This document shows, in pieces, positions 1 through 64,000 of a DNA stretch of 64,000 nt. Each line of letters opens with the position of its first letter. Position 1 is the first letter of the stretch. Under the pieces are notes generated by a model that was not told the origin of the DNA, ran no database searches, and saw only the letters and a list, made by a program, of their open reading frames with translations. The stretch is taken from IMG/VR virus record IMGVR_UViG_3300030104_007230, positions 18,165 to 82,164 of that record; one strand, written 5' to 3'. The stretch is from a virus. A program made the translations under genes and the position numbers.

Positions 1-1
1 A

Positions 2-835
2 AGAGCAGAACTTGGTGCAAAAAGAGCACAAATAGCTGAAAATACTGGTTTATCAAATCCAGCTGTAGATCGTTTCTTGGGACAATACTTCCCATCTATG
101 ACAGAAACATATAGTGATGTAGATATTGCATCTGGAAGAACTCCTGAAAGAACATTTTCTAATGTTGGACCTGAAGCTGAAATAACAAAAGCTGCTAGTG
201 GCGGAGCTATTCGAGGACGTTCAAGAGTACAGGATTATGAAGTTAGTCAAGATCGTACAAGAGATATTTCACCAGAACCAGAAGAACTAAGAGGTACTCC
301 TTTAGCAGAACAAAGACCTGACATTATTGGTGGAAAATTAGCGCTTGGTGGTGTTCCTGGAGATTTAGATACAGATCAGATGTCAAAACAAGAAGTTATT
401 CAATCAATTATTAATCCTTCAACTGTAGATCTTAGAGATAAAACTCCTATTGCAGGAACTGGAGTTTATGGGAGAGAGAAAGGATATGTTTCAGGTGCGA
501 TGAAAGCTTCAGGAGATTATTCTGATGCCGCAATGAGAAAGCCAACTGATCTTTCTCCAGCAGAAACAAGGTATGACAGCTTTATTAAAGATCCTTATGG
601 AGGACTTTCTGATAAAGCATTAGAAACACATATACAAAGTGCTACACCTGATTCACCTTCACAGAAAGGATTAGAGCGTGAAGCCTATAAACGAAGTGGT
701 ACTGGTATTCCTATTTCTCAAAAAATGAGAGAAATTCATACAACAGGAGATCCTTTAACAAGAAGCGAACGTGCACAAACTTTTCTTGATGAACTAGATC
801 CAACAGGAGAACTTCGTAAAAGAAATTTAGGTTAA
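2..835 (+). CDS. Hypothetical protein, 5' end cut by window edge
   Basis: The reading frame is open from the left edge, so the true start lies outside the window; the first in-frame start-like codon inside is a TTG at 77, which is probably internal. The visible part is hydrophilic, rich in Gly, Asp, Arg and Pro, with no recognised domain or membrane segment. It lies 2 nt upstream of the next gene in a plus-strand run of probable virion genes. A structural or virion-internal role is inferred from position only. Confidence 0.6.
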   Translation, partial: RAELGAKRAQIAENTGLSNPAVDRFLGQYFPSMTETYSDVDIASGRTPERTFSNVGPEAEITKAASGGAIRGRSRVQDYEVSQDRTRDISPEPEELRGTPLAEQRPDIIGGKLALGGVPGDLDTDQMSKQEVIQSIINPSTVDLRDKTPIAGTGVYGREKGYVSGAMKASGDYSDAAMRKPTDLSPAETRYDSFIKDPYGGLSDKALETHIQSATPDSPSQKGLEREAYKRSGTGIPISQKMREIHTTGDPLTRSERAQTFLDELDPTGELRKRNLG

Positions 836-837
836 TT

Positions 838-1128
838 ATGTCTGATAAAAGAAAAAAAGCAGTTCAACTCTCTAAAGAGCATATGAAATGCAATAAACCT
901 AAGAAAACACCTGGACACAAAACAAAATCACATGTTGTAAAAGCATGTTCTAATGGAGAAGAAAAAATAATTAGATTTGGACAACAAGGAGTAAAGGGAG
1001 CTGGTAAAAATCCTACAACTGAAAAAGAAAAAGCTAGAAAAAAATCTTACTATGCTCGACATAATGCACAAGATGCTAAGCCTAGTAAGATGTCTGCACG
1101 ATATTGGTCACATAAAGTGAAGTGGTAA
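838..1128 (+). CDS. Small basic conserved phage protein (RFGQQGV motif)
   Basis: A 96-residue, very Lys/Arg-rich protein. It carries the pattern KSHVVKAC, then IIRFGQQGVKGAGKNP, then a Lys-rich helix and a C-terminal ARYWSHKVKW. I recognise this arrangement as a small conserved protein of marine and enteric podoviruses, usually encoded near packaging and head genes, but I know no proven function. Its charge suggests nucleic-acid binding (inference). The start is 2 nt after the preceding stop, consistent with one transcript. Confidence 0.7.
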   Translation: MSDKRKKAVQLSKEHMKCNKPKKTPGHKTKSHVVKACSNGEEKIIRFGQQGVKGAGKNPTTEKEKARKKSYYARHNAQDAKPSKMSARYWSHKVKW

Positions 1129-1180
1129 TTCAATAATAAAGTTAGACGTTGGTAGAATTACTTTTAGTTAAACATTTATC

Positions 1181-1624
1181 ATGACTGCTCTGGAACCTAT
1201 CCTTGCTATTTTACTTGGCGCAGGATTAAGTGCAGTAGTTGCTTGGATGGCTAAAATTTTAGACAACCAAAAAGCTATTCAGTATGGGGAAATCCTTGGG
1301 AAAGCTTACGACATTATCGATCCTCTTTTAGAGAAAAATTTAAAATCTTGGAAAGGTTCTGATGTTGAATATGCTATGGAGTTAGCTATAGCTTCCGTTT
1401 CTGATAATGAATTAACTGCTGAAGAATTGAAAGATATAACTAAAGAAGCAGCTGAAAGATGGCTACCTGCAAAAGCAGTTGATAAAGTTCGTGGTTACTT
1501 ATCTTTAGAAGAACAACCTTCTGAAATTAAAGCAGCTGATCTTTTATCTAAAGCAGTTGAGGGAGTCCTCTCAACACAACAAGCAATAAGTGCAGCTAAA
1601 GAGGAATTGAACAATGTCAGATAA
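1181..1624 (+). CDS. Membrane-anchored protein, holin-like
   Basis: 147 residues. Residues about 4-26 form one hydrophobic membrane segment (EPILAILLGAGLSAVVAWMA), followed by amphipathic, charged helices. This one-segment plus helical tail layout is like some phage holins (for example the LLH holin group), but I cannot show homology. It overlaps the next gene by 11 nt (ATG inside its last codons), so the two are probably co-translated. A lysis role is inference; a virion membrane-interacting protein is the alternative. Confidence 0.55.
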   Translation: MTALEPILAILLGAGLSAVVAWMAKILDNQKAIQYGEILGKAYDIIDPLLEKNLKSWKGSDVEYAMELAIASVSDNELTAEELKDITKEAAERWLPAKAVDKVRGYLSLEEQPSEIKAADLLSKAVEGVLSTQQAISAAKEELNNVR

Positions 1625-1808
1625 ATGGATTCAAGATGCAATAAAAAGGCCAGGTGCTTTTACAAAAAAAGCGGACAAGCGTGATATGACAGTAAAACAG
1701 TTTGCAGAACAAGTAACAAGTAATCCTACTAAGTACAATAGTAGAACAGTAAAACAAGCAAATCTTGCTAAAACTTTAGCTGGTTTACACAAAAACAAAA
1801 AGAGTTAA
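1614..1808 (+). CDS. Small basic conserved phage protein
   Basis: 64 residues, Lys-rich and helical, starting MSDKWIQDAIKRPGAF. The opening WIQxAIKxPGA is a pattern I associate with a small conserved protein near podovirus structural genes; its function is unknown. The start codon lies inside the 3' end of the holin-like gene (11-nt overlap) and the next gene starts 2 nt after its stop. Confidence 0.65.
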   Translation: MSDKWIQDAIKRPGAFTKKADKRDMTVKQFAEQVTSNPTKYNSRTVKQANLAKTLAGLHKNKKS

Positions 1809-1810
1809 TT

Positions 1811-2227
1811 ATGGCTTTTCCTTATAAGAGAGATTTAAGAGAACAGAATGTACAAAAGAATAAAAAAATTGATAATAATGTCGATTTCAAAGGAAAGCCT
1901 ACTAATTTTAGGAATGCGTTTGTGTCAAAAATGAAGGATACAAATAAATCATTTAGAAGAGAAGATCCAGGTACTTTTAGTGAGGAGGCTGCTATGAATT
2001 TTTTCAATACTAGACAAGTTCTTTTAGATGGATATCCTGATTTTGTAGATGAAAACAAACAAATAGAAGCGTCATACTGGATGCCTAAATATGATCGTTC
2101 AACATATCTACCAGATGAAGAAAAAGCTTTCTATACAAATAAGCTACAATATATACAAGACCCTGCTAATTCTAATTTAGCAAATAATATTGGATATGCA
2201 GGAAGTGAAGGAGTAAAACCAACATGA
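1811..2227 (+). CDS. Hypothetical protein
   Basis: 138 residues, polar, many Asn, Lys and Tyr, no membrane segment and no domain I recognise. It overlaps the next gene by 4 nt (ATGA junction), so it belongs to the same plus-strand unit of probable virion proteins. Its role cannot be read from sequence. Confidence 0.6.
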   Translation: MAFPYKRDLREQNVQKNKKIDNNVDFKGKPTNFRNAFVSKMKDTNKSFRREDPGTFSEEAAMNFFNTRQVLLDGYPDFVDENKQIEASYWMPKYDRSTYLPDEEKAFYTNKLQYIQDPANSNLANNIGYAGSEGVKPT

Positions 2228-2973
2228 ATTATGCAAGTATAGGAAATAAAATAGCATCAAAATTTATACCAGCAGCCGCACAAGCTGTAAGAATGGCTCA
2301 ACAAAGATTAGGACAAGTTGCAACTAATCCAGCTGTAGTGGAAGGTGCAAAAAGAATAGGAAGAGATACCGCTTTTTTAGTAGGTGCAGAACAAATAGTA
2401 CCTCGTATGTTTGGTGGAGAAGCACCTGATATTAGAGAATCTTTATTAAGACAGGGAGCAGGAAATATTATTGCTGAAGGTGTTACTGGAGGTTTAAATA
2501 CAGCCTTTCCTGGAAAGGTAGAATTAAAAGCGCTACACACTTCAGGACCTGATCACAAAGTATTTTTTCATCCTGAAAAAGTAGGAGGAATAAAACCAAC
2601 TGTATCTAGAACCGTAGGTGAATTAACAGGACAGTTCACTGGACAAGCGATTGCAGACGCTGTTTTACCTGGAAAACAAGAGTATCCTTTTGTCAATCCT
2701 CCTGAACAAGTTACCAATCTTCAACCTGTTTCTGCTACAGGTGCAGTAATAGTTCCTACTGAGCCTGAATCTGCTCAAGTAGAACGTAGAACAACAGAAG
2801 ATTTAATGCAGCAAAAACTTCTTGATGCGCAAATCGAACAACAACGTTATGAAAATAAAATTGAATTAGCTAAAGCACAAAATCAACCAAGTATTGTTAT
2901 GCATCAAAAACGAGGTGATGCACGTGCGATTGCACTTGATGCTTTACGACAGACTTCTAAAGTTAACTATTAA
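2224..2973 (+). CDS. Hypothetical protein, probable virion-internal
   Basis: 249 residues. The N-terminal 80 residues are Ala/Gly-rich with amphipathic stretches; residues about 185-235 are a charged helix rich in Gln, Glu and Lys that could form a coiled coil. No family recognised. It starts at the ATGA overlap with the upstream gene and ends 3 nt before the next ATG. The company of Gly/Ala-rich neighbours suggests a role inside the particle or in DNA ejection (inference). Confidence 0.6.
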   Translation: MNYASIGNKIASKFIPAAAQAVRMAQQRLGQVATNPAVVEGAKRIGRDTAFLVGAEQIVPRMFGGEAPDIRESLLRQGAGNIIAEGVTGGLNTAFPGKVELKALHTSGPDHKVFFHPEKVGGIKPTVSRTVGELTGQFTGQAIADAVLPGKQEYPFVNPPEQVTNLQPVSATGAVIVPTEPESAQVERRTTEDLMQQKLLDAQIEQQRYENKIELAKAQNQPSIVMHQKRGDARAIALDALRQTSKVNY

Positions 2974-2976
2974 AGA

Positions 2977-4203
2977 ATGAGATATCACGTTCCTAATTAT
3001 TTATCAAATAGTGTTAGAGCTGCTAAACGTTTTGGTGGCGATGTTTGGCAAGAAGTAAAGAAAACTGATTGGGCTAATTTACCTAAAGATGTTGTAGAAA
3101 ATGTAGGAGAAGGCGTTCATAGAAAAACATATAAAGGTGGTGGAGGAAGACAAGCGTATACTTCTTCTGGTGTAGGAGGTGTATCTGGACTTGCTAGTGA
3201 TTTTCTTGGAAAAACAGTTGGTTCAGATGAATGGAGACAACGTTATGTTTGGCCATATACAAATCCTTATAGGTTAATTAGCGATACTGTTGGAAAAGTA
3301 AGTGAAAAGATTCCTTTAAGTAAAGGTGCACAAGCTGCAGTCGCAGTTGGAACTCCTATTCTTTATCACCAGCTTACTGAAAGTTCTGGACCTCTTTCTC
3401 AAGGAATGCGTCCAAAAGGATGGAAGGCAGCTGTTCCAGCATCAAAAGAAAAAGATCCAACAGGTAAAACACCAATAAGTCTTCCAGAAGAAGCAGCAGC
3501 TCGTTGGGTGCTTGGTCAAAAAAGTCAACTCTTACCTTACGACGAATTTAGAAAAGAACGTCCTGATGTAATGCCATCAACGCTTGCTAATTATCGTGGA
3601 TATATGAATAAAAAACCTAAGCCAGGTGAACGTATTAATGTTGATACAGATAAAGGATCTTTTACAGCACTAGGTGGTGCAGTACGTGGAACTAGCCGTG
3701 GACTACATGATCCTGAAGTAAGACTTAAAGGTGTGCCTATCAGCCTTAATGCAACACTTGGGACAGGTGCAGGATTAGCAACTATTGCAGCAGGTTCCAA
3801 ATATTTAAATCCACAAAATGAAGGTTTAGATGCAGCAGTTAAAGTTACAGAACAAATGGTAAATAAGGCAACAGGAAAAGAAGTAGGGTATGCAAAAGAT
3901 CTTTATAATGAAGCAAAAAAAGCAAAGGAACAATGGGTAGGAGAACTACCTAAAGCTGCACAAGAATTTCAAAAATTAGGTGCATATAAAGAACCTGCTT
4001 TATTGTTAGGAGGTGCTTTAGCAGCTGTTGGTACTGCAGCTACAGCTAGAAAGTTATTCCAAAAAGCAGAGGAAAGAAGAATCAAAAAAGAAGCCCCTGT
4101 AGAATACTTAAAATATAAACATGGAAATTTTGAGGAGACAAAAGAAGCTTTAGGAAAACCAGAAGCTTCGACTTGGAAAGATCTTACTCAAACTGTTATT
4201 TAA
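2977..4203 (+). CDS. Hypothetical protein, probable structural/ejection protein
   Basis: 408 residues. Contains two short hydrophobic Gly/Ala patches, near residues 257-270 (LGTGAGLATIAAG) and 342-358 (LLLGGALAAVGTAATA), the second flanked by charged helices. Nothing matches a family I know. The length and hydrophobic patches within a soluble, charged protein are like internal virion proteins that meet the host membrane, but this is inference. Confidence 0.6.
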   Translation: MRYHVPNYLSNSVRAAKRFGGDVWQEVKKTDWANLPKDVVENVGEGVHRKTYKGGGGRQAYTSSGVGGVSGLASDFLGKTVGSDEWRQRYVWPYTNPYRLISDTVGKVSEKIPLSKGAQAAVAVGTPILYHQLTESSGPLSQGMRPKGWKAAVPASKEKDPTGKTPISLPEEAAARWVLGQKSQLLPYDEFRKERPDVMPSTLANYRGYMNKKPKPGERINVDTDKGSFTALGGAVRGTSRGLHDPEVRLKGVPISLNATLGTGAGLATIAAGSKYLNPQNEGLDAAVKVTEQMVNKATGKEVGYAKDLYNEAKKAKEQWVGELPKAAQEFQKLGAYKEPALLLGGALAAVGTAATARKLFQKAEERRIKKEAPVEYLKYKHGNFEETKEALGKPEASTWKDLTQTVI

Positions 4204-4205
4204 CT

Positions 4206-4583
4206 ATGGCTAAAATTACACCAGGTCAATTTTTAAAAGGTTTTGCTGAACAATACAATAAAGATCAAGGAATGGTCCAAGACAAATCAGGAAGTTGGAG
4301 TCGTGGAACACATACTGCACAAGCTAAATCAACAAGTGGTCAAGGAGGAGCAGGAGGAATAACTATAAACCAAGGAGGCGGAGGAGGCGGCGGAATGTCA
4401 TCCCTAGCTACTGATGTAAAATTTAAACAAGGTGATGATTTAGAAAGAGCAGGACATAGAATTCCAGGAGATCCAGGAAGTAAAGGATTCCTTGGAACAG
4501 CAGTTAGATTTGGATCTAATTTCTTGCCAGGAGTTGGTCCTATGGTAGGGCAAGCAGTAGCTCCTCATCTTGATTATGTTTAA
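4206..4583 (+). CDS. Paralogue 1 of a Gly-rich protein with conserved C-terminus
   Basis: 125 residues starting MAKITPGQF. A TTG 33 nt upstream in frame is possible, but the ATG at 4206 follows the previous stop by 2 nt and gives the better N-terminus. The middle has runs of Gly. The last ~50 residues (GDDL, IPGDPG, KGFLG, FLPGVGPM, GQAVAPH, DYV) are almost repeated in the next gene, so these are tandem paralogues. The hydrophobic, Gly-rich C-terminus could insert in or dock to a membrane. Function unknown. Confidence 0.65.
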   Translation: MAKITPGQFLKGFAEQYNKDQGMVQDKSGSWSRGTHTAQAKSTSGQGGAGGITINQGGGGGGGMSSLATDVKFKQGDDLERAGHRIPGDPGSKGFLGTAVRFGSNFLPGVGPMVGQAVAPHLDYV

Positions 4584-4621
4584 AGTTAAAAGTGTTAATT
4601 TACTTTCTGTATAATTAAATT

Positions 4622-5050
4622 ATGAATTTCCTTAAAAACTTTAATCCGTTTTCTTACGAAACAACTCCAGGGACATCAGGTTGGGGTCCAGTGGCAGATG
4701 GAGCAGTTTACGGTAGAAATCTTCAAAAACAAGATGCCGCAAAAAAGTTCTTAAACGCCTTCACCGATTATATGGGCGATGGGCGAAGCGGTAATACACA
4801 ACAAGCAAAAGATTTTGGAGGACTTACTCCTTTTGGAGGAGCAGGTCAAATGAGTGCAAAAACATCACAATTAGCTCCTGATGTTTTCCTTAAAGAAGGA
4901 GATGATTTAAGTAAGCATGATCATGTAATTCCAGGAGATCCAGGCAAGAAAGGGTTCCTTGGATCTGCGATTAGTATTGGATCTAGTTTCTTACCAGGAG
5001 TAGGCCCAATGATAGGGCAGGCAGTAGCTCCACATTTTGATTATGTCTAA
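4622..5050 (+). CDS. Paralogue 2 of the Gly-rich C-terminal family
   Basis: 142 residues. The N-terminal 90 residues differ from the upstream gene, but the C-terminal ~50 (GDDL, IPGDPGKKGFLG, FLPGVGPMIGQAVAPH, DYV) match it closely. The 38-nt gap before it contains TATAATTAAAT, a possible -10 box. No known family. A shared C-terminal anchor or assembly tag with variable N-termini is the simplest reading (inference). Confidence 0.65.
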   Translation: MNFLKNFNPFSYETTPGTSGWGPVADGAVYGRNLQKQDAAKKFLNAFTDYMGDGRSGNTQQAKDFGGLTPFGGAGQMSAKTSQLAPDVFLKEGDDLSKHDHVIPGDPGKKGFLGSAISIGSSFLPGVGPMIGQAVAPHFDYV

Positions 5051-5114
5051 ATTTAGAGGAAGTAAAATATTTTTTAAGAGAATCAATTTTTACAAGAGAA
5101 AAAGAGGATAAATT

Positions 5115-5780
5115 ATGGCATTTTGGATTCCTGCGATAGGTGGAGCATTAGGTGCCATCGAAGGATATAGAAGAGGTGGAATAGGAGGAGCAATAACAGG
5201 AGGTGCTTTAGGTGCAGTAGTTCCTAAAGGATTAAGAATGGCAGGTGTTGCTTTAGGAGGAACTAAACTTGGAGCAGGTATAGCTTCTGGAATTGGAAAA
5301 GGAAGAAACTTAATTGGACTACAAGGACCAGCAGCTTCAGGAAGTACAGTATTAGGAGGTCTATTACCAGCTGTAGGACTCGGTTTAAATGTTCCTGGTG
5401 TAGTAGGAGGAGCAGCTGGAGGGGCAGTCGGTGGAAAAGGAGTAGCCAATCAGTATCCAGGAAGCTCTACTGGTCCAGTTTCAGGAGTATATGATTATCT
5501 CAGTCCTATTAGTTCTAGAAATTTACAACTTGGATGGACACAAAAAGAACTTGATCAACAAAGACAAGCTGTAGTAGATCAAGCTATTGCATTAAGACCA
5601 ATAATGGAAGCAGCAAAAGAAGAAGAACTAAGAAGAAATATGGCTGCAGCTAACTACAGAACAGCACTTGGAACAGAACAAGGACTTACTCTACAAAGTC
5701 AATTAGGTGCACAACAATTAGGTCGTGTAGGTGCTGACAAAGTATTAGGTGCTTTAGCAGCTAACTACCAGTATCAATAA
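5115..5780 (+). CDS. Glycine-zipper protein, probable virion/ejection protein
   Basis: 221 residues. Residues 1-125 are dominated by Gly and Ala with repeated GxxxG spacing (GGALGAIEGYRRGG and similar), as in glycine-zipper membrane helices. The C-terminal half is charged and helical (EEELRRN region) and Gln-rich. Such a layout suits a protein that crosses or perforates the host membrane during ejection, which fits its place in the virion gene run. No named family recognised. Confidence 0.65.
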   Translation: MAFWIPAIGGALGAIEGYRRGGIGGAITGGALGAVVPKGLRMAGVALGGTKLGAGIASGIGKGRNLIGLQGPAASGSTVLGGLLPAVGLGLNVPGVVGGAAGGAVGGKGVANQYPGSSTGPVSGVYDYLSPISSRNLQLGWTQKELDQQRQAVVDQAIALRPIMEAAKEEELRRNMAAANYRTALGTEQGLTLQSQLGAQQLGRVGADKVLGALAANYQYQ

Positions 5781-5792
5781 AAGGAGTTTTTT

Positions 5793-6611
5793 ATGTCAAC
5801 ATTTGATCCTTATATACAAGATGCGGCTACAAGTTTCATTGATAATTTATTGAGAGAAAGAGGTCTTGCAGCTCCTGCTAATTCTTTGAGAGTTTTATTA
5901 GGACAAACAGAATCACCTATTACTCCTCCTGCTAATGTTTTTGAGCCAAATTTAAATCAAACTCAAGTAGTTACTGAGAATCGCATGGCGAATCCACAAC
6001 TTCTTAATGATCTAGCCAATAAGGTAGGAAGTAGTTATACAAATGTTACTCCTAATCAAAAAGTTGTTAAATACGATGGAGAAGATTACGTTATTGGTAA
6101 AGATCAACGCTTAGTTGGAAATAAAGTTATATCAAAAAAAGCTCCAGTATTTGGAAAAGGTCAAGCAAGAATAGGCAAAGGGATAATTGATTTCTTTACA
6201 GGAAATAAATGGGATTTAGATAAAAGAAATGAAGCAGTTAATGTATTAGATCAAGAAGTTGCTCAACAACAGACTCCTGCTGAGAAATTACAAACTCAAA
6301 TTAAATTAAATCAAGAAGTAAGTAAAGCGCAAAATGAACTAGCTCAACAAAGACAACAACAGACTTGGGATTTAGCAAAGCAAGCTCAAGTAAATTTCAT
6401 GAAGGAAACATATCCATTAGCACAAGCTGCAGCATGGGATGCAACAAGACGGAGCTTATATGGTGATAAGTATTCTCTTAGTGCACAACAAAGAAGAGCA
6501 GCACAGGCATTTGGTGCAGAAGCAGATATGTCAAGAGCTATTGCAGCACAAGCACAAGCAGCAGCGGCCTTACGAGGTAAGTACACAGGCAGAAATGTCG
6601 CTATAAGCTAA
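5793..6611 (+). CDS. Hypothetical Ala/Gln-rich protein, probable virion protein
   Basis: 272 residues with a good ribosome site (AAGGAG about 7 nt before ATG). Residues about 165-265 are Gln/Ala-rich and predicted helical, likely coiled coil. No domain recognised. Together with the glycine-zipper protein upstream and the repeat protein downstream it looks like a set of internal or ejection proteins (inference). Confidence 0.6.
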   Translation: MSTFDPYIQDAATSFIDNLLRERGLAAPANSLRVLLGQTESPITPPANVFEPNLNQTQVVTENRMANPQLLNDLANKVGSSYTNVTPNQKVVKYDGEDYVIGKDQRLVGNKVISKKAPVFGKGQARIGKGIIDFFTGNKWDLDKRNEAVNVLDQEVAQQQTPAEKLQTQIKLNQEVSKAQNELAQQRQQQTWDLAKQAQVNFMKETYPLAQAAAWDATRRSLYGDKYSLSAQQRRAAQAFGAEADMSRAIAAQAQAAAALRGKYTGRNVAIS

Positions 6612-6659
6612 AGCTTGGTTGCTTTAAAATTAAAAAATAGCTTTTAATGAAGTAAAGAC

Positions 6660-8228
6660 ATGGGAAAGAAAAAATCTAGTGCGCCTAAAGTTGAATATAG
6701 AGATCCACCAGCTACCGAAACAAAAGAAGTTGAATCTACGGCGTTAGAAACGCAAACTGCGTTATCTCAGTTAGGACATGAACAACAACTAGGAGCAATG
6801 GAATACGGTGCCGAAATGGACCGTACTAATGAAGAATTTTTTGCAGGACAAGATATTCGTAGAGCGCAAGCAGCAGGAGCAGAAGATCGTTTAGGTATAC
6901 AAGAAAGAGGTTATCAAGAACGTGAAGGAACAAAAGAAACAGGTGCACAACAACGTTTAACTCAGGCAGATTTGCTTGCAGGACAGGAAAGACAAATAGG
7001 TGCAAGAGGTGAAGAAGAACGTCTAACACAAGCTGAAAGATACGCAGGAGAAAGTGGCTTAGTTAGTGATAGAGGAGCACAAGATCGTTTAACCCAAAGT
7101 GACTTACTTGCAGGTCAAGAAAGACAGATCGGTAGAAGAGGAGAAGAAGAAAGGTTAACAGTTGGAACAAGAGGAGAACAAGAACGTTTAACTCAAAGTG
7201 ATTTACTTGCAGGCCAAGAAAGACAAATTGGTGCAAGAGGTGAACAAGAGCGGTTAACCCAAAGTGACTTACTTGCAGGTCAAGAAAGACAGATCGATGC
7301 AAGAGGTGAACAGGAACGACTAACACAATCAGATTTATTAGCAGGTCAAGAAAGACAAATAGGAAGAAGAGGAGAGGAAGAACGTTTAGGAATAAGAGCA
7401 ACGGGCGAAGAAGAACGTTTGGGAGTTAGAGCCAGAGCAGAAGAAGCTCGATTAACTCAAGCTGATTTGTTAGCTGGACAAGAAAGACAAATAGGAAGAA
7501 GAGGGGAAGAAGAGCGTTTAGGAATGAGAACTAGAGGAGAGGAAGATCGTATAACTCAAGAAGCATTATTAGCTGGACAGGAGAGACAGATCGGTAGAAG
7601 AGGAGAAGAAGAACGTTTAACACAAGCCGAAAGATACGCAGGAGAACGAGATCTGGTTTCTGATAGAGGAACACAAGAACGTTTAACTCAATCAGATTTA
7701 CTTTCTGGACAAGAAAGACAAATCGACAGGAGAGGAGAACAGGAACGTTTGACTCAATCAGAGAGATATGCAGGGGAAAGTGGCTTAGTTAGTGACAGAG
7801 GAACACAAGAACGACTAACTCAGGCAGAGTTATTAGCTGGACAAGAAAGACAGATAGGTAGAAGAGGAGAGGAAGAGCGATTAACACAAGCAGAAAGATA
7901 TGCAGGAGAAAGTGGATTAGTTAAAGATAGAGGTTCCGAAGAACGTATGACTCAAGCTGAAAGATATGCTGGAGAAAGTGGTCTAGTTGGTGATAGAGGT
8001 TCTGAAGAAAGAAAAACACAAGCAGACTTATTATCAGGACAAGAAAGACAAATTGCTAGAAGAGGAGAGCAAGAACGTCTAACAGTTGGAACAAGAGGAA
8101 GAGAACAAAGAGCAAGTATTGGTAAAACAGGAGAAGAAACACGTAAAACTGCAGGACAAGCTGAAGAATTCCGTCGTTATAAGGAGAATAGAGACTATGA
8201 TCAGTCTCGTTCTGCTTATAGATCATGA
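6660..8228 (+). CDS. Hendecad-repeat protein, probable long helical virion protein
   Basis: 522 residues. Residues 99-483 consist of 35 consecutive 11-residue units with no break in register; the most common pair is RLTQSDLLAGQ followed by ERQIGRRGEEE. The register can be followed from about 77 to 494. Such 11-residue periodicity gives a slightly right-handed coiled coil or long amphipathic helix. It is Arg/Glu/Gln-rich and strongly charged. It ends in a 4-nt overlap with the next gene, just upstream of packaging genes. Candidates are an internal core/ejection protein or a helical tail spine; no homologue is recognised with certainty. Confidence 0.75.
   Translation: MGKKKSSAPKVEYRDPPATETKEVESTALETQTALSQLGHEQQLGAMEYGAEMDRTNEEFFAGQDIRRAQAAGAEDRLGIQERGYQEREGTKETGAQQRLTQADLLAGQERQIGARGEEERLTQAERYAGESGLVSDRGAQDRLTQSDLLAGQERQIGRRGEEERLTVGTRGEQERLTQSDLLAGQERQIGARGEQERLTQSDLLAGQERQIDARGEQERLTQSDLLAGQERQIGRRGEEERLGIRATGEEERLGVRARAEEARLTQADLLAGQERQIGRRGEEERLGMRTRGEEDRITQEALLAGQERQIGRRGEEERLTQAERYAGERDLVSDRGTQERLTQSDLLSGQERQIDRRGEQERLTQSERYAGESGLVSDRGTQERLTQAELLAGQERQIGRRGEEERLTQAERYAGESGLVKDRGSEERMTQAERYAGESGLVGDRGSEERKTQADLLSGQERQIARRGEQERLTVGTRGREQRASIGKTGEETRKTAGQAEEFRRYKENRDYDQSRSAYRS
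6954..8108 (+). repeat. 33-bp coding tandem repeat array (about 35 units)
   Basis: The DNA encodes 35 in-frame 33-bp units, many arranged as 66-bp pairs. Units differ by synonymous changes (for example GACAAATAGG and GACAGATCGG for the same residues) as well as by residue changes, so the array is old enough to have diverged but keeps exact length. Long minus-strand ORFs here are shadows of the repeat. Confidence 0.85.
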
Positions 8229-8710
8229 TCGAATGGTTAAGTACTTTAACTTCCAAAGACAAAGAAACTTACTTAGCCTTTTGTAAACAAACAAGTTCTC
8301 CTATACAGATGTATCTTTATGCTCGTTTTTTAGGGTATAAAGGTGCAATTTCTTCTTGTGATGAATGGTCTAAAGATCAATTTAAAAAACGAAATTTTAA
8401 TTCTATTCTTGAAATAGAAATTGATGCTATGCAACAAGACATAGCCAAACTTCGTGATGGAATTGATTTAGGAGTAGTTAAACAAGATATGGGAGCTGCA
8501 CGTATTGCCATGTTGCAAAAAGAATTGCGAGGTGCGATAAAGCAGTTAACAGATGAAAAACATTTATTAGATAAACAAGGTTTAATTCTTGCAGGTGCAG
8601 ATAGAGCTTTACGTGAAATGTTATCTATTTTTAGAGATGATCCTATAGAAGGTCCATTAACTGAAGCTTCAATGGGAGTCTGGACAAAAATTCTTCAAGA
8701 AGAATCTTAA
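8225..8710 (+). CDS. Putative terminase small subunit
   Basis: 161 residues, mostly helical, with an acidic/basic central helix pair (residues about 60-125) and no membrane segment. It sits directly before the large terminase gene, the usual position of the small subunit that recognises DNA for packaging. I cannot see a clear helix-turn-helix, so the call rests on position, size and helical character. Its ATG overlaps the preceding stop (ATGA). Confidence 0.5.
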   Translation: MIEWLSTLTSKDKETYLAFCKQTSSPIQMYLYARFLGYKGAISSCDEWSKDQFKKRNFNSILEIEIDAMQQDIAKLRDGIDLGVVKQDMGAARIAMLQKELRGAIKQLTDEKHLLDKQGLILAGADRALREMLSIFRDDPIEGPLTEASMGVWTKILQEES

Positions 8711-8734
8711 GAGTTAATGAGGTATCCTTAATGC

Positions 8735-10258
8735 ATGGCAGGAACAAGCATTTATTCTGTTTATCGAAGAACTGCACGTGCTGCAGCTAAACAGCAAATA
8801 GTTAAAAAAACATCAGATATTGATGTAGATAGAGCACGAGTAGATTTTGCTTATTTTTGTGATGTTGTAGGAGATAAACCACCAGCAAAACATATGGAGT
8901 TATGGCATGAGCATCTTTATACGCATGAAGATAGTGAATGTTTAGTAGGAATCGCTGGGCCTAATGTTGATATTCTTGCTCCAAGAGGTTCTGCAAAATC
9001 AACAGTTTTAGGTTTATTCACAGCATGGGCTATAGGTATTCATGCATTACATCGAAAGCCTTTAAAAATACTATATATTTCTTATACAGTTGATGTTGCA
9101 CGTCCTAAAAGTGCAGCTATTAAAAGAATTATTGAAGAAAGTAAGAGATATAAAGAAATCTTTCCAATGGTTAAAATTGCAAAAGGAATTAATTCTAATG
9201 AATATTGGAGTATTGATTGGAAATTTGCAGGTATTAGATCAACAGGTGAAGAAGAATTTAGTTTATGTTGTGCAGGTCTTAAAGGTGCAGTGACTTCTAA
9301 ACGTTCACATCTTTGTATTATTGATGACGCAATTAAATCCGCTGACGATATTAAAAATAGAGATATACGTGTAGCTATGGAAGAGAACTGGAACTCAGTC
9401 ATTGTTCCAACAATGTTTGAAGGAGGTCGAGCAATATGTCTAGGCACACGTTTTCGTCATGATGATATACATCAAACAACTTTTACACCTGATAATGATT
9501 GGATACAAATTGTTCAATCTGCATTAATTACAGATGGAGAAGAAGGTGAAAAATCTTATTGGCCAGATATGTGGTCTGTTGAATATTTAAATGATAGAAA
9601 AAGACAAGCTCCTGTAAGTTTTAGTTTTCAATATCAAAATCAAATAGTAAGAACAAGTGAAATGTCAATTTCACCTGATTTAATTATTAAAGGGCAAATA
9701 CCTACTGAATTTGATTGTTTAGGTGTAGGTGTTGATTTATCTGCAGGAATTAGGGAAAGAAATGATTATACAGTTTTTGTAATGGGTGGAAGAGTCGGTG
9801 ACAAAATTCATATCATTGACTGTAAACGATTGCGAATTATGGGTAACGTAGAAAAATTAGAAGCCATTATGGATATGATGTATGAATGGGGGGTTGTACA
9901 TAAAGATGGGGATCAATTTTATCCAACAGGAAGCACGGTAGATATATGGTCAGAAGCTGTTGCTTATCAGGCTTCTTTAGAAGCAGACTTTAAAAGAATA
10001 TGCTTAGAAGAACAAGGTTTACATAATCTTCTATGGCATCCTGTTAAAGGTTTTCGTGGAGATAAAGTTGCACGTTTTAGAGGTATTATGGGTTTATTTG
10101 AACGACATAAAATTAGATTTAATAAGTATCGAAAATTTCAAGCATTAACAGATGAAATAGTTAATTTTGGAGTTAGTTCACATGATGACTGTGTAGATGC
10201 ATTAGTTTGGCTTTGCAATGGTTTAATGTCTAGAGGAAAACTAGAGTTAGAGTATTGA
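8735..10258 (+). CDS. terL: Terminase large subunit (packaging ATPase/nuclease)
   Basis: 507 residues, typical for the family. The ATPase half has a Walker A variant APRGSAKST at residues 82-90 and a Walker B LCIIDDA at 193-199. The nuclease half has the RNase H-like acid cluster: VGVDLSAG with Asp334, and HDDCVDAL near 483-490 with Asp484, 485 and 488. It pumps DNA into the prohead at the portal and cuts it. A shadow ORF on the minus strand is ignored. Confidence 0.93.
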   Translation: MAGTSIYSVYRRTARAAAKQQIVKKTSDIDVDRARVDFAYFCDVVGDKPPAKHMELWHEHLYTHEDSECLVGIAGPNVDILAPRGSAKSTVLGLFTAWAIGIHALHRKPLKILYISYTVDVARPKSAAIKRIIEESKRYKEIFPMVKIAKGINSNEYWSIDWKFAGIRSTGEEEFSLCCAGLKGAVTSKRSHLCIIDDAIKSADDIKNRDIRVAMEENWNSVIVPTMFEGGRAICLGTRFRHDDIHQTTFTPDNDWIQIVQSALITDGEEGEKSYWPDMWSVEYLNDRKRQAPVSFSFQYQNQIVRTSEMSISPDLIIKGQIPTEFDCLGVGVDLSAGIRERNDYTVFVMGGRVGDKIHIIDCKRLRIMGNVEKLEAIMDMMYEWGVVHKDGDQFYPTGSTVDIWSEAVAYQASLEADFKRICLEEQGLHNLLWHPVKGFRGDKVARFRGIMGLFERHKIRFNKYRKFQALTDEIVNFGVSSHDDCVDALVWLCNGLMSRGKLELEY

Positions 10259-10285
10259 CGATTTAGACTGTTTAAAGCACTTAAC

Positions 10286-10474
10286 ATGGCCTCTAATTTT
10301 TATTACGAAGGAATTGAACTTGAGCAAGATGCTTATGGTTCAGCAATTATTAATCTTCCAGATGAATTGTGTCACGATCTTGGTCTTCAACCTGGCGAAC
10401 GATTTAACATCGAAGCTGATGAAGATAATCTTATTTTCAAGAGAATGGCAGCTGGGTATGAAGTTGAGGCATAG
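10286..10474 (+). CDS. AbrB/MazE-like swapped-hairpin DNA-binding protein
   Basis: 62 residues. The segment LPDELCHDLGLQPGERFNI followed by a short strand (NLIFKRM) matches the AbrB/MazE/SpoVT fold pattern, in which two chains interlock to bind DNA. No toxin gene is beside it. It lies between terL and the portal gene, an unusual place for a regulator. It could be a transcription factor for late genes or have been kept for another role. A second protein of this type is encoded at 54.9-55.05 kb. Confidence 0.6.
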   Translation: MASNFYYEGIELEQDAYGSAIINLPDELCHDLGLQPGERFNIEADEDNLIFKRMAAGYEVEA

Positions 10475-10495
10475 TAAAACTACTGATTTTAACTG

Positions 10496-12721
10496 ATGAG
10501 TAAAACAAATCCAGCTTTTGAAGCAATGCTTGATTCAGTCATAAACCGTGAAAATACGGGTGCTGCTGATTCAATGCTAATTAATGCTCATCTAGCTCAA
10601 ATGAAGATGTTTGGGATTAGACAAGGTGTTGAATTTTTTCCTGAACAAGATAATTACGGAACACAAAGATATGATCTTATTCAACAAGTTATAAAATTCA
10701 ATCAATTAGATGCAAGATTAGATGCTATTTGGGATCATTTTTTAGCATTAGGAAAAGGATTGTTTTATATACGCCCAACTAAAAAAACATATCGAATTTA
10801 TTGGTTTGATAAGAATTCGTATCGTACTTATTATTCACCAGAAGGTGAATTAGAAGAAGTCATTATTATTTATCCTTACAAAGTTAGATCTTCAAAAGGA
10901 TTTGCTGCTAGTCAAATTGGTTTAAGTACAGATAAAAGATACATGCGTCTGCGTATTACAGCTGAAACTATTGAAGAGATGCATAGTGAGCAAGAACTTA
11001 GTTTTGATACTCCACAAGAATTTTCAACTTTACAAACGAAAGAGTTAGTAAATACGATGCAATTTATTCCTTGTGTTGAGGTTTTTAATAATCCAGATGC
11101 ATTTGGTACAGAAGGACGAGGTGATTTCGATTGGATAGCTAATCAAATTGTTGCACATGATGAAATGGTTAAAAATATTAGAGCAAACTTATCTTTCTTT
11201 GGGAATCCAACATTACTTTCTTCTAGACCTAAGCAAGATATTGTTGAAAGCAATAATCAAGATAATCCACCACAACGTCCAAGTATTTCGAGCCAATCTG
11301 GTTTTACTTCTGATTTAAGTATTCTTCAATCAACTTATAAACAAGATCCTGTAACGAGAAATCCAGCTGGTTATATAGGAAGCCCTGGAGCAGGAATGCG
11401 TGTTCCGCGTGTTATAGCAAATTTAGAACCTTCAGATCGTGTTGGTTTTATTACTCCTAATGCAGTTAGTACTGACCAAGCTAGATTTGCTGAACAATTA
11501 CGTAATGAGATACGACTTGCTTTGGGAGGTATTGACGATCTTTCTATTAGCAATGTAACAGCAACAGAAATTAAATCTCAATATGGACGAGTTAGTGCAA
11601 CAGCTAAAAAGAAATGTCTACAACTTTATAATTATGGAATTTGTAAATGCTTTGAATTAATTATTTTTCAGGAAGAAGAGATTTTTAAGAAGACACTTGC
11701 ACAAGCAATTGGTCTTAAAACTGTTGAACTTCCATTAGATGATTCACCTGAAGAACAAGCTAGATACGACAAACAACAAGCTAGATATGAAAGAAGATTT
11801 AGTAAAGCAGTTGCTGAAGTAGAAGAAACAAAAGTGATACCACCAGGGGTTTTAGGGCTTGCACCTGATGGAACAAGAAATGTTGAATGGCGATGGATGG
11901 GACCTGTTTATGAGGATACAACTCAAGATAAATTAAACCAATCTATCTTCACTAGAAACCTTCAAGAATTAGGGGTAGATAGTATAGAAGCACTGAAGTA
12001 CTTATTTCCTTCTAAAACCGATGACGAAGTAGCTGGAATGTTATCTGGCTTTCCCTTCCGAATGGTGGGACAAGTGCAAAAGGCTTATTCCACATTTATT
12101 GATCTAATCAATCAAGAAATGAGGACGCCTCATCCACAACAGCCTGACTTACCTATGTCGGCTGATCCGAGATTCGATCTCACCCCGTATTTATACAGAA
12201 CACTCGAAAGCTTACAAAAAGAACTGACCTATGCAGGACGTTTCCGTAGCGCCGACCCAATCGGCACCCCAACCCTCCCAGACCCAGCCGATAAGCTACG
12301 CGGCTCCAGTGGCGGCGGCTCCTTCACAGGCACCGCAGGTGGTTTCAACGACCAACCAATGGGCGGCAGCTCCTACAGGAGCGGTAGCACCAGCACCACA
12401 GGTAGCGGCCCAGATAGGAGTGACTCCAACCCAAGCGACCCCTACCCAGTACTACCCCCAGACCAGCCCCTCTCAAGCACCAACCCAGGAGAATCCTTAC
12501 AAGGACGCCTTCAACAGGGTGGTAGGACTCCTGAGTTCGCCAGTGCAAGTCCCCTTCCTGGGTCAACAATCCAGTCAGACATCAGAAGTAAGCCAGGCCA
12601 ATTACAATTCGCCACAACTAACCCCTTACAACAATCAGGTTCAGCAGACATCGCAGCCTGGGATGCAGAACAGCCAGGTATCCTCAAACGCTTATTCCCC
12701 AACTTCGGAAGGAATAACTGA
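10496..12721 (+). CDS. Portal (head-tail connector) protein
   Basis: 741 residues. The N-terminal ~550 residues look like a podovirus-type portal: alpha/beta wing region (YRIYWFDKNSYRTYY), then helices with ATEI and SATAKKKCLQLYN, a likely crown stem, then PVYEDTTQDKL. It follows terL and precedes the scaffold and capsid genes, the usual order. The last ~163 residues are Gly/Ser/Pro-rich and probably disordered. They are encoded in a GC-rich stretch that also codes, in another frame, for the start of the scaffold-like protein. Confidence 0.8.
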   Translation: MSKTNPAFEAMLDSVINRENTGAADSMLINAHLAQMKMFGIRQGVEFFPEQDNYGTQRYDLIQQVIKFNQLDARLDAIWDHFLALGKGLFYIRPTKKTYRIYWFDKNSYRTYYSPEGELEEVIIIYPYKVRSSKGFAASQIGLSTDKRYMRLRITAETIEEMHSEQELSFDTPQEFSTLQTKELVNTMQFIPCVEVFNNPDAFGTEGRGDFDWIANQIVAHDEMVKNIRANLSFFGNPTLLSSRPKQDIVESNNQDNPPQRPSISSQSGFTSDLSILQSTYKQDPVTRNPAGYIGSPGAGMRVPRVIANLEPSDRVGFITPNAVSTDQARFAEQLRNEIRLALGGIDDLSISNVTATEIKSQYGRVSATAKKKCLQLYNYGICKCFELIIFQEEEIFKKTLAQAIGLKTVELPLDDSPEEQARYDKQQARYERRFSKAVAEVEETKVIPPGVLGLAPDGTRNVEWRWMGPVYEDTTQDKLNQSIFTRNLQELGVDSIEALKYLFPSKTDDEVAGMLSGFPFRMVGQVQKAYSTFIDLINQEMRTPHPQQPDLPMSADPRFDLTPYLYRTLESLQKELTYAGRFRSADPIGTPTLPDPADKLRGSSGGGSFTGTAGGFNDQPMGGSSYRSGSTSTTGSGPDRSDSNPSDPYPVLPPDQPLSSTNPGESLQGRLQQGGRTPEFASASPLPGSTIQSDIRSKPGQLQFATTNPLQQSGSADIAAWDAEQPGILKRLFPNFGRNN

Positions 12722-13253
12722 TGAACAGCTTTTAGCCAATGGAGTAAGTCAGCAAAGTCTTAAGGTAATTGATCATTTTGGTCCTGATGCAGCAGCAGTT
12801 TTAAATAACTATTCTTGCAAGATAGAAGATGCACTTATCCATACCGATTCTCAGTTAAGAGAGTCAGTAGGACTTTTACAGGAACTAAATAATGAGCATA
12901 AAATTTATGAAAAGATTTTGACTGATCCAGACGTTCTTGCTGATTATACTTGCCAGTTCTTTGGAGAAAATGGTCCTTATCCTGTACAAGGGCAAGAAAA
13001 AATACAGCCTACATATCAGCAAGTTGGTCAACAGACTATTCAGAATGCACCTCAAGTTGTTCCTGATCCACAAGCAGCACAATATAGACGTCCTGAAATG
13101 CCTGTTCCTCCACAGCCTCAAGCTCCTGAGAATGCAGGTGATTTCTGGAATAACTTTGGAAACATCGCTGAAAGAGATCCACAAAATGCATGGCGTTATT
13201 TGAATACTCAGACTCCTGAGACATTCAGACAAAAAATGCTTGTAATGGAATAA
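12231..13253 (+). CDS. Putative scaffolding/capsid assembly protein, out-of-frame overlap with portal
   Basis: 340 residues, Pro/Gln/Ala-rich at both ends with a helical middle (residues about 165-235). This composition and the position between portal and capsid fit a scaffold. The frame opens at a TGA just 2 codons before the ATG at 12231, so this is the longest possible form. The first 491 nt lie inside the portal gene in the +1 frame. An internal ATG at 12663 would give a 196-residue form with little overlap. That the overlap is real is supported by the local GC rise that ends at the portal stop. Confidence 0.7.
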   Translation: MQDVSVAPTQSAPQPSQTQPISYAAPVAAAPSQAPQVVSTTNQWAAAPTGAVAPAPQVAAQIGVTPTQATPTQYYPQTSPSQAPTQENPYKDAFNRVVGLLSSPVQVPFLGQQSSQTSEVSQANYNSPQLTPYNNQVQQTSQPGMQNSQVSSNAYSPTSEGITDEQLLANGVSQQSLKVIDHFGPDAAAVLNNYSCKIEDALIHTDSQLRESVGLLQELNNEHKIYEKILTDPDVLADYTCQFFGENGPYPVQGQEKIQPTYQQVGQQTIQNAPQVVPDPQAAQYRRPEMPVPPQPQAPENAGDFWNNFGNIAERDPQNAWRYLNTQTPETFRQKMLVME

Positions 13254-13277
13254 CCGTAAACTTATTAAATGTAAAAT

Positions 13278-13305
13278 AAAGGGTAGTAAATAACTGCCCT
13301 TTTTT
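13278..13305 (+). terminator. Rho-independent terminator after scaffold gene
   Basis: A 10-bp stem AAAGGGTAGT / ACTGCCCTTT with one G-U pair and a 5-nt loop, followed by six T. It lies 24 nt after the scaffold stop and before the next plus-strand gene. Confidence 0.8.
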
Positions 13306-13326
13306 ATTATTCAGAATTAAAATATT

Positions 13327-13827
13327 ATGGCATATGCAGCAGCAGCACAAGTAATACCGAGGATGGCAGGACTATTAGCCAAACTTAAAGGTGCAGCACA
13401 AGGAGTAAAAGGTGTTGCCCAAGGTGTAGGAGCCGTAGGTAAAGGCGGAGCGCTTTCAACTATGATGCAACCAGCTTATGTTCCATTAGGAACAACTTTT
13501 ACACCTAATGCACTTGGTAAAGCTGCAATGCTTGGAGTAGCAGCAGCTCCTGGAGTTCTTGGTTATACACACGGAAGAGATACTGGATATCATGATCCTG
13601 ATCGTAGTGGAATAGGAGGCACACTTGGTTACAGTCTTTTACATCCTTTGGCAGGTTTAGGATATGCAGTAGGACATTCACAAGGACATGACTCAAGTCA
13701 GTCATCTGAGGATAAAAAAATTAAGGCACAAGTAGAAAAAATATTAAAACAAAGAGAAGCACAAAAGAAACTTCAAGATAATCTTAGATCTATACTTATG
13801 CCTACAACTATTGGAGGGAATATTTAA
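13327..13827 (+). CDS. Hypothetical Gly/Ala-rich virion protein
   Basis: 166 residues. Residues 1-60 are Ala/Gly/Val-rich and amphipathic, residues 70-120 are Gly/His-rich, and the C-terminus is a Lys/Gln coiled-coil-like helix (residues about 130-155). No family recognised. It follows a terminator, so it may have its own promoter. The encoding region between scaffold and capsid suggests a head protein (inference). Confidence 0.6.
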   Translation: MAYAAAAQVIPRMAGLLAKLKGAAQGVKGVAQGVGAVGKGGALSTMMQPAYVPLGTTFTPNALGKAAMLGVAAAPGVLGYTHGRDTGYHDPDRSGIGGTLGYSLLHPLAGLGYAVGHSQGHDSSQSSEDKKIKAQVEKILKQREAQKKLQDNLRSILMPTTIGGNI

Positions 13828-13829
13828 TC

Positions 13830-14183
13830 ATGGCTAACTCACCTGAAAAAGCTGTTGCACTTGCTAAAGAAGCAATGCTTTTAAGATCTTTACAAGCAGA
13901 AATACAAAAACAAGGAAGTCAGGTTAATCCTGAAGTTGAAGCTCCTCAAACTTCAATGCAACCAGGAGTAGTTAATCCTAATCCAAAACCTAATGGAGAA
14001 CGTGTAACACCTCCTAATGTTTGGTCTACAAGTAACTTAATTCCAGGACCATCAGGAGAATCTAAACTTGCATCAACATGGAATCCAGCAATGGATCCAG
14101 ATAACGAAACAGAACGAGAAGTCAATAGGGGCTTAGGTTCGAACGGATTTAATTATGCAACACAAGATCCTTGGAGTAGATAA
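13830..14183 (+). CDS. Hypothetical protein upstream of capsid gene
   Basis: 117 residues: an N-terminal helix (residues 1-32) and a Pro/Asn/Ser-rich, probably disordered remainder. Starts 2 nt after the previous stop, so co-expressed with it. No recognised function; a minor head component or assembly factor is possible. Confidence 0.55.
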   Translation: MANSPEKAVALAKEAMLLRSLQAEIQKQGSQVNPEVEAPQTSMQPGVVNPNPKPNGERVTPPNVWSTSNLIPGPSGESKLASTWNPAMDPDNETEREVNRGLGSNGFNYATQDPWSR

Positions 14184-14246
14184 TTAATAACGTACATAAG
14201 TAAGTCTGAGTTATAATTACTTTTAATGGGACTTTTGTTCCAGGAG

Positions 14247-14285
14247 TGATAACAGCTTGTCTGTTATTGAGATTAATTTAATCTC
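14247..14285 (+). promoter_or_regulatory. Twin hairpins in the capsid gene leader
   Basis: Within the 136-nt gap before the capsid gene there are two perfect inverted repeats: ATAACAG cttgt CTGTTAT (14249-14267) and the palindrome GAGATTAA T TTAATCTC (14269-14285). A TATAAT box is at 14212-14217 without a clear -35. The second has no T tail, so these look more like a 5' leader structure or operator than a terminator. Confidence 0.45.
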
Positions 14286-14319
14286 TAATATCAGCACAAT
14301 TTCTTTAGCTGAATAGACA

Positions 14320-15471
14320 ATGTTTATTGATAACGATTTCCCTAAACTGCTCGGTGCCGAACTTTATCGTCCGCACCCAGCCTATATCGTGGAGATGGCT
14401 TGCGAGCCAATAGTGGTCCACGATTTTACGAAGCAACCAGGTCAGACTGTTCAGTTAGACCGTTACAGGTTCTTCGGCGCTCCAGGGACAAAATCCAACC
14501 GTGAGCGTACACAAGATCAAACAATAGGTACAGCTAATAGTCGTTCGATTGTTAAGGACAAAGTTCTAGTTTCTCTTCGTGAGTACACTGGTCCTGCAGA
14601 TCCTAACAATGCGAATCTTCCTAGTACTTTCAAGATTGCCCGTGAAACCTTGATGACAGCGCAGCGTTTGCTGCTTGACACAGGGAATCTCAACATGTTC
14701 CATCAGTCAATAGGTAGCTTAACCCTGCTTGATGACTACAGAAGATGGAGAGATAGAGTCTTCCTTGACGAATTATTCAAGGCAGAATCACGTGGTAAGT
14801 CTTCTGATACTCAAGGTGGTTACTACTATCCTGAGAATCCTACTAAGGCTACTAGCACTTCTCTACCTGCTTATAGTGCATCTCAGTATGCATCTGAGCG
14901 TTTCAAATTTAACGTTAAAACTGACCTTCTAGAAGTAGTTAAAGGTTTGCGTAAGCGTAACGTACCTGTCTTTGCAGATGGCTACTATCGCTGTATTGCT
15001 GACCCTTCATTCATGAAGGACATGAGAGCTGATTCTGGCTTCCGTGAAGTTGCTCGTTACCCTGGCATGGGACAGCCAAATCCTCTTATGAGTGCACAGG
15101 CTCCCAACGCAGCTGTTTATGGCGGTGGTCAGTTCGGGCAAGCACAGTTTGTAGGCGGTGAGCCAGTTATGCCATCAGGATTCGTCTTTGAAGGTGTAAG
15201 GTTCTTCGAATCTACTAACATGCCTAGCAAAACCATTTCGGTCGATATTGGTGATGGAAACGGTGCACAAACACGTGACACCCCTCCTGCTCTTTTCTTT
15301 GGTCCTCAGTCCGTTGGCGTCGGCATTGGTGGTCCTAATGCTCAAGTTTTGATTAATAACAATGATGACTTCTCAAGATTTATCATTCTTATATGGCAGC
15401 TTTATGCTGGTTTTGCGAACTTGAACAAGGACTTCACAACAGTCGGTTTCACCGTTACTGAAGCTTATTAA
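14320..15471 (+). CDS. Major capsid protein (HK97-fold type, probable)
   Basis: 383 residues. Position after portal and scaffold, length, and codon use support the call: the 5' third uses many C/G-ending codons unlike its AT-rich neighbours, as expected for a very highly expressed gene. The stretch FADGYYRCIADPSFMKDMR is like the P-domain region of N4 gp56-type capsid proteins. No membrane segment or enzyme motif. The assignment is strong by context, moderate by sequence. Confidence 0.8.
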   Translation: MFIDNDFPKLLGAELYRPHPAYIVEMACEPIVVHDFTKQPGQTVQLDRYRFFGAPGTKSNRERTQDQTIGTANSRSIVKDKVLVSLREYTGPADPNNANLPSTFKIARETLMTAQRLLLDTGNLNMFHQSIGSLTLLDDYRRWRDRVFLDELFKAESRGKSSDTQGGYYYPENPTKATSTSLPAYSASQYASERFKFNVKTDLLEVVKGLRKRNVPVFADGYYRCIADPSFMKDMRADSGFREVARYPGMGQPNPLMSAQAPNAAVYGGGQFGQAQFVGGEPVMPSGFVFEGVRFFESTNMPSKTISVDIGDGNGAQTRDTPPALFFGPQSVGVGIGGPNAQVLINNNDDFSRFIILIWQLYAGFANLNKDFTTVGFTVTEAY

Positions 15472-15492
15472 ATAGGAGGTAATTAATTTAAA

Positions 15493-16311
15493 ATGGCAAC
15501 TTACAAAGCTGACGCTGGGGCAATTCTTAATCCTGGCAACCAAATCAACAGGCTATCCTCCTATAACACAGAAGGTGTTTATGCATGGCCTGGTATTGAA
15601 GCGTTCGAATTAATTGGATACGTTAAAGTTTCCAATTTAGCTGCTGATAAAGCTAGTTATAAGAGTTTCAATATAACTATTCCTTCTCCTGATCGTCGAG
15701 TAGATGATCGTGTAAGGAATGATCGTACAAGTTTAGTTGTACAAGCAAGTGCGGCTCGTCCTGCGTATGTATATGGTGCTTCCATATCTATTGCACAGGA
15801 TATTCCTTCTGGTGGATTAGCAACTTTCCCTGCTTCTCCTGTAACCGCTGATTTAGGCGCTACATCTACAGAACTTCTGCTTCTTGGACCTGATAATAGT
15901 GGTGCACCAATTGGTGTTCCTGCTACACAGGCTCTTGGTAATGCAGGTGCATCTTCTTATATAACTGCAGCTAGTTCTGCATTTGCACAAGGTGCAGCGG
16001 CTACAACAGTAGCTGGCGTTCCTTTCTGGACAGCTGTTACAACTGCTGGTATTGACGATCAGGATGCTGCAAACTCTATGCTATATAAAGTTGTAGCTGA
16101 TACTACCTTTAAGGTGTATAACGTTGATGCTGTTACTGGAACAACTGTTTCAGGTGATGGTGTATACATTAGCCAAGCTGATTCAGATGCTGGCCGTGCT
16201 GGTTATATTCTCTGTAGAGTTAACTACATTCGTCCTGCATACAACGTTAGTTGGAATGATATACAAGGTTTTATTGACTTTGCATCTCAGGTCGGAGGAA
16301 ACGACGAATAA
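15493..16311 (+). CDS. Abundant structural protein, possible capsid decoration
   Basis: 272 residues, beta-rich, Ala/Thr/Ser-rich, following a strong ribosome site (AGGAGGT at 15474-15480). It lies between the capsid gene and a terminator, so both are made from the same strong transcript. A head decoration/cement protein fits best; a major tail protein is the alternative. Confidence 0.6.
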   Translation: MATYKADAGAILNPGNQINRLSSYNTEGVYAWPGIEAFELIGYVKVSNLAADKASYKSFNITIPSPDRRVDDRVRNDRTSLVVQASAARPAYVYGASISIAQDIPSGGLATFPASPVTADLGATSTELLLLGPDNSGAPIGVPATQALGNAGASSYITAASSAFAQGAAATTVAGVPFWTAVTTAGIDDQDAANSMLYKVVADTTFKVYNVDAVTGTTVSGDGVYISQADSDAGRAGYILCRVNYIRPAYNVSWNDIQGFIDFASQVGGNDE

Positions 16312-16333
16312 TTATATTTTTCGTTTAATAATT

Positions 16334-16361
16334 AAGACTGGTGTAATAGCCAGTCTTTTTT
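16334..16361 (+). terminator. Rho-independent terminator of the capsid transcript
   Basis: Perfect 8-bp stem AAGACTGG / CCAGTCTT with an 8-nt loop and a run of T directly after. It lies 23 nt after the stop of the second structural gene. Confidence 0.85.
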
Positions 16362-16418
16362 ATGTTTTTCAAGTATTAAGCAATGTATTCTATTGATAGT
16401 TAATTTAAAAATTTAGAA

Positions 16419-16859
16419 ATGCTCTACCAATACAAACCAACTGGTTCACTTGTAGAGAAAATATCTCAACATGGTGACGGTGTTGTTATGTGCATAGATT
16501 CTCAAGATGAAGTTTTATATGTTGAAGAAGAAGATCTTATTCCACATTTAGATGCAACAACAGAACAAATTAAAACTGAAGAACGTTTAACAGAACAATT
16601 AAAAGCAGAAGGAGTTAAACCTTCAAAACCAACAAAAAAAGAAACATTTCCTGTTGATATTAGACTTAATCTCAATACAGCAAGTCCTCGTCAAATCGCT
16701 GATGCGTTGCCTGGTGTAGGATTAAAGACAGCCAGAGATATTAAGGATTTACAATCCACGATGCTTGGTGAAAAGTTCATTAAATTAGAACAACTTAAAT
16801 CAATTAAGCGTGTCGATTGGGATGAACTAATAAAAGAGAATCTTATTCGCGTTGAATAA
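16419..16859 (+). CDS. Helix-hairpin-helix (ComEA-like) protein in the head-tail module
   Basis: 146 residues. Residues about 1-40 are a small beta region. Residues about 82-112 read LNLNTASPRQIADALPGVG then KTARDIKDL, the LNxNTAs...LPGxGxxxAxxI pattern of ComEA-type helix-hairpin-helix domains, which bind DNA backbone. Finding it among connector genes suggests it touches the DNA end at the neck or acts in packaging (inference). Its stop overlaps the next ATG by 1 nt. Confidence 0.65.
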   Translation: MLYQYKPTGSLVEKISQHGDGVVMCIDSQDEVLYVEEEDLIPHLDATTEQIKTEERLTEQLKAEGVKPSKPTKKETFPVDIRLNLNTASPRQIADALPGVGLKTARDIKDLQSTMLGEKFIKLEQLKSIKRVDWDELIKENLIRVE

Positions 16860-17338
16860 TGCAACTTGACACCTTTTTAAAGTCTAAAATTCGTTGGCAC
16901 TTAGGTTATAACCAAACTTCTGTACCAGCTGGTGATTTAGCAAGATTAGAAGAAGCTTGTGAAAATGTACAAGATACTTATTGGTATTCGAAGATAACTG
17001 AACAAGTTACCCGATGTGATGAAGCTGAAAAACGTACAGATATGACAGGTAGTGCTAATAATTTTGCTGTTCCAGCAGGAAGAAAAGAAAATATAGCTGG
17101 TGACGTAGACCGTACAATTAGCACAACAGATTATAAAGATACATTAAAAACATGGAATACTATTTATCTTTACGAATGTGATAGGCTTGCTCAACATTTA
17201 TATGTTCCAAATTATCGTAATCCAGAACAAGCTAGATATCGTTTTGAAAGAGAAGGTGCAGAATTTATACAAGCTTTACCTGGACCTGCTGACGTTGCAG
17301 TAGGTACACGTCTTTTATTTGCCACTGAACTTAGATAA
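16859..17338 (+). CDS. Putative head-tail connector/adaptor protein
   Basis: 159 residues, mixed helix, with many aromatic and charged residues. No motif recognised. Size and place, between the capsid genes and the tail genes, fit a head-tail adaptor. Starts by 1-nt overlap (TAATG) with the gene before, and its own stop overlaps the next ATG in the same way. Confidence 0.55.
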   Translation: MQLDTFLKSKIRWHLGYNQTSVPAGDLARLEEACENVQDTYWYSKITEQVTRCDEAEKRTDMTGSANNFAVPAGRKENIAGDVDRTISTTDYKDTLKTWNTIYLYECDRLAQHLYVPNYRNPEQARYRFEREGAEFIQALPGPADVAVGTRLLFATELR

Positions 17339-17517
17339 TGTCTAAAAAGAAAATGCCACCTGAGCTTCTTGAGCATTTCAAGAGTAAATTGGCTAAAAAT
17401 ACAGAAAATAAAGAAACATCAGACTCTTCTAAGCGTTCAGAAGCATTATCTAAAGCTAAAAATAAAATAGAAGAAAAAAATACTAAAGTACGTGCTGAAA
17501 AACAAAAAACTAATTAA
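17338..17517 (+). CDS. Small Lys-rich protein (59 aa)
   Basis: 59 residues, starting MSKKKMPPELLEHFKSKLA, then Lys/Ser/Glu-rich and probably coiled. The ATG overlaps the preceding stop by 1 nt, as do the genes before it, which supports translation. Function unknown. Confidence 0.6.
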   Translation: MSKKKMPPELLEHFKSKLAKNTENKETSDSSKRSEALSKAKNKIEEKNTKVRAEKQKTN

Positions 17518-17638
17518 AAAAGCTTTAAAACAATCTAATTTATATAGCGAAGCTGAAATAAACTATTTTAAATTATGGAAATCAGAAAAAAAGCGTCAAA
17601 AAAAGATTAAAAAAAAGGATAAATCTAAGTTAGGTTAG
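17492..17638 (+). CDS. Small basic protein with GTG start (48 aa)
   Basis: 48 residues, starting at GTG 17492 inside the previous gene (26-nt overlap). The sequence (LKQSNLYSEAEINYFKLW, then a Lys-rich tail) looks protein-like, not random, and continues the chain of overlapping genes. Start choice is uncertain; a CTG follows directly. Function unknown. Confidence 0.45.
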   Translation: MLKNKKLIKKALKQSNLYSEAEINYFKLWKSEKKRQKKIKKKDKSKLG

Positions 17639-17665
17639 AATAAAGAATAATAAGCGCAAAAGAAA

Positions 17666-18448
17666 TTGGCATCGACCTCAACAAATAAACAACCAATGAT
17701 GCTGGATAGACCAGCAACTTCTAGTACATTGGTTACTGTTGCATCAGGACAGTTATTTTCTACTAGTTTAATTCCTACAGCGATTGGTAACTCTACAAAA
17801 GTATTTGATGTTGATTCTGCATTAACAGATAGTTCTATTGGTGGTGCATATGTTGATGAAATATGGATTAGGTATTCCAGAGATGTAAATGATTATATAG
17901 AAGCACTTTCACCTATTACTGCAACTTATTCTATAAACAATGGTTCAGGTGGAGCAGGAACAATACTAGAGGTTGCTTCATCTAGTCATAATTTAAAAGT
18001 AGGTCAAAAAGTTTATTTAAACTTTACGAGTGGAACTGGAGTTGATGGTACTTTTAGCGTCACAGCTGTTACAGGTGCCACCTTTACTGCAACACATGGT
18101 ACTTCTTTAAATACAAGTGGAGCTGTTTCTGTTTATGAGCCTACTGATATTTGTTTTTACTTAGTTAAAGTAGGGACAATTACTAATACCAATCAATTCT
18201 TTCCTTTATTTGTAGCAAATGTAGAATCTATTCCTAGTAATGCAACTTATAGCATGACTTTGAAAGAGAGATTACCTTTTATTAATAATCCTGTTCCTCA
18301 TGCAGGAGCTAATTTTACAGGTTTAGATGTATCTCCTAAAACTCGTGGACTAATACTTCCATCAGGATCTGCTTTATATGCATCTGTAAGTGGGGCAACT
18401 TCCTTAACTAATGGATTCTATATAAATGTTCAAGGAGGATACTATTAA
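17666..18448 (+). CDS. Tail/neck structural protein with one FCCH-like beta module
   Basis: 260 residues with a TTG start. Residues about 98-153 form a beta module with the pattern HNLKVGQKVYLNFTSG, VDGTFSVTAV, FTATHG, TSG. The same pattern occurs three times in the 771-residue protein two genes on. Such HGLxxGxxVxF modules in phage proteins often score to the E1 FCCH-domain fold. The rest is beta-rich. Probably part of the tail or neck, partnering the large protein. Confidence 0.65.
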   Translation: MASTSTNKQPMMLDRPATSSTLVTVASGQLFSTSLIPTAIGNSTKVFDVDSALTDSSIGGAYVDEIWIRYSRDVNDYIEALSPITATYSINNGSGGAGTILEVASSSHNLKVGQKVYLNFTSGTGVDGTFSVTAVTGATFTATHGTSLNTSGAVSVYEPTDICFYLVKVGTITNTNQFFPLFVANVESIPSNATYSMTLKERLPFINNPVPHAGANFTGLDVSPKTRGLILPSGSALYASVSGATSLTNGFYINVQGGYY

Positions 18449-18450
18449 AA

Positions 18451-18657
18451 ATGACACAAAGTTTAGAAGAATTTAGAAAAGAATTTGGTTATGACGACTT
18501 AAGTTCTTCTTATCCAGATAAGTGCGCTTCTATAGGTGTTAAAAATATGAAAGCTATGAATTGGTGTCGAGCAAATGAAATGGCTACTCTTTGGTCAAAA
18601 GGAACAATGTGGGGACCAAGAACACAATATCCTAATCCTGCTCAGAAACATAAGTAG
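18451..18657 (+). CDS. Small hypothetical protein
   Basis: 68 residues with a Trp/Cys-containing middle (CASIGVKNMKAMNWCRANEM). It sits 2 nt after one tail gene and 3 nt before the next, so it is part of that operon. No family recognised. Confidence 0.6.
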   Translation: MTQSLEEFRKEFGYDDLSSSYPDKCASIGVKNMKAMNWCRANEMATLWSKGTMWGPRTQYPNPAQKHK

Positions 18658-18660
18658 TAA

Positions 18661-20976
18661 ATGATCCAAAGAGTTTCTAGCTTTGGAGGCGCTTTTGATG
18701 CAGGCTTTAAAGATCCATCAGGAGGATTTGATAAAAGAGAAAGAGATTATCAAAAAAAGATTGAAATAGAATTAACTAATCCGTATCAATTTTTTCCACC
18801 TGGAACAAGACCTGACTATAGCGAAATACGTTTTTATGATATTGATAGTTCTTGGAGTCGTTGGAGACGTGGGTATGAATTATATTGCATAACACAAAGT
18901 TATTTAGGTTCACGTAAGAAAGAAAGAAATAGCCGTGGAGATTTTAGAATGTATATGTCATTCCAATTATTTCCAGGTCTTTTTATTCCCGCTAGGATTT
19001 TTACTTTTCCAAGTAGTGGTACAGAAACAGGAGAACATACAGTAGCAATTAGGGACACAAATGGATTTAACTTTTTTGATTTTGGAATACCTATTGAAGA
19101 AATTAGATATTTAGGTCCTTTAAAAACTGCAACTTACAATAAAAGCGGAACAACTGTTACAGTTTCTTTAATTGATCATGGTTATTTTTTAGGTGAAACT
19201 ATCTTTTTAGATTACACATCTGGTACAGCAGTAGATGAAACTCTTTCTATTGTTTCAAAAACAAATAATACTTTTACTTGTACAAGCAGTGTTTCAGTTA
19301 CTACTTCTGGAACTCTAAATGTAAGACAACATTTTGCTGATACTGCTGAAGGATTTGCAGATACTAGGTGGATTGAACAAAGAGTTAAAATCCGTTTTAT
19401 GCCTACACCTGTAACTTTATTTAAAGGAGAAAGATTAGCTGATCGTGTAATTGAAAGAGATCCTGGAATTGCTTTTACTTATTCTCAATCAACTTATACA
19501 ATTACTGTTACATGTAGTTCTGATCATGGATTATCTACAGGTAATAAAGTATTTTTAAATATAACAAGTGGAAATAGTCCAACAGGACTTTATGACATTA
19601 CAGTCACTAGTTCGACACAGTTTACAGTTATTGCAATTAGTAGCACAACTACAAGTGGTGCAGGAATACTTAAAAGAAGAATTAAAGGATATGATTATAA
19701 CAATTATGTAGGTTATACAGTCACTGGAGTTGATTTAGCAACAAATGAAATTTTATTTCAACGTGATGATAGTTATGGAACAAAAATAGTTAATGATAAA
19801 GCTGCTACTGTTGTTCCAGCACACCGTGGCTTTATAGCTTCTTCTGATAGATTTCTAACAACTGAAATCAGATATCAATGTAATTGTGCTGATTTTATGA
19901 AAAGAAAAACTTATAATTTATATGAAGAAAGCGCTAAAGAGAGATTTCCTAGAACATCTATTGATAGTGTTGTTCCTGGTGAAAGAAAAAACAGAGAAGG
20001 AACCGTAATTGATAGTAGAGATAATATAGGAGTTTTTAATGATTTTGGTTATTCACCTGTAAGTAATTTTTATCAATTACCTAGTTATGAAGATGGTACT
20101 GATGCTTCTTTTATGAGTTTGTTATATTATCAAACTCGATGGTGTAAACATATTTATGCAGCAATGTTTTCAATTGTACATGATGAAGGAAATGACCCAA
20201 TAAATATTGAAGCTACTTATACGCAATCAGGCCCAAATGTTACTATTAATGCAACAAATCATGGTCTTTTAGCTAACACTAAAATTCAAGTTGACTTTAC
20301 AAGTGGAAATTTATTGAAAGGTGAATACACAATAACTTCAGTTATTGATGTTAATAACTTTAAAATTGTTTATCCTTTTTCAGAAACTTCAAATGGATAC
20401 TGTGTAGTTACTAATTTAAAACCGCATGAATATGCAAATACCTGGCTTCTTGAACCAAATGACCAACCAGCTGGAGATGCTCTTAATAGATTTCATGAAC
20501 GCTTTGAAAAAGAACAAGAAAGAACTAAAAAAGCAGCAGAAAGAATGTCAATGATGGGTTATGGTTTACCTTGGAAAGGAAATGAAACAATTGAAAGAGG
20601 AGCTGGCACTTTACCTGAAGATGTTTCAGTTTTCAAACCAAATCTAGTAACAATGAAATTATTAGATGCTGTTAAACGTGATGGAAAAGAATTAACTCGT
20701 GATGGAGTCTTAGTGAATAAGGCTGCCACTACATTAATGAATATGCAAAAAGTATTGAACTTAGATTTTAATTTATTAGATGATGTTCGTATAGGAATGT
20801 TAGATCAACCTTTAAGTGATTACACTTCTGATTTTCAATTTGGTTTAGTAGACGGTGCAACTTATTTAAATGGATCTCCTATTGACGGTGAAGGAGTAAG
20901 TAATATGGATTGTTCGACTTATAATCCAGGAGTTTCACAAGACATAAATGTAGATGCTGGACCTTACATTAATTAA
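18661..20976 (+). CDS. Large tail protein with three FCCH-like modules and a SWIM-like Zn motif
   Basis: 771 residues, the largest protein of the tail module. Beta modules lie at about 157-222, 272-338 and 518-583, each with HG(Y/L)..G...FLDYTSG-type cores ending in TSG. Between the second and third is a Cys/His set Cys407-x-Cys409 ... Cys495-x-His497 (QCNCADFM and WCKHIYAAMF), the CxC...CxH layout of SWIM zinc domains, with an unusually long spacer. The C-terminus is helical. Most likely a tail tube, nozzle or baseplate-like protein. Confidence 0.7.
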   Translation: MIQRVSSFGGAFDAGFKDPSGGFDKRERDYQKKIEIELTNPYQFFPPGTRPDYSEIRFYDIDSSWSRWRRGYELYCITQSYLGSRKKERNSRGDFRMYMSFQLFPGLFIPARIFTFPSSGTETGEHTVAIRDTNGFNFFDFGIPIEEIRYLGPLKTATYNKSGTTVTVSLIDHGYFLGETIFLDYTSGTAVDETLSIVSKTNNTFTCTSSVSVTTSGTLNVRQHFADTAEGFADTRWIEQRVKIRFMPTPVTLFKGERLADRVIERDPGIAFTYSQSTYTITVTCSSDHGLSTGNKVFLNITSGNSPTGLYDITVTSSTQFTVIAISSTTTSGAGILKRRIKGYDYNNYVGYTVTGVDLATNEILFQRDDSYGTKIVNDKAATVVPAHRGFIASSDRFLTTEIRYQCNCADFMKRKTYNLYEESAKERFPRTSIDSVVPGERKNREGTVIDSRDNIGVFNDFGYSPVSNFYQLPSYEDGTDASFMSLLYYQTRWCKHIYAAMFSIVHDEGNDPINIEATYTQSGPNVTINATNHGLLANTKIQVDFTSGNLLKGEYTITSVIDVNNFKIVYPFSETSNGYCVVTNLKPHEYANTWLLEPNDQPAGDALNRFHERFEKEQERTKKAAERMSMMGYGLPWKGNETIERGAGTLPEDVSVFKPNLVTMKLLDAVKRDGKELTRDGVLVNKAATTLMNMQKVLNLDFNLLDDVRIGMLDQPLSDYTSDFQFGLVDGATYLNGSPIDGEGVSNMDCSTYNPGVSQDINVDAGPYIN

Positions 20977-20979
20977 AAA

Positions 20980-21414
20980 ATGACAATTCAAATTCTTTCT
21001 AGAAGATCTAGTCTTTTAAATGACAGGCCAGTTCCCACAAGAATTGCAGCTGGAGAAATCTGTCTTAATCAAAATCCAGGAGATCCTGGTTTATATTTTG
21101 CAGACAGCACTGCTTCACCTAGTACGGGTTTAATAAAAGTCGGACCTGTGCATATAGGTTCAACACAACCTAATAATTCTCCAGCAGGTTTTACAAGTTT
21201 TTCAAAAGGAGAACAATGGCTTGATACTGCAAGTACACAAGTTTTAAAAATACACAATGGAACAGCTTGGCAAACTGTAAAAGCAGTAGCTTCAATAGAT
21301 CCAAATGCAGGAGTCTATCCTTCTAATCCAGTAAATGGACAACTACATTACACTGAATCGAATACTACTTTATATATTTATCGAACAAGTACATCTAGTT
21401 GGCAAGCTATTTAG
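20980..21414 (+). CDS. Tail fibre/adhesin-type protein
   Basis: 144 residues. RIAAGEICLNQNPGDPGLYF is an N-terminal fibre attachment-type repeat, followed by two beta-hairpin units (GEQWLDTASTQVLKIHNGTAW and NGQLHYTESNTTLYIY) of the kind stacked along trimeric phage fibres. First gene of the fibre cluster; ends by overlapping the minus-strand gene by 8 nt. Confidence 0.65.
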   Translation: MTIQILSRRSSLLNDRPVPTRIAAGEICLNQNPGDPGLYFADSTASPSTGLIKVGPVHIGSTQPNNSPAGFTSFSKGEQWLDTASTQVLKIHNGTAWQTVKAVASIDPNAGVYPSNPVNGQLHYTESNTTLYIYRTSTSSWQAI

Positions 21415-21670
21415 TTCTTTGAGAAATTAAATAAGCATTTAAGAATTCCCAAATTTTATCTAATTTTTGATTAACACTATTCATTTCACGAATTAAATCT
21501 TGTTTCATAACGTAATCTCGAAGCATATTATCTTCAACTCGATCAATTTCATTTTGTAATCTATCAAATTTTTTTTGAAGTTTGTCATTGAAACCATTTA
21601 ATGATTTTACAACGCCTGCAAAGGCAGCAATTGCACTTGTAATGGCAATAAGAATTACTTCTGCATTCAT
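21407..21670 (-). CDS. Membrane-anchored coiled-coil protein, possible lysis accessory
   Basis: 87 residues. One N-terminal membrane segment (residues 4-22, VILIAITSAIAAFAGVV) followed by a charged coiled coil (residues 25-75). It is the only minus-strand gene in the fibre cluster. The layout is like small holin or spanin accessory proteins; this is inference. The gap to the next plus gene (56 nt) must hold divergent promoters. Confidence 0.55.
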   Translation of the reverse strand: MNAEVILIAITSAIAAFAGVVKSLNGFNDKLQKKFDRLQNEIDRVEDNMLRDYVMKQDLIREMNSVNQKLDKIWEFLNAYLISQRTK

Positions 21671-21726
21671 TTTTCTATTCTAAAGGACTTAACAACTTAG
21701 AATGATTAATACGTATAGGAAATTAT

Positions 21727-22254
21727 ATGGCAACATATAAGCCAAATGTAGAAGGAGCTATTAATGCGCTTGTAGATTTGATGACTGCAAATGCATTTAC
21801 TATGACACGTAAGCCTTATGCATTAAATTATCGTGGATTAGTAGATGCAATTATAGATTTAAAAGAAGGATTTCCTACTTTTGCTCCAATTCGTGTTGGA
21901 TTTGATGCAACTACTTTTGAAGCAGTTTCAAATGGTGACGCTCTTTATATGAGAACTGCTGATGGTCAAGTAGGTAAAGCTACAGCTGCTAATGGAAATT
22001 CTGAAGCTGCTAGTGTTGTAGGTTTTGCAGATAGTGCTGTAGGTTCTTCTAATACTGTAAAAGTTGTTGTTGTAGGTATTAAAACTCTTTCTGGATTGGA
22101 TGCAGGTGATCTTTATTATTTGTCTCCATCTACAGCTGGAGCAATTACAAAAACTCCTCCTTCAGGTTCAGGACAATCGATAACTCGTTTAGGAGAGGCA
22201 GCAACAACTGCCGATTTTAGTATTCAAATTGAACCTCCAATTTTATTAGTATAA
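21727..22254 (+). CDS. Beta-structured fibre-associated protein, paralogue 1
   Basis: 175 residues. The pattern GDALYMRTADGQVGKA, VVGFAD, VVVVGIKTLSGLDAGDLYYLS, GAITKTPP, TRLGEA, IEPPILL is repeated in the next gene. This type of sequence occurs in phage fibre or head-fibre proteins. The shared 1-nt overlap with the next gene shows tandem duplication with retained coupling. Exact place in the particle is unknown. Confidence 0.65.
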   Translation: MATYKPNVEGAINALVDLMTANAFTMTRKPYALNYRGLVDAIIDLKEGFPTFAPIRVGFDATTFEAVSNGDALYMRTADGQVGKATAANGNSEAASVVGFADSAVGSSNTVKVVVVGIKTLSGLDAGDLYYLSPSTAGAITKTPPSGSGQSITRLGEAATTADFSIQIEPPILLV

Positions 22255-22724
22255 TGCCAAATCCTGGAGTAATAGATCATGAACCATATGATGCTAACGA
22301 TGTAGGTCTTGTTGGTGTATTAAAAGATTTGAAAGAAACAATGGCAAATCAGCAAGTTTATACTGTCGTTGGGTATCGCTGTGAAGCTTTTGAAAATGTA
22401 ACTCAAGGTGATGCACTTTATTGTCGTGAAAGTGATGGAAAAGTAGGAAAAGCAATTGCTAATGATACTTTGGATAAAGCTTTAGTTGCTGGTTTTGCGC
22501 AAACAACTAAGTCAACTGGTCAAATAGTTCAAGTTGTAATTAGAGGATTACTTGCAACTTCTGGTTTAGATGAGGGAAATGATTATTATCTTTCAGCTGC
22601 TTCTTCTGGTGCTATTACTAAAACAGCACCTTCTACTGCTAGTCAGTACCTAACAAGAATTGGAGAAGCTGCAAATTCTGCACAATTAATTATTAAAATA
22701 GAACCTCCTATTCTTTTGCGCTAA
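22254..22724 (+). CDS. Beta-structured fibre-associated protein, paralogue 2
   Basis: 156 residues, aligned with the upstream gene along most of its length (GDALYCRESDGKVGKA, VAGFAQ, LDEGNDYYLS, GAITKTAP, LTRIGEA, IEPPILL). The N-termini differ. It probably forms a homologous or mixed trimer with its neighbour (inference). Confidence 0.65.
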   Translation: MPNPGVIDHEPYDANDVGLVGVLKDLKETMANQQVYTVVGYRCEAFENVTQGDALYCRESDGKVGKAIANDTLDKALVAGFAQTTKSTGQIVQVVIRGLLATSGLDEGNDYYLSAASSGAITKTAPSTASQYLTRIGEAANSAQLIIKIEPPILLR

Positions 22725-22801
22725 TGAAACTTTAGTCATCGTAAGATAGAAACAATGAGTAGTTCTATACCTATGAAGAACTCGGAAGATTTAATTAGAA
22801 C

Positions 22802-24460
22802 ATGGCAGTAAGAAATCCACTTATAATTGTTTCTGGATTATTTCAGGAATTAAATACTTCTTCAGATAAATTAAATTTTGCTGGTAATACTACAGCTGAT
22901 TTAACTGAAAATACAAATCTTTATTACACAGATGCTAGAGCAAGAGCTTCTGTTTCAGTAACAGATAGTGGGGGAGATGGAAGTCTTGCATATAACAGTT
23001 CGACAGGTGTAATTACATATACAGGACCTTCTGCTTCTGAAGTCAGAGCGCATATTAGTGTTGCTTCTGGTTCAGGATTAACTTATTCCTCTGGAGAGAT
23101 AGGAACAAGTGCTATTCCTAATTCACAACTTGCAAATGATTCACTCACTATAGGTAGCACTGAAATTGATTTAGGAGCAACGCAAGGAACTTTAGTTGGC
23201 TTAACTTCTTTAGCATCTGGAACTTTAATAGCAGGAGTAGAAGATGCTGCTAATGCTATTGAAATCGGAAGTGGAAATATTATTTTTGAAGGATCAACAG
23301 CTGATGCCTATGAAGTAACGCTAACTTCAGCAGATGCAACAAGCTCTGACAAAACAATTACATTGCCAGATGCAACAGGAACAGTTGCGCTTCTTTCTAC
23401 ATTAAGTGTTGCAGGAAGTTCAGGACTTACTTACAACTCAGGAACAGGACAATTTGGAACAAGTGCTATTCCAAATGCTCAGTTAGCAAATAGTGCAGTA
23501 ACGATTGGAAGTACTTCTGTTTCTCTTGGTGCTACTGTTACTGCTTTTACAGGTCTTTCAGCATTAACATCAACAACTCTTACAGGAACAACACTTATTG
23601 CAGGTGTTGCTGATGCTGCTAATGCAATTTCTATTACAGCTGGAAATATTACATTTGAAGGATCTACAGCAGATAGTTACGAAATAATTTTAACTGCAGC
23701 AGATGCAGCAAGTTCAGATAAAACAATTACTCTTCCTAATGAAACAGGAACTGTCTTAACAAATGCTTCTTCTATTGCTAATAGCAATCTTGCAAACAGT
23801 TCATTAACTATTGGTTCTACAGCTATAGCACTTGGAGCAACAGCGGCATCCATTGCAGGAGTTACTTCTATAACCTCAGCAGCTGTTGTTACTGATGATG
23901 ATGGATTTAGAGTACGTGATAATTCAGATGCTACTAAACAATTAGCTTTTGAATGTTCAGGCATTAGTGGAAGTACAACACGTACTATGACTATCCCTGA
24001 TTCAGACGGAACTATAGCTACGCAAGCATATGTTAATGCTCAGATAACAGCAGAAGATCTTGATATTAGTGATGGAAGCTCTGCAATTTCTATTGATTTA
24101 AACTCAGAGACTTTAACACTTGCAGGTGGTACTGGAGTAACAAGTACAGCAGCTACTAATACAGTTACATTTGCTATTGATGCGACAGTTGCAACATTAG
24201 CTGGATCACAAACCTTAACAAATAAAACACTTACAAGTCCTACAATTAATGCAGCTACACTAACAGGAGTATTAGACTTAACAGCTGGAGTCTTATCAGG
24301 AGCTAGTCCTTTAATTTTTGAAGGCTCTACTGCTGATGGCAATGAAACTACGTTTGCTTTTGTAGATCCAACCGCAGATCGGACAATTACTTTCCCAGAT
24401 GAATCAGGAACTATGTCTACTCAAAGTTTTGCTACTGCAATAGCAGTTGCATTAGGATAG
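22802..24460 (+). CDS. Tail fibre with GSTAD/TITLP repeats
   Basis: 552 residues, Ser/Thr/Ala-rich. It contains about four copies of a ~35-residue unit with FEGSTAD, then SSDKTITLP and GTV, separated by IPNSQLANDSLTIGST-type spacers (three copies). Repeats of this kind are typical of fibres in marine cyanophages and make beta-stacked shafts. It probably mediates host binding. Minus-strand ORFs here are shadows. Confidence 0.8.
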   Translation: MAVRNPLIIVSGLFQELNTSSDKLNFAGNTTADLTENTNLYYTDARARASVSVTDSGGDGSLAYNSSTGVITYTGPSASEVRAHISVASGSGLTYSSGEIGTSAIPNSQLANDSLTIGSTEIDLGATQGTLVGLTSLASGTLIAGVEDAANAIEIGSGNIIFEGSTADAYEVTLTSADATSSDKTITLPDATGTVALLSTLSVAGSSGLTYNSGTGQFGTSAIPNAQLANSAVTIGSTSVSLGATVTAFTGLSALTSTTLTGTTLIAGVADAANAISITAGNITFEGSTADSYEIILTAADAASSDKTITLPNETGTVLTNASSIANSNLANSSLTIGSTAIALGATAASIAGVTSITSAAVVTDDDGFRVRDNSDATKQLAFECSGISGSTTRTMTIPDSDGTIATQAYVNAQITAEDLDISDGSSAISIDLNSETLTLAGGTGVTSTAATNTVTFAIDATVATLAGSQTLTNKTLTSPTINAATLTGVLDLTAGVLSGASPLIFEGSTADGNETTFAFVDPTADRTITFPDESGTMSTQSFATAIAVALG

Positions 24461-24464
24461 AATT

Positions 24465-24866
24465 ATGGCTACCCAAGTACAATTTAGAAGAGGTTCTACA
24501 CCTGAAAATAACGCCTTTAAAGGTGCACAAGGTGAAATTACTGTTGATACTAGTGAAAGAACACTTCGTGTTCATGATGGATCCTTAACAGGAGGCTATC
24601 CACTCCTTAAAAGAGACGGGACTAATTCAGAATTAGCAGCAGGAAATTTATCAAGCTGTGCTTTAAAATTTGCCAACGATTCCAATACTGGTATCAATCG
24701 TCCAGGAGCTGATCAATTAGCTTTCGTAACTGGAGGAGTTGCTAGGCTTACAATAGACTCATCTGGTGCGGCTACATTTTCAGGAAATGTTTCTGTTAAT
24801 GGAAATTTAACAGCTACCACTACCAGTTTTTCTGATCAAATCGCTCTTATTCTCGCTCTAGGCTGA
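24465..24866 (+). CDS. Short fibre protein with MTD-like N-terminus
   Basis: 133 residues. VQFRRGSTPENNAFKGAQGE, TVDTSERTLRVHDGS is the fibre-attachment domain seen at the N-terminus of major tropism determinant-like and other receptor-binding proteins. The middle has TGINRPGADQLAFVTGGVAR and GAATFSGNVSVNGNL, a common shaft unit. Starts 4 nt after the long fibre gene. Confidence 0.7.
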   Translation: MATQVQFRRGSTPENNAFKGAQGEITVDTSERTLRVHDGSLTGGYPLLKRDGTNSELAAGNLSSCALKFANDSNTGINRPGADQLAFVTGGVARLTIDSSGAATFSGNVSVNGNLTATTTSFSDQIALILALG

Positions 24867-24867
24867 T

Positions 24868-25209
24868 ATGGCAAATACCTTCAAAATCGATACTAAATCA
24901 AGTGTAGTAAATGATGCTATTACTAACTCGAACTGTAACGTAGTCACGGCAGGAGGGTCAGCAACATTAATTCTTTTAAGTTGTTTAATTTCAAATAAAT
25001 CTGGAACAAGTGTTGATGTGGATGTGTACTTAGTTACAAGCGCAGGAGATGATGTTTATTTATTGAATACTGTACCTATCCCTGCAGGTTCTTCTTTAGA
25101 AGTGATAGGGGGTTCAAAAATAGTTTTAGAATCAAATGATGTTTTACGAATACGTGCAGAGACAGCCTCTGCTGTTGATGCTTCAGTAAGTTACTTAGAA
25201 CAAACTTAA
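24868..25209 (+). CDS. Fibre-cluster beta protein
   Basis: 113 residues. The C-terminal part (TVPIPAGSSLEVIGGSKIVL, ESNDVLRIRAE) is a pattern I associate with small proteins in fibre clusters of marine phages. It probably folds as a beta sandwich and may cap or trimerise a fibre. Function unproven. Confidence 0.6.
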   Translation: MANTFKIDTKSSVVNDAITNSNCNVVTAGGSATLILLSCLISNKSGTSVDVDVYLVTSAGDDVYLLNTVPIPAGSSLEVIGGSKIVLESNDVLRIRAETASAVDASVSYLEQT

Positions 25210-25221
25210 GGAGGATTAATA

Positions 25222-26334
25222 ATGGCTCTTACTAAACTTGACGGATCAGCTTTAGGACCTACTGCTCAGGATCTTTTAGGATCAAGAAATTTGATAATTA
25301 ATGGAGCATTTCAAGTTGCTCAAAGAGGAACGTCGTCTACAGCTACTGGTTATCAAACAGTTGATAGATGGGGTGTGAGCTTTAGTGGAACAGATGAAGC
25401 ACCTACTCAATCACAACATGATTTAACTTCTAGTGATACTGGGCCTTGGGCTGCTGGATTTAGAAAGTCATTTCATATAACCAACGGCAATCAAACTGGT
25501 GGAGCTGGTGCAGCCGATGCTATAGAAATGTATATGACTCTAGAAGCTCAAGATATAGCAAACTCTAGTTGGGATTACACATCAAGTTCTAGTTATATAA
25601 CATTTTCATTCTGGGTTAAATCAAGTGTTGCTCAAAACTTTTATGGTTGGTGGAAAACATCTGATGGAACCTCTCAACTTTATGCTTTTGAGACTGGTTC
25701 ATTAACTGCTGATACTTGGAAAAAAGTAACTGTAGAAATTCCTGGTAATTCTAATCTTCAGTTTGATAATAATAATGAAGCTGGTTTTCATGTCAGAATT
25801 ATTCCTTTTAATGGTACAGATGAAACTGGCTCAATGAGTTTGAATACTTGGGCTGCTTATAATAGTTCAGTAAGAAACCCAGATCAAACTTCAACTTGGT
25901 ACACAACCAATAATGCAACCTTTGAGATTACAGGAGTTCAGTTAGAAGTAGGAAATAGTGCAACAGAATTCGAACATAGATCCCTTGCTGATGAATTAGC
26001 TAAGTGCCAAAGATATTACTATGTACATGCTAATGGTAATGATAAACCAGTTATGACTAGTGCCAATTATAGTACTACTGCTATTTTTGGTCTGATTCCG
26101 TTCCCCGTTGAAATGAGAACATATCCAACACTTGAGGCTACAACAGGGACAAATTATTTTAGAGTTTATGCAAATTCAACAAATGATCTTTTTGATAATT
26201 TAGGTCTGCAAGGCAGCTCTACTACTGGGTATATTCTGCAAGGTGATACAAATCTAAGTGTAACAGCAGGTCAAGGTTCTTGGGTGCAAACTGCAAATGC
26301 AAGTGCTAAAATAGCTTTTAAAGCAGAGCTTTAG
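25222..26334 (+). CDS. Receptor-binding tail fibre (NLIINGAFQVAQRG type)
   Basis: 370 residues with a strong ribosome site (AAGGAGG, 7 nt spacing). The N-terminal GSRNLIINGAFQVAQRGTSS opens a jelly-roll or carbohydrate-binding-like domain widely seen in phage fibres (FHITNGNQTGG, WVKSSVAQNFYGWW, VQLEVGNSATEFEHRSLADE). The C-terminal ~100 residues are a separate beta domain, likely the host-contact tip. Confidence 0.75.
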   Translation: MALTKLDGSALGPTAQDLLGSRNLIINGAFQVAQRGTSSTATGYQTVDRWGVSFSGTDEAPTQSQHDLTSSDTGPWAAGFRKSFHITNGNQTGGAGAADAIEMYMTLEAQDIANSSWDYTSSSSYITFSFWVKSSVAQNFYGWWKTSDGTSQLYAFETGSLTADTWKKVTVEIPGNSNLQFDNNNEAGFHVRIIPFNGTDETGSMSLNTWAAYNSSVRNPDQTSTWYTTNNATFEITGVQLEVGNSATEFEHRSLADELAKCQRYYYVHANGNDKPVMTSANYSTTAIFGLIPFPVEMRTYPTLEATTGTNYFRVYANSTNDLFDNLGLQGSSTTGYILQGDTNLSVTAGQGSWVQTANASAKIAFKAEL

Positions 26335-26336
26335 TT

Positions 26337-26729
26337 ATGGCAGTTTATAAACTAATTAGGAATTCTGATGGTGAAATTAATAGTGTTACTAAAGATTTAG
26401 GTACTGTTGGTACCTCTAAACACTCATTAGATATTCCACTTGTAGATGATAATATCGATTATCAAGAGTATCTAGAATGGGTAAATGAAGGAAATAAAGC
26501 TGAAGAACCAAGTGTTGAAGATGATTGGGAACAAGTAAGAAGTAGAAGAGATGGATTATTAGCAGGATCTGATTGGACAATGACAACAGGTGCAACTATT
26601 GATCAAGCTCAATGGTCTGCTTATCGTGAGAAATTAAGAGATATTCCACAAACATATAAAAATGTTTCTCATCCTTTAACAGAAGTCGTTTGGCCTACTA
26701 CTCCTTCAACTAAAGGACCTAATAGTTAA
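26337..26729 (+). CDS. Tail fibre assembly chaperone-like protein
   Basis: 130 residues. The C-terminal half (WEQVRSRRDGLLAGSDWTMT, AYREKLRDIPQTY, HPLTEVVWPTTP) matches the phage tail assembly chaperone pattern in which RDxLLxxSDWT and YRQxLRDiP are conserved. It is placed directly after a fibre gene and before another, where such chaperones are usually encoded. The N-terminal half may be a small fibre-tip part. Confidence 0.75.
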   Translation: MAVYKLIRNSDGEINSVTKDLGTVGTSKHSLDIPLVDDNIDYQEYLEWVNEGNKAEEPSVEDDWEQVRSRRDGLLAGSDWTMTTGATIDQAQWSAYREKLRDIPQTYKNVSHPLTEVVWPTTPSTKGPNS

Positions 26730-26791
26730 TCGTCTTAGTATAAGTAACTGTAAAATACTAATAAGCGCAAGCCACTCTTAGTGTATAAACT

Positions 26792-28558
26792 ATGCCATAT
26801 CTTGGGAATAATTTAGAAGCAGCCTTTAAGAACTATAAATCTATTGATGATATTAGTAGTAGCTTTAATGGTTCAACAACTTCTTTTGCTTTACAAGTAA
26901 ACAGTCTTACTCCAGTTCCTTTTCCTAGAGATGCGCAAAATTGTTTAATCTCTATTGGTGGTGTAATACAAAAACCTGATACAACAGGAACTACTGGATT
27001 TAAACTTTCAGGAACAAATATAGTTTTTAGTTCTGCTCCTGCAATAGGAGAATCTTTCTTTGGAGTAATTCTTGCAGGTGCAGATTATGTTAATGCAGGT
27101 GTTAATTATCCAGACGGCACTGCAGGTGCACCCTCAATAACATGGTCTGACGATACAGACACAGGATTCTACCGATCAGGTGCTGGAACTACATCTGCTA
27201 CTGCTAATGGATCTCAAGTATTAGAATTTCCTTCTAGTACGTCAGGTACTTTTTCTGTTTTAAGTAAATTAGCTATAGGTACAACAACTGCAACAGGAAA
27301 ATTAACTATCCATAACAGTGATGATGCAAATGTAAATGTACTTGAGGTATTTAACGATAATGGTAATAATAGTGGTGGTTTTTCCCAAGCTTCTGATGGT
27401 GATGGAACGATATTTGCAAAGAAGAATGATGGAACATTAAGTATATTTTTAAGATCTGATGGTATTTCTTATTTTAATGGTGGAAATTTAAGTATAGGCA
27501 CAAGTGCGGCTGACACTTTGCTTCATTTAGAGGCAACAAATACATCAAGTAGCATTAATAATGCTATTAGGATTTCTGATGCAGATACGGCAGTTGTCGC
27601 TGATCAAGTTTGTGGAAGAATTGAATTTGAAACGGCTGATACAGGCAACCCAGGTGTTAATTGTCAAATTGATGCTATTTATAGTGGAAATGGTGGAGGA
27701 GGTGAACTCCAAATAAGAACAGGTTTCGCTGGATCGTTAGTAGATGCTTTAAGAATAGACGATACTGGAAACGTAGGTATAGGTGCAGCTCCTAGTGTTG
27801 CACATTCTTCTGGTAGCCAATTAGTTATAGGTACTGGGTCAGGAGAAAGAGGCATGACTATCTACTCAGGAAGTACTTCAGGAGGTGTTCTTAACTTTGC
27901 TAAAGGTACTTCTAGTACTGATAGATATGACGGAAGAGTTTATTACACGCATCATGCCTCTGCTTCTCACATGCGCTTTATGGTTGGGAATGGTGGAGAA
28001 AGAATGAAAATAAAGGAGGATGGTGATGTAGAGATAACAGACGGCAACCTAGTTGTAGCAAACGGTCACGGTGTTGACTTTAGTGCTGTTACTAATGATA
28101 CAACCAATGCAACTTCTACTAGTGCCACTTTAAGTGATTATGAAGAAGGTACTTTTAGTCCTACTTTAAAAAGTAATGGAGCAGCTAATACATATCCAAC
28201 ACAAAGCTATACTGTTAATACTGGTTATTATACAAGAGTAGGAAGAATTTGCCATGTTACTTTTGATATTCAAATGGCTAGTAGTGGTATAACTTCAGGA
28301 TCTAATTATTGTAATATTGCTAATTTACCTTTTAAAATTTATAATTCAAATAATGCTAGAGGTGTAACATTTAACAATTCTTTTTGGGACAATTGGACTT
28401 CTGACAACACTCCAACAACTGCTTATGGTTATAAAGATGATTACTGGGTTTATCTTTTAGCTTTAGATGAAAGTAAAAACAGTAAGGAATATGTAGGAGC
28501 TAGTCAAGTTACAAATAACACTAGAATAATGGGTTCTATTACTTACACGTGTCAATAG
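26792..28558 (+). CDS. Long tail fibre, locus 1
   Basis: 588 residues. The N-terminus (DDISSSFNGSTTSFALQVN, then GGVIQKPDT) is an attachment domain shared with the fibre at 44.7 kb. The shaft contains DTGFYRSGAGTTSATANGSQ and units like ALRIDDTGNVGIGA. The C-terminal domain starts at DYEEGTFSPTLKSNG and continues GYYTRVGRICHVTFDIQMA, again shared in outline with the second locus but diverged at the tip. A receptor-binding role is likely. Confidence 0.75.
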   Translation: MPYLGNNLEAAFKNYKSIDDISSSFNGSTTSFALQVNSLTPVPFPRDAQNCLISIGGVIQKPDTTGTTGFKLSGTNIVFSSAPAIGESFFGVILAGADYVNAGVNYPDGTAGAPSITWSDDTDTGFYRSGAGTTSATANGSQVLEFPSSTSGTFSVLSKLAIGTTTATGKLTIHNSDDANVNVLEVFNDNGNNSGGFSQASDGDGTIFAKKNDGTLSIFLRSDGISYFNGGNLSIGTSAADTLLHLEATNTSSSINNAIRISDADTAVVADQVCGRIEFETADTGNPGVNCQIDAIYSGNGGGGELQIRTGFAGSLVDALRIDDTGNVGIGAAPSVAHSSGSQLVIGTGSGERGMTIYSGSTSGGVLNFAKGTSSTDRYDGRVYYTHHASASHMRFMVGNGGERMKIKEDGDVEITDGNLVVANGHGVDFSAVTNDTTNATSTSATLSDYEEGTFSPTLKSNGAANTYPTQSYTVNTGYYTRVGRICHVTFDIQMASSGITSGSNYCNIANLPFKIYNSNNARGVTFNNSFWDNWTSDNTPTTAYGYKDDYWVYLLALDESKNSKEYVGASQVTNNTRIMGSITYTCQ

Positions 28559-28625
28559 ATCTTTAGACCGTTAGCACGTCTCAAAACTACGCCATAAACC
28601 TGTTTTAATCGGAGATTAATCCTAA

Positions 28626-28919
28626 ATGGCTACACTCACAGAAACACAAGAGAACGATAAGATTGAAGTTCTAAAATGGGACATACAGGTAAGAAACGCA
28701 ACAATCATTAAAAAAGATGGTGTGGAACTTACCCGTACCTTTTATAGAAAAGTATTACAACCAGGAACACTTGATGAAAGTGATAACCTAGTTGAGACAG
28801 ATATCAGTGGAGAAGATGCAGACGTACAAGCAATATGTAACGCTGTATGGACCACACAAATCAAAGCAGATTACAAAGCTTTTTTAATTGCTAATAAGAA
28901 TACAACTCCTGCTAGTTAA
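28626..28919 (+). CDS. Small fibre-associated protein
   Basis: 97 residues, alpha/beta (EVLKWDIQVRNATIIKKDG, LTRTFYRKVL, VQAICNAVWT). A protein of similar size and layout is encoded next to the second fibre locus at 44.3 kb. Such pairs are common beside cyanophage fibre genes. Function unknown. Confidence 0.55.
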   Translation: MATLTETQENDKIEVLKWDIQVRNATIIKKDGVELTRTFYRKVLQPGTLDESDNLVETDISGEDADVQAICNAVWTTQIKADYKAFLIANKNTTPAS

Positions 28920-28921
28920 AA

Positions 28922-29419
28922 ATGAAACCACCGAGTACAAATAATTGTTATAATTTTCGAGTTATTTCTGTTGATCGTATTGTAGATGGTGACACAATAG
29001 ATGTTACTTTTGATTTAGGTTTTGGCATTTGCAAATCAGAAAGAATCAGAGTAGCTGGTATCGACACTCCAGAAAAAAGAACACGTAACCTTGAAGAAAA
29101 AGAGTTAGGAATACATGCAAGTGAATGGCTTGAATGTCAATTAGAAGGTGCTATAGCAGGAGAAGAAGATTTAGTTATTAAAACTGAATTAGAAGGAGGT
29201 AAAGGTAAATTTGGAAGACTTTTAGGTTGGCTTTATATTGGCTATCCTGAATGTGAAGATAATGGTGATTGTACTTGTTTATGTCATAAGCAAACATCTA
29301 TCAACGAAGAAATGGTTAAGAAAGGATATGCATGGGAGTATGATGGCGGTACAAAATCCAAAGATCTCGAAGAATTAAGACAAATTCGACGAGATTTAGG
29401 AACTTTAATTTCAGAATAA
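28922..29419 (+). CDS. Thermonuclease (SNase)-like nuclease
   Basis: 165 residues. The family motifs are in order: VDGDTIDV at 21-28, RIRVAGIDTPE at 41-51 and GKFGRLLG at 95-102. Residues equivalent to the staphylococcal catalytic Arg35, Asp40, Glu43 and Arg87 are Arg43, Asp48, Glu51 and Arg99, so it should be active. A Cys-rich insert (CEDNGDCTCLC) sits before the last helix. No signal peptide is seen, so it acts in the cell, perhaps to break down host DNA, or is carried in the particle. Confidence 0.85.
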   Translation: MKPPSTNNCYNFRVISVDRIVDGDTIDVTFDLGFGICKSERIRVAGIDTPEKRTRNLEEKELGIHASEWLECQLEGAIAGEEDLVIKTELEGGKGKFGRLLGWLYIGYPECEDNGDCTCLCHKQTSINEEMVKKGYAWEYDGGTKSKDLEELRQIRRDLGTLISE

Positions 29420-29422
29420 GCC

Positions 29423-29674
29423 ATGTCTTGTAAGGTTCAAAAAATTGTCAACTTCGTTGCTCTTGCGTCTGGTGCTGTATCTCTCGCTGTTGTCGGGAGT
29501 GGTTTATTTATATACGTACAAAGAGATCAACTTATTGATAAAGTTAAATCTCAAGTTCTTAAATCAGTTACTGGATCATTACCTTCTTTAGTAGATACTA
29601 AACTTCCAAACCTAACTGGACCAGCACAACCGAGTAAAGGAATAGGATTACCAAATATAGGTCTTCCTAGATAG
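29423..29674 (+). CDS. Small membrane protein, cyanophage type
   Basis: 83 residues. One membrane segment (residues 8-31, IVNFVALASGAVSLAVVGSG), then a helix and a Pro-rich tail (LPSLVDTKLPNLTGPAQPSK). I recognise this tail from small membrane proteins of cyanophages; no function is known. Its stop overlaps the GTG of the next gene by 1 nt. Confidence 0.6.
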   Translation: MSCKVQKIVNFVALASGAVSLAVVGSGLFIYVQRDQLIDKVKSQVLKSVTGSLPSLVDTKLPNLTGPAQPSKGIGLPNIGLPR

Positions 29675-30435
29675 TGGAACAAATACCTGATATTGATATT
29701 CAGGTTACTCAAATAGGTGTACCACAAATTCAAATATGGAGTTTACCTGTAAAACCTACAGCTCCTGAAACTCCACCAGTTACTGTACTTATTGGTACTC
29801 CTGTAGTTGATATTCCAGGTTGTGTTGAGTTCCATCCTGATGATAAAAGAGCACAAAATTTACCAATAGAAGATGACAATGGTTTAAAAACCTTTTGTCC
29901 TAATGGGCAATATCCTAGTTTTAATGCTATGGATTATAGTCCTGAAGATTTAATTTATACAACTGCAGCAAAACCTCCTGTTTATGCAGCTCCACCTGAT
30001 CCTGAAGCTCCAGAAACAAAAGTTCCTGAAGTACCAAAGGAAGAGGTGCCCTGTCCTGGACCTAATTCTCCTCGCATTGGAGACGTAGCTCAAAATCAAA
30101 AAGAGAAGGTATCAGGTTTTAAATTAAATGAAGATAAGACAATTTGTATAACATTATATGAGGATATTGGATTTACTGAACAATATTTACCTTCACCACA
30201 ACTTGCTAGTACTACTGCAATTATTGCATCTACCGCTGTTGTTTCTAGTGTTCTTGCAAAACCTTTAGCTGATTTACTTTTAAAGACTGTAAAACCTATT
30301 ATTAAAAAAGTTATTACAGCAGTTCAAAAAAAACTTGGTAAAACTCCAAGGAAATTAACTACTTCTGAGATTCGTTCAAATCAATACCGAGAGAAAAGGA
30401 GTCTCCCTCCTTTAAAGGAGCCGAAGAAGAAATAG
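29674..30435 (+). CDS. Pro-rich protein with C-terminal membrane segment, cyanophage type
   Basis: 253 residues with GTG start coupled to the previous gene. Residues 1-130 are Pro-rich; CPGPNSPRIGDVAQNQKEK at 133-151 is a strongly patterned block I associate with a cyanophage protein; residues about 183-206 (TTAIIASTAVVSSVLAKPLA) are hydrophobic; the tail is very Lys-rich. It ends overlapping the minus-strand gene by 77 nt. Possibly a virion membrane protein; function unknown. Confidence 0.6.
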   Translation: MEQIPDIDIQVTQIGVPQIQIWSLPVKPTAPETPPVTVLIGTPVVDIPGCVEFHPDDKRAQNLPIEDDNGLKTFCPNGQYPSFNAMDYSPEDLIYTTAAKPPVYAAPPDPEAPETKVPEVPKEEVPCPGPNSPRIGDVAQNQKEKVSGFKLNEDKTICITLYEDIGFTEQYLPSPQLASTTAIIASTAVVSSVLAKPLADLLLKTVKPIIKKVITAVQKKLGKTPRKLTTSEIRSNQYREKRSLPPLKEPKKK

Positions 30436-31054
30436 AATGCGTATGAGGTCCAACTACACCTGGAGGATTGACCAACATAACATCGGAACAAATCACTGCT
30501 GATTTTGATTTAGGATGAAAAACCACTCCTGATTTTAATAGCTCTCCACAATTTTTTAAACGTGCAATTTCAAAGTCTAATCTTTTATTAGCTATAAGTT
30601 GATTTCGCATTCTAAGTCGTGTATCCACAGCCCTTTTACATCTGGCTTGCAATCCTTTATCAAGGGGTATGGAAATGGTTGCGGAAATTCCCAAGGAGAA
30701 ATTGAATTGGTCTTTTTGACCTGTTCTTGTTGGCACGTGGTATAGAATCGCTCCTGGATTGTCGATGATTCCATCATCATCGGAGTCAGAGACATCATAT
30801 ACAGGATCATCATAATAATATTCTCTAGGTTTTTGAAAACTGTGTGCGTCGGTAACAAAAGGTGTGATATTTAAAGTAGGACCTTGGCATGAGATTCCAT
30901 CTCCATATGTATTTGTAATATAAGGTCCTTGTAAAACTTGGATGGCCTGATTTGTAACACTACCACTGCTGTTAGCTACAGGATTAGCAGTTGCACTTAC
31001 CCCACCAACATCCGAAGCATTTATTTTTGTAGGAAAAAATACATTTACATTCAA
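30359..31054 (-). CDS. Exported structural-like protein, start unclear
   Basis: Recognisable protein runs from SYFLLVLLNVNVFFPTKINA (a signal-peptide-like stretch) through NPVANSSGSVTNQAIQVLQG and YITNTYGDGISCQGPTLN to the C-terminus. It resembles a conserved structural protein of T4-like cyanophages. There is no ATG or GTG at the natural beginning, which lies just after the upstream stop (31075). The TTG at 31054 (231 residues) is the nearest usual start but cuts the hydrophobic stretch. The frame stays open upstream as a shadow of the next gene. Confidence 0.65.
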   Translation of the reverse strand: MNVNVFFPTKINASDVGGVSATANPVANSSGSVTNQAIQVLQGPYITNTYGDGISCQGPTLNITPFVTDAHSFQKPREYYYDDPVYDVSDSDDDGIIDNPGAILYHVPTRTGQKDQFNFSLGISATISIPLDKGLQARCKRAVDTRLRMRNQLIANKRLDFEIARLKNCGELLKSGVVFHPKSKSAVICSDVMLVNPPGVVGPHTHSISSSAPLKEGDSFSLGIDLNESQK

Positions 31055-31074
31055 TAAAACTAATAAAAAATAGC

Positions 31075-31506
31075 TTAGTTGCTGAAAGTTGAAGTCGTGT
31101 CGGTCACACTTTGTATCTCGGTCACTCTTTGTATGATGGTCTGGTTGACCATCCCAGGAGAGCGATATGTTTCGGTAAATTGAAAGCTGCCACCAGGATT
31201 TACTATTGTCCAATCTGGTTTGTTTGCAGCATCTAGACCCGTCCATGTAGAAGTTACACCTTGAAGGGTATTTGTATCACCTGTTATCGCATCTGGTGAA
31301 ATACTTATTCCAGAATGCTCGACATTAGTACCCGTCACAGTATACTGCCACCCTGTTTGATAATCAATTGAATTTATCGTCTCCGTTACCTTAGATGTCG
31401 TTTCTGTATGGGACGTCATTCCACCTTGAGTGAAATTTGGAATAACAGGAACTGCCCCAGCTTCAGATACAAACAATAATGATAAGAAGGTTAATAAGCG
31501 TTTCAT
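31075..31506 (-). CDS. Exported protein with signal peptide, cyanophage type
   Basis: 143 residues. MKRLLTFLSLLFVSEAGA is a clean signal peptide. The mature part is Thr/Ser-rich and beta-like (KVTETINSIDYQTGWQYTV). I associate this with a structural protein set of cyanomyoviruses. Middle gene of three minus-strand exported proteins. Confidence 0.65.
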   Translation of the reverse strand: MKRLLTFLSLLFVSEAGAVPVIPNFTQGGMTSHTETTSKVTETINSIDYQTGWQYTVTGTNVEHSGISISPDAITGDTNTLQGVTSTWTGLDAANKPDWTIVNPGGSFQFTETYRSPGMVNQTIIQRVTEIQSVTDTTSTFSN

Positions 31507-31516
31507 CGTGGCTTAT

Positions 31517-32023
31517 TTAATCTCCTATAACAACCTCACTTACAAATTGGCCAGTGGCAGTCGTACCAGCGCCTCCAGCGGTTAAAGTAACTACCCCAGC
31601 ACTGGTAATTGTCCCTGCAAGAGTACCTGCAACACCACCAGATTGAGTTGTAGTATTACCAAAAGCTGGCATATCAGCTACCACTCCAGAAGTAACATCA
31701 ACTCCAGCTCCTATTGCTGGAACTCCATCTCCTTGGGTCCATGATTCGCTGAACGAAAAAGCCGATCCAGAAGTATTCATCTCGTAAGCACCAACGTCTA
31801 GAGTAGCTGCAGTTGTTGCTGTCCCAGCTGTTAATTTTCCAAAGTGATTGTCAGTTGCCACTTTGATATTTGAACCTGAGACGGCGTAAGTTGAGCCGAT
31901 TCTTTCTGCACTTGTTGCTGCGCCCGTGACCGATAGTTGAGTTGACGTTGATAGCCTATGAACCAGATCTGCTTTTACAGAAGGTGCAATAAAGAAAATT
32001 AGTAAAGGGATTACTTTCCACAT
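31517..32023 (-). CDS. Exported protein with signal peptide
   Basis: 168 residues. MWKVIPLLIFFIAPSVKA is a signal peptide; the rest is Gly/Ala/Thr-rich beta sequence with a C-terminal run of short strands (GGVAGTLAGTITSAGVVTLT). First gene of the minus-strand cassette, so the promoter should lie in the gap up to 32095. Role unknown; periplasm, outer membrane or virion surface are possible. Confidence 0.65.
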   Translation of the reverse strand: MWKVIPLLIFFIAPSVKADLVHRLSTSTQLSVTGAATSAERIGSTYAVSGSNIKVATDNHFGKLTAGTATTAATLDVGAYEMNTSGSAFSFSESWTQGDGVPAIGAGVDVTSGVVADMPAFGNTTTQSGGVAGTLAGTITSAGVVTLTAGGAGTTATGQFVSEVVIGD

Positions 32024-32049
32024 AATAATCTTTAGTGATCTTTATAAAC

Positions 32050-32075
32050 ATAAGTTTACATGAAGGTAAACTTAT
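32050..32075. promoter_or_regulatory. Perfect 10-bp inverted repeat in a divergent promoter gap
   Basis: ATAAGTTTAC atgaag GTAAACTTAT lies midway between the start codons of the minus-strand exported cassette (32023) and the plus-strand gene at 32095. Perfect symmetry and placement suggest an operator or a transcript hairpin controlling both directions. No T run follows to make it a standard terminator. Confidence 0.5.
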
Positions 32076-32094
32076 AAAATAATACTTATTAATC

Positions 32095-32556
32095 ATGACT
32101 GAAAATTTAGAAAAAAATCCTATCAAAACCGATCCTATAAAAAAGAAGAGCGTACTTAATAAAGTTAAAGATGCCTTGCTTCCTGATCAAGAAGAACAAG
32201 CTGCAATCATCTCCACAGCTGTCAGAATTGTAGTACTTGGGTGGTCGGGTGCGATCTTAACTTTGAATTACGTTTCTATTCCAGGAATACCACAACAAAA
32301 AATAGATCCGACATTTATAGCTTCAGTTTTTACAGGGGTACTTGCTAGTTTTGGCATTGCTACAGCATCTAAAAAAGGAGATGGAACAATGAAAATGAAC
32401 GGTGAAAATAATAATCAAGTTAGTAAAGAAGATATGGAAAAAATGATTGAAAAGGCTGCAGCTACTTCTGCTGTTCAAACAATAAGAATTGAACAAGCTC
32501 CTTTAGTGATAAAAACAGAAAATAATAAAAAAGAAGATAAAAAATATACTTTATAA
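32095..32556 (+). CDS. Two-segment membrane protein, possible holin
   Basis: 153 residues. Hydrophobic segments at about 41-60 (AVRIVVLGWSGAILTLNYV) and 73-92 (FIASVFTGVLASFGIATA), with Lys-rich N-terminus and a long charged C-terminal tail. Two membrane helices with a charged tail fit a class II-like holin, and a lysozyme-like gene follows 2.2 kb on. Function is inferred from topology only. Confidence 0.6.
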   Translation: MTENLEKNPIKTDPIKKKSVLNKVKDALLPDQEEQAAIISTAVRIVVLGWSGAILTLNYVSIPGIPQQKIDPTFIASVFTGVLASFGIATASKKGDGTMKMNGENNNQVSKEDMEKMIEKAAATSAVQTIRIEQAPLVIKTENNKKEDKKYTL

Positions 32557-32597
32557 AAGTTAGGTGACATAATATTCTTGTAGTTTAAAATTTTCAA

Positions 32598-32816
32598 GTG
32601 GACATTCCTAATCTTCAATCTCAAGTACAAGCGCAGCTAGATGAATTAGCAGGAAAAATAAGAGAAGCAGAAGAATCTCTTATGCGCCTTAAAGAAAACT
32701 TTTTAAAAGTTCAAGGAGCAAAAGAAATGTTGAATATAGTTGCTGCTGAAGAAAATAAAACCTTAACAGATCAAGAAGTAAGTCCAGATCAAACTTCTTC
32801 CGCTACTGCAGACTAA
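32598..32816 (+). CDS. Small coiled-coil protein, cyanophage type (GTG start)
   Basis: 72 residues from a GTG. DIPNLQSQVQAQLDELAGKI opens a coiled coil (residues 5-50), followed by an acidic tail. I recognise this N-terminus from small cyanophage proteins. The stop overlaps the next ATG by 1 nt. Function unknown. Confidence 0.6.
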   Translation: MDIPNLQSQVQAQLDELAGKIREAEESLMRLKENFLKVQGAKEMLNIVAAEENKTLTDQEVSPDQTSSATAD

Positions 32817-33025
32817 TGATCAATCAATTTACGAAAGGACGTTATAAAGCTTTAGAGTTATTATCTCAATATTTAAAAACTCCTTCTCGTCAATTGAAAT
32901 TAGATGCAATCATTACGGATATTCCAGAAGAAGACCTTCGTTGGGTTACAGAGCATTTTCATTACTATGCTTTAAAACTTTTGGAAGAAGTAGAAGACAA
33001 AGTGCAAAGACAAGCTGAGATTTGA
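32816..33025 (+). CDS. Small hypothetical protein
   Basis: 69 residues, helical and charged (YKALELLSQYLKTPSRQLKL, DLRWVTEHFHYYALKLLEEV). Coupled to the gene before it by a 1-nt overlap. No family recognised. Confidence 0.6.
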   Translation: MINQFTKGRYKALELLSQYLKTPSRQLKLDAIITDIPEEDLRWVTEHFHYYALKLLEEVEDKVQRQAEI

Positions 33026-33052
33026 TTTCTATAGATTGAAACGAGATATAAT
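33022..33052 (+). promoter_or_regulatory. Candidate sigma70-type promoter for the Dps/PsbN/NblA cassette
   Basis: TTGATT (33022-33027) and TATAAT (33047-33052) are separated by 19 nt and lie 24 nt before the GTG at 33076. The -10 is perfect, the -35 weak and the spacer long, so this is a suggestion only. Confidence 0.35.
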
Positions 33053-33075
33053 AAGCATATATTATATGAAAGTTT

Positions 33076-33237
33076 GTGGAATACGATTCTGATCCAATAG
33101 CACCTAAAGATTTTTTAGATAAAAAAGTTAAAGAATTAAGTTCTTTTGAACAAGATGAAATAACAAAAGATTTAATGGATCAAAGAGATTTAGAGCAACA
33201 GCTAAGTTCTGATGAAAAATATCAAGATTATTTATAA
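33076..33237 (+). CDS. Small acidic protein (53 aa)
   Basis: 53 residues from a GTG (EYDSDPIAPKDFLDKKVKEL, then SSFEQDEITKDLMDQRDLEQ). Very acidic and helical. It ends 2 nt before the Dps-like gene, so the two are probably co-translated. Function unknown. Confidence 0.55.
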   Translation: MEYDSDPIAPKDFLDKKVKELSSFEQDEITKDLMDQRDLEQQLSSDEKYQDYL

Positions 33238-33239
33238 AC

Positions 33240-33698
33240 ATGACTAAAAAACAATCAAAAGAAATTTGTTATTGTCATCTAGTACAGCTTTTACGTTGTA
33301 CTTCTCATCTTTTAAATCAAACTTATATTGTTCATTGGAATCTTATAGGATCTAAGTTTTACAGTATGCATCTTTTAACTGAAGATATTTATAAAGAAAT
33401 GCAAAAAGGACTAGATGTTGTTGCTGAACATATACGTTCTTTAGATATTAGTATTCCTTTTTGTGTTATGGATTTAAATGAAGCAAAAGAATTAAATCCT
33501 TTACCGCATGATTGTTTTGCACAAGAAGAAATGATTCATGTTTTATCAATGAACTACAATAAACTTGCTGAATCTTTCTCAAAACTTTCAGAAGAAGCCG
33601 AAGCTATTGGAGATCAATTAACAATGGATCTTGCAGCTGAAAGAGGACGCACACATAAGAAACAACAATGGCTATTAAAGTCAAATCTTCCAGTATAA
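33240..33698 (+). CDS. Dps-like ferritin-fold protein with full ferroxidase set
   Basis: 152 residues, about Dps length. YIVHWNLIGSKFYSMH at 29-44, then GLDVVAEHIRSL at 57-68, place His32, His44, Asp59 and Glu63 with spacings 12, 15 and 4, identical to E. coli Dps His51, His63, Asp78, Glu82. The C-terminal helix (QLTMDLAAERGRTHKKQQWL) also fits. Dps proteins form 12-mers that oxidise Fe(II) with peroxide and may bind DNA. There is no long Lys-rich N-tail, so DNA binding is not obvious. Cys10, Cys12 and Cys20 near the N-terminus are unusual. Confidence 0.8.
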   Translation: MTKKQSKEICYCHLVQLLRCTSHLLNQTYIVHWNLIGSKFYSMHLLTEDIYKEMQKGLDVVAEHIRSLDISIPFCVMDLNEAKELNPLPHDCFAQEEMIHVLSMNYNKLAESFSKLSEEAEAIGDQLTMDLAAERGRTHKKQQWLLKSNLPV

Positions 33699-33722
33699 TT
33701 ACTTAATCTAATACAATTTAAA

Positions 33723-33986
33723 ATGTTTGCTGCTAAAGCTATTTTCTCTCATGGAAATATGGAGCCATTTTCTCCTGAACTGCAATTAGTAATAATTATT
33801 TGTGTAATACTTTTTTCATCTGTAGGTTATGGACTTTATGCTACTTTTGGAGAAGGAGCTGAAGAGCTTAGAGATACTATTGACGAACATGCAAAATTAC
33901 ATGAATTAGGAATAGCACATGGACATAATACAAAAGGATTATATGCAAAAAATGGAGCAGATGATTACCCAAAACATAAGCACTAA
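33723..33986 (+). CDS. psbN: PsbN-like small membrane protein
   Basis: 87 residues as called; an in-frame ATG at 33759 gives a PsbN-like start (MEP). One membrane segment is followed by VGYGLYATFGEGAEELRDTI and DEH, closely matching the conserved PsbN ending GYxxYxxFGPPSxxLxDPFxxHED, except that the PP is replaced by EG. PsbN (about 43 residues) aids photosystem II assembly and repair. Here a ~40-residue His/Gly/Lys-rich tail is added. Neighbours are Dps-like and NblA-like genes, in line with control of the photosynthetic apparatus. Confidence 0.6.
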   Translation: MFAAKAIFSHGNMEPFSPELQLVIIICVILFSSVGYGLYATFGEGAEELRDTIDEHAKLHELGIAHGHNTKGLYAKNGADDYPKHKH

Positions 33987-34061
33987 TAAATTAAGAAAGT
34001 TTAATTAAATTCTTGAAATTGTTTATTTGTTTTAAGATAAACAAGTAAATCAAATTAACAA

Positions 34062-34163
34062 GTGGAAGGAATTTTTCTTACTTCAGTGCTTGTTTTCTAT
34101 ACTGTTTATATCGGTAGCTCTTACGTCTTTGCTCATTCTTACAGAGAAAAAAAGAGGAAATAA
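34062..34163 (+). CDS. Very small membrane peptide (33 aa, GTG start)
   Basis: 33 residues: a hydrophobic stretch (IFLTSVLVFYTVYIGSSYVF) and a basic end (REKKRK). Topology is typical of phage micro-membrane proteins. It fills most of the 240-nt gap between the PsbN-like and NblA-like genes. A preceding imperfect hairpin (34022-34049) may be a weak terminator or RNA-stability element. Confidence 0.45.
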   Translation: MEGIFLTSVLVFYTVYIGSSYVFAHSYREKKRK

Positions 34164-34227
34164 ACTCTTAGTTACTGTTGTCACATGGTTACTGCTGTTA
34201 AGATGATTAAATAACGGCAGGACTCTT

Positions 34228-34446
34228 TTGGATTCCATGTTAGAGCTATCAGTGGATCAGCAGTTTGCAATTCACGCTGCAGCAGTCGCAATCAAGGAAC
34301 TTGATCGAGATGAGCTAGAAGAAGCTTTTATTGACATGCTTCATCAAAAGGCTACCGAGCGTCAGATTTTTCTGAACATATTAAAGGAACATGGTATCGA
34401 TGCAGATATCAGTTTCAAATTCTTAAAAGCTAACCAGAGACCTTAA
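34228..34446 (+). CDS. nblA: NblA-like phycobilisome degradation adaptor
   Basis: 72 residues from TTG (AGGA 5 nt before) or 69 from ATG 34237. LELSVDQQFAIHAAAVAI onward aligns without gaps over ~47 residues to the NblA pattern LSxEQxFxI...M/L S/D ...(L/F)...L..Q...R...(Y/F)..(I/L)LK. NblA binds phycobiliproteins and ClpC and directs the antenna to proteolysis. Phage NblA is known from Microcystis phages and has been reported for an uncultured marine cyanophage. Expression would dismantle the host phycobilisome, so the host likely has one (Synechococcus rather than Prochlorococcus). Confidence 0.7.
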   Translation: MDSMLELSVDQQFAIHAAAVAIKELDRDELEEAFIDMLHQKATERQIFLNILKEHGIDADISFKFLKANQRP

Positions 34447-34450
34447 TCCA

Positions 34451-34834
34451 ATGGCAACTAGAACTATTAAAGGAACCTTAGACACGCTAGAAGTGGATGC
34501 TGGTTCAGAAATTACGTATAAAGGAGGCTCTTTAACAGGCAGTCCTAGTAACAATAAACGTGCTTTTCAGGTTAATCCAGGAGGAACGGGTTCTTTAATT
34601 GTCGATCTTGATAAAGCAGTAGGTGTTAAAACACTTGAAATTTTTCAAGAAGATGCTTATACAGGATCTGCACGTGCTACAGGTTATCAAACAATTACTA
34701 ACATTGGAAAAGATGGTAAAGGCAAAGGCGCTGTTGCAGTAACAGTAACAAATGCAGCAAAGAATTATATTGTTATGCTTACCTTAAGTGGTTATTCAGA
34801 AGTTGCCTACAGCGGATCCGTTACTATCCCGTAA
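34451..34834 (+). CDS. Hypothetical beta-rich protein
   Basis: 127 residues, Gly/Thr-rich, predicted beta (TIKGTLDTLEVDAGSEITYK, AVAVTVTNAAKNYIVMLTL). No signal peptide. It starts 4 nt after the NblA-like gene and overlaps the lysozyme-like gene start by up to 47 nt. Possibly a small virion or fibre part; function unknown. Confidence 0.6.
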   Translation: MATRTIKGTLDTLEVDAGSEITYKGGSLTGSPSNNKRAFQVNPGGTGSLIVDLDKAVGVKTLEIFQEDAYTGSARATGYQTITNIGKDGKGKGAVAVTVTNAAKNYIVMLTLSGYSEVAYSGSVTIP

Positions 34835-35531
34835 ATTAGATACTTCGTATGCAAATAAATATGCTTATAAAATAATTTCTTGGTATGCCATTCCAAGAAC
34901 CTATAAAGGATTTGACTCTTTTGCTTCATATAAAAAAGAAGGTGAATCGATATGGCGAATAGGTTATAACAGTACAGAGATAAGAGATAGAGTTATATCA
35001 GGAAGAACTAAAGCCACTAGAGAAGAAATAGAAGAACAACTTCAAAGAGATTTAGAAAAACTTTCTTATAAAATAGCAAGATTAATTATCTGGCCTTTAA
35101 ATGCTAAGAAAAAAGCAGCAATTTTAAGTTATGCATTTAGCATAGGTTTTCCTGCTTTTAAAGATTCTGATTTACTAAAAATAATAAATAAAGGCGCTAA
35201 AAGAAAAGAAATTATTAAGATTTGGTCTCCTTATATCAATAAAGAATGGATTCATTATGGACAAAATTTTATTGATCAACGTAGATCAGAACTAAATTTA
35301 TTCTTGGAACCTGCTAAACAAATTCCTACTTTAGTTCCACATAAATGTAAACTTAAAGAGTGCCTTTTAAATATAAGTACTACATATAATGGAAATATCA
35401 ACCAGATTAAGGCAATCACTTATCTGGAAAAGAAACTTTTAGAATTTGATCCGTCTGGAGAGGTTCTTCGCAGGTTTTTTCGATACTGGAATCAATCTCC
35501 AGGAGGTCTGGGATCTCCAAATTGCCTTTAG
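34788..35531 (+). CDS. Phage lysozyme (GH24)-like endolysin with altered active site
   Basis: 247 residues from GTG 34788; TTG 34803 is an alternative. SIWRIGYNS at 54-62, LNAKKKAAILSYAFSIGFPAF at 104-124 (family NxxQxxAxxSFxFNxG) and FIDQRRSELNLF at 161-172 match T4-type lysozymes. At the usual catalytic site the sequence is YKGF (39-42) where the family has (F)EGF, so Lys40 replaces the catalytic Glu, and Thr is replaced by Arg before IGY. Either a nearby acid takes over or activity is reduced. Residues 175-247 are an extra C-terminal part. No signal peptide, so a holin would be required. Confidence 0.65.
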   Translation: MVIQKLPTADPLLSRKLDTSYANKYAYKIISWYAIPRTYKGFDSFASYKKEGESIWRIGYNSTEIRDRVISGRTKATREEIEEQLQRDLEKLSYKIARLIIWPLNAKKKAAILSYAFSIGFPAFKDSDLLKIINKGAKRKEIIKIWSPYINKEWIHYGQNFIDQRRSELNLFLEPAKQIPTLVPHKCKLKECLLNISTTYNGNINQIKAITYLEKKLLEFDPSGEVLRRFFRYWNQSPGGLGSPNCL

Positions 35532-35607
35532 TATCTTGAAGCCAATCTAGACAGTCAATGATCTTCCACTCTTCGCTACATTCGTCAAGAAGTTCATTTA
35601 TTTTCAT
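35416..35607 (-). CDS. Small acidic protein overlapping the lysozyme gene antisense
   Basis: 63 residues, acidic, starting MKINELLDECSEEWKIIDCL. Its start overlaps the 3' end of the upstream minus gene by 14 nt, and its 3' half (116 nt) lies antisense to the lysozyme-like gene. The coupling suggests it is real, but the overlap makes this moderate. Confidence 0.45.
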   Translation of the reverse strand: MKINELLDECSEEWKIIDCLDWLQDTKGNLEIPDLLEIDSSIEKTCEEPLQTDQILKVSFPDK

Positions 35608-35917
35608 TAATTTCTTTCCAAACTTTTAAGAGAATTAAGTAACCAATTAGATCTTGCAGAACATCTTCGTCATCTAGACAATTTGTTCCTTGCTTTATTC
35701 TATTCAATTTATCATCAATACGAACCAAGATCTGTTCATTACTACTTGCCTTACTGAATATACGTATTGGTTCCAATGCAGAATTCCCGTAAGCTTGATT
35801 TTTTTGTATTAAAAGATCTCGAATATCATCACAACTCTTGGCAATTAAAGCAACCGTCTCGTTCCTTTCCGAACCATTTAAAACCTTATGATCTGAAGAA
35901 TTTGTTTTTTTAATCAT
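35594..35917 (-). CDS. Nmad1/DUF1599-like nucleotide-associated protein
   Basis: 107 residues. LLIQKNQAYGNSALEPIRIF, then VRIDDKLNRI, then DEDVLQDLIGYLILL match the DUF1599 pattern KNxDYGNS...P..xF...R..DKL.R(I/L)...E...D..GY, named nucleotide modification associated domain 1 (MazG-like alpha-helical fold). In phages it often travels with DNA base modification genes. A DNA methyltransferase-like gene lies nearby. Substrate not known. Confidence 0.7.
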   Translation of the reverse strand: MIKKTNSSDHKVLNGSERNETVALIAKSCDDIRDLLIQKNQAYGNSALEPIRIFSKASSNEQILVRIDDKLNRIKQGTNCLDDEDVLQDLIGYLILLKVWKEINENK

Positions 35918-35945
35918 TACTATTTAGTTTCGGTAGAATGTTACT

Positions 35946-36242
35946 ATGGCAAGAATAAGATCACAAGACTACGACGTAGATAATCGTTATAGTCAAACAC
36001 AATTAAAATTAACTGGACAATCAGCAGGAGATAATTCTTCTGGCAAACAATATCTTAAAAATTATATTGAAAAAGATAGATTACGTGCATTAAAACCTAT
36101 TGCTCCAGATAATCGAGATGAAAATAAATTTATTATTCCAGCTTTAGGTGGGTTAGTTCCTCCTTCAGGAAATATAAGTAATACAGATGCAAAAGGAAGT
36201 TATAGAAATCAATTTAAAGCATCACAGAAACATTCTAGTTAA
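35946..36242 (+). CDS. Hypothetical protein
   Basis: 98 residues, polar, Asn/Gln/Ser-rich, with one Pro/Gly stretch (IIPALGGLVPPSGNI). Divergent from the Nmad1-like gene and overlapping the next minus-strand gene by 8 nt. Its sequence style matches the plus-strand virion proteins near 42 kb, so it may be a particle component (inference). Confidence 0.55.
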   Translation: MARIRSQDYDVDNRYSQTQLKLTGQSAGDNSSGKQYLKNYIEKDRLRALKPIAPDNRDENKFIIPALGGLVPPSGNISNTDAKGSYRNQFKASQKHSS

Positions 36243-36864
36243 TAATGTGACCTATATTAGAAAATATTTCTCTAAATCTCTCACTTGATTGAAAATCTAA
36301 ACTAGGTTGTGGCAAATAAACAAAAAAGCCCCAAGTAAAAGGTGTTTTAAATCTATAATATTTTTTTCCTTGAATTAAATTTGCTCTTTTAGAAGGAATA
36401 CAGATCGGATAATTCCACATTTCAGGACAAGCTCTGAACATCTCATGGTTACAAGAAAATAATAAACCTTCAAAAACATTACGAAGTTTCCATTCTTTTT
36501 CTAATCTTTTAAACCAAGCTATAGAGGGACTTGTTGAATTGGTTCCTCCATGTAATCCCCATTTCCATGTACCTCTTTGTTTATTAAATGAGCAACGTCC
36601 ATAAGTAGGAGGAAAACAATAAACTTTTCCACTCCAAGGAATATCAATATTCAGACCATCATCTTCTTTTTCATAGAAACTTCTTGCATGTATAAAATCT
36701 TTATTTGCTTGTTTTGTACTACAAGGATCTAAATCTATTTCATATTCAAATAAAGCAGCTATATAAGGTAAATATTCAGCAGGTGTAATCCAATCCTCTT
36801 CTATTCTCCATATTCGTTTTGCGTTCTCAAATTTTTTACGTGATTCTGCGTAACTTTTTTTCAT
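36235..36864 (-). CDS. Phage N6-adenine methyltransferase-like protein with altered catalytic motif
   Basis: 209 residues. WITPAEYLPYIAALFEYEID, LDPCSTKQAN and DGLNIDIPWSGKVYCFPPTYG follow the phage Dam-type pattern W.TP..., DLDPC, DGL...W.G.V..NPPYG. The catalytic (D/N)PPY is here FPPTYG (84-89), so transfer chemistry may be lost or changed. Residues 90-115 contain a Gly/Trp-rich insert. It may be a divergent DNA methylase or a non-catalytic DNA binder. Confidence 0.6.
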   Translation of the reverse strand: MKKSYAESRKKFENAKRIWRIEEDWITPAEYLPYIAALFEYEIDLDPCSTKQANKDFIHARSFYEKEDDGLNIDIPWSGKVYCFPPTYGRCSFNKQRGTWKWGLHGGTNSTSPSIAWFKRLEKEWKLRNVFEGLLFSCNHEMFRACPEMWNYPICIPSKRANLIQGKKYYRFKTPFTWGFFVYLPQPSLDFQSSERFREIFSNIGHIIN

Positions 36865-37259
36865 CCATCTTGAATAGTTTTCTTTTCATTTTTATCGTAA
36901 TGAATAAGAGATAGATAATTAGGATCTTGAAGTATAAAGAGCGCTTCTATTTTCGGATTGATTGTCTCAGCTTTTACTATAGCTTTACGCATGATATCAG
37001 CTAATTCTTTCATATCTCTGCTGCTCATATCTTCTATTGCATTTGCTAAATGTTCAACTGTTAAATAAAACATTGTATTATCTTCTGATTTAGGAGCATA
37101 AACTATTGCACCAGCGCCTTCTGCATTATAAAATTTTTCATAAAATTCAGCCATATCTATAGTTATCCTTTCGATAACTAAATTAAGCATTTTTTGTTCT
37201 TCTTCAGACGGATTTGCTTTTAGTAGTTTGTTTAGGATTTTCTTTCTGCGTTCTGTCAT
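36861..37259 (-). CDS. Hypothetical protein
   Basis: 132 residues, helical, basic N-terminus (MTERRKKILNKLLKANPSEE) and mixed helices. Overlaps the downstream methylase-like gene by 4 nt and the upstream gene by 56 nt, so it is part of a minus-strand operon of probable early genes. No family recognised. Confidence 0.55.
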   Translation of the reverse strand: MTERRKKILNKLLKANPSEEEQKMLNLVIERITIDMAEFYEKFYNAEGAGAIVYAPKSEDNTMFYLTVEHLANAIEDMSSRDMKELADIMRKAIVKAETINPKIEALFILQDPNYLSLIHYDKNEKKTIQDG

Positions 37260-37800
37260 TTTTTATGTATTTAAAAAGATCGGAATTTTTTAGTGTGTTA
37301 TGAAGTTTAGGTAAGCCGCGATAAAGAACAACTGGTTTACCTGCATTACCAATTTTCTTTACTAACTTACCACTAGAATCTCTAACTTTGATTAACTCTT
37401 CCTGTCTTAAAAGGTACTCTGCAACACAACGATAGCGACGTTTTGAATTTAAATCAATATCTGGAAAACGATCGCAAATTGTAGCTGCTTTCATATCACT
37501 GAAAGCTATGCGTATCTGATCTGCTAGTGATAAACCTAAAACCATATCATTAGTGGACGTTTCATAGCTTTGAATTAATTCTAAATATCTTCTTAGATCA
37601 GCATTTTCAAAACTACCTGAAGGAGGTATAAACATTTCAACTTGTGTTGCCAAAGAAGAAACTAATTTTTTTTCATAGTTTTTAATAGTTACACTATCAA
37701 TATCTAATTCTCTAAAACGATAACTTTTATATTTTCTAACTGGTTCTAATTGTGCAATATTATCTTTATCTTCTGTAAGACACCAATCTACAAAATCCAT
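37204..37800 (-). CDS. Putative winged-helix-like protein
   Basis: 198 residues. Residues about 95-165 (FSDMKAATICDRFPDIDLNS, YRCVAEYLLRQEELIKVRDS, then GKLVKKIGNAGKPVVLYRGL) look like a winged helix with recognition helix and beta wing. The tail is Lys/Asn-rich. A transcription or replication regulator is possible. The 56-nt overlap with the next gene may mean that the next gene starts further downstream. Confidence 0.5.
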   Translation of the reverse strand: MDFVDWCLTEDKDNIAQLEPVRKYKSYRFRELDIDSVTIKNYEKKLVSSLATQVEMFIPPSGSFENADLRRYLELIQSYETSTNDMVLGLSLADQIRIAFSDMKAATICDRFPDIDLNSKRRYRCVAEYLLRQEELIKVRDSSGKLVKKIGNAGKPVVLYRGLPKLHNTLKNSDLFKYIKNDRTQKENPKQTTKSKSV

Positions 37801-37825
37801 ATATAACCATTTTAATATTTTTATC

Positions 37826-38143
37826 TTAACGTTTTTCTAGGTATTTGCACCATTGTTTTTCATGTTCAATTTTTAAAACCCATTCTAAATAATTTCTTTT
37901 AGGTTCTATATCTTTAAAATTACCTGGTTTAGGTTTACCACCATAATTGGCTGCTTCCCATAAAGCTTTTGCAATTTGCCTTTGTTGTTGAGTAGAAAGT
38001 TCTTTAAAAAGTAATTCTTCTGGCATTGATTTTAGAAGTTTGCTAAACTCTTCACTATCAGGAGAACATTTTTCATTATGAATAGAGCTATCACTTGGGC
38101 TGAATTGTTGCTTATTTTGTTTCTTGTTCCTATCGGATTCCAT
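37826..38143 (-). CDS. Hypothetical protein
   Basis: 105 residues: polar Ser/Asn/Lys-rich N-terminus and a helical C-terminus (LSTQQQRQIAKALWEAANYG). Its 5' end is antisense to the small membrane protein gene at 38078. Function unknown. Confidence 0.5.
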   Translation of the reverse strand: MESDRNKKQNKQQFSPSDSSIHNEKCSPDSEEFSKLLKSMPEELLFKELSTQQQRQIAKALWEAANYGGKPKPGNFKDIEPKRNYLEWVLKIEHEKQWCKYLEKR

Positions 38144-38212
38144 GGAGTAACGAAAGGTTATGAGTATTTAACTGATAAAATTAGTATAGAGATTAAATTA
38201 TTAGAGAAGTAA
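38078..38212 (+). CDS. Small membrane protein (44 aa)
   Basis: 44 residues with one membrane segment (AELLLILFLVPIGFHGV) and a charged C-terminal helix. AGGAGA lies 12 nt before the ATG and the stop is 1 nt before the next ATG, so it is well placed for translation. It overlaps the minus-strand gene start antisense by 66 nt. Confidence 0.5.
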   Translation: MNRAITWAELLLILFLVPIGFHGVTKGYEYLTDKISIEIKLLEK

Positions 38213-38213
38213 C

Positions 38214-39419
38214 ATGGGCGGAAAAGCACCAAAAGCACCTACAATTGTCAAGTATAAGCCAAAAGCAGATACAATTATAAAAACTGTACAAAGTCAAAAA
38301 GGATATGATGATATAGCTAACTATACGCAAACTTTAAAAGATGAAAGGCTTGCAAAAAAAGCTGAACAAAAAAGTTATTTAGATGAGCATAAAGCAGGCA
38401 TGTATGCAAAAGAAGCAGCAAACTATGCGGCAGCTATGCCTTTATCAAGAGAAGCAGCAAGAAGCACAACAGGAGAAAATTTAACAGATTATCAACAGCT
38501 TTTAAATCAAACAGGACAACCAAATGATACAGGACAACAAACAGGGGGTTTAGGTTTAATAGGAGCAGTTATTGGCGGTTTACGAGATGCAGGAAAATTG
38601 CCTAAATTTACAGGAGAAAAACCAGGACAAACTGCTCCAAAGAAAGAAGAAGGACCCCCAGAAGTTGCAGGAACAGATTATATGAATTTTCTTCAATCAG
38701 GAAAAGCAACTGTAGGTAGTGAAAATTATAAAGATCCAAAAGAAAATCTTGGCAATTACGTTAAATCAGAATTTAAAAAAGATGCTGATTATGGAAATCT
38801 TGATAAACTAGGTGATTCTAATTTTGGTGAAGATTTTAAAGAAGAGACAAGAACAAAAGAAATGACAGATAGAGAATGGTTAGCTGATGCTTCAGAAAGA
38901 ATATTAGGTAGACAGTTAAATCAAGAAGATAATGATCAGTCAGGAGAACATTCTGCAGGAGGAATTTGGAGATCACAATTAGCTAGTGGATCATCTAGAG
39001 ATGACATCATGGATCAGATGATTAAATCTGATGAATATCAAGCTAGAGACGCTGCTGTTAAACAATATAGAGTAGATAATAAAGGAGAAAACCCTGATGA
39101 ATCTTGGCTAGACGCTAAAGTTGGGGCAAAAGGATGGTTAGATAAAAGTGATAGTGAAAAAGCAACATCAGCAAAACAAGGAAAAGCAAGTGCTGATGTG
39201 TCATTTGCTGCGGGTCAACAAGCTGCTAAACAAGGTATCACTTTGCCTAAAGGTGCAAAAGATAACGTCCATTTTAGTGTAGGTCATGATACAGCTTCTA
39301 AAGAGAAAGTAATGGGTCCTGTTAATGAAAAAGAAACTGATCATTATCTTATTAAAGATAAAAATGAGCCTTATAAAATAACCATATCAAATGATAAATC
39401 ACCTTATAAAGTAACTTAA
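38214..39419 (+). CDS. Structural-like protein with DUF4214-like segment
   Basis: 401 residues, polar, Lys/Gln/Gly-rich. Residues about 220-285 (WLADASERILGRQLNQED, GGIWRSQLASGSSRDDIMDQ, MIKSDEYQARD) follow the DUF4214 pattern LGRxxDxxGxxxWxxxLxxGxSRxxIxxxxxxSxEY, found in surface and virion proteins. The N-terminus resembles the other virion proteins at the left end. Likely a particle or adhesin component. Confidence 0.6.
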   Translation: MGGKAPKAPTIVKYKPKADTIIKTVQSQKGYDDIANYTQTLKDERLAKKAEQKSYLDEHKAGMYAKEAANYAAAMPLSREAARSTTGENLTDYQQLLNQTGQPNDTGQQTGGLGLIGAVIGGLRDAGKLPKFTGEKPGQTAPKKEEGPPEVAGTDYMNFLQSGKATVGSENYKDPKENLGNYVKSEFKKDADYGNLDKLGDSNFGEDFKEETRTKEMTDREWLADASERILGRQLNQEDNDQSGEHSAGGIWRSQLASGSSRDDIMDQMIKSDEYQARDAAVKQYRVDNKGENPDESWLDAKVGAKGWLDKSDSEKATSAKQGKASADVSFAAGQQAAKQGITLPKGAKDNVHFSVGHDTASKEKVMGPVNEKETDHYLIKDKNEPYKITISNDKSPYKVT

Positions 39420-39441
39420 ATAAGTTAATAAGAGTATTAAA

Positions 39442-39696
39442 TCAATCTATTTCGGTAAGAGGAAAACCATTTTCTTGTAGCCATTCTGTATAGATTTCTC
39501 GCATTACATTATAATCTTCTTCTGGCAGCATAACTATAGATTTTTGTTCCCATTGACTAGTAGTACAAGGATCATTATCAGTATTTGCACAAGTAACAAA
39601 TGAAATAGAAACTGAATAATGTTCTTGTTGATCTAAAACATCATCAAGAATTCGATCTAAATCACGTTCTAGTTGCTGAATACTGACAACTTTCAT
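39442..39696 (-). CDS. Phd/YefM antitoxin-like orphan protein
   Basis: 84 residues. MKVVSIQQLERDLDRILDDV and IVMLPEEDYNVMREIYTEWL correspond to the two conserved parts of Phd/YefM antitoxins (M..(V/I)S..(E/D)(L/F)......(I/V)(L/I)(D/E).V and V(L/M)LP.EDY..M.E). A ~25-residue insert with two Cys separates them. No toxin gene is adjacent. A small DNA-binding regulator or an anti-toxin countering host systems is possible. Confidence 0.55.
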   Translation of the reverse strand: MKVVSIQQLERDLDRILDDVLDQQEHYSVSISFVTCANTDNDPCTTSQWEQKSIVMLPEEDYNVMREIYTEWLQENGFPLTEID

Positions 39697-39740
39697 ACGT
39701 TTTTATTTTTTAAGATCATTTAAGATTAGCAGTATTAATA

Positions 39741-40406
39741 CTAAACAATTCCTAAATCTAAGGCAGCATCAACATCTCCAGTTACCTGTCCAATATCTAA
39801 ATATTCTTCTGCTGCTTCGTTTACAAAACGCCAATCAATATTAAATGTTCTAAGAGTTATTGCAAATTCTGTTTCTAAATAACGGAAATCATTTGTTATA
39901 CAGCAAAGATATTTACCACGTTTTAATTGTTGAACAGGATAATCTTCGTATTTTAAATTCACATCATCTGTATCTATACTTGCAGGATCTATGACATAGC
40001 CTTGATTATTTACAACTAATTCTTGACGAAAACCATCTCTATCAGTTCTATAAAAAGAAACTAACGTATTCCTATTTGTTTTTTTAGTTAAAGCTGTCTC
40101 ACTATAAGTTTGATTAATTTGAATAGATCTTTCTTGATGTAATTCTAATGAATAAAAAGTAGAAACTTTTCTTGATACTCCACCATGTGTACCTTTTATT
40201 GGGATTTCTCTAAATGTTTCAGTGAAACTGCCCAAATTAATAGCATTATTAATGCTATCTCCGCCAGACGCAGGTCTTGGATGAGATCCGAAGTATGTTG
40301 TAGGTCCATAAGCTGTAGGTCCTGTACCTCCTGTTGGATATGCTTGTACATTACCCAGGTTTACAAAACCAATATTAACTGGGATTGTTGTCAGGAATCT
40401 CGCCAT
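39741..40406 (-). CDS. Hypothetical beta-rich protein
   Basis: 221 residues. Starts MARFLTTIPVNIGFVNLGNV; a Gly/Pro/Tyr-rich segment follows, then beta-like sequence (NTLVSFYRTDRDGFRQELVV). It looks structural rather than enzymatic, yet is on the minus strand among early-type genes. Overlaps the upstream gene by 32 nt. No family recognised. Confidence 0.55.
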   Translation of the reverse strand: MARFLTTIPVNIGFVNLGNVQAYPTGGTGPTAYGPTTYFGSHPRPASGGDSINNAINLGSFTETFREIPIKGTHGGVSRKVSTFYSLELHQERSIQINQTYSETALTKKTNRNTLVSFYRTDRDGFRQELVVNNQGYVIDPASIDTDDVNLKYEDYPVQQLKRGKYLCCITNDFRYLETEFAITLRTFNIDWRFVNEAAEEYLDIGQVTGDVDAALDLGIV

Positions 40407-40722
40407 ATTCTTTTGTTATTCCAGTAAATAGGCCGTGCATAGGATGATCTTTAGCATCCCTGCCTAATTCTTTATATCTTTCATTCATAATTTTAGCACG
40501 CTCAGGATAGCAACCTTCGTCTTGAAGAGTTTCTATAGTGTCATATGAATGCTTATAAGCTAATTTTTCTAATGCAAAAGTAGCTTCTTCTTTTGTTTTA
40601 AAACAATCAGTATAAAACAAGTCGTTATCTATACTTATGTAACCTCTATAATCAGGATTATCAACATGCCAAGCAGTTGGAATTACGTCTTTACGTTTGC
40701 AGGTTGGCTTTCGCGTGCTCAT
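40375..40722 (-). CDS. Hypothetical protein
   Basis: 115 residues, alpha/beta. YRGYISIDNDLFYTDCFKTK, EEATFALEKLAYKHSYDTIE suggests a strand-helix unit like those in small AP2 or Arg-repeat DNA-binding modules, but I cannot confirm this. Overlaps both neighbours by about 32 nt. Confidence 0.5.
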   Translation of the reverse strand: MSTRKPTCKRKDVIPTAWHVDNPDYRGYISIDNDLFYTDCFKTKEEATFALEKLAYKHSYDTIETLQDEGCYPERAKIMNERYKELGRDAKDHPMHGLFTGITKEYGEIPDNNPS

Positions 40723-41284
40723 GAATTGTTTTTCCTTTAAGTTCTAAATTAATGGCCGAAATATTTTCGGGATTTTCTAACTGTACTCCCATTATTCTTA
40801 AATGTAATGGATTACAGCAAGTGTAATGACAGTCTTTTTTATGTGTAATTCTTAATTTACCTGTATAACCTCTGGATAACCAAAATGCTACACGTGCAGC
40901 TGAGTGCGTTTTAGCTTTATGAAAAGGACTTATCATGTATGCAACTGTTTCATATTTATCCTTTCGAATAGAACCTTTCCAAGGCCAGCATTCATTGTCT
41001 CCTCTTATATCAACTTTTGACCAGAATGATCTGAAATAATAGAACATATCAATATCAAATTTTTCAATATCAATCAAACACTGCCCTTTTTCTATTTCTT
41101 TCATACAATCAAGACACTCACCATCAGGTCCAAAATTTCCTGAATGTTTTTTACTATTGCCAACATGCCATAAACATAATTGAGATTTACTTGCTTCTTT
41201 TTCTTTTAAAAGTTTTTGTTGAAGCACTTCATTACCAAAAGATTTAATTAATTTTTTGGGAAGTTCAGGATCAATTTCTTTCAT
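40691..41284 (-). CDS. HNH endonuclease-like protein 1
   Basis: 197 residues. FWSKVDIRGDNECWPWKGSI, AARVAFWLSRGYTGKLRITH, then KKDCHYTCCNPLHLRIMGVQ, with ENPENI, follow the phage HNH pattern FW.KV...CW.W.G...R.A..L..G.....V.H.C....C.NP.HL..G...EN. The final His of NPxHL is kept. An N-terminal CxxC pair (GECLDCM) and a further His/Cys pair could bind zinc. Likely a free-standing homing-type nuclease. Confidence 0.7.
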   Translation of the reverse strand: MKEIDPELPKKLIKSFGNEVLQQKLLKEKEASKSQLCLWHVGNSKKHSGNFGPDGECLDCMKEIEKGQCLIDIEKFDIDMFYYFRSFWSKVDIRGDNECWPWKGSIRKDKYETVAYMISPFHKAKTHSAARVAFWLSRGYTGKLRITHKKDCHYTCCNPLHLRIMGVQLENPENISAINLELKGKTIHEHAKANLQT

Positions 41285-41801
41285 GGTTACAGATCGATCT
41301 TACAGTGTTATAAGTTAAATTGAATTCTTTAGCAATTTCTCTATAACAAATATTATTTTTATTTTGTTTATATTTCCATAAAATTTGACCAAATTTATAC
41401 TTATCAATATCAATACCATTACGTTGCCACTTTTCTATTTTTAAGTCAATTTTATCTCCATAATAAAAATGACGAGGATTAATACAATGATGGTTATTGC
41501 AACTACCTTTTCTAATTAAAATAGTTGCATCTTTTTTTGGATTAGGAAAAATATTATAGACTGCAAGAATCAAAGGATTCGCATTTTTACCTTTATAGCG
41601 AGCACAATATTGATTAGAAGAAGTAAAACCACGTTCTAAATGGCGACTGGCTTCAATATCCCAACATTGTGTTGGACCATAACATTTCTCTAATTTGTTT
41701 AAGCAATTAGCAATTTTATAAATATCTTCTCCGTTTAAACCTTGTGCACGAAAGACTTTTCTTACTTTTTCTACATAACATTCATAGTTTGGAGAGAGCA
41801 T
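41271..41801 (-). CDS. HNH endonuclease-like protein 2 with C-terminal HTH
   Basis: 176 residues. CWDIEASRHLERGFTSSNQY, LAVYNIFPNP and GSCNNHHCINPRHFYYGDKI give the HNH core with C.NP.HF. Residues 130-176 (ILWKYKQNKN, YREIAKEFNLTYNTVRSIC) are a helix-turn-helix of the type fused to homing nucleases. It overlaps the first HNH-like gene by 14 nt. The pair may be a tandem of homing genes. Confidence 0.65.
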   Translation of the reverse strand: MLSPNYECYVEKVRKVFRAQGLNGEDIYKIANCLNKLEKCYGPTQCWDIEASRHLERGFTSSNQYCARYKGKNANPLILAVYNIFPNPKKDATILIRKGSCNNHHCINPRHFYYGDKIDLKIEKWQRNGIDIDKYKFGQILWKYKQNKNNICYREIAKEFNLTYNTVRSICNHERN

Positions 41802-41903
41802 AAAAATAAAGGATAGTTTACTTATTCTATCTGTGGCTTCCTGCAGAACACTAATAATTTGACAGAACGTAACCCTTCTAATAATTACCTTTGAACTAAC
41901 TAG

Positions 41904-41946
41904 GGGTTATGAATGACACAGACCCCCTCTGTAACATTCACAACCC
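41904..41946. other. Long stem-loop in a 301-nt intergenic region
   Basis: GGGTTATGAATG (41904-41915) pairs with CATTCACAACCC (41935-41946), 11 of 12 positions, and an inner ACAGA / TCTGT stem closes a CCCCC loop. It stands in the gap 41802-42102 between the HNH-like genes and the plus-strand virion genes. The gap has no ORF I trust, no tRNA I can see, and a second small repeat CCTTG cagta CAAGG near 42021. A TATAAT box lies at about 42075. Origin, small RNA or regulatory site are all possible. Confidence 0.55.
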
Positions 41947-42102
41947 GTAGCCAATTTCCAAGGAATTCTTTTACTATATCTATTATCTCTTAGTGTTTTG
42001 AAGGACTTTACAACACCTTGCAGTACAAGGGTTTGTATAAGCCTGCACAACACAAACTAAAAATTCCCGATGATATAATTAATAAAAATAGTCAATAAAA
42101 TA

Positions 42103-42330
42103 ATGGGCGGTGCAGGTTTTGATCCTTCAGGTTTAAGTATGGATAACTTAGGTGATCCTCGTCGCCAAGAAGGTTTACCAGGAGGTTATGCAACACAAGG
42201 CCAAGCTGTTAGCGCTCCATATGCGCAAGCAAATATAAGAGCTGCTGAAAAAACTAATCCTGATAATGCAAAATCACAGGCACCAGTAAGTGATCGTGTT
42301 GATTCTTTTCTTAGTCAATATCAAGGTTAG
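42103..42330 (+). CDS. Small hypothetical virion-type protein
   Basis: 75 residues, Gly/Ala/Pro/Gln-rich and probably disordered (GGAGFDPSGLSMDNLGDP). The composition is like the left-end virion proteins. First gene of the second fibre locus; preceded by TATAATTAATAAA. Confidence 0.55.
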   Translation: MGGAGFDPSGLSMDNLGDPRRQEGLPGGYATQGQAVSAPYAQANIRAAEKTNPDNAKSQAPVSDRVDSFLSQYQG

Positions 42331-42339
42331 TATTTAATT

Positions 42340-42528
42340 ATGGGTGATAACGATTTTCCTACAATTATGGCAAATGGAGGAGGTGAAGACTTTCTTCGAA
42401 AATATACAAAAGGTTTCAGTCAATATAGTCAAGCAGGTACAGGTTTAATTCCTGTTACTTTACAAAACAAACACGCTCAAGTAAATGATGGACCAATTAT
42501 TGGTTCAAAGAAAATAATTCTTGGATAA
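42340..42528 (+). CDS. Small hypothetical virion-type protein
   Basis: 62 residues, Gly-rich with Asp/Asn at the start (GDNDFPTIMANGGGEDFLRK). Lies 9 nt after the previous stop. No family recognised; probably expressed with the downstream fibre gene. Confidence 0.55.
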   Translation: MGDNDFPTIMANGGGEDFLRKYTKGFSQYSQAGTGLIPVTLQNKHAQVNDGPIIGSKKIILG

Positions 42529-42587
42529 AATAAAAAAATCAATAAGTAACTGGTGCGATAATTAAGAAAGATAACTGAAAAGAGTAA

Positions 42588-44228
42588 ATGTCACAGACTA
42601 AAGCAGAACTAGTAAATGGTTTAAGTATAAACGCAGCAGCAGCTGATTCTTTAACAATTGATAGTGATGGGAATATTCAAATTTCTGATAATGATGAATT
42701 ACGGATAGGAACAGGATCAGATTTAAAAATATTTCATGACGGGTCGAACTCATACATACAAGATGCTGGTGTAGGTAATTTAATTATTAAAGGAAGTACT
42801 AATTTAGATATAACATCTGCTGGTGACGAATTAAAAGCAAGATTTATCACAAATGGTGCATCAGAATTGTACTACGACAATGATCGTAAATTAAAAACAA
42901 CTAGTACAGGCATAGAGGTTGAGTCAGTATCTGGAGGTGCAAAATGCCTTGTACATGCAGAACATGATGACAGCGGTTCTCATGCACAGCTTCACGCTTA
43001 TACACAAAATAACCAAGCAAATTGTTATTTAATGTTTGGTGATGCTGATGATAGTTTTGTAGGAGGTTTGAAATATGAAAATAATGGAGATCAATTAATT
43101 ATTTATACCAACAATAATGCTCAATGGTATCTAACTTCAGATGGTCATCTTAGAAATAATAGCGATTCAAATAAAATACAAGTCGGAGCAGGTGAAGATT
43201 TAGAAATCTACCATGATGGAAACCACTCATTAATTTCAGATGCTGGTACAGGAGACTTAAAAATACTTACAAGTAAATTAAAAGTTATAAACAACCCTTC
43301 TTCTGCTGATGAATTAATGATTCAAGCAACAGAAAGCGGATCCGTAGAATTATATCACGCTGGCAATAAGAAACTACAAACCCTTAGCGATGGAATAGAA
43401 ATTACATCAGAAGAAGCTGGTGATGCCATAATTTACTTAACTGCTGATGAAGGAGATGATAATAGCGATAAATGGAGGACAGCTGCTTATGGCTCTACGT
43501 ATTACTATGCTATTGCTAATAAAAAGTCTGGTAGTTGGGTAGATAAATTTAAGGTATTCGATAATGGAAACGCAGAAATCAGGTCAGATGTAGGTGGTAA
43601 TTATGGGCTCTATGTATTTAATGATGGTAATAATATTAACAGATATGGTGTATTAGTTCAATGTGGTGAAGATACTCCTTCTACGTCTACCAGTTACGCT
43701 ATGGGTTTTGCCGATGGTAATGGTACTACCCTGGGTTATGTAAAATTCAACTCATCCTCAGGATTAGTATACGACCCATTTACTGCTGCTCACCATTGTA
43801 TTGTTCCAGATGCTGATAATCCATCAGATAGCTCGATGGCTTATCCTTATGGAACATTACTAGAAACTACTGAAGTTGTAAATATTGATAGAGGTTTACA
43901 ATATAAAGTTCAAAAGACTCAAACAGCTAACTCTAGGAAAGTCTTAGGTGCTTATGGTGGTTCAATGAATGGTGGACCAAGTGGTGAAACCAACCTACAT
44001 GATGCTCTTATATTAGGTGACGGTCATATCCTTGTTAATAATGCTGGTGGAAACATTGAGGTAGGTGATGGTATTTGTTCTTCTGCAACAGCAGGTATAG
44101 GACAAAAAGCTACTGCTAACCCTTCAATGATTATAGGTATAGCTCAAGAAGCCGTTACCTTTACTGGTACTGAAACTAAACTTGTAGCTGTTCAATATGG
44201 ATTGCAACAGTTCACTCCTTGGTCTTAG
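42588..44228 (+). CDS. Tail fibre with repeated DLxIxHDGxxSxIxDAG units
   Basis: 546 residues. Shaft units DLKIFHDGSNSYIQDAG and DLEIYHDGNHSLISDAG, each followed by G-(N/D)L-(I/K)I, plus ASELYYDNDRKLKTTSTGIE and SVELYHAGNKKLQTLSDGIE, are typical of marine cyanophage fibres. The C-terminal ~200 residues are a distinct beta domain, probably the receptor-binding tip or peptidase-like maturation region. Confidence 0.8.
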   Translation: MSQTKAELVNGLSINAAAADSLTIDSDGNIQISDNDELRIGTGSDLKIFHDGSNSYIQDAGVGNLIIKGSTNLDITSAGDELKARFITNGASELYYDNDRKLKTTSTGIEVESVSGGAKCLVHAEHDDSGSHAQLHAYTQNNQANCYLMFGDADDSFVGGLKYENNGDQLIIYTNNNAQWYLTSDGHLRNNSDSNKIQVGAGEDLEIYHDGNHSLISDAGTGDLKILTSKLKVINNPSSADELMIQATESGSVELYHAGNKKLQTLSDGIEITSEEAGDAIIYLTADEGDDNSDKWRTAAYGSTYYYAIANKKSGSWVDKFKVFDNGNAEIRSDVGGNYGLYVFNDGNNINRYGVLVQCGEDTPSTSTSYAMGFADGNGTTLGYVKFNSSSGLVYDPFTAAHHCIVPDADNPSDSSMAYPYGTLLETTEVVNIDRGLQYKVQKTQTANSRKVLGAYGGSMNGGPSGETNLHDALILGDGHILVNNAGGNIEVGDGICSSATAGIGQKATANPSMIIGIAQEAVTFTGTETKLVAVQYGLQQFTPWS

Positions 44229-44295
44229 TTTTTTCTGCACTTGCAAATTCATAATAAAAATAGAAGTATTAAAATACTTTTAAAAGGTTTTTAAA

Positions 44296-44619
44296 ATGGC
44301 TTATTCCTATACATGGGAAATTAACGAAAAAAACATGATTTCTGATGTTTCTGATGGTTTTATTACCACTATTGTTTACAGAGTAAAAGGAATGGATGGA
44401 AGTAATGAAAAAGCTAGAGCAACTGGACAAATTGAATTAACAAAACCTTCTTCCTTGCCTAGTGATTTTATTGCTTTCAAGGATGTAACAAAAGAAAAAT
44501 GCTTAGAGTGGGTTAAAGCTAATGCATCTATTGATGTAACAAAGATAGAAGAAAATTTAAAAAATAAAATAGATATAATTAATTCACCCATTGAAAAAAT
44601 AGGTGCACCTTGGGATTAA
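44296..44619 (+). CDS. Small fibre-associated protein
   Basis: 107 residues: YTWEINEKNMISDVSDGFIT then VYRVKGMDG and a helical C-terminus. I associate this kind of protein with cyanophage fibre loci. Preceded by the small palindrome AAGTATT aa AATACTT. Its counterpart near locus 1 is the gene at 28.6 kb. Confidence 0.6.
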   Translation: MAYSYTWEINEKNMISDVSDGFITTIVYRVKGMDGSNEKARATGQIELTKPSSLPSDFIAFKDVTKEKCLEWVKANASIDVTKIEENLKNKIDIINSPIEKIGAPWD

Positions 44620-44666
44620 AGCGTTAGTCATTTTAAACTAGATGAATATCATAGTTAAAGTTTAAA

Positions 44667-46031
44667 ATGCCATACGTAGGAAGAGAAATAGTTAAAGGAC
44701 AGAATCGAGAACTTGATGATATTTCAAGTAGTTTTAATTCTGGCAACACTGCTTTTACTATGCAGGTAGGAGGTGTTACAACTTCAGCTGCAAGTGTAAA
44801 TCAAGTTTTTATAAGCCTTGGGGGTGTTATGCAACATCCTGGAACAGATTATACAGTTTCTTCTAGTACACTAACTTTTACAACTGCACCTGATAGTGGA
44901 CTAGCTTTTTGGGGTTTAATACAAGGTAATCAAGTTGATACAGGAACACCATCAGATGGAACGGTTGGTTCTTCTAAATTTGCAAGCGGCGATCTTACTT
45001 TCCCAAGTGATATAATTATTCCTGACAAGATTGTTCATACTGGTGATACAAATACATCAATTAGATTTCCTGCTGCCGATACAATTACAGGAGAAACAGG
45101 TGGTACTGAAAGACTTCGCATCGACTCAAGTGGACGAATTCTTGTAGGAACAACTTCATATAAAACAAACTTAAACTCTTCTGCAGATGTATCAGGACAG
45201 CTTGCACAGTTTGTAGGAGCTGCAGATGATACTAATAAATGTGTTGGTATATTTGCATATTCAGGAACTTCAAACCCTACAGCAAGAGGTGCAAAATTAC
45301 AGTTAAACAGAGCTAGATCTACTGATGGAAGTACGAATACTGCTCTAGCTAATAATGATCTTATTGGAACAATTGAATTTAAAGGTAATGATGGCACTAA
45401 CTTTTCATCAGCAGCAAAAATTAATTGTTTTGTAGAGGATACTAGTGTTGCTGCTGATCATATGGGTGGCAGATTGGCCTTTAGTACCAGTGCTGATGGT
45501 TCTGCTGTACCAACAGAAAGACTCCGCATCGATTCAAGTGGAAACGTAAAAATACTTGACGGCGATCTAGTAATAGGAACTGCTGGTCACGGTATTGACT
45601 TTAGTGCTACTTCAGGTACAGGTACTTCAGAACTTTTGGCAGATTATGAAGAAGGAACTTTTACGCCTACTTGGGGTGGTGCTGAGGTTAGTAGCATAAC
45701 TTATAGTACTCAATTCGGTAAGTATACGAAAATCGGTAATCGTGTATTTGGTGGATTAAGACTTACTGCCACCAGCTTTACTGGGTCTGGAGGTATTGCT
45801 CAAATAAATGGGTTTCCTTTTACAGCATTTAACAATACAAGCTCATATCACCATTTTACTTTTGGACACTTGACTGGGTTTAGTTATACAGGAGCTCCAT
45901 ATGGATACATTGTTTCTAATCAGAGTCATGCAAAATTAACAACTAATACTAACGGAACAAACGCTTCTGTTGCTTATCCGAGTTCTACAACTATAGATAT
46001 TATAGCTAGTTTTATGTACGAAGCAGCATAG
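44667..46031 (+). CDS. Tail fibre, locus 2 (paralogue of the 26.8 kb fibre)
   Basis: 454 residues. The N-terminus (LDDISSSFNSGNTAFTMQVG, GGVMQHPGTDYTVSSSTL) aligns with the fibre at 26.8 kb. The shaft holds two TERLRIDSSG units. The C-terminal domain begins LADYEEGTFTPTWGGAE and GKYTKIGNRVFGGL, again paralogous in layout, with a different tip. It may give the phage two fibre types or alternative tips. Confidence 0.75.
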   Translation: MPYVGREIVKGQNRELDDISSSFNSGNTAFTMQVGGVTTSAASVNQVFISLGGVMQHPGTDYTVSSSTLTFTTAPDSGLAFWGLIQGNQVDTGTPSDGTVGSSKFASGDLTFPSDIIIPDKIVHTGDTNTSIRFPAADTITGETGGTERLRIDSSGRILVGTTSYKTNLNSSADVSGQLAQFVGAADDTNKCVGIFAYSGTSNPTARGAKLQLNRARSTDGSTNTALANNDLIGTIEFKGNDGTNFSSAAKINCFVEDTSVAADHMGGRLAFSTSADGSAVPTERLRIDSSGNVKILDGDLVIGTAGHGIDFSATSGTGTSELLADYEEGTFTPTWGGAEVSSITYSTQFGKYTKIGNRVFGGLRLTATSFTGSGGIAQINGFPFTAFNNTSSYHHFTFGHLTGFSYTGAPYGYIVSNQSHAKLTTNTNGTNASVAYPSSTTIDIIASFMYEAA

Positions 46032-46072
46032 CTCTTTTGAAGACTAGACCGTTAGTTACAGGTGTTTAATAA

Positions 46073-46426
46073 ATGAAAGAAGATAGCTATCACTCTTTAC
46101 AACGTGAACAAAATGAGAGAATTAAATCTTTAGAAACTAAAGTTGATGATCTCGAAGAAGAAGTAGCTAAATATAAAGATAAAGAGCACGAATCCTTAAA
46201 TCAACGAATTCGAAAACTTGAAAAATGGATTTGGGGAGCTGGTGCTGTTATAGCTTCGGCTATTGCAGGATTTGGTATTATGGAAATAACAGACTTTGGT
46301 TTTCAAACAACTACTAAACAGGTAAAAGAGCACAGAAAATTTCTTAAAGAAACAGTTATTCCAGCTTTTGAACTTAGTAATTGGCTTGGAAAAAACTTTA
46401 CAGGTAAACCTGAATGGTCAAAGTAA
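46073..46426 (+). CDS. Coiled-coil protein with membrane segment (XhlA-like layout)
   Basis: 117 residues. A coiled coil (residues 10-50, LETKVDDLEEEVAKYKD) leads to one membrane segment (residues 54-73, WGAGAVIASAIAGFGIMEI) and a soluble tail. A coil followed by a membrane helix is the layout of XhlA-type lysis accessory proteins. The tail is longer than usual. A lysis role is inferred. Confidence 0.55.
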   Translation: MKEDSYHSLQREQNERIKSLETKVDDLEEEVAKYKDKEHESLNQRIRKLEKWIWGAGAVIASAIAGFGIMEITDFGFQTTTKQVKEHRKFLKETVIPAFELSNWLGKNFTGKPEWSK

Positions 46427-46439
46427 ATTTAATGAGTAT

Positions 46440-46715
46440 TTAAAACTGTCTAATTGAAGAGTTAGCAGGAGTTCTTGGAACCATCTTCCCATCTTGCATA
46501 ACAAATTGTCCTGCAAATGGGTTATAAATTTCTTCTCCTAATCCCGAAAGATCATTTCTTTCAGGTGGAGCTACTCCTAATGAAGCACCTAAATAAGGAT
46601 TAGAAGGTTGTTCTGCTTCACGCATTTCTTGTCCCATAATTGCTTCTGAACCTTGCATTGCTTCCATTGCATCCATATATGCTTTAAGGTGTTTTTTACC
46701 TACGTCTTCAGGCAT
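46440..46715 (-). CDS. Hypothetical protein
   Basis: 91 residues, Met/Glu/Gly/Pro-rich (AYMDAMEAMQGSEAIMGQEM), probably partly helical then disordered. Convergent with the coiled-coil gene, 13 nt apart. No family recognised. Confidence 0.55.
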   Translation of the reverse strand: MPEDVGKKHLKAYMDAMEAMQGSEAIMGQEMREAEQPSNPYLGASLGVAPPERNDLSGLGEEIYNPFAGQFVMQDGKMVPRTPANSSIRQF

Positions 46716-46771
46716 CTTGTTTTAAATACTTTTCTTTAGTTTACGACAACCACATCAATTAAAATAAGAAA

Positions 46772-46864
46772 ATGGAAGAATTTGCTTACTTATTTGCTTG
46801 GACCTATATAGTAGCTTTTTTAATAGTGTTTCTTTTTAAATTTATACAAGATACGGAGAATTAA
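46772..46864 (+). CDS. Very small membrane peptide (30 aa)
   Basis: 30 residues beginning MEEFAYLFAWTYIVAFLIVF, almost all one membrane helix with an acidic start and polar end. Its stop overlaps the minus-strand stop of the next gene. Similar size to photosystem small subunits, but I see no clear match to a named one. Supported by composition and by similar peptides elsewhere in this genome. Confidence 0.45.
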   Translation: MEEFAYLFAWTYIVAFLIVFLFKFIQDTEN

Positions 46865-47022
46865 AATTCTAATAAAATATGATCAATAGAATTAGGATGC
46901 TCTTGAACAAATTTAACTGATTCCATTATTACTTCTCTGGCTTCAAAAGAGTTGCTTGCATAAGCACAGACATCTTGATGATGATGTTGGGAATCATAGT
47001 AACCAACTGTATAGTGATTCAT
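46861..47022 (-). CDS. Small hypothetical protein (53 aa)
   Basis: 53 residues: MNHYTVGYYDSQHHHQDVCA, then helix with EAREVIMESVKFVQEHPNSI. The ordered helix and the good start suggest a real gene of the type common in cyanophages. It is downstream of psbA but behind its terminator, so a separate promoter is needed. Confidence 0.5.
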   Translation of the reverse strand: MNHYTVGYYDSQHHHQDVCAYASNSFEAREVIMESVKFVQEHPNSIDHILLEF

Positions 47023-47099
47023 TATCAATCTATAAGTTTATATTCTTACTATAAGATTTAGAAAACATAATATTCCTATAGATGTCAAAGAAACACAAT

Positions 47100-47123
47100 A
47101 AAAAACCCCTCAAATAGAGGGGC
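47100..47123 (-). terminator. Rho-independent terminator of psbA
   Basis: On the minus strand CCCCTC TATTT GAGGGG followed by six T, 28 nt after the psbA stop. Perfect 6-bp GC-rich stem. Confidence 0.9.
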
Positions 47124-47150
47124 TTAATGAGCTAGGTGTAAGGTGATTAT

Positions 47151-48236
47151 TTACCCAATAGCAGGCGCTATAAGAGCAACTGGGGTAGACTCAGCAGCAG
47201 CTAAATCAAGAGGGAAGTTGTGAGCGTTACGCTCGTGCATTACTTCCATACCAAGGTTTGCTCTATTAAGAACATCTGCCCATGTTGGTACCACTTTTCC
47301 AGAAGAGTCAACAACTGATTGGTTAAAGTTAAATCCATTCAAGTTGAAGGCCATGGTGCATATACCCATTGAGGTAAGCCAGACGCAAATAACAGGCCAA
47401 GAAGCAAGAAAGAAATGTAAACTACGAGAGTTGTTAAAGGAGGCGTATTGGAAGATAAGACGTCCGAAGTAGCCATGCGCTGCGACGATGTTGTATGTTT
47501 CTTCCTCTTGTCCGAATTTGTAGCCATAATTTTGGGAATCTAATCCTGTTGTTTCACGAATAAGTGAAGATGTAACAAGTGACCCATGCATAGCACTAAA
47601 CAAAGCACCGCCAAACATACCCGCCACACCTGCCATGTGGAATGGATGCATGAGGATATTATGTTCCGCCTGGAAGACAAACATAAAGTTGAACGTGCCT
47701 GAAATGCCGAGAGGCATACCGTCACTGAATGATCCTTGTCCGAAAGGATAGACGAGGAATACAGCAAAAGCGGCTGAGACTGGTGCGGAGTAAGCAACAC
47801 AAATCCAAGGACGCATTCCTAGTCGATAACTAAGTTCCCATTGTCGTCCCATGTAAGCTGAGATACCGATGAGAAAGTGGAATATAACGAGTTGATATGG
47901 TCCACCGTTATACAACCACTCGTCGATGGTTGCAGCTTCCCAGATTGGGTAGAAGTGAAGACCGATTGCGTTCGAACTGGGAACAACGGCTCCTGAGATG
48001 ATGTTGTTTCCATATAAAAAAGAACCTGCTACAGGTTCGCGAATACCGTCAATATCGACGGGTGGAGCAGCAATAAATGCCACGATGAAACAAGCTGCAG
48101 CTGTTAATAAGCAAGGAATCATAATGACTCCAAACCAACCTACATAGATGCGATTGTTTGTGGAAGTAGTCCACTCACAAAACTCGTCCCATCCTTGTAA
48201 TAAACTGCCACTTCTTTTTAAAGAAGATGTTGTCAT
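47151..48236 (-). CDS. psbA: Photosystem II D1 protein
   Basis: 361 residues, full length. The Mn-cluster and pigment ligands are all present: Asp170 equivalent (FSDGMPLG), QAEHNIL (Glu189/His190), HPFHM (His198), HERNAH (His332/Glu333/His337), and LDLA at the C-terminal cleavage site. Gln stands at the position equivalent to residue 130. The gene replaces damaged D1 during infection so that photosynthesis goes on. It is single-cistron with its own terminators on both sides, and it is richer in GC than its neighbours, in line with host origin. Confidence 0.97.
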
Positions 48237-48302
48237 TAGAAAGTAATAGTACGATTAACTTGTAAGATGAGAGATTTTTCCCCTTGATCTCGGTTTGAGG
48301 AT

Positions 48303-48331
48303 AAAAAAAGACAACGAAAATTCGTCATCTT
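48303..48331 (-). terminator. Rho-independent terminator after the primase-helicase gene
   Basis: Minus strand AAGATGACGAA tt TTCGTTGTCTT, 11 bp with two G-U pairs, followed by seven T. It separates the replication operon from psbA. Confidence 0.8.
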
Positions 48332-48368
48332 AATTAGTTTAACAGCATTGTTTGTTTATCAAGACATT

Positions 48369-50987
48369 CTATTCGGACTCTTTTCCTTCTGGCAAAATCG
48401 TTGGAAAATCTTTGTATTTTAGATCAGATTTACGTGGTGCAAGACCTTTTATCAATGGCATTCCTTTACGAGTAAACGTAAAAACATTAGTCATACCAAG
48501 CTGACTCTTACAGCAATCCATTAATAAAGTAATAAAACGTTTTTGACCTACAGCTTTAGAACCAGTTGCATCACAATGTTCGCAATAACTTGGATAAAGG
48601 TGAAAAGAACTATTGAAATACCTTTCAGAATTCTCTTTATTATTGTTAGGAATTTTTTTACCTACAGGAACAACATTATCATTATCTAAAACAACTTCTG
48701 ATTGTAGCCATTCAATTAAGTTGTTACTTGTAACCATAATATTGTTACGTACTTTTTTAAGAGAAGGAGCAGCTTCATAGGTATCTAATAGATAATGTCT
48801 CATTTCTTTTTCATTCATTTCTAAAACCCAATTCACTAAGCCAGGTAAACAATCTTTCCATAAGCCTGTTACACGGCCTTTTTCAATTTTGATCATATCT
48901 TTTGCTTCCGAATTTTTATTATAAAGTTTTCTATTAAATTCAATTGTTAAACGACGTCTAATTAGTCCGCTTGTGTTATCTGTTGTTTGTATAGGCTCAT
49001 TGGCTGCAACCATAACCATGCCTGTATAAACAAAAGGTTCACCAATATTTTTCATTTTTTCTTCATATCTAAGATTGTCTCCTCCTGTTAATGCTTTGAA
49101 AACCTGAGCAGAACCGCCATATCTTTCTGAATCATTAATTAATGTCATTCTTTTTCCTTTTATTGAAGATAATTCAAAACGAGATTGTTCTAGCTGGTTA
49201 AGAGTTGTACTTGCATAATTACCAGCGCCAACTAAGGCACAACAAAGATTGGCAAAAGTAGATTTACCACGTCCCCCTGGACCAACAATTTCTAAAAAAC
49301 GTTGTAATTCGTGTCCATGCCCTACTAAACAAGCACGTAACCATGCACGTAAAACTTGAACACGAGCTTCATCTTTATATTGAGTCCTTTCAATCCATTC
49401 AGTAATTGGACCAGGGCTTATTTCAGGGTTATATTTAAAATCTAAACCCCAAGTTACATAGTCTTCTTTTGTATGTTCAGTAAAATCTCCTGTTGCAACT
49501 TCTAAAATTCCATTTAAAAAGACAATTTTTTCAGTATTGTCATTCCAATCAACTCTAGAAATTTTTTGTTTAAGTAGTTCAACTACATCTGATACTAAGT
49601 TTGCACTAAAACCTGCTGGCGTATATGACCTATTAGTAGTTAATTCATCCTGTACAACGTGATGAAATTCTTTTCTATATTCTTCACGTCTCCAAAAACC
49701 TCGATTTGACATGTAGTACATGAACGTATCAAAACGAGGGTCATAACACCAACCCATTCCAAGTGCCCATTCTTGTAGGTATTCAGAAATAACTGAAGAA
49801 GGAGGATTTTTTATTTTCCCATTACCACTTTTGCTACCTCTTTTAAACGTATTACTCTCTATAAAATTAGGTAATTCGTTATCATTTAAAATATTTTCAA
49901 TAGAAGGCTCATCTTCAAAAGAGGATATTAATTGATTTAAAAACTGACTATCAGCTGATTCATTTTCTTTTTCAACTTTCTCTTTAATTTGTTCAAAAGA
50001 CATAGCTGTATAACCTCCTAAATCAACCCAACCATCTTCTTTAGCCATCGCTTTAAGAGTTTTTAAACCTCTACCTTCTGGAGGGTTAGGTCCTCCAGGT
50101 AGGCGTTCAAAGCTTCTCCATTTATCCTCACAAGCGCCTGACTCAAATGCTTCAGACTTTAATGACCATTCAACCCAAGCGCCTAACAAGTCTTCATTAA
50201 TTTGGTGAAGAGACATTCCAACAGCTAACCATTCTTCATAGTCATTACATCTATCTATACTTAGATGTTGTAGATATTCACATGCTTCCTCATAAATAGC
50301 TTCTTGTTTATAGGTGCTATCTTCATCGTAAAATAGATGAATATTTTGACCAATAACTGGTGTTACTTGGTTATTTCCTCGTCTATATTTCGAAGATGGA
50401 AATGCATCAGAAATAGCTTTATATAACCATTCAGGCATGTCTGGAAGATTTTTTACATATTCAAAACCGCCATGCGAAGTTGTTTTATAACCTTCAGTTT
50501 GAGGATGTGCACCCATAAGTGCTCCTTGACGAGAACGCCAAAGAATTTCCCAAGGAGCTTTATCAACTTTTATTGTTGCTCTATCTGGTAATTTTTGAAT
50601 TTTTTCATTAGGAATTCTAAATAACAACCTAAATTTTCCTTTTTTTCCACTTGAAATAGTTAATGTTTTAGGAAATATTGAATGTATTGGTCCACCACCA
50701 AGTTTTTCAATTTCAGGTATAGCCTCTTCACCATCAACATCTACAAAAATTAAACCATATTCATTACAAAATTGGCCACATAAAAGACCGACCCCTGTAG
50801 CTCTCCCTTCCTCCAATTCTTTCTTAATCTGTGAAAGAGTATAAGGATTTTTAGTCCAACCGCCGACATAAGCTTTCTTACCTTGCAAGGGAGTAAGGGG
50901 CCAATCAACTGGTATGTAATCTAAATTAATCTCTCCAGATTCTAAAGACTTTTCAGGTGGTGTAGCGTCAGGAACGGATATTGTCAT
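48369..50987 (-). CDS. Primase-helicase (Prim-Pol plus SF3/D5-type helicase)
   Basis: 872 residues. Residues about 25-190 are a Prim-Pol domain with the metal pair IFVDVDG (Asp83, Asp85). Residues about 235-320 match PriCT-2 (NDYEEWLAVGMSLHQI, ACEDKWRSF). Residues 540-720 are a D5-type SF3 helicase with Walker A GPGGRGKST at 569-577, LINDSERYGG (Walker B-like) and MVAANEPI (motif C). It primes and unwinds DNA ahead of the family A polymerase. Last gene before a terminator. Confidence 0.9.
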   Translation of the reverse strand: MTISVPDATPPEKSLESGEINLDYIPVDWPLTPLQGKKAYVGGWTKNPYTLSQIKKELEEGRATGVGLLCGQFCNEYGLIFVDVDGEEAIPEIEKLGGGPIHSIFPKTLTISSGKKGKFRLLFRIPNEKIQKLPDRATIKVDKAPWEILWRSRQGALMGAHPQTEGYKTTSHGGFEYVKNLPDMPEWLYKAISDAFPSSKYRRGNNQVTPVIGQNIHLFYDEDSTYKQEAIYEEACEYLQHLSIDRCNDYEEWLAVGMSLHQINEDLLGAWVEWSLKSEAFESGACEDKWRSFERLPGGPNPPEGRGLKTLKAMAKEDGWVDLGGYTAMSFEQIKEKVEKENESADSQFLNQLISSFEDEPSIENILNDNELPNFIESNTFKRGSKSGNGKIKNPPSSVISEYLQEWALGMGWCYDPRFDTFMYYMSNRGFWRREEYRKEFHHVVQDELTTNRSYTPAGFSANLVSDVVELLKQKISRVDWNDNTEKIVFLNGILEVATGDFTEHTKEDYVTWGLDFKYNPEISPGPITEWIERTQYKDEARVQVLRAWLRACLVGHGHELQRFLEIVGPGGRGKSTFANLCCALVGAGNYASTTLNQLEQSRFELSSIKGKRMTLINDSERYGGSAQVFKALTGGDNLRYEEKMKNIGEPFVYTGMVMVAANEPIQTTDNTSGLIRRRLTIEFNRKLYNKNSEAKDMIKIEKGRVTGLWKDCLPGLVNWVLEMNEKEMRHYLLDTYEAAPSLKKVRNNIMVTSNNLIEWLQSEVVLDNDNVVPVGKKIPNNNKENSERYFNSSFHLYPSYCEHCDATGSKAVGQKRFITLLMDCCKSQLGMTNVFTFTRKGMPLIKGLAPRKSDLKYKDFPTILPEGKESE

Positions 50988-51097
50988 CTAGTTATTTACA
51001 CTTAGGTTTAATATGGTTGTCTCAGGATAACCACTATATCAGATTTTGAACAGAGGAAACTTTAAGGAGAACTAAAATTAATCTAACGGGAATAGAC

Positions 51098-52042
51098 CTA
51101 TCCTTCTTTTTTATCTAAATCAATCGCTTCCATTTCTATTTCAGGAATATTATAAAATTCTTTATAGTACTTATCAACAGTTGCCAACCATTTTTCTTTG
51201 TATTTTTGAATTGTTCTTTGTTGGATAGCAAAAACTTGTGAACGTTGAGTAGTAGCAACAATGATCATATGAATATCTGGTTTGATTCCAATTGTATGTT
51301 CAATAGCTAAATCATATGCAGCTAATTGCATACAACATTTTTGATATTTTATAAAACCAGCTCTTCTCATTCCATATTCATTTTTAGGAGTACTTCCATC
51401 TGGCCAACGACCATAATAAAGACCATTTGAAGTTTTTAAATCTCCTAAAACAGTTTTTCCTTTATAAGTAGCAATAATGTCAGGAGCACCTGCCCATCCA
51501 TAAGTTTCATTTTCAACTATACCTGGATGCCAAACTCGACTAATTCCATCTCCTCCAATAGTCCAAGCGTAATCATCGGGATTTGCAGGATTTTCAGCCC
51601 ATATAACTTTTTCAAATTTATCTAACTTTTCAGGGAGATCTTTCCAAAAAGGTTCTACAAAATCTTTTATAAATTCAGGATCTTCATCTTTTTCATGTTT
51701 AAAATCTTTTTCACCTAAAAGATAATGTTCCATTCTACTGTGAACAGCAGTACCTCTTCTTGCTGCTTCTTCTTTTTTTCCTGGATTTTTTTTATTCCAC
51801 CGTTCAAGAGAAGCTTTATTACCTTGTGTAGCTGAAAGAATTGTAGTTACAGAAGGTAAGGCTCCAAAAGGACTTTTATAATGCCTAGAACCCTCAATAC
51901 TTAGTCGTGTGTCTCCTAAAGACTTATAATCCACGTATTGAGAAAAATAATTCTTCTTAGAGTAAGGGGTACAAACCTTTAAACTAATATTTTCTTTGCT
52001 AATAACTTCAGCTTTTATATCTAAAATTTGGGAAGAAGACAA
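51098..52042 (-). CDS. PD-(D/E)XK exonuclease
   Basis: 314 residues. RRGTAVHSRMEHYLLGE, then WAGAPDIIATYKGK, TVLGDLKTSNG, and a helical QLAAYDLAIEH follow the RecB/lambda-exonuclease-type nuclease: His motif, Asp (GAPD), Asp-x-Lys (GDLKT) and Gln-helix. It probably resects DNA for recombination or degrades host DNA. Such an exonuclease is common in cyanophage replication modules. Confidence 0.85.
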   Translation of the reverse strand: MSSSQILDIKAEVISKENISLKVCTPYSKKNYFSQYVDYKSLGDTRLSIEGSRHYKSPFGALPSVTTILSATQGNKASLERWNKKNPGKKEEAARRGTAVHSRMEHYLLGEKDFKHEKDEDPEFIKDFVEPFWKDLPEKLDKFEKVIWAENPANPDDYAWTIGGDGISRVWHPGIVENETYGWAGAPDIIATYKGKTVLGDLKTSNGLYYGRWPDGSTPKNEYGMRRAGFIKYQKCCMQLAAYDLAIEHTIGIKPDIHMIIVATTQRSQVFAIQQRTIQKYKEKWLATVDKYYKEFYNIPEIEMEAIDLDKKEG

Positions 52043-52074
52043 AAGCTGAAATCAATTAGCTATAAATTAACAGT

Positions 52075-52269
52075 TTAGAAAACCCCTGGCAACACTTGCC
52101 CAGTTGTTAAATAAGAACCTAATAAAGCAACAAAACCAATCATTGCCCAACGACCATTAGTTTTTTCTGCTTCTTCTGGATAGTTTGTATAGTTTTCTAT
52201 TAACTGTGGTTTTGTTTCACGGCCAAAAATATTCTGTTTGCCGTATTCAGTAATAACTTGAGAATTCAT
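52075..52269 (-). CDS. hli: High-light-inducible protein 1
   Basis: 64 residues. The C-terminal half AEKTNGRWAMIGFVALLGSY, then TTGQVLPGVF is the HLIP helix with the chlorophyll-binding ExxNGRxAMxG motif. It protects the photosynthetic apparatus by binding pigments and quenching energy. Its ATG follows the stop of the second hli with no gap. Confidence 0.95.
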   Translation of the reverse strand: MNSQVITEYGKQNIFGRETKPQLIENYTNYPEEAEKTNGRWAMIGFVALLGSYLTTGQVLPGVF

Positions 52270-52419
52270 TTAAAAAATTCCTGGAATAAGTTGACCAGTT
52301 GTTGCATAAGCACCTAAAGCAGCTACAACACCGAGCATTGCAGCCCAACCATTTATACGTTCTGCATCAATTTTCTGTTGTTCAATGGCAATAGCTTTAA
52401 CAGCTGAATTAGAAGTCAT
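52270..52419 (-). CDS. hli: High-light-inducible protein 2 (49 aa)
   Basis: 49 residues ending AERINGWAAMLGVVAALGAY, ATTGQLIPGIF. It is a shorter HLIP with NGW in place of the usual NGR, so the Arg of the pigment-binding pair is missing. It is the first gene of the hli pair, directly abutting hli 1. The AT-rich gap before it (52420-52492) contains TATATAAAGG as a possible -10 region. Confidence 0.92.
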   Translation of the reverse strand: MTSNSAVKAIAIEQQKIDAERINGWAAMLGVVAALGAYATTGQLIPGIF

Positions 52420-52492
52420 TTTTATTAGTAAGTATTGACCTTTATATATTACATTAAGTTTTGTTAAGTACTAGGTATTTTTTCTTACGGTT

Positions 52493-53014
52493 TTACGTAA
52501 AAATTTTAATAACCTCATCAAAATTTAGTGAATCAGTAGCAAAACAAATTGCTTTTCTATGTACTTCCCTGTCATCTAAAGGGATTACACTATGTACTTT
52601 ACTTACATCTAAAATATAAATATCTCCAGGTTGTGCTATAAAAGATTCTTTTTTAATTAAATCTTTAAGATCATAAATATAACCATCAGTTTGATTATTT
52701 ATTTGAGAAGGTTTAGCATTTTCTTTTGTTTCATAGAATTGTGTTAAACAATTACTAGTTTCAATATAAAAATTTACAACTGCTTTAGTATTGCTATCTG
52801 TATGTGGAATGATATATGTATTAGCTTCTAAAAATATTGTAAAAAATTCAGAAGCATATTTTTTAGGAATTACATCAAGTTTTTCTTTTAAAGTTATACC
52901 GCTATACCATAAACCTTTAAAGATATTATCTGCACTAAAACCATATTCAACTTCTCTAGTACCTATTTCATAAGAAGGAATATTTTTTATTGAGTTTAAT
53001 TTTTTAAAATACAT
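52493..53014 (-). CDS. 2-oxoglutarate/Fe(II)-type oxygenase-like protein
   Basis: 173 residues. PHTDSNTKAVVNFYIE gives His71-x-Asp73; GDIYILDVSKVHSVIP gives the distal His141; Arg149 or Arg153 (DDREVHRKAI) could bind 2-oxoglutarate. This double-stranded beta-helix pattern is common in cyanophage genomes, where substrates are unknown. A terminator lies immediately upstream, so it needs its own promoter or readthrough. Confidence 0.75.
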   Translation of the reverse strand: MYFKKLNSIKNIPSYEIGTREVEYGFSADNIFKGLWYSGITLKEKLDVIPKKYASEFFTIFLEANTYIIPHTDSNTKAVVNFYIETSNCLTQFYETKENAKPSQINNQTDGYIYDLKDLIKKESFIAQPGDIYILDVSKVHSVIPLDDREVHRKAICFATDSLNFDEVIKIFT

Positions 53015-53015
53015 G

Positions 53016-53048
53016 AAAAAACCCTACTAGATAAAGACTAGCAGGGTT
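53016..53048 (-). terminator. Rho-independent terminator of the exported barrel-like gene
   Basis: Minus strand AACCCTGCTAG tctttat CTAGTAGGGTT with one G-U pair, then a T run (53016-53021). It is 20 nt after the stop of the gene at 53069 and touches the start of the oxygenase gene. Confidence 0.85.
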
Positions 53049-53068
53049 CTTTAATTCTAAATTTAAAA

Positions 53069-53437
53069 CTAGAAAGAATACTTGATGCCTGCTTTTGTTC
53101 CGTAAGAATTGTCATCGTCAGTATCTGAATCAGCTGTTAAGAGTGAAAACTCACCATAAACACCAAGTTTTTCAGTTGCTGCAAAAGAACCGCCAATTTT
53201 GCCAGAAATTCTTGTATCACCATCAGCACCGTCAGGGCGAACTAAAGCTGGTCCTCCTTGAACATAGTAATCAAGAGCACCGACTTCACCTTCATAACCT
53301 ACGTGAAAATCTGTAGTTGCTGTAGTGAAATTTTTTCCTGCAAATGAGCCGTTATTTTCTACATTTACAAATACACCAGCATAAGCAGAAGGAGCGATTA
53401 TAGAAGCAGCTGCTGCAATAAGAATAGCTTTTAACAT
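53069..53437 (-). CDS. Exported outer-membrane/porin-like protein, cyanophage type
   Basis: 122 residues. MLKAILIAAAASIIAPSAYA is a signal peptide; the mature part (FVNVENNGSFAGKNFTTATT, then LGVYGEFSLLTADSDTDDD) ends in GTKAGIKYSF with a C-terminal Phe, as in beta-barrel outer-membrane proteins. Conserved small proteins of this kind occur in cyanophages. A TATAAT box lies upstream on the minus strand at about 53460. Possible role: outer-membrane change during infection. Confidence 0.75.
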   Translation of the reverse strand: MLKAILIAAAASIIAPSAYAGVFVNVENNGSFAGKNFTTATTDFHVGYEGEVGALDYYVQGGPALVRPDGADGDTRISGKIGGSFAATEKLGVYGEFSLLTADSDTDDDNSYGTKAGIKYSF

Positions 53438-53516
53438 TTTGTTTTAAAAAGATTGTTTTTATTATAAAAGTAACAGCATTCAAAAAAGGGTACGGAAAAG
53501 GACAGAGATTTATTTG

Positions 53517-53834
53517 TCAGTCATGTTCAACTTCAGGAGGACGTTCAACAAAGCACTGTTCAACATTAGAAGCAAAAGTCATATTTTGATATTGTGCAAC
53601 ATGGTTTTGAATTTTTCTGTAAATTTCAAAACTACTTTTAATAGCATCATCTGTATTAAGCATAGTTTTTTCATTGGCAAGCAATCCTGCAGTAATAATG
53701 CATACTCCTAGTTCTTGTGGATGATTAATATAAGAACGAAGAGGTTTACCATTATCAGTGAAAGAAGCTATTAAATCAGTAATAGCTGAGATAAGTCCAA
53801 TTTGATTAGATTTTTCTGGTCCAGGTGTTGTCAT
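53517..53834 (-). CDS. Hypothetical protein
   Basis: 105 residues, helical (LISAITDLIASFTDNGKPLR, CIITAGLLANEKTMLNTDDA). Overlaps the upstream winged-helix gene by 4 nt (ATGA). Function unknown. Confidence 0.55.
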   Translation of the reverse strand: MTTPGPEKSNQIGLISAITDLIASFTDNGKPLRSYINHPQELGVCIITAGLLANEKTMLNTDDAIKSSFEIYRKIQNHVAQYQNMTFASNVEQCFVERPPEVEHD

Positions 53835-54091
53835 GAGTAATCTTCTTCTTTAGTGATACTGTACAAGGCTACATAGTCCTTTTTAATAATAGTTTTAATT
53901 AATCCTTCAGCTTTAAGTGCTGTCAAACGACGACTAATAGTTCGATGATTCCTTTTAAATTTCTTAGCGATAACAGTAATAGGTAAGAGAACAAGATTTT
54001 TATTTTGGAAAACAGTTGATTCTTCTAGGAGATATTGATGAATACTCCAAGCCAAGTCATCCATTAAATTACTTTTTTCAGCCGTTTTCAC
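53831..54091 (-). CDS. Winged helix-turn-helix regulator
   Basis: 86 residues. LPITVIAKKFKRNHRTISRR, LTALKAEGLIKTI is a helix-turn-helix plus following helix and wing, the core of MarR/replication-initiator-like winged helices. It probably controls phage or host transcription. Coupled to the next gene. Confidence 0.65.
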   Translation of the reverse strand: MKTAEKSNLMDDLAWSIHQYLLEESTVFQNKNLVLLPITVIAKKFKRNHRTISRRLTALKAEGLIKTIIKKDYVALYSITKEEDYS

Positions 54092-54106
54092 TCTTTCTTT
54101 TCAAAA

Positions 54107-54346
54107 CTACGTATATGATTCTACGCTAATATCCTTATTTTCTTTCCAATAAAGAACAGCTTTTTTAGCATTTTCTAAATCCATTCCCCAACATGGTTCA
54201 AAATCTTCTCTACGAGGATAACGATAAAGAATATGTCCTGTATTTCCGTGTTTTAGAACACGAATTTCATATCCTTCAAATTCAACTGTCTCTTTAATTT
54301 CTGAAGGTTTTCCTTTGTAGCGTATGTGACGAGCATTACGTGACAT
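54107..54346 (-). CDS. Hypothetical protein
   Basis: 79 residues, small alpha/beta (EFEGYEIRVLKHGNTGHILY, RYPRREDFEPCWG, then helix ENAKKAVLYWKEN). No family recognised; the basic, strand-rich start could bind nucleic acid. Confidence 0.55.
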   Translation of the reverse strand: MSRNARHIRYKGKPSEIKETVEFEGYEIRVLKHGNTGHILYRYPRREDFEPCWGMDLENAKKAVLYWKENKDISVESYT

Positions 54347-54395
54347 ATAGGTAAAGCAATTACCTATTCACCGTACCAAGCCTAAATCTTTACTT

Positions 54396-54686
54396 TTATC
54401 GAATCACTTGTTCTTCTATATAAGCAGTAGCTTCTTCTATATCATTACAAAATTTACAAGAACCTAAGTAACAACCCAGATATCTTTCAAAAGTAGTTTG
54501 CCCACCTGTTAAAGGATAAGTATGGATTGTTCCACCTGATTCTGTAGTACGGATTAACTTAGGTTTTGTAGGCATTTCAGGCTCTAAATTATTTGAATAA
54601 TATTTTAAAACTGTTTCTGTTTCTTTGATTTTTTTCTTTACTAACCTTATTAAATTTGTTTTAAGGCAATTCTTTCTCATCATCAA
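54396..54686 (-). CDS. Hypothetical protein with CxxC motif
   Basis: 96 residues starting MMMRKN (three possible starts). A second good start candidate is the Met of MPTKPKLIRTTESGG. The C-terminal half has CYLGSCKFC, three Cys that could bind metal or form a redox pair, and a final helix. Overlaps the upstream gene by 26 nt. Confidence 0.5.
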   Translation of the reverse strand: MMMRKNCLKTNLIRLVKKKIKETETVLKYYSNNLEPEMPTKPKLIRTTESGGTIHTYPLTGGQTTFERYLGCYLGSCKFCNDIEEATAYIEEQVIR

Positions 54687-54855
54687 GATAGGGTAAATAA
54701 ATTTGTAATTGATTTATAATTTCAACTACATCTTTTTTAGCTTGGTCATAACCTTTTAACCAATTTTTATCTATAGAACGCATACGTTCATATGTAATAT
54801 AGTTTAATCCAAGTCTTTGTATTAACCGTTTTTTTACTACTTCAACATTGTTCAT
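54661..54855 (-). CDS. Small hypothetical protein (64 aa)
   Basis: 64 residues from the ATG at 54855 (MNNVEVVKKRLIQRLGLNYI). The frame stays open to 54993, but that stretch is a shadow of the AbrB-like gene read in another frame, so the shorter start is chosen. Helical; function unknown. Confidence 0.55.
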   Translation of the reverse strand: MNNVEVVKKRLIQRLGLNYITYERMRSIDKNWLKGYDQAKKDVVEIINQLQIYLPYLDDEKELP

Positions 54856-54874
54856 CCTTATTTTATTTTTAATT

Positions 54875-55054
54875 TTAATTGGGATCTTTTCTAATGATAA
54901 GTGCTCCTTCTTTGATCTTGTAATAAACATGCGTATTACTTTTCCAATTAAGTTCTTCAAGAAGTTCATCAGGGATAAAAAAAGTGTTTTCATTAGTCAA
55001 AGTTGAAGTCCAAACACCTGAATCAATTACTTGATCGGTTTCTCTTAGTTTCAT
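54875..55054 (-). CDS. AbrB/MazE-like protein 2 (59 aa)
   Basis: 59 residues. TFFIPDELLEELNWKSNTHV, YYKIKEGALIIRKD has the swapped-hairpin AbrB/MazE pattern (strand, P(D/E)ELLEELG/NW..G/N..V, strands). It resembles the protein at 10.3 kb in layout. No toxin gene is next to it. It follows a terminator-like hairpin, so it may start its own transcript. Confidence 0.6.
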   Translation of the reverse strand: MKLRETDQVIDSGVWTSTLTNENTFFIPDELLEELNWKSNTHVYYKIKEGALIIRKDPN

Positions 55055-55070
55055 TAGTCTAAATGATTTT

Positions 55071-55111
55071 AAAAATATAATACTCTCTCACAGTTAAGCA
55101 AGAGAGTATTA
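55071..55111 (-). terminator. Probable terminator after the Gp157-like gene
   Basis: Minus strand TAATACTCTCT, 12-nt loop, AGAGAGTATTA: a perfect 11-bp stem, followed by TATTTTTA. It is 27 nt after the stop of the gene at 55138. Confidence 0.7.
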
Positions 55112-55137
55112 GTGATCTAATATTATTTAAAGATCTG

Positions 55138-55737
55138 TTACGAATTTGTTAATCTTTTTCTCCTTCCATATCTGAAAGAATAAGAAGATACTAATTGAGC
55201 TATCGGAGGAACTTTTTTGTCATTTTGTTCAATAGCTTTACGAATACGATCTTTATCAGGAATAGATTCTTCTTTAACTTCAACAATTGAATCATCTTTA
55301 AGACGACTAACTGTCGTTGTTTTCTTTAAACCAAATTCTTTAACATCTGTATCTTCCCACTGATCAAAATTATCTACTAACTTAGGCTTAACTTTTGCAA
55401 TTGTGCCTTGATAACGTTCACCATTTAGCTTACTAGTTATTAAGTCTTGTTGAAAAGCGTACTTAATAATACCTATGACTTTTTCACGATTACGTTTCCA
55501 AGAATCACGAGCTTCTTTAATTTCGTTTAGCTCTTTATCGTAAGCATCAATATAATGATCACATTTTTTAAGTAATGCAATAATGCTGTCAAACTTACGT
55601 TCTTGTTGTGAAGCTAAATCTTGAAGATATACTTCAAGTTCTGCTTTTTCATCATCGCTAGTATCAGGTAATTCTTTAAGAAAAGAAAGATGTTGAACTG
55701 ATTGTGCTAACTGATGATAAGTGTTTTTGTCGGCCAT
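55138..55737 (-). CDS. Siphovirus Gp157-like protein
   Basis: 199 residues. A long N-terminal coiled region (residues 1-95, including ERKFDSIIALLKKCDHYIDA and DAYDKELNEIKEARDSWKRN) then a beta part (TIAKVKPKLVDNF) match the Sipho_Gp157 layout. Family members occur in early regions with recombination genes; one was linked to phage resistance in Streptococcus. Lies between SSB-type genes and regulators, consistent with a DNA metabolism role. Confidence 0.65.
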   Translation of the reverse strand: MADKNTYHQLAQSVQHLSFLKELPDTSDDEKAELEVYLQDLASQQERKFDSIIALLKKCDHYIDAYDKELNEIKEARDSWKRNREKVIGIIKYAFQQDLITSKLNGERYQGTIAKVKPKLVDNFDQWEDTDVKEFGLKKTTTVSRLKDDSIVEVKEESIPDKDRIRKAIEQNDKKVPPIAQLVSSYSFRYGRRKRLTNS

Positions 55738-55757
55738 GATAATAAGTGTGTAAAGGT

Positions 55758-56618
55758 TTACTTTTTAGAAGATTGAGACATTCTCAGAGCCAAGGACTCT
55801 GAATATTTTTGAAGACTGTATTTATTTTCTAATGCACCATTTAATACTTCCCAACAATTACCAGTTGGATTTCCACCTGAATCATAAACTAATTTTTCTT
55901 TCCAAGAATTTTCAGGGAACCATTTGCCATCTGATTTTACTCCGTCACTTGTAACGCGATATAAAATAGACGCACGTCGATGATCATAATAGTAAACACA
56001 AATGCGAGGATTATATTGTGCAGTTTGTTGTTTAGCATGATAACTAGAAGCATGTAAATTCAAATTAGCTGAGTGCCATTGCATGTGTTTACATACTGGC
56101 TTGAACTTAATAGAAGTAAACCTACTAAATTCTTCTTCTAATTCTTTTTTGTATTTGTTTAATTCTACCCAAGAATTACAAGTACAAGAACCTTCTTCTG
56201 GCTTTACAAAATATATGCGTTTAGTTCCTTCTTTATCTACAGAAACTTTAGGAGAACGACCAATGTGTTTTATCAAAGTTTCTGTAGTAGGTGAACCATC
56301 ATAATTCAAAGTTGCAATAGGCCAGCCTTCAAACTTTCTTCCTTTTAAATGGAATTGCATCCATATTTTATGAGAGAAATAAGAAGGAGTTCTAGTGCGA
56401 TGTTCCCAGAAATTTTTAAGTACTTCTGCTCTAGGTAAAGGGACTCTTTTTTCTCCTATATGACAAATAACTTTGTCATCTTCTAGAGTAATTGAATCAA
56501 TATCTGTCTCTAAAAGATCTTTAGTTGAAGGATCTAAATTATAGAGAGTATTGACAATGCGTCTACGTCCATAGAGCATTTTTTGGCACTCAGTTTCGAG
56601 CGCCTGAATAACAGTCAT
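55758..56618 (-). CDS. Protein with SWIM-like CxC...CxH motif
   Basis: 286 residues. EEGSCTCNSWVELNKYKKEL and FKPVCKHMQWHSANLNLHAS place Cys145-x-Cys147 and Cys176-x-His178, the CxCx(n)CxH layout of SWIM zinc domains, which bind DNA or protein. Surrounding parts are alpha/beta with no other family. It sits between Gp157-like and replication genes, so a DNA-related role is likely. A second SWIM-like set is in the large tail protein. Confidence 0.6.
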   Translation of the reverse strand: MTVIQALETECQKMLYGRRRIVNTLYNLDPSTKDLLETDIDSITLEDDKVICHIGEKRVPLPRAEVLKNFWEHRTRTPSYFSHKIWMQFHLKGRKFEGWPIATLNYDGSPTTETLIKHIGRSPKVSVDKEGTKRIYFVKPEEGSCTCNSWVELNKYKKELEEEFSRFTSIKFKPVCKHMQWHSANLNLHASSYHAKQQTAQYNPRICVYYYDHRRASILYRVTSDGVKSDGKWFPENSWKEKLVYDSGGNPTGNCWEVLNGALENKYSLQKYSESLALRMSQSSKK

Positions 56619-56680
56619 AGTGGTGTTAATGAAGGTGCAAAAGATGCTTTTAAAGTCTTCCTAAGACTAGTAAATACAGT

Positions 56681-56815
56681 TTACTTACCTTGGCCTCTAT
56701 ATGGTTTTTTTGTTTTCAATTTGTAAGATCCTCTTTTTCTTCTTCCATTACCTATGGAAGTAAGTTTAGGTTTGTTTTCAGTAATCAAACTAGAGGTCAA
56801 ACTCTTTTTATACAT
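56681..56815 (-). CDS. Small basic conserved cyanophage protein (44 aa)
   Basis: 44 residues, MYKKSLTSSLITENKPKLTS followed by a very basic GRRKRGSYKLKTKKPYRG tail. I recognise this as a small conserved protein of cyanophages, function unknown; the charge suggests RNA or DNA binding. Confidence 0.65.
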   Translation of the reverse strand: MYKKSLTSSLITENKPKLTSIGNGRRKRGSYKLKTKKPYRGQGK

Positions 56816-56854
56816 TGTTAGTTAAAAATATCGATTTATTTTAAACCAACCAAT

Positions 56855-56879
56855 AAAAAAGCCAGGAATTACCCTGGCC
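56855..56879 (-). terminator. Rho-independent terminator after the 343-aa gene
   Basis: Minus strand GCCAGG gtaatt CCTGGC followed by six T, 24 nt after the stop of the gene at 56903. Confidence 0.9.
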
Positions 56880-56902
56880 TTTCTATTATCTTTGAGGACG
56901 AA

Positions 56903-57934
56903 TCAGAACTGAATTTCTCCAGTATCTTTATCACGCTCACCGATAATCTTTTCAGATGCTGGAAGAGCAGCAGTAGCTCCTTGAGGCATTAATGCAGGAA
57001 CACCTTCAGCAATCCCATAATTACCACCAAGTTTTGCAGCTTCTTGCTGACTATGCTTGTTGATGTAGTCACCTAAGAACTCGTCTTCCATTTGTTTCCA
57101 AGTTTCAGCACGTGCTTCATCTGGAACAGTTAAACGAAGAAGAGATTCTTGAGCTATTTCTTTTGTGGAGTAAGCAGGTTTTTCATAACTTTCAACTACA
57201 CAAATTGAATTGTTATTTAAACCTAACGTCTTGATACCAAGAGTTGGTACAAATACCGTGATACTTTTTACACGGTTATCAAATTTAACGCCTGCTTCCA
57301 TTCCAAGAGCAACACTTAAACATTTTTCCATCTCAGTTCTGAAGTCTCTAATATATCCAGATAAGTCAACACTGGCTAATCCTTTAACAGTAAAGACAAG
57401 AGGAACTTCGTGAGCAGGAGTATTATCTTTAGTCAAAACATTTACTAGATATTTAGTTCTAGTTGAGTATTGACGTTTATACTTAGCATCTTTTTTCGCT
57501 TTATCTTGATCAGCTTTAAAAGCTGCTTCAACTTCAGGCATTGAAAGATCGCCAACTATTATATTTTTACTTTTGCCATCACGACCAAGAATTGAATCAT
57601 CAACCACCAAAATATTAGATGAATGAATGATTTGTAAACGTGGCTGAATAAATGCGTGCATTTTTTCTATACCACCACTTTGTTGGAATCGATGAGTATG
57701 GTTCCAAAGAACAGAACCTGGTTCAAAATCACTTTCAGTGGCAGTCCACTTACAAGTTTTCCAACTTTCTTCTTTAACAGCCCAATATCCTTGTTGAGTG
57801 TTATGAAGAGGTTGTAGTGTTCCAAGTCCTTGAATACCAGTGATGTATTCAGGATCTTTGAAAATGGCAAAGGAATCAAAACTACGCTTTGATAGCGCAG
57901 ATTTAGCAGTTTTAGTAGGCGTCATTGTAGGCAT
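56903..57934 (-). CDS. Conserved protein of replication module (possibly DUF5895-like)
   Basis: 343 residues, alpha/beta. The sequence FIQPRLQIIHSSNILVVDDS and the later VPLVFTVKGLASVDLSGYI, DFRTEMEKCLSVALGMEAG blocks remind me of a cyanobacterial/cyanophage family (DUF5895), but I am not sure. It is a single transcript with a structured leader (57963-58014) and a strong terminator. Next to the single-strand binding protein, so a DNA-handling role is likely. Confidence 0.6.
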   Translation of the reverse strand: MPTMTPTKTAKSALSKRSFDSFAIFKDPEYITGIQGLGTLQPLHNTQQGYWAVKEESWKTCKWTATESDFEPGSVLWNHTHRFQQSGGIEKMHAFIQPRLQIIHSSNILVVDDSILGRDGKSKNIIVGDLSMPEVEAAFKADQDKAKKDAKYKRQYSTRTKYLVNVLTKDNTPAHEVPLVFTVKGLASVDLSGYIRDFRTEMEKCLSVALGMEAGVKFDNRVKSITVFVPTLGIKTLGLNNNSICVVESYEKPAYSTKEIAQESLLRLTVPDEARAETWKQMEDEFLGDYINKHSQQEAAKLGGNYGIAEGVPALMPQGATAALPASEKIIGERDKDTGEIQF

Positions 57935-57962
57935 TGTTAGATGCGGTGAATGTGTAACAGGT

Positions 57963-58014
57963 CCTCAATGCAGGAATTGCACCCACACAAGACAAGCTTG
58001 GAGCTAACTTGAGG
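57963..58014 (-). ncRNA. Candidate structured 5' leader (three-way junction)
   Basis: In the minus-strand transcript, CCUCAA (58014-58009) pairs with UUGAGG (57968-57963). Inside, one arm is UGCA auucc UGCA and the other AGCU cca AGCU. The element is 52 nt, ends 29 nt before the start codon, and is less AT-rich than its surroundings. It may be a cis-regulatory RNA. I could not match it to a known riboswitch, including the glutamine motifs seen in cyanobacteria and cyanophages. Confidence 0.4.
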
Positions 58015-58017
58015 AAG

Positions 58018-58049
58018 AAAAGCCAGAGTGCAGACCAACCTTCTCTGAC
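58018..58049 (-). terminator. Possible terminator after SSB gene
   Basis: Minus strand GTCAGAG, 14-nt loop, CTCTGGC with one G-U pair, followed by TTTTC. It is 14 nt after the SSB stop. Weaker than the others because of the long loop and short T run. Confidence 0.5.
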
Positions 58050-58062
58050 TTAGGTTTTTATT

Positions 58063-58761
58063 TTAAAACGGTAAGGAGTCTTCGCTTACAGGTGTTACAA
58101 CTGTTGATTGTTTTGTAACAGATTTTAAAACATTTGGTTTTGATTCAGGTTTTTCTACGTCTGTTTCTGTTTTTCTTTTACCAAAGAATTGATAAAGACC
58201 TGCTCTGGTTCTGATGCTATATCCACCTCGTTTTGCACCTTCAGCTGTTTGCCATGTTGAATAACGTATCATTCCTTCTAGAACCATTTGTCTTCCTTTA
58301 TGTCCAAGTGTCTGAATACGTTTAGCATCATCACCCCAAGATTCCATTCTGAAACTAAGGCTATCGTCCCATGTATGGTTTAAGAGAGTTTGTGCAGGTG
58401 CTGAACACATTAAAGTAAATTTTAATAATCCGAGATTGTCGTTAAATTCTGGATTAACAAAACCACCTGCTAAAGTTACTTTATTTAATGTAATATTTGT
58501 AGTTACAACTTGTAGAGGAGAATTCGGTACAAAATACATTTTATAGTCTTGTCTACTGGGATATAGACGACCATTTAATAATAATCTAGCTCCAGGAGCA
58601 AAGGCATCAAAAGTTTCTCCTGCAGCTTTATTAGGAACTACAAAGATAGGAACATCTGATCCTTTATTACCTATTTTAGGTATATCAACTTGCATGAATC
58701 TTAAACCGTTATCGGTGAAGACTTCACCTTTGTAGCTGCCGATTCCTGTAAAGGTGTTCAT
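58063..58761 (-). CDS. ssb: Single-stranded DNA-binding protein, possible double OB fold
   Basis: 232 residues. The C-terminus ends SEDSLPF, the acidic-hydrophobic SSB tail (DDxxPF) that recruits replication partners. Two OB-like halves are visible: residues 1-90 (TFTGIGSYKGEVFTDNGLRF, LLLNGRLYPSRQDYKMYFV) and 95-195 (NKVTLAGGFVNPEFNDNLGL, MVLEGMIRYSTWQTAEGAKR). It coats single-stranded DNA during replication. Overlaps the next upstream gene by 4 nt. Confidence 0.75.
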   Translation of the reverse strand: MNTFTGIGSYKGEVFTDNGLRFMQVDIPKIGNKGSDVPIFVVPNKAAGETFDAFAPGARLLLNGRLYPSRQDYKMYFVPNSPLQVVTTNITLNKVTLAGGFVNPEFNDNLGLLKFTLMCSAPAQTLLNHTWDDSLSFRMESWGDDAKRIQTLGHKGRQMVLEGMIRYSTWQTAEGAKRGGYSIRTRAGLYQFFGKRKTETDVEKPESKPNVLKSVTKQSTVVTPVSEDSLPF

Positions 58762-58979
58762 AATTGTTTTTGTGAAGGGCTTTTAGTTTTGTAAAAAGCA
58801 GTATCAAGTCGTTCTAGTATAACTTCTTGTAATGCGATTTGTCTTTGTATTAATGAATCAATTAATACAACTAGATCATCATTCATATCACTAAGTTCTT
58901 TCATTTCAAAATCTTTTAAAGATTCTGTAATAGCTTTTTTTAATTCAATGAAATCGGTGACATTTTTCATGATGCTCAT
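58758..58979 (-). CDS. Small acidic coiled-coil protein
   Basis: 73 residues (DFIELKKAITESLKDFEMKE, VVLIDSLIQRQIALQEVILE), helical. Overlaps the SSB start by 4 nt and the upstream gene by 1 nt; clearly co-translated with SSB. Function unknown. Confidence 0.6.
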   Translation of the reverse strand: MSIMKNVTDFIELKKAITESLKDFEMKELSDMNDDLVVLIDSLIQRQIALQEVILERLDTAFYKTKSPSQKQL

Positions 58980-59290
58980 TAGAACTTCAGTACTTTATGG
59001 CCTGACTCAAGTATGTCAAGCAATTTATCAGTAATTTTCTCAATAATACTTACATCAATATTCAAGAATGGAGGAATTATTCCTAGAATTCTTAACAATC
59101 CATCAACAAACGCAGCCATAATAATAAAACCAAGAATCATGCTAATAATTGTTGCTTCTCTATTATGCTTTTCCATTGATAATCTATCAATTTCTCTAGC
59201 TTCCTCTACTGCAGCCTCTATCATTGCGTCAACCTCTATTTTGGTATAACACATTTGAGGTAAAATTTCTCTAATTTTTTCTTCAGTCAA
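58979..59290 (-). CDS. Small membrane protein
   Basis: 103 residues: charged N-terminus, hydrophobic stretch about 47-74 (ATIISMILGFIIMAAFVDGL, LRILGIIPPF), charged helical end. First gene of the SSB operon. No family recognised. Confidence 0.55.
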   Translation of the reverse strand: MTEEKIREILPQMCYTKIEVDAMIEAAVEEAREIDRLSMEKHNREATIISMILGFIIMAAFVDGLLRILGIIPPFLNIDVSIIEKITDKLLDILESGHKVLKF

Positions 59291-59337
59291 GTAAAGGAGT
59301 AAAGGGAATAGAATTAGGTTAACAATATTTTAATATA

Positions 59338-59526
59338 ATGTCTGATAGATTTGCAGGAGAAAACTTACAAGGTTGGAATCCTTTTCATTGGAAAGAGATA
59401 CTTCAAAATAAAGTAGACAGTGCTATAGATACTGCAAGAACTAATCCTAATCAAAATCTTATAGGAGGAAGTGGAATGCGTGGTAATAGAGAATTAATTG
59501 AAAATATCTTGAATCAATCGTATTAA
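59338..59526 (+). CDS. Small hypothetical protein on plus strand
   Basis: 62 residues, Asn/Arg-rich (DRFAGENLQGWNPFHWKEIL, QNLIGGSGMRGNRELIENIL). An isolated plus-strand gene inside the minus-strand replication arm. Preceded by TATAATG overlapping the start. It resembles the small virion-type proteins at 42 kb in style. Convergent with the small membrane peptide gene. Confidence 0.5.
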   Translation: MSDRFAGENLQGWNPFHWKEILQNKVDSAIDTARTNPNQNLIGGSGMRGNRELIENILNQSY

Positions 59527-59621
59527 ATAGGATGATTTGGATGAGAATTATCTATTAATAATCGTATTACAAAATAAATAAGTACTATTAAAAAAATAAC
59601 AAGAACAGTTGATCCTTCCAT
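59523..59621 (-). CDS. Very small membrane peptide (32 aa)
   Basis: 32 residues (EGSTVLVIFLIVLIYFVIRL, then LIDNSHPNHPI). One membrane helix with a polar tail. Starts 5 nt after the DNA polymerase stop, so it is likely translated from the polymerase transcript. Its stop overlaps that of the plus-strand gene. Confidence 0.5.
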   Translation of the reverse strand: MEGSTVLVIFLIVLIYFVIRLLIDNSHPNHPI

Positions 59622-59626
59622 AGTTT

Positions 59627-61477
59627 TTAATGCGTTTCCATCCAATTCTGTCCAATTCTAGCTTCACCTGTCAAGGGACATTTTAAATTAAAATACTGAC
59701 CTGATTTTTTAAATGAATCAATTGCAAGTTCTTTAAATATTTCTGTATATTCAGGTCTAACAAGAGCTTGTACCTCATCATGAACATGAGCAACAAGTCC
59801 CCAATCTTTTCCAAAAGATAAATTAATTCTTTCCATAGAATCATAAAGAATTGTTGTGGATTTTTTAACAGCAATAGCACCAGTTGATTGTAATAATTGG
59901 TTTAAAGCAGAATGTTTAGATCTTATTTGTAAATGTCTACCATCAATTCCTTTAAGATAACTTCTATCTCTTAAAGCAATTTCAATATTATCTTTTAGTT
60001 GTTTAATAGCAGGTAAGTTTCTATAGAAAGTATTTATAGTTTCCTTACCTCTACGATATTGTTGATCTTCAGTTCCTTTAGGTAAAATAATTGATCCTGT
60101 TTTTTTACCTCCGCCACCATAAAGAATGCAATAAATTAGCCGCTTACTGAGATCTCTAGTTGCTTTTTCTATAGGTTTATCATGTTCTTGTATACCAAAT
60201 AAACATGCATTATGAAAATGAATATCACGCTCAGGATTACTAACTAGAGCAGCATACTCACCGTCGTCGTAATAAGCTAACCAGTGGCCAAGTGCCCTAA
60301 GTTCTAGCCCAGAAGCATCTGCACCTACTAACTTCCACCCCTTTGGAGCATAGAAGAGAGCACGGCACTCAGCACCATAAGGATGACCAACACTTGGAAT
60401 TTGCCCAGTATTGGGACGTTTGTGTGCGCAGCGTCCCGAAATTGCCGCGTTGGTAACAACTTCACCATGTATCTTGCCATCGTGGTATCGATCACAGTGT
60501 TTAAGCCACGCTTCTTTGCCTTCCGCAATTTGACCTATCCTTTTATTAAGAAGTTGATATTCAGCTAATAGTTTAGCTTCAGGATATTTAGTACCTAATT
60601 TATTTAAAACATCATCATCTACTTTTGGTGAGCCTTTTTCTGTCTTTTCAAAAGTAATTTCAGGATATTTTTCTTTAAGTCTTTCAGAAGTTTGTTGCCT
60701 TGAAGCTGGATTAAAATTGGTAACTTTTGTTTTTAATTGTTTACCAGTTTTTTCTGACCATCTTTCTAATGAGATAGGAGGAAAAGTTTTTTGAAGTGAT
60801 TCTTCTAACTCAGCACGTTTAGCTTTTAAATCATTAACTAAAGCATAAGCAGCTTTTGAATTAAAAGGAAAACCAAATCTCTCTTGTAGAGAAATAACAT
60901 GGGCAAATTCATGTTCTAAAAGTAAAGAACGTTTGTCCATTTTTTGAGTAAGAAAATATTCATATAATTTATGGGTAACAATTGTATCTTGTTCACAATA
61001 TTCCTGCATACTTATAGTCCATTTTTCCCATACATCTTCTACATCAGTTTCTTTTTTTGTTTCTTCAGTGAAAGCTATTTTTTTAGTATTAAGCCTTTCA
61101 CCCCAAGCGGCTAAAGAATGTCTACCTTTATATTTAGGTTCTATATGTGCCCATCTAGAATAATCAAACGGATCTAGTTCAGGTGCCCAGAGACGACTAG
61201 CAACTAATGTATCAAAGACTTTGCAGCTTCTTTTTAATTTAAAAATTTTAGGACATATCTTTTCTAAGACAGGAATATCATACTTTATTACATTATGTCC
61301 AATTAATAAGTCTGCTGAATTAAGAATTTCAATTCCTTTAAGAATAGAAAGATATCCTTTTTGATCTGCGCAACTTATTATTTCATTATTTTCAATATTT
61401 CTTAAAACTAAAGAATGAATAGTTGTAACAGTATCTAATAGTCCGTTTGTTTCTAAGTCAAAAATGAATGCTTTCAT
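59627..61477 (-). CDS. Family A DNA polymerase with 3'-5' exonuclease
   Basis: 616 residues, a compact T7-type layout. Exo motifs: FDLETNG (Asp7, Glu9), IGHNVIKYD (59-67), EYCEQD (159-164). Polymerase motifs: A GADASGLELRALG with Asp387, B RDLSKRLIYCILYGG with Lys445 and Tyr449 (the residue equivalent to E. coli Phe762), C HVHDEV with Asp567. Tyr at 762 is the T7-like state. It is the replicative polymerase. Its ATG overlaps the previous gene. Confidence 0.95.
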   Translation of the reverse strand: MKAFIFDLETNGLLDTVTTIHSLVLRNIENNEIISCADQKGYLSILKGIEILNSADLLIGHNVIKYDIPVLEKICPKIFKLKRSCKVFDTLVASRLWAPELDPFDYSRWAHIEPKYKGRHSLAAWGERLNTKKIAFTEETKKETDVEDVWEKWTISMQEYCEQDTIVTHKLYEYFLTQKMDKRSLLLEHEFAHVISLQERFGFPFNSKAAYALVNDLKAKRAELEESLQKTFPPISLERWSEKTGKQLKTKVTNFNPASRQQTSERLKEKYPEITFEKTEKGSPKVDDDVLNKLGTKYPEAKLLAEYQLLNKRIGQIAEGKEAWLKHCDRYHDGKIHGEVVTNAAISGRCAHKRPNTGQIPSVGHPYGAECRALFYAPKGWKLVGADASGLELRALGHWLAYYDDGEYAALVSNPERDIHFHNACLFGIQEHDKPIEKATRDLSKRLIYCILYGGGGKKTGSIILPKGTEDQQYRRGKETINTFYRNLPAIKQLKDNIEIALRDRSYLKGIDGRHLQIRSKHSALNQLLQSTGAIAVKKSTTILYDSMERINLSFGKDWGLVAHVHDEVQALVRPEYTEIFKELAIDSFKKSGQYFNLKCPLTGEARIGQNWMETH

Positions 61478-61731
61478 TAGAAAACCTTGTTATACAACTG
61501 AGCAATGTTAATAATTTTTGTTTCTGGAAAATTAGGATCGAATTTTATAATTCTTTTTTGAATAGCTTTTGCTCCTGTAATAGTGTTAAAACAAATAGCT
61601 TTATTTAATATCGTTACATTCAATGCAGGAAGTAAATTAAATTTTTTATTTTTTTTATCAATTGAAACAATAGATGTTAAATCTAAACTTACAAGAACAT
61701 ATCCTCTTTGCATTGGTCTACTCCATGTCAC
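61477..61731 (-). CDS. Hypothetical protein
   Basis: 84 residues, strand-rich (YVLVSLDLTSIVSIDKKNKK, ALNVTILNKAICFNTITGAK). It is coupled to the polymerase start by a 1-nt overlap and itself overlaps the upstream gene by 14 nt. A polymerase-linked small protein of this kind is plausible; no family recognised. Confidence 0.55.
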   Translation of the reverse strand: MTWSRPMQRGYVLVSLDLTSIVSIDKKNKKFNLLPALNVTILNKAICFNTITGAKAIQKRIIKFDPNFPETKIINIAQLYNKVF

Positions 61732-61999
61732 CTTTATTAGGTAGTTTCTGCATAATATAAATATCTAAGGCAATATGTAATAAAGAAGGAGCCATTGAAA
61801 GAGCTTTCTGAGGTAAGCCTCCAAAAAAACTTTCTAATTTATCATTCAAATCACTTCTTTCTAATTCACGGTATTCAACCGCAAACATCTGTGCTAAACC
61901 TAATAGAAAGTCTTCTAAATCTTCATCTTGATTTTTAAGACGTTCAACCAGTTCCCATAATTCAGGGTCTGCTTGAATCATCTGAATTAATTCATTCAT
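61718..61999 (-). CDS. Hypothetical acidic helical protein
   Basis: 93 residues, acidic, helical (IQADPELWELVERLKNQDED, LEDFLLGLAQMFAVEYRELE). First gene of the polymerase operon. Its start codon is only 1 nt from a plus-strand start codon in the other direction. Confidence 0.55.
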   Translation of the reverse strand: MNELIQMIQADPELWELVERLKNQDEDLEDFLLGLAQMFAVEYRELERSDLNDKLESFFGGLPQKALSMAPSLLHIALDIYIMQKLPNKGDME

Positions 62000-62000
62000 A

Positions 62001-62549
62001 ATGAGACAACGAATACGCCGTCAGCTTATCAGTACTAAATTTAAACTCAATAAAAAGTTATGCAAACTCTTTATTGATCCTTGGTATACCTATGAAAAAG
62101 ATTTCTGGGTATGGAATGTAGGTTTTGCAATAGGAAGATCAAATCGTCAGCTTAATGATTGGTATAACCAAAGAAAAAATAAAAGAGCAAATGCTCTTAG
62201 AAAAAAGATGAGTGGTCCAGGAGATTACAGATCTTTTTATCAAGCATGGAGAAGAATTTTAAAATTAAGATGGCAATTGCCTCCTGGAGATAGTCTTATG
62301 ATTGATTGCACGGGAGCGTATCCAGAACAACAATATAAAGTTTATAAATTTTTAACAGATTCTAAACACAGGCAACACCCTGATTGGTCTTGGAGAGAAG
62401 AGTTAAAACAAATTTATTGGACAAGACCTCCTTCTAGAATCCATCCTGCATGGAAAAAAGGGATAATCATTCCAAAACTTCCAAAAGATCTTTATGGATC
62501 AGTAACATCTAAAAATTATTCAGACTCTTTCTATGTTTCCTTAAAATAA
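62001..62549 (+). CDS. Basic hypothetical protein
   Basis: 182 residues, Arg/Lys/Trp/Tyr-rich (MRQRIRRQLISTKFKLNKKL, FYQAWRRILKLRWQLPPGDS). Basic and aromatic, hence perhaps nucleic-acid binding. Divergent from the polymerase operon, with start codons almost touching, so its promoter must lie in the neighbour's coding region unless translation starts further in. Confidence 0.55.
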   Translation: MRQRIRRQLISTKFKLNKKLCKLFIDPWYTYEKDFWVWNVGFAIGRSNRQLNDWYNQRKNKRANALRKKMSGPGDYRSFYQAWRRILKLRWQLPPGDSLMIDCTGAYPEQQYKVYKFLTDSKHRQHPDWSWREELKQIYWTRPPSRIHPAWKKGIIIPKLPKDLYGSVTSKNYSDSFYVSLK

Positions 62550-62696
62550 TTAATTTTCTTGAGACCAGATAGAAGCTGCTATAAAAACTAAATTAATAAT
62601 AGCTAAAATTCCTGCAGGTAAAGAAGGAAAGATCAAAAAAGAAATGGTAAATGTTATCCAAACAATGAAAATTGTTAAGCTATTTTTTGTTGACAT
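62550..62696 (-). CDS. Small membrane protein (48 aa)
   Basis: 48 residues from the ATG at 62696 (MSTKNSLTIFIVWITFTISF) with two hydrophobic stretches. A longer frame to 62759 has a less plausible N-terminus. It abuts the convergent plus gene directly. Function unknown. Confidence 0.5.
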   Translation of the reverse strand: MSTKNSLTIFIVWITFTISFLIFPSLPAGILAIINLVFIAASIWSQEN

Positions 62697-62795
62697 AGTT
62701 AAAATAAATGAGGGAAGGCGAAGAAGAACAGCGTCAACCTTTCCTAAAGAGGGAGCCATTGTTTTTGTTGTTTCCGGTGGCTGGTAAGGAAGCCC

Positions 62796-62945
62796 CTATT
62801 CAGTAAAGAAATTTTGAGTAGGGGACCCCTCTAGTATTTTTAATATATTTTTATAATCATTTTTTTCTTGTTCAGAAAATTCATATTGCATTTCATCTAA
62901 ACAAAAACGAATTAATGAAACTTCTTGAGGTTTAAATTCTTTCAT
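62796..62945 (-). CDS. Small hypothetical protein (49 aa)
   Basis: 49 residues (MKEFKPQEVSLIRFCLDEMQ, YEFSEQEKNDYKNILKILEG). Ordered helix-like sequence with a good start, inside the 62697-62992 gap, where I see nothing else except a short GGGGACCCC-type inverted repeat at its 3' end. Confidence 0.5.
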   Translation of the reverse strand: MKEFKPQEVSLIRFCLDEMQYEFSEQEKNDYKNILKILEGSPTQNFFTE

Positions 62946-63001
62946 AATAATGGTATTCTTCAATACATGTAGAATTAATTTTAATTTAGAGTTTGCTTTG
63001 C

Positions 63002-63199
63002 ATGACTTGTAAAAAACATCAAATCAAATCAAGTAGATATTACCTGTTCTGGGGGATTATGGCTGCCAGTGTTGTGGCAGGACAAATCTATGTTGGCACA
63101 GGCTATCGTGAAATGAATAAAACTCTTAAAGAATTTATTAATTATTCTTTTTTAAAAGATAAACATCAACCGTTTTTGTTATTAACTCATAAGCCTTAA
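63002..63199 (+). CDS. Small membrane protein, cyanophage type
   Basis: 65 residues from ATG 63002 (a TTG at 62993 is also in frame). MTCKKHQIKSSRYYLFWGIM, then AASVVAGQIYVGTGYREMNK: short basic Cys-containing head, one membrane helix and a tail. I recognise this pattern from small membrane proteins of T4-like cyanophages. It overlaps the 3' end of the convergent antirestriction gene by 62 nt. Confidence 0.6.
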   Translation: MTCKKHQIKSSRYYLFWGIMAASVVAGQIYVGTGYREMNKTLKEFINYSFLKDKHQPFLLLTHKP

Positions 63200-64000
63200 A
63201 GATACGATCACCTGACTTAGTAATTTCTTCTACGATGTCATCTGTAGCTGTGTTGTGATGAACGATATATTGAAAAGTACGCTCACCCAGATCAATATTG
63301 TAATGAGAGCATACCAAGTAAGCAACTGATTCTGCTTCAAGCTCTTTAATAGATCCTGGAGTTTGTCTCCTATATTCGTCACTATTGTGCAAAATAGCGT
63401 GGCCAAGTTCATGAGACATAACACTGACCTGGGTAGCAACATTAAGTCCTTCAACCAGTCTGATTTCTTTTGCTTCTTCACCTGTAAAACAACAACAACC
63501 TAAAGCTCCTTCCATTTGTCCTTTATAAACTTCTGTTTGAACTTCAATTTTACGATTGATAGCTACTTGGCATAAGCCTTTAAAAAGATCAGGAGAAGCA
63601 ATATCTTCTAATTCGTCCATCATATTCGATGTATCAGGCTTAGGAATAGGTTCACCTTCAGTCTGGTGGTGATCAAAGACATGAGCTGTCTTAAATCGAT
63701 AAGGTCTTTTAATAGGTTTACCTTCATCATTTAATAAAGCATTACCATTGTCATCAGTAACAGTTGTCATAACAGGAGCAAGAATATGAATACTTTTTTC
63801 GCCTTTTTTAACTGTACGTTTAAATTCGTTTTTCCATTTATGGAAACCAGCAACTAAAGGACTAAAGCCATAGCCACGTTTTTCTTGTTGCAATGCAATT
63901 AAAAAACGATTATTGAAACTGTAATGATGAATTTTTCTCATTACATTGAGAAAGCCTGCCCAATCCTTATCATCAAGAATTTTTTGAACACCATCCTTTA
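63138..64000 (-). CDS. ArdC-like antirestriction protein, 5' end beyond window
   Basis: The frame continues through the right edge; an ATG at 63941 is internal, as the codons before it (DKDWAGFLNVMRKIHHYSFN) continue the ArdC N-terminal domain that binds single-stranded DNA. HYSFNNRFLIALQQ and GFHKWKNEFKRTVKKGEKSI are typical. The C-terminal part has the metallopeptidase motif SHELGHAILH followed by ELEAESVAYLVCSHY, with the third ligand Glu. Family members protect incoming DNA from host restriction. Confidence 0.8.
   Translation of the reverse strand, partial: KDGVQKILDDKDWAGFLNVMRKIHHYSFNNRFLIALQQEKRGYGFSPLVAGFHKWKNEFKRTVKKGEKSIHILAPVMTTVTDDNGNALLNDEGKPIKRPYRFKTAHVFDHHQTEGEPIPKPDTSNMMDELEDIASPDLFKGLCQVAINRKIEVQTEVYKGQMEGALGCCCFTGEEAKEIRLVEGLNVATQVSVMSHELGHAILHNSDEYRRQTPGSIKELEAESVAYLVCSHYNIDLGERTFQYIVHHNTATDDIVEEITKSGDRIFKAYELITKTVDVYLLKKNN

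Follow-up and report, generated by a model that had tools for sequence, protein, structure and literature searches.

A long same-strand overlap between the portal gene and a probable scaffolding protein gene is conserved in phages related to Synechococcus phage S-EIV1

The window, the whole 64,000-nucleotide (nt) stretch of DNA analyzed here, is part of an 86-kb virus record and contains a portal protein gene of 741 amino acids (aa) at positions 10496 to 12721 on the plus strand, situated between the genes encoding the large terminase (8735 to 10258) and the major capsid protein (14320 to 15471, plus strand, 383 aa; phrog_1357, 2.1e-15). The portal gene matches phrog_20475 (1.9e-206), which is annotated as virion structural protein. 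Its identity as a portal, proposed in the earlier note from the letters alone, was confirmed by fold: the predicted model, which is of low confidence (pLDDT 50.9), gave 48 Foldseek matches at E<=0.001, with the portals of SaPI1/80alpha, T7, SPP1, and Pan3 at the top (best E 1.5e-08) and cyanophage portal structures also among the matches. A second open reading frame (ORF) of 340 aa, a gene probably encoding a scaffolding protein, occupies positions 12231 to 13253 of the plus strand in the +1 frame relative to the portal and extends 532 nt beyond the portal end. The two ORFs share positions 12231 to 12721 (plus strand), and the length reported previously for this dual-coding overlap, 491 nt or 163 codons, was reproduced exactly. 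In the portal frame, the overlap encodes a disordered Gly/Ser/Pro tail (residues about 579 to 741).

The predicted model of the +1-frame protein is of low confidence. Most of its N-terminal half is predicted to be disordered and is Pro/Gln/Ala rich, and the predicted helices comprise a short one at residues 89 to 102, a long one of 45 residues at 187 to 231, and C-terminal helices at 302 to 339; the composition of the protein is acidic. Just 3' of the gene is a hairpin followed by a T-run that resembles an intrinsic terminator (13278 to 13311, plus strand). Its position is no more than suggestive of a transcript end before the genes encoding the 166-aa, 117-aa, and capsid proteins, as three terminator-like hairpins were found in the region and 3.0 were expected by chance.

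GC content in the window is highest in the overlap, at 0.572, compared with a window mean of 0.351 and a maximum of 0.481 for any 491-nt stretch elsewhere. A recount gave 38 of 60 bases as G or C in both 12241 to 12300 and 12301 to 12360, identical to the values in the earlier note, and the drop directly after the portal stop was also found, at 22 of 60 rather than 21 of 60. C occupies the wobble position of 45% of portal codons in the overlap versus 7% upstream and, as had been pointed out, it coincides with the second position of Pro, Ala, Ser, and Thr codons in the +1 frame. When the portal tail was re-encoded with the codon usage of the upstream portal, the expected GC content was 0.443, and when the N-terminal arm of the second protein was re-encoded with its downstream codon usage, it was 0.437. 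The observed value in the same comparison, 0.576, is well above the approximately 0.44 that either protein alone would give, so that the excess is a joint effect of the two frames. The high GC content is therefore a product of dual coding, arising from the Pro/Ala/Ser/Thr codons and the amino acid content of both frames. The cause suggested previously, the avoidance of stop codons, did not hold up: upstream codon usage in the portal tail would introduce an average of only about 1.9 stops, which makes stop avoidance a minor contributor.

Relatives were gathered using four portals as queries against viral contigs and bacterial and archaeal genome contigs. Synechococcus phage S-EIV1, with 52% portal identity, was the sole relative among annotated phages. 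The portal tree contains four well-separated, deep clades: those of the window and of S-EIV1, and two others termed clades C and D. The group related to this cyanobacterial phage is large and mostly uncultured. Each of the 302 loci whose portal end is complete has a +1 frame that is open, contains a start, and overlaps the portal end by 446 to 641 nt; this count includes the window and many contigs that are near-copies of each other. Two additional loci (L073 and L259), in which the portal frame is broken upstream, retain an intact overlap and are not exceptions, bringing the count to 304 of 304. Relatives combining a short portal with a separate scaffold gene, for which the earlier note had proposed to look, were absent from the complete loci, and the searched collections, in which phage records yielded only S-EIV1, contained no outgroup with a nonoverlapping pair of portal and second genes. 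S-EIV1 itself (KJ410740.1) carries the gene pair too, with an overlap of 554 nt (record positions 59287 to 59840) and a second protein of 325 aa; its GenBank record places a 402-nt coding sequence (CDS) after the portal stop (AHV82225.1), names both genes "hypothetical protein," and does not record the overlap. The major capsid gene of S-EIV1 also appears to be mis-annotated (locus L081, KJ410740.1 60784 to 62010): a 383-aa ORF running from a GTG at 60859 to 62010 is homologous to the window capsid protein, but the record shows AHV82227.1, a CDS on the minus strand, and AHV82228.1, a plus-strand CDS that is truncated, at this position.

The proteins encoded by the two frames of the overlap share features across the clades. 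The motif ENPYKDAFNRVVGLLSSPVQVPFLG of the +1 frame (12495 to 12569, plus strand), which contains the sole predicted helix within the overlap, is kept in all clades, with the clade D version being NPWQEAFQALSASLN, and the NPxxxAF motif of the +1 protein is likewise maintained. In the portal tail, the motifs GES..GG.. and PGSTI/PGxxL are common to the clades, most relatives have a basic C terminus, and no relative examined has a truncated tail. The window portal (12676 to 12721) is without the basic C-terminal tail (KRSKRSKS-like) that is present in most relatives; it stops about 15 residues early, resulting in the shortest overlap in its clade.

The putative internal translation start (12213 to 12233, plus strand) consists of a Shine-Dalgarno-like sequence, AAAAAGAA, followed by an ATG that lies within the portal codons TAT-GCA (Tyr-Ala). 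The Shine-Dalgarno sequence is weak in the window, and most relatives have AAGGAG or AAAGAGG; the best AAGGAG-like match was 6/6 in 81/81 loci of the S-EIV1 clade and 63/63 loci of clade D and 5/6 in 78/81 loci of the window clade, and it was weak in many clade C loci. A start codon is kept in 302 of the 302 complete loci. It is an ATG in three clades, formed by the portal Tyr-Ala codons TAT-GCN, whereas the 63 loci of clade D, without exception, and two loci of clade C have TAC-AGT-GG at the site and a GTG one codon later, a pattern for which the portal tree requires two independent switches. At the sequence level, these features indicate that the inner gene has its own translation start. Upstream of the second gene, matches to a sigma-70 promoter were as frequent as expected by chance.

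The +1 relation of the frames would also permit ribosomal frameshifting from the portal gene to give a portal-scaffold fusion instead of internal initiation, and a minor fusion product is conceivable. This explanation is very improbable given the conserved start codon with its Shine-Dalgarno sequence, rebuilt as GTG in clade D. In addition, the upstream sequences of most loci show a +1-frame stop two codons 5' of the start, and a frameshift upstream of that stop would end in termination. The start site also bears on the proposal that only the downstream gene is real, with its beginning either at 12663 or beyond the portal stop, and that the open +1 frame is a by-product of a GC-rich, low-complexity tail. 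The GenBank annotation of S-EIV1 begins after the portal stop, in keeping with that proposal, and the stop-free +1 stretch is not significant in the window sequence alone: when the portal codons of the window were shuffled synonymously, the frame stayed open in 376/5000 to 1008/5000 trials, and its length was not used as proof. In several relatives, a frame open by chance is less frequent (for example, 0/5000 trials by permutation in L158 and 20 to 26/5000 in S-EIV1), and conservation in 304/304 relatives together with the substitution tests described below removes the doubt. A start at 12663, which the earlier note had named as evidence against the overlap, was rejected, as a Met at that position occurs in only 1 of 71 aligned proteins; the maintenance of the start site and of the NPxxxAF motif across clades also argues against a downstream-only gene, the probability of which is close to negligible.

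Selection was assessed with an OLGenie-style count, in which substitutions among about 165 non-redundant representatives were sorted by their effects in both frames, and a dummy +1 frame on the upstream portal sequence served as a control; all ratios are simple counts that are uncorrected for multiple hits, which applies to the control as well. For the +1 frame, dNN/dNS was 0.24 to 0.31 in the four clades compared with 0.85 to 0.91 for the dummy frame, a difference that also speaks against a gene confined to the region after the portal. For the portal tail, dNN/dSN was 0.37 to 0.58 in the four clades compared with 0.14 to 0.15 for the portal core. Differences at 4-fold synonymous sites fell from 0.58 to 0.69 upstream to 0.12 to 0.29 within the overlap for the portal and from 0.47 to 0.64 downstream to 0.29 to 0.44 within the overlap for the second gene. 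Both frames thus passed the check for reduced synonymous change and the overlap-aware test of dN/dS that the earlier note had recommended. Taken with the dummy control, the two ratios indicate that both proteins are constrained and the inner one more so, with strong purifying selection acting on the +1 frame and moderate selection acting on the portal tail. The tail, being the less constrained frame, could be viewed as a dispensable extension tolerated by chance next to a single functional +1 frame; however, its ratio falls clearly short of 1, the upper bootstrap limit being less than 0.65 in every clade, and neither the retention of its motifs across clades nor the absence of truncated tails fits such a view, which we regard as improbable. 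The dual coding originally proposed for this locus is established on evolutionary grounds by the overlap-aware ratios and by the conservation of the gene arrangement, of the start site within the portal gene, and of the sequences of both proteins.

Reduced synonymous change is not confined to the overlap. A zone at about 11966 to 12230, reaching up to the start of the second gene, also shows it, and the 5' edge of this zone is a 33-nt portal-internal element, GAATTAGGKGTTGATAGCATTGAAGCACTGAA (11966 to 11998, plus strand), about 235 nt upstream of the internal start. The element has almost no synonymous change in two clades and is nearly identical between them, six-fold codons included, although their portals are only about 52% identical; clades C and D retain it only in part. 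Within 11966 to 11998, the RNAalifold energy was weak, there was no compensatory change, and Rfam returned nothing credible, and no further frame was consistently open in the suppressed zone upstream of the start, so that no promoter, RNA fold, or additional ORF accounts for the conservation of the element.

Assignment of the +1 protein as a scaffold is plausible but unproven and is reasoned from its position, size, and predicted helices. The gene order of portal, second gene, and capsid is that of T7 and P-SSP7. In the window and in two clades, the +1 gene is near the capsid gene, and intervening genes separate the pair in clades C and D; its place next to the portal is fixed, while its distance to the capsid gene varies from approximately 0.1 to 2.8 kb in two clades to approximately 3.3 to 3.8 kb in clade D. 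The label "scaffold-like" used previously fits the position, size, and helix layout; no scaffold homolog was found: PHROGs, Pfam, and PDB sequences returned no match to the +1 protein, Foldseek (with the low-confidence model) returned no scaffold, and hhalign profile comparison found no similarity to gp9 of T7 or P-SSP7. The overlap could be real and its +1 product another head or portal-associated protein, such as an internal virion or portal-vertex protein, with a different protein near the capsid gene acting as the scaffold. The absence of scaffold homology and the attachment of the gene to the portal, at a variable distance from the capsid gene, would suit that explanation, which we consider less likely given that the position after the portal, the size, the acidic composition, and the layout of disorder, long helix, and C-terminal helix are suited to scaffolds, and that scaffolds are poorly conserved and often not recognizable by sequence. 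Other genes occur near the scaffold-like gene in individual contigs: in a clade D contig (L296, 7659 to 8618), a gene encoding a complete sigma-70 factor, with regions 1.2, 2, 3, and 4, lies between it and the capsid gene, and an ORF downstream of it in a clade C contig (L205, 7358 to 8611) matches phage lysozyme and peptidase M15 and possibly encodes a two-domain endolysin.

The preferred reading, to which we assign a probability of about 0.83, is a true same-strand overlapping gene pair in which internal initiation at the ATG at 12231 yields a 340-aa head assembly protein, most probably the scaffold. Ribosomes would translate the portal gene to its end, and other ribosomes would bind the Shine-Dalgarno sequence within the portal gene and start the +1 frame at 12231, producing the protein on which the capsid probably forms. 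An excess of scaffold over the 12 portal subunits could come from strong internal initiation or from a separate transcript. Dual coding may be tolerated because the shared DNA encodes flexible, low-complexity segments, namely, the portal C-terminal tail and the N-terminal arm of the scaffold. A functional coupling can also be imagined, in which the scaffold is initiated beside the nascent portal tail, the two come together while they are being synthesized and nucleate exactly one portal vertex in each head, and the element at 11966 to 11998 sets the ratio of scaffold to portal; we offer this as speculation that is rather unlikely to be correct.

Small genomes and accessory proteins are the usual setting of long out-of-frame overlaps. 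In the phages related to S-EIV1, an overlap of approximately 500 nt has been maintained across four deeply divided clades of aquatic phages with genomes of roughly 80 kb, and its start was restored where it had been lost. Genes of this type are trimmed by standard annotation, as seen in the truncated version carried by the only cultured member, S-EIV1. The group provides a well-sampled natural system for the study of dual coding and raises the question of why portal and scaffold remain tied at the DNA level.

Several known systems share parts of this arrangement. As in lambda C/Nu3 (J02459; C at 4418 to 5737 and nu3 at 5132 to 5737), the scaffold would come from an internal start in another head gene. 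However, Nu3 is in frame with C, so that one protein sequence is used twice, whereas the inner gene here lies in the +1 frame and two frames give two sequences; furthermore, the portal gene is the outer one in the window, and the inner gene continues for 532 nt beyond it. Genes 8, 9, and 10 of T7 and P-SSP7 likewise encode the portal, scaffold, and major capsid in that order, but a 99-nt gap containing promoter phi9 separates portal and scaffold in T7, the two genes overlap by only 1 nt in P-SSP7, and no sequence similarity was detected between gp9 of either phage and the second protein found here. In the out-of-frame nested spanin genes Rz and Rz1 of lambda, a tailed phage also shows conserved dual coding in two frames of one strand; nested reading frames are cited in PMC10695390, and spanin diversity is covered in PMC6139136. 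Rz and Rz1 are lysis genes rather than head genes, and they are fully nested with a shorter overlap. A review of viral overprinting covering phiX174 and other viruses describes overlap products as rich in disorder and stresses accessory products in small genomes (PMC8227390); in contrast, the present overlap joins two core head genes in a double-stranded DNA phage of roughly 80 kb. No earlier report of a long out-of-frame overlap between portal and scaffold genes was found in the open-licence literature searched. The pair belongs to a known kind, same-strand overlapping genes, of which it is an unusually long, ancient, and unannotated example.

Follow-up and report, generated by a model that had tools for sequence, protein, structure and literature searches.

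E. coli Dps binds and shields DNA. Canonical Dps proteins use H2O2 about 100-fold faster than O2, store the product, and avoid the hydroxyl radical, with a 12-mer shell that holds up to ~500 Fe (PMC6675082). An aspartate or glutamate at position 67 (E. coli numbering) is a water-mediated ligand of site B, while the replacement of D78 by histidine defines the His-type class, represented by the His-type FOC cyanobacterial proteins NpDps4 and TeDpsA (PMC6675082). Phage-borne Dps is already known by annotation: among 50,697 phage records, Dps-like genes are annotated in the cyanophages S-EIV1, S-SRM01, and others. A literature search found nothing on the function of phage Dps.

The window analyzed here is a stretch of 64,000 nucleotides (positions 18,165 to 82,164) of the 86,161-base virus record IMGVR_UViG_3300030104_007230. 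It contains an ORF at 33240–33698 that the preliminary description took to encode a Dps-like protein of a phage. On the sequence evidence, the product of this ORF is almost certainly a Dps-type miniferritin.

Sequence and Family of the Protein

The dps ORF starts with ATG, and the opposite strand over the same stretch is rich in stop codons. Its product matches the Pfam Ferritin family PF00210 with 43.8 bits (cut-off 24.5, E = 3e-11) and PHROG 3636, named “DNA binding protein”, at 2e-21. In a phmmer comparison with solved Dps structures, C. jejuni Dps is the top match (5e-16). These scores are well beyond chance, and the IMG/VR record of this virus was hit as well. The preliminary description had named a profile search against ferritin and Dps as a check on its claim. 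The score above the PF00210 cut-off, the matches to PHROG 3636 and to Dps structures, the fold model, and the ligands constant in relatives (see below) all bear the claim out.

The scores against both NCBIfam equivalog models are below cut-off, at 51.4 versus 114 bits for E. coli Dps (NF006975) and 24.4 versus 300 bits for cyanobacterial DpsA (NF052461); the protein is thus a divergent Dps, an orthologue of neither type. The gene is under purifying selection, with dN/dS values of 0.12–0.14 against its nearest relatives (contigs L001 and L002) and 0.03–0.10 in the remaining computable pairs.

Ferroxidase Site and Predicted Structure

In an alignment with E. coli Dps (NC_000913 b0812), H32, H44, D59, and E63 correspond to H51, H63, D78, and E82, and the steps from one to the next (12, 15, and 4 residues) are the same in both proteins, just as the preliminary description had it. 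All four residues are constant in each of the 62 distinct viral homologues, and W33 aligns with W52 of the E. coli protein. The fifth canonical ligand, D67 in E. coli, is E48 here, an exchange that keeps the acidic character and is also found in C. jejuni Dps. Across the 62 viral sequences, position 48 is occupied by Glu (28), Gln (32), or Lys (2). Histidine is absent from the position of E. coli D78, which is D59 here and Asp in all 62 viral sequences. Together, D59 and the acidic position 48 therefore identify a canonical-type and not a His-type Dps. Likewise constant in the 62 sequences are D125 and D130, which align with D141 and D146 of E. coli Dps, presumably the acidic 3-fold pore region.

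The viral clade has specific cysteines: C92 in 59 of 62 sequences and C10 in 61, the remaining one having a gap; C12 is also present. Neither Cys10 nor Cys92 is known as a Dps hallmark. A disulfide or an additional metal site is a possible role for C10, C12, and C92.

The AlphaFold2 monomer model, built on 24 viral sequences, has a pLDDT of 86.5 and helices at residues 3–35, 41–67, 95–123, and 126–148, and the chain ends after helix D, leaving no helix E. A 3-residue helix in the B–C loop (76–78) lies in the least confident stretch of the model (73–79, pLDDT below 50). The top Foldseek matches are Dps proteins, and VIA-align superimposes 148 residues on Thermosynechococcus Dps (2c41) at 2.5 Å with Z 18.6. 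Bacterioferritins reach Z values of up to 17.5, so that the fold by itself has no power to split Dps from other ferritins. In contrast, the ligand set, as read from the alignment, does separate them. A ferritin or bacterioferritin identity was rejected, since the ExxH of the 24-mer intra-bundle diiron site does not occur in the 152 residues and Dps proteins are the top matches.

Gene Neighborhood

The gene lies among late genes that all point in the same direction, in the order DUF6450, two small genes, a 53-aa ORF, dps, psbN-like, NblA-like, a conserved 127-aa protein, and lysozyme (Table 1). The 53-aa ORF stops 2 nt ahead of the dps ATG, and in relatives L001 and L002 the upstream ORF stops 1 nt ahead of dps; this close spacing suggests that the 53-aa ORF and dps may be translationally coupled. 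Downstream, the PsbN-like gene begins 24 nt past dps on the same strand. The NblA-like protein is kept in every long relative examined here at 66–94% identity, although Prochlorococcus, the presumed host (see below), has to our knowledge no phycobilisomes to degrade. A promoter and terminator scan gave no excess over shuffled sequences, and a tRNA search found none. Elsewhere in the window, a 522-aa protein (6660–8228, plus strand) consists mostly of repeats (ERLTQSDLLAGQERQIGRRGEE and variants) and is partly conserved in relatives.

Table 1. Positions of the features discussed; those in the first eight lines refer to the window, the others to the contigs named.
Feature	Position	Strand	Evidence
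DUF6450 late gene, left slot border	32095..32556	+	PF20048, 112.6 bits; syntenic in relatives
Two small conserved late genes upstream of dps	32598-32816, 32816-33025	+	Conserved in relatives
53-aa ORF, GTG start	33076..33237	+	Read directly from sequence
dps-like miniferritin gene, 152 aa	33240..33698	+	PF00210, PDB Dps matches, fold model, ligand columns
PsbN-like protein, 87 aa	33723..33986	+	PF02468, 29.4 bits (cut-off 25); PHROG 8051, 3e-10
NblA-like small protein, 72 aa	34228..34446	+	PF04485, 18.9 bits (below cut-off 25)
Phage lysozyme (endolysin), downstream of slot	34788..35531	+	PF00959, 51.8 bits
psbA (D1 protein)	47151..48236	-	93-95% to Prochlorococcus records; tree
2OG-Fe(II) oxygenase in psbN slot	G625 27463-28891 (L379); L001 3350-4198
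Type B Dps contigs	L342:831-1439; L355-L359; L360-L377

The late genes around dps, among them the lysozyme and presumed structural genes close by, would suit a protein that is packaged in or exposed on the particle and does not act in the cell. Dps-fold domains do occur in longer uncultured-phage proteins named prohead protease (BFVD A0A6J7XDU5, A0A6J7WPK9, and A0A6J7WIS1). However, the protein studied here is a free-standing 152-aa chain with no extra structural domain, and apart from these BFVD domains no homology to virion proteins was found, making a place in the virion highly improbable.

A late-gene position would also be expected of a Dps that binds host or phage DNA during replication or packaging, and the N-terminus carries K3, K4, and K7; throughout the viral clade, 3–4 of the first 20 residues are basic. 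The name of PHROG 3636 points the same way, but a transferred name is no proof of DNA binding. Moreover, the lysine-bearing tail is short and is modelled within helix A, which starts at residue 3, and the pI of the protein is 6.0 (5.0–6.0 in relatives); DNA binding is doubtful on account of this pI and the short tail. The DNA protection or compaction proposed in the preliminary description is thus weakly supported, and a function as a protection or packaging aid is improbable.

The slot that holds dps is variable. The gene order in L001 and L002 matches that of the window, except that a 2OG-Fe(II) oxygenase on the opposite strand replaces psbN. A close relative of 74 kb (G625; 36% GC, psbA present, TerL 92%) shows synteny to the left and right of the slot and has the oxygenase in it, but neither dps nor any PF00210 protein is found anywhere in its record. 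Because this syntenic relative lacks the gene, dps is best regarded as an accessory gene in a variable slot. All four long relatives carry dps in the same region, though all were picked for having it, whereas only 1 of 18 TerL-positive records picked regardless of dps, many of them fragments, contains the gene. The possibility that dps is a core gene was dropped on the strength of these 18 records and of G625.

Phage Lineage and Presumed Host

The large terminase and the presumed MCP are 64% and 69% identical to those of Synechococcus phage S-EIV1, and no other named phage is that close. By these homologies the phage belongs to the S-EIV1 lineage.

The host is probably Prochlorococcus, as indicated indirectly by psbA, GC content, short DNA matches, and the PsbN-like gene. 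In the psbA tree, the window falls inside a clade of Prochlorococcus and Prochlorococcus phages with 99/90 support; psbA moves between phages, and that of Synechococcus phage S-TIM4 also lies inside this clade. The nearest psbA to that of the window is on L131 (PAZU01000034.1), in a MAG labelled Euryarchaeota, which is likely a misbinned Prochlorococcus or phage contig. The low-GC TerL relatives G625 and G630 carry psbA, and none was found in the records of 22 dps-bearing relatives. The window, L001, and L002 share a GC content of 35%, versus 45–50% in the four long dps-bearing relatives, which are on other branches. Short DNA matches at ~28564–28670 are to Prochlorococcus phages P-TIM68, P-RSP2, and P-GSP1. 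The PsbN gene has been reported as universal in, and exclusive to, T4-like phages isolated on Prochlorococcus (PMC3037559); here, this reported hallmark is present in a phage of the S-EIV1 lineage. Searches for the phage MCP and TerL in 266 and 400 Prochlorococcus genomes gave no match; they had no positive control and are not decisive.

The presumed host genus appears to have no Dps of its own. The viral Dps profile matched 0 of 151 genomes, some of them incomplete, in the genus of Prochlorococcus AG-347-I06, while the family-wide search that served as positive control matched 100 of 201 Synechococcus/Prochlorococcus genomes. A single PF00210 protein is found in 70 of 81 genomes of the genus; the two inspected are both ferritin-like, with ExxH. 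Prochlorococcus has no catalase and is very sensitive to H2O2, and expression of dpsA is ascribed to a single strain, MIT9313 (PMC3033426). Since no Dps was detected in the sampled genomes of the presumed host genus, the phage would add a protective function, not copy one, and may shield the host cell in a way that the host itself cannot. This deficit probably does not explain why phages first came to carry the gene, because the clade is old and has members in phages of higher GC content as well, for which the presumed hosts, of Synechococcus type, do have Dps.

Distribution and Origin

The expectation in the preliminary description that few, if any, cyanophages encode Dps did not hold. A pattern scan derived from the clade alignment identified at least 102 IMG/VR contigs with a Dps of the window type, 80 of which were kept, to which are added the annotated genes of S-EIV1 and S-SRM01 and a second, very divergent Dps in 24 contigs of S-EIV1-lineage phages. 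This second protein, here termed type B, is the S-EIV1 gene, and its motif H-x11-H-x14-D-x3-E is intact in all 23 contigs that cover that stretch. A PsbN-like gene lies 484–514 bp upstream of the type B dps on the same strand in L342, L355, L357, and L358, that is, in 4 of 5 testable low-GC type B loci; L359 is without it, and L356 ends too early. That two Dps types occur near PsbN may point to linked functions, or simply to a tendency of Prochlorococcus phages to carry the same cargo.

In the tree, the window clade forms a single branch (96/100) apart from the sampled cyanobacterial Dps and the S-EIV1 and S-SRM01 proteins; its position deeper in the tree cannot be relied on, given the long branches. 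The long stem of the viral clade means that a recent pick-up from a sampled host is not supported. No cellular member of the clade was found in 84,980 species genomes, although the patterns used are specific to the viral clade and have little bearing on a distant origin. Recent theft from the host is likewise not supported: the viral clade makes up one side of a long branch, with no cellular members found by these clade-specific patterns. Viral profile scores are best for Rhodobacterales (89 bits) and reach 76 bits in cyanobacteria, and owing to the long branches the tree is uninformative on the source.

Proposed Function

The protein is most plausibly involved in iron and peroxide detoxification in infected cells (with a probability of roughly 0.6), in which Fe2+ would be oxidized by H2O2, the iron stored, and Fenton damage limited. 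Among the roles offered in the preliminary description, detoxification tied to photosystem damage fits best, because the PsbN-like gene follows dps directly, the NblA-like gene is nearby, psbA is present, and no Dps was found in the presumed host lineage. Two observations count against this proposal. About half of the viral clade has Gln or Lys as fifth ligand, and the absence of dps from the 74-kb syntenic relative indicates that the gene is dispensable.

In the proposed mechanism, the S-EIV1-lineage cyanophage would produce, along with its late gene products, a Dps that is predicted from its ligands to be catalytically competent and that would form a hollow shell of 12 subunits. Fe2+ would enter via acidic 3-fold pores lined by D125 and D130. 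Pairs of Fe2+ would then bind at the subunit-dimer interface, where, by alignment with solved Dps, H32, H44, and E48 of one chain are expected to face D59 and E63 of the other. Oxidation of the bound Fe2+ by H2O2 would yield a ferric core. The joint removal of Fe2+ and H2O2 could lessen hydroxyl-radical damage while the infected cell still photosynthesizes and makes phage; in an illuminated cell that keeps D1 going via phage psbA and psbN, Dps would clear both Fenton reactants.

The same ferroxidase chemistry also entails iron storage, and the protein could instead serve chiefly as a reservoir that stores iron from photosystems or other Fe proteins for the phage or withholds it from the host, with peroxide removal being secondary. 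The ferroxidase site and the acidic pore residues would suit this role equally, the open ocean is iron-poor, and in relatives the slot holds an iron-using 2OG-Fe(II) oxygenase. In the window, however, the slot is occupied by PsbN and not by the oxygenase, a PF00210 ferritin is already present in most of the Prochlorococcus genomes sampled, and a 12-mer shell stores less than a 24-mer. A primary role as iron reservoir is thus considered unlikely.

Phage photosynthesis genes usually duplicate host genes. In contrast, this phage probably carries a protective enzyme that is apparently missing from the host genus. Extending the detoxification proposal, it is tentatively suggested, at less than even odds, that a canonical H2O2-using ferroxidase is supplied by a Prochlorococcus phage to a host without Dps and catalase and is co-expressed with phage PsbN as an added defence, and that the repeated association of PsbN with two Dps types marks a photosystem-plus-iron/peroxide protection module of marine phages with low GC content. 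Infection of peroxide-sensitive, catalase-less Prochlorococcus offers a direct test of whether viral genes relieve that limit, and the same cells could show if phage yield in the ocean is constrained by how iron and peroxide are dealt with. The presence or absence of dps at one slot is a natural experiment, with G625 as the natural empty site.

Comparison with Known Dps Proteins

To judge from the literature found, the following are new: how large the virus-only clade is, the occurrence of two Dps types within a single phage lineage, a slot in which dps may be present or absent, and the probable combination with a Dps-less host genus. The best solved matches, C. jejuni Dps (PDB 3kwo, 5e-16) and P. 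aeruginosa PA0962 Dps (8ff9, 1e-12), share the ferroxidase residues of the phage protein, Glu in place of D67 among them. However, they are cellular proteins of ~30% identity, whereas in the viral clade Cys10 is conserved and the N-terminus is distinct. E. coli Dps matches in H51, H63, D78, and E82, as well as in the two aspartates aligned with D125 and D130, but differs in D67 versus E48 and in its N-terminal tail, that of the phage protein being far shorter. DpsA of the Synechococcus/Cyanobium group shares the canonical H/H/D/E set but forms a separate clade.

Among phage proteins, S-SRM01 Dps (QPX48251) is also a cyanophage Dps with H/H/D/E intact, yet it comes from a Kyanoviridae myovirus, is 25% identical, and falls outside the window clade. 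The S-EIV1 “DNA-binding ferritin-like protein” (AHV82153) and the other type B proteins come from the same phage lineage as the window, with intact H/H/D/E and PF00210 scores over the cut-off. In contrast to the window protein, to which AHV82153 is 28% identical and whose clade it falls outside, the type B proteins are encoded next to sulfate adenylyltransferase, have a long N-terminal tail, and have the Trp after the first His replaced.
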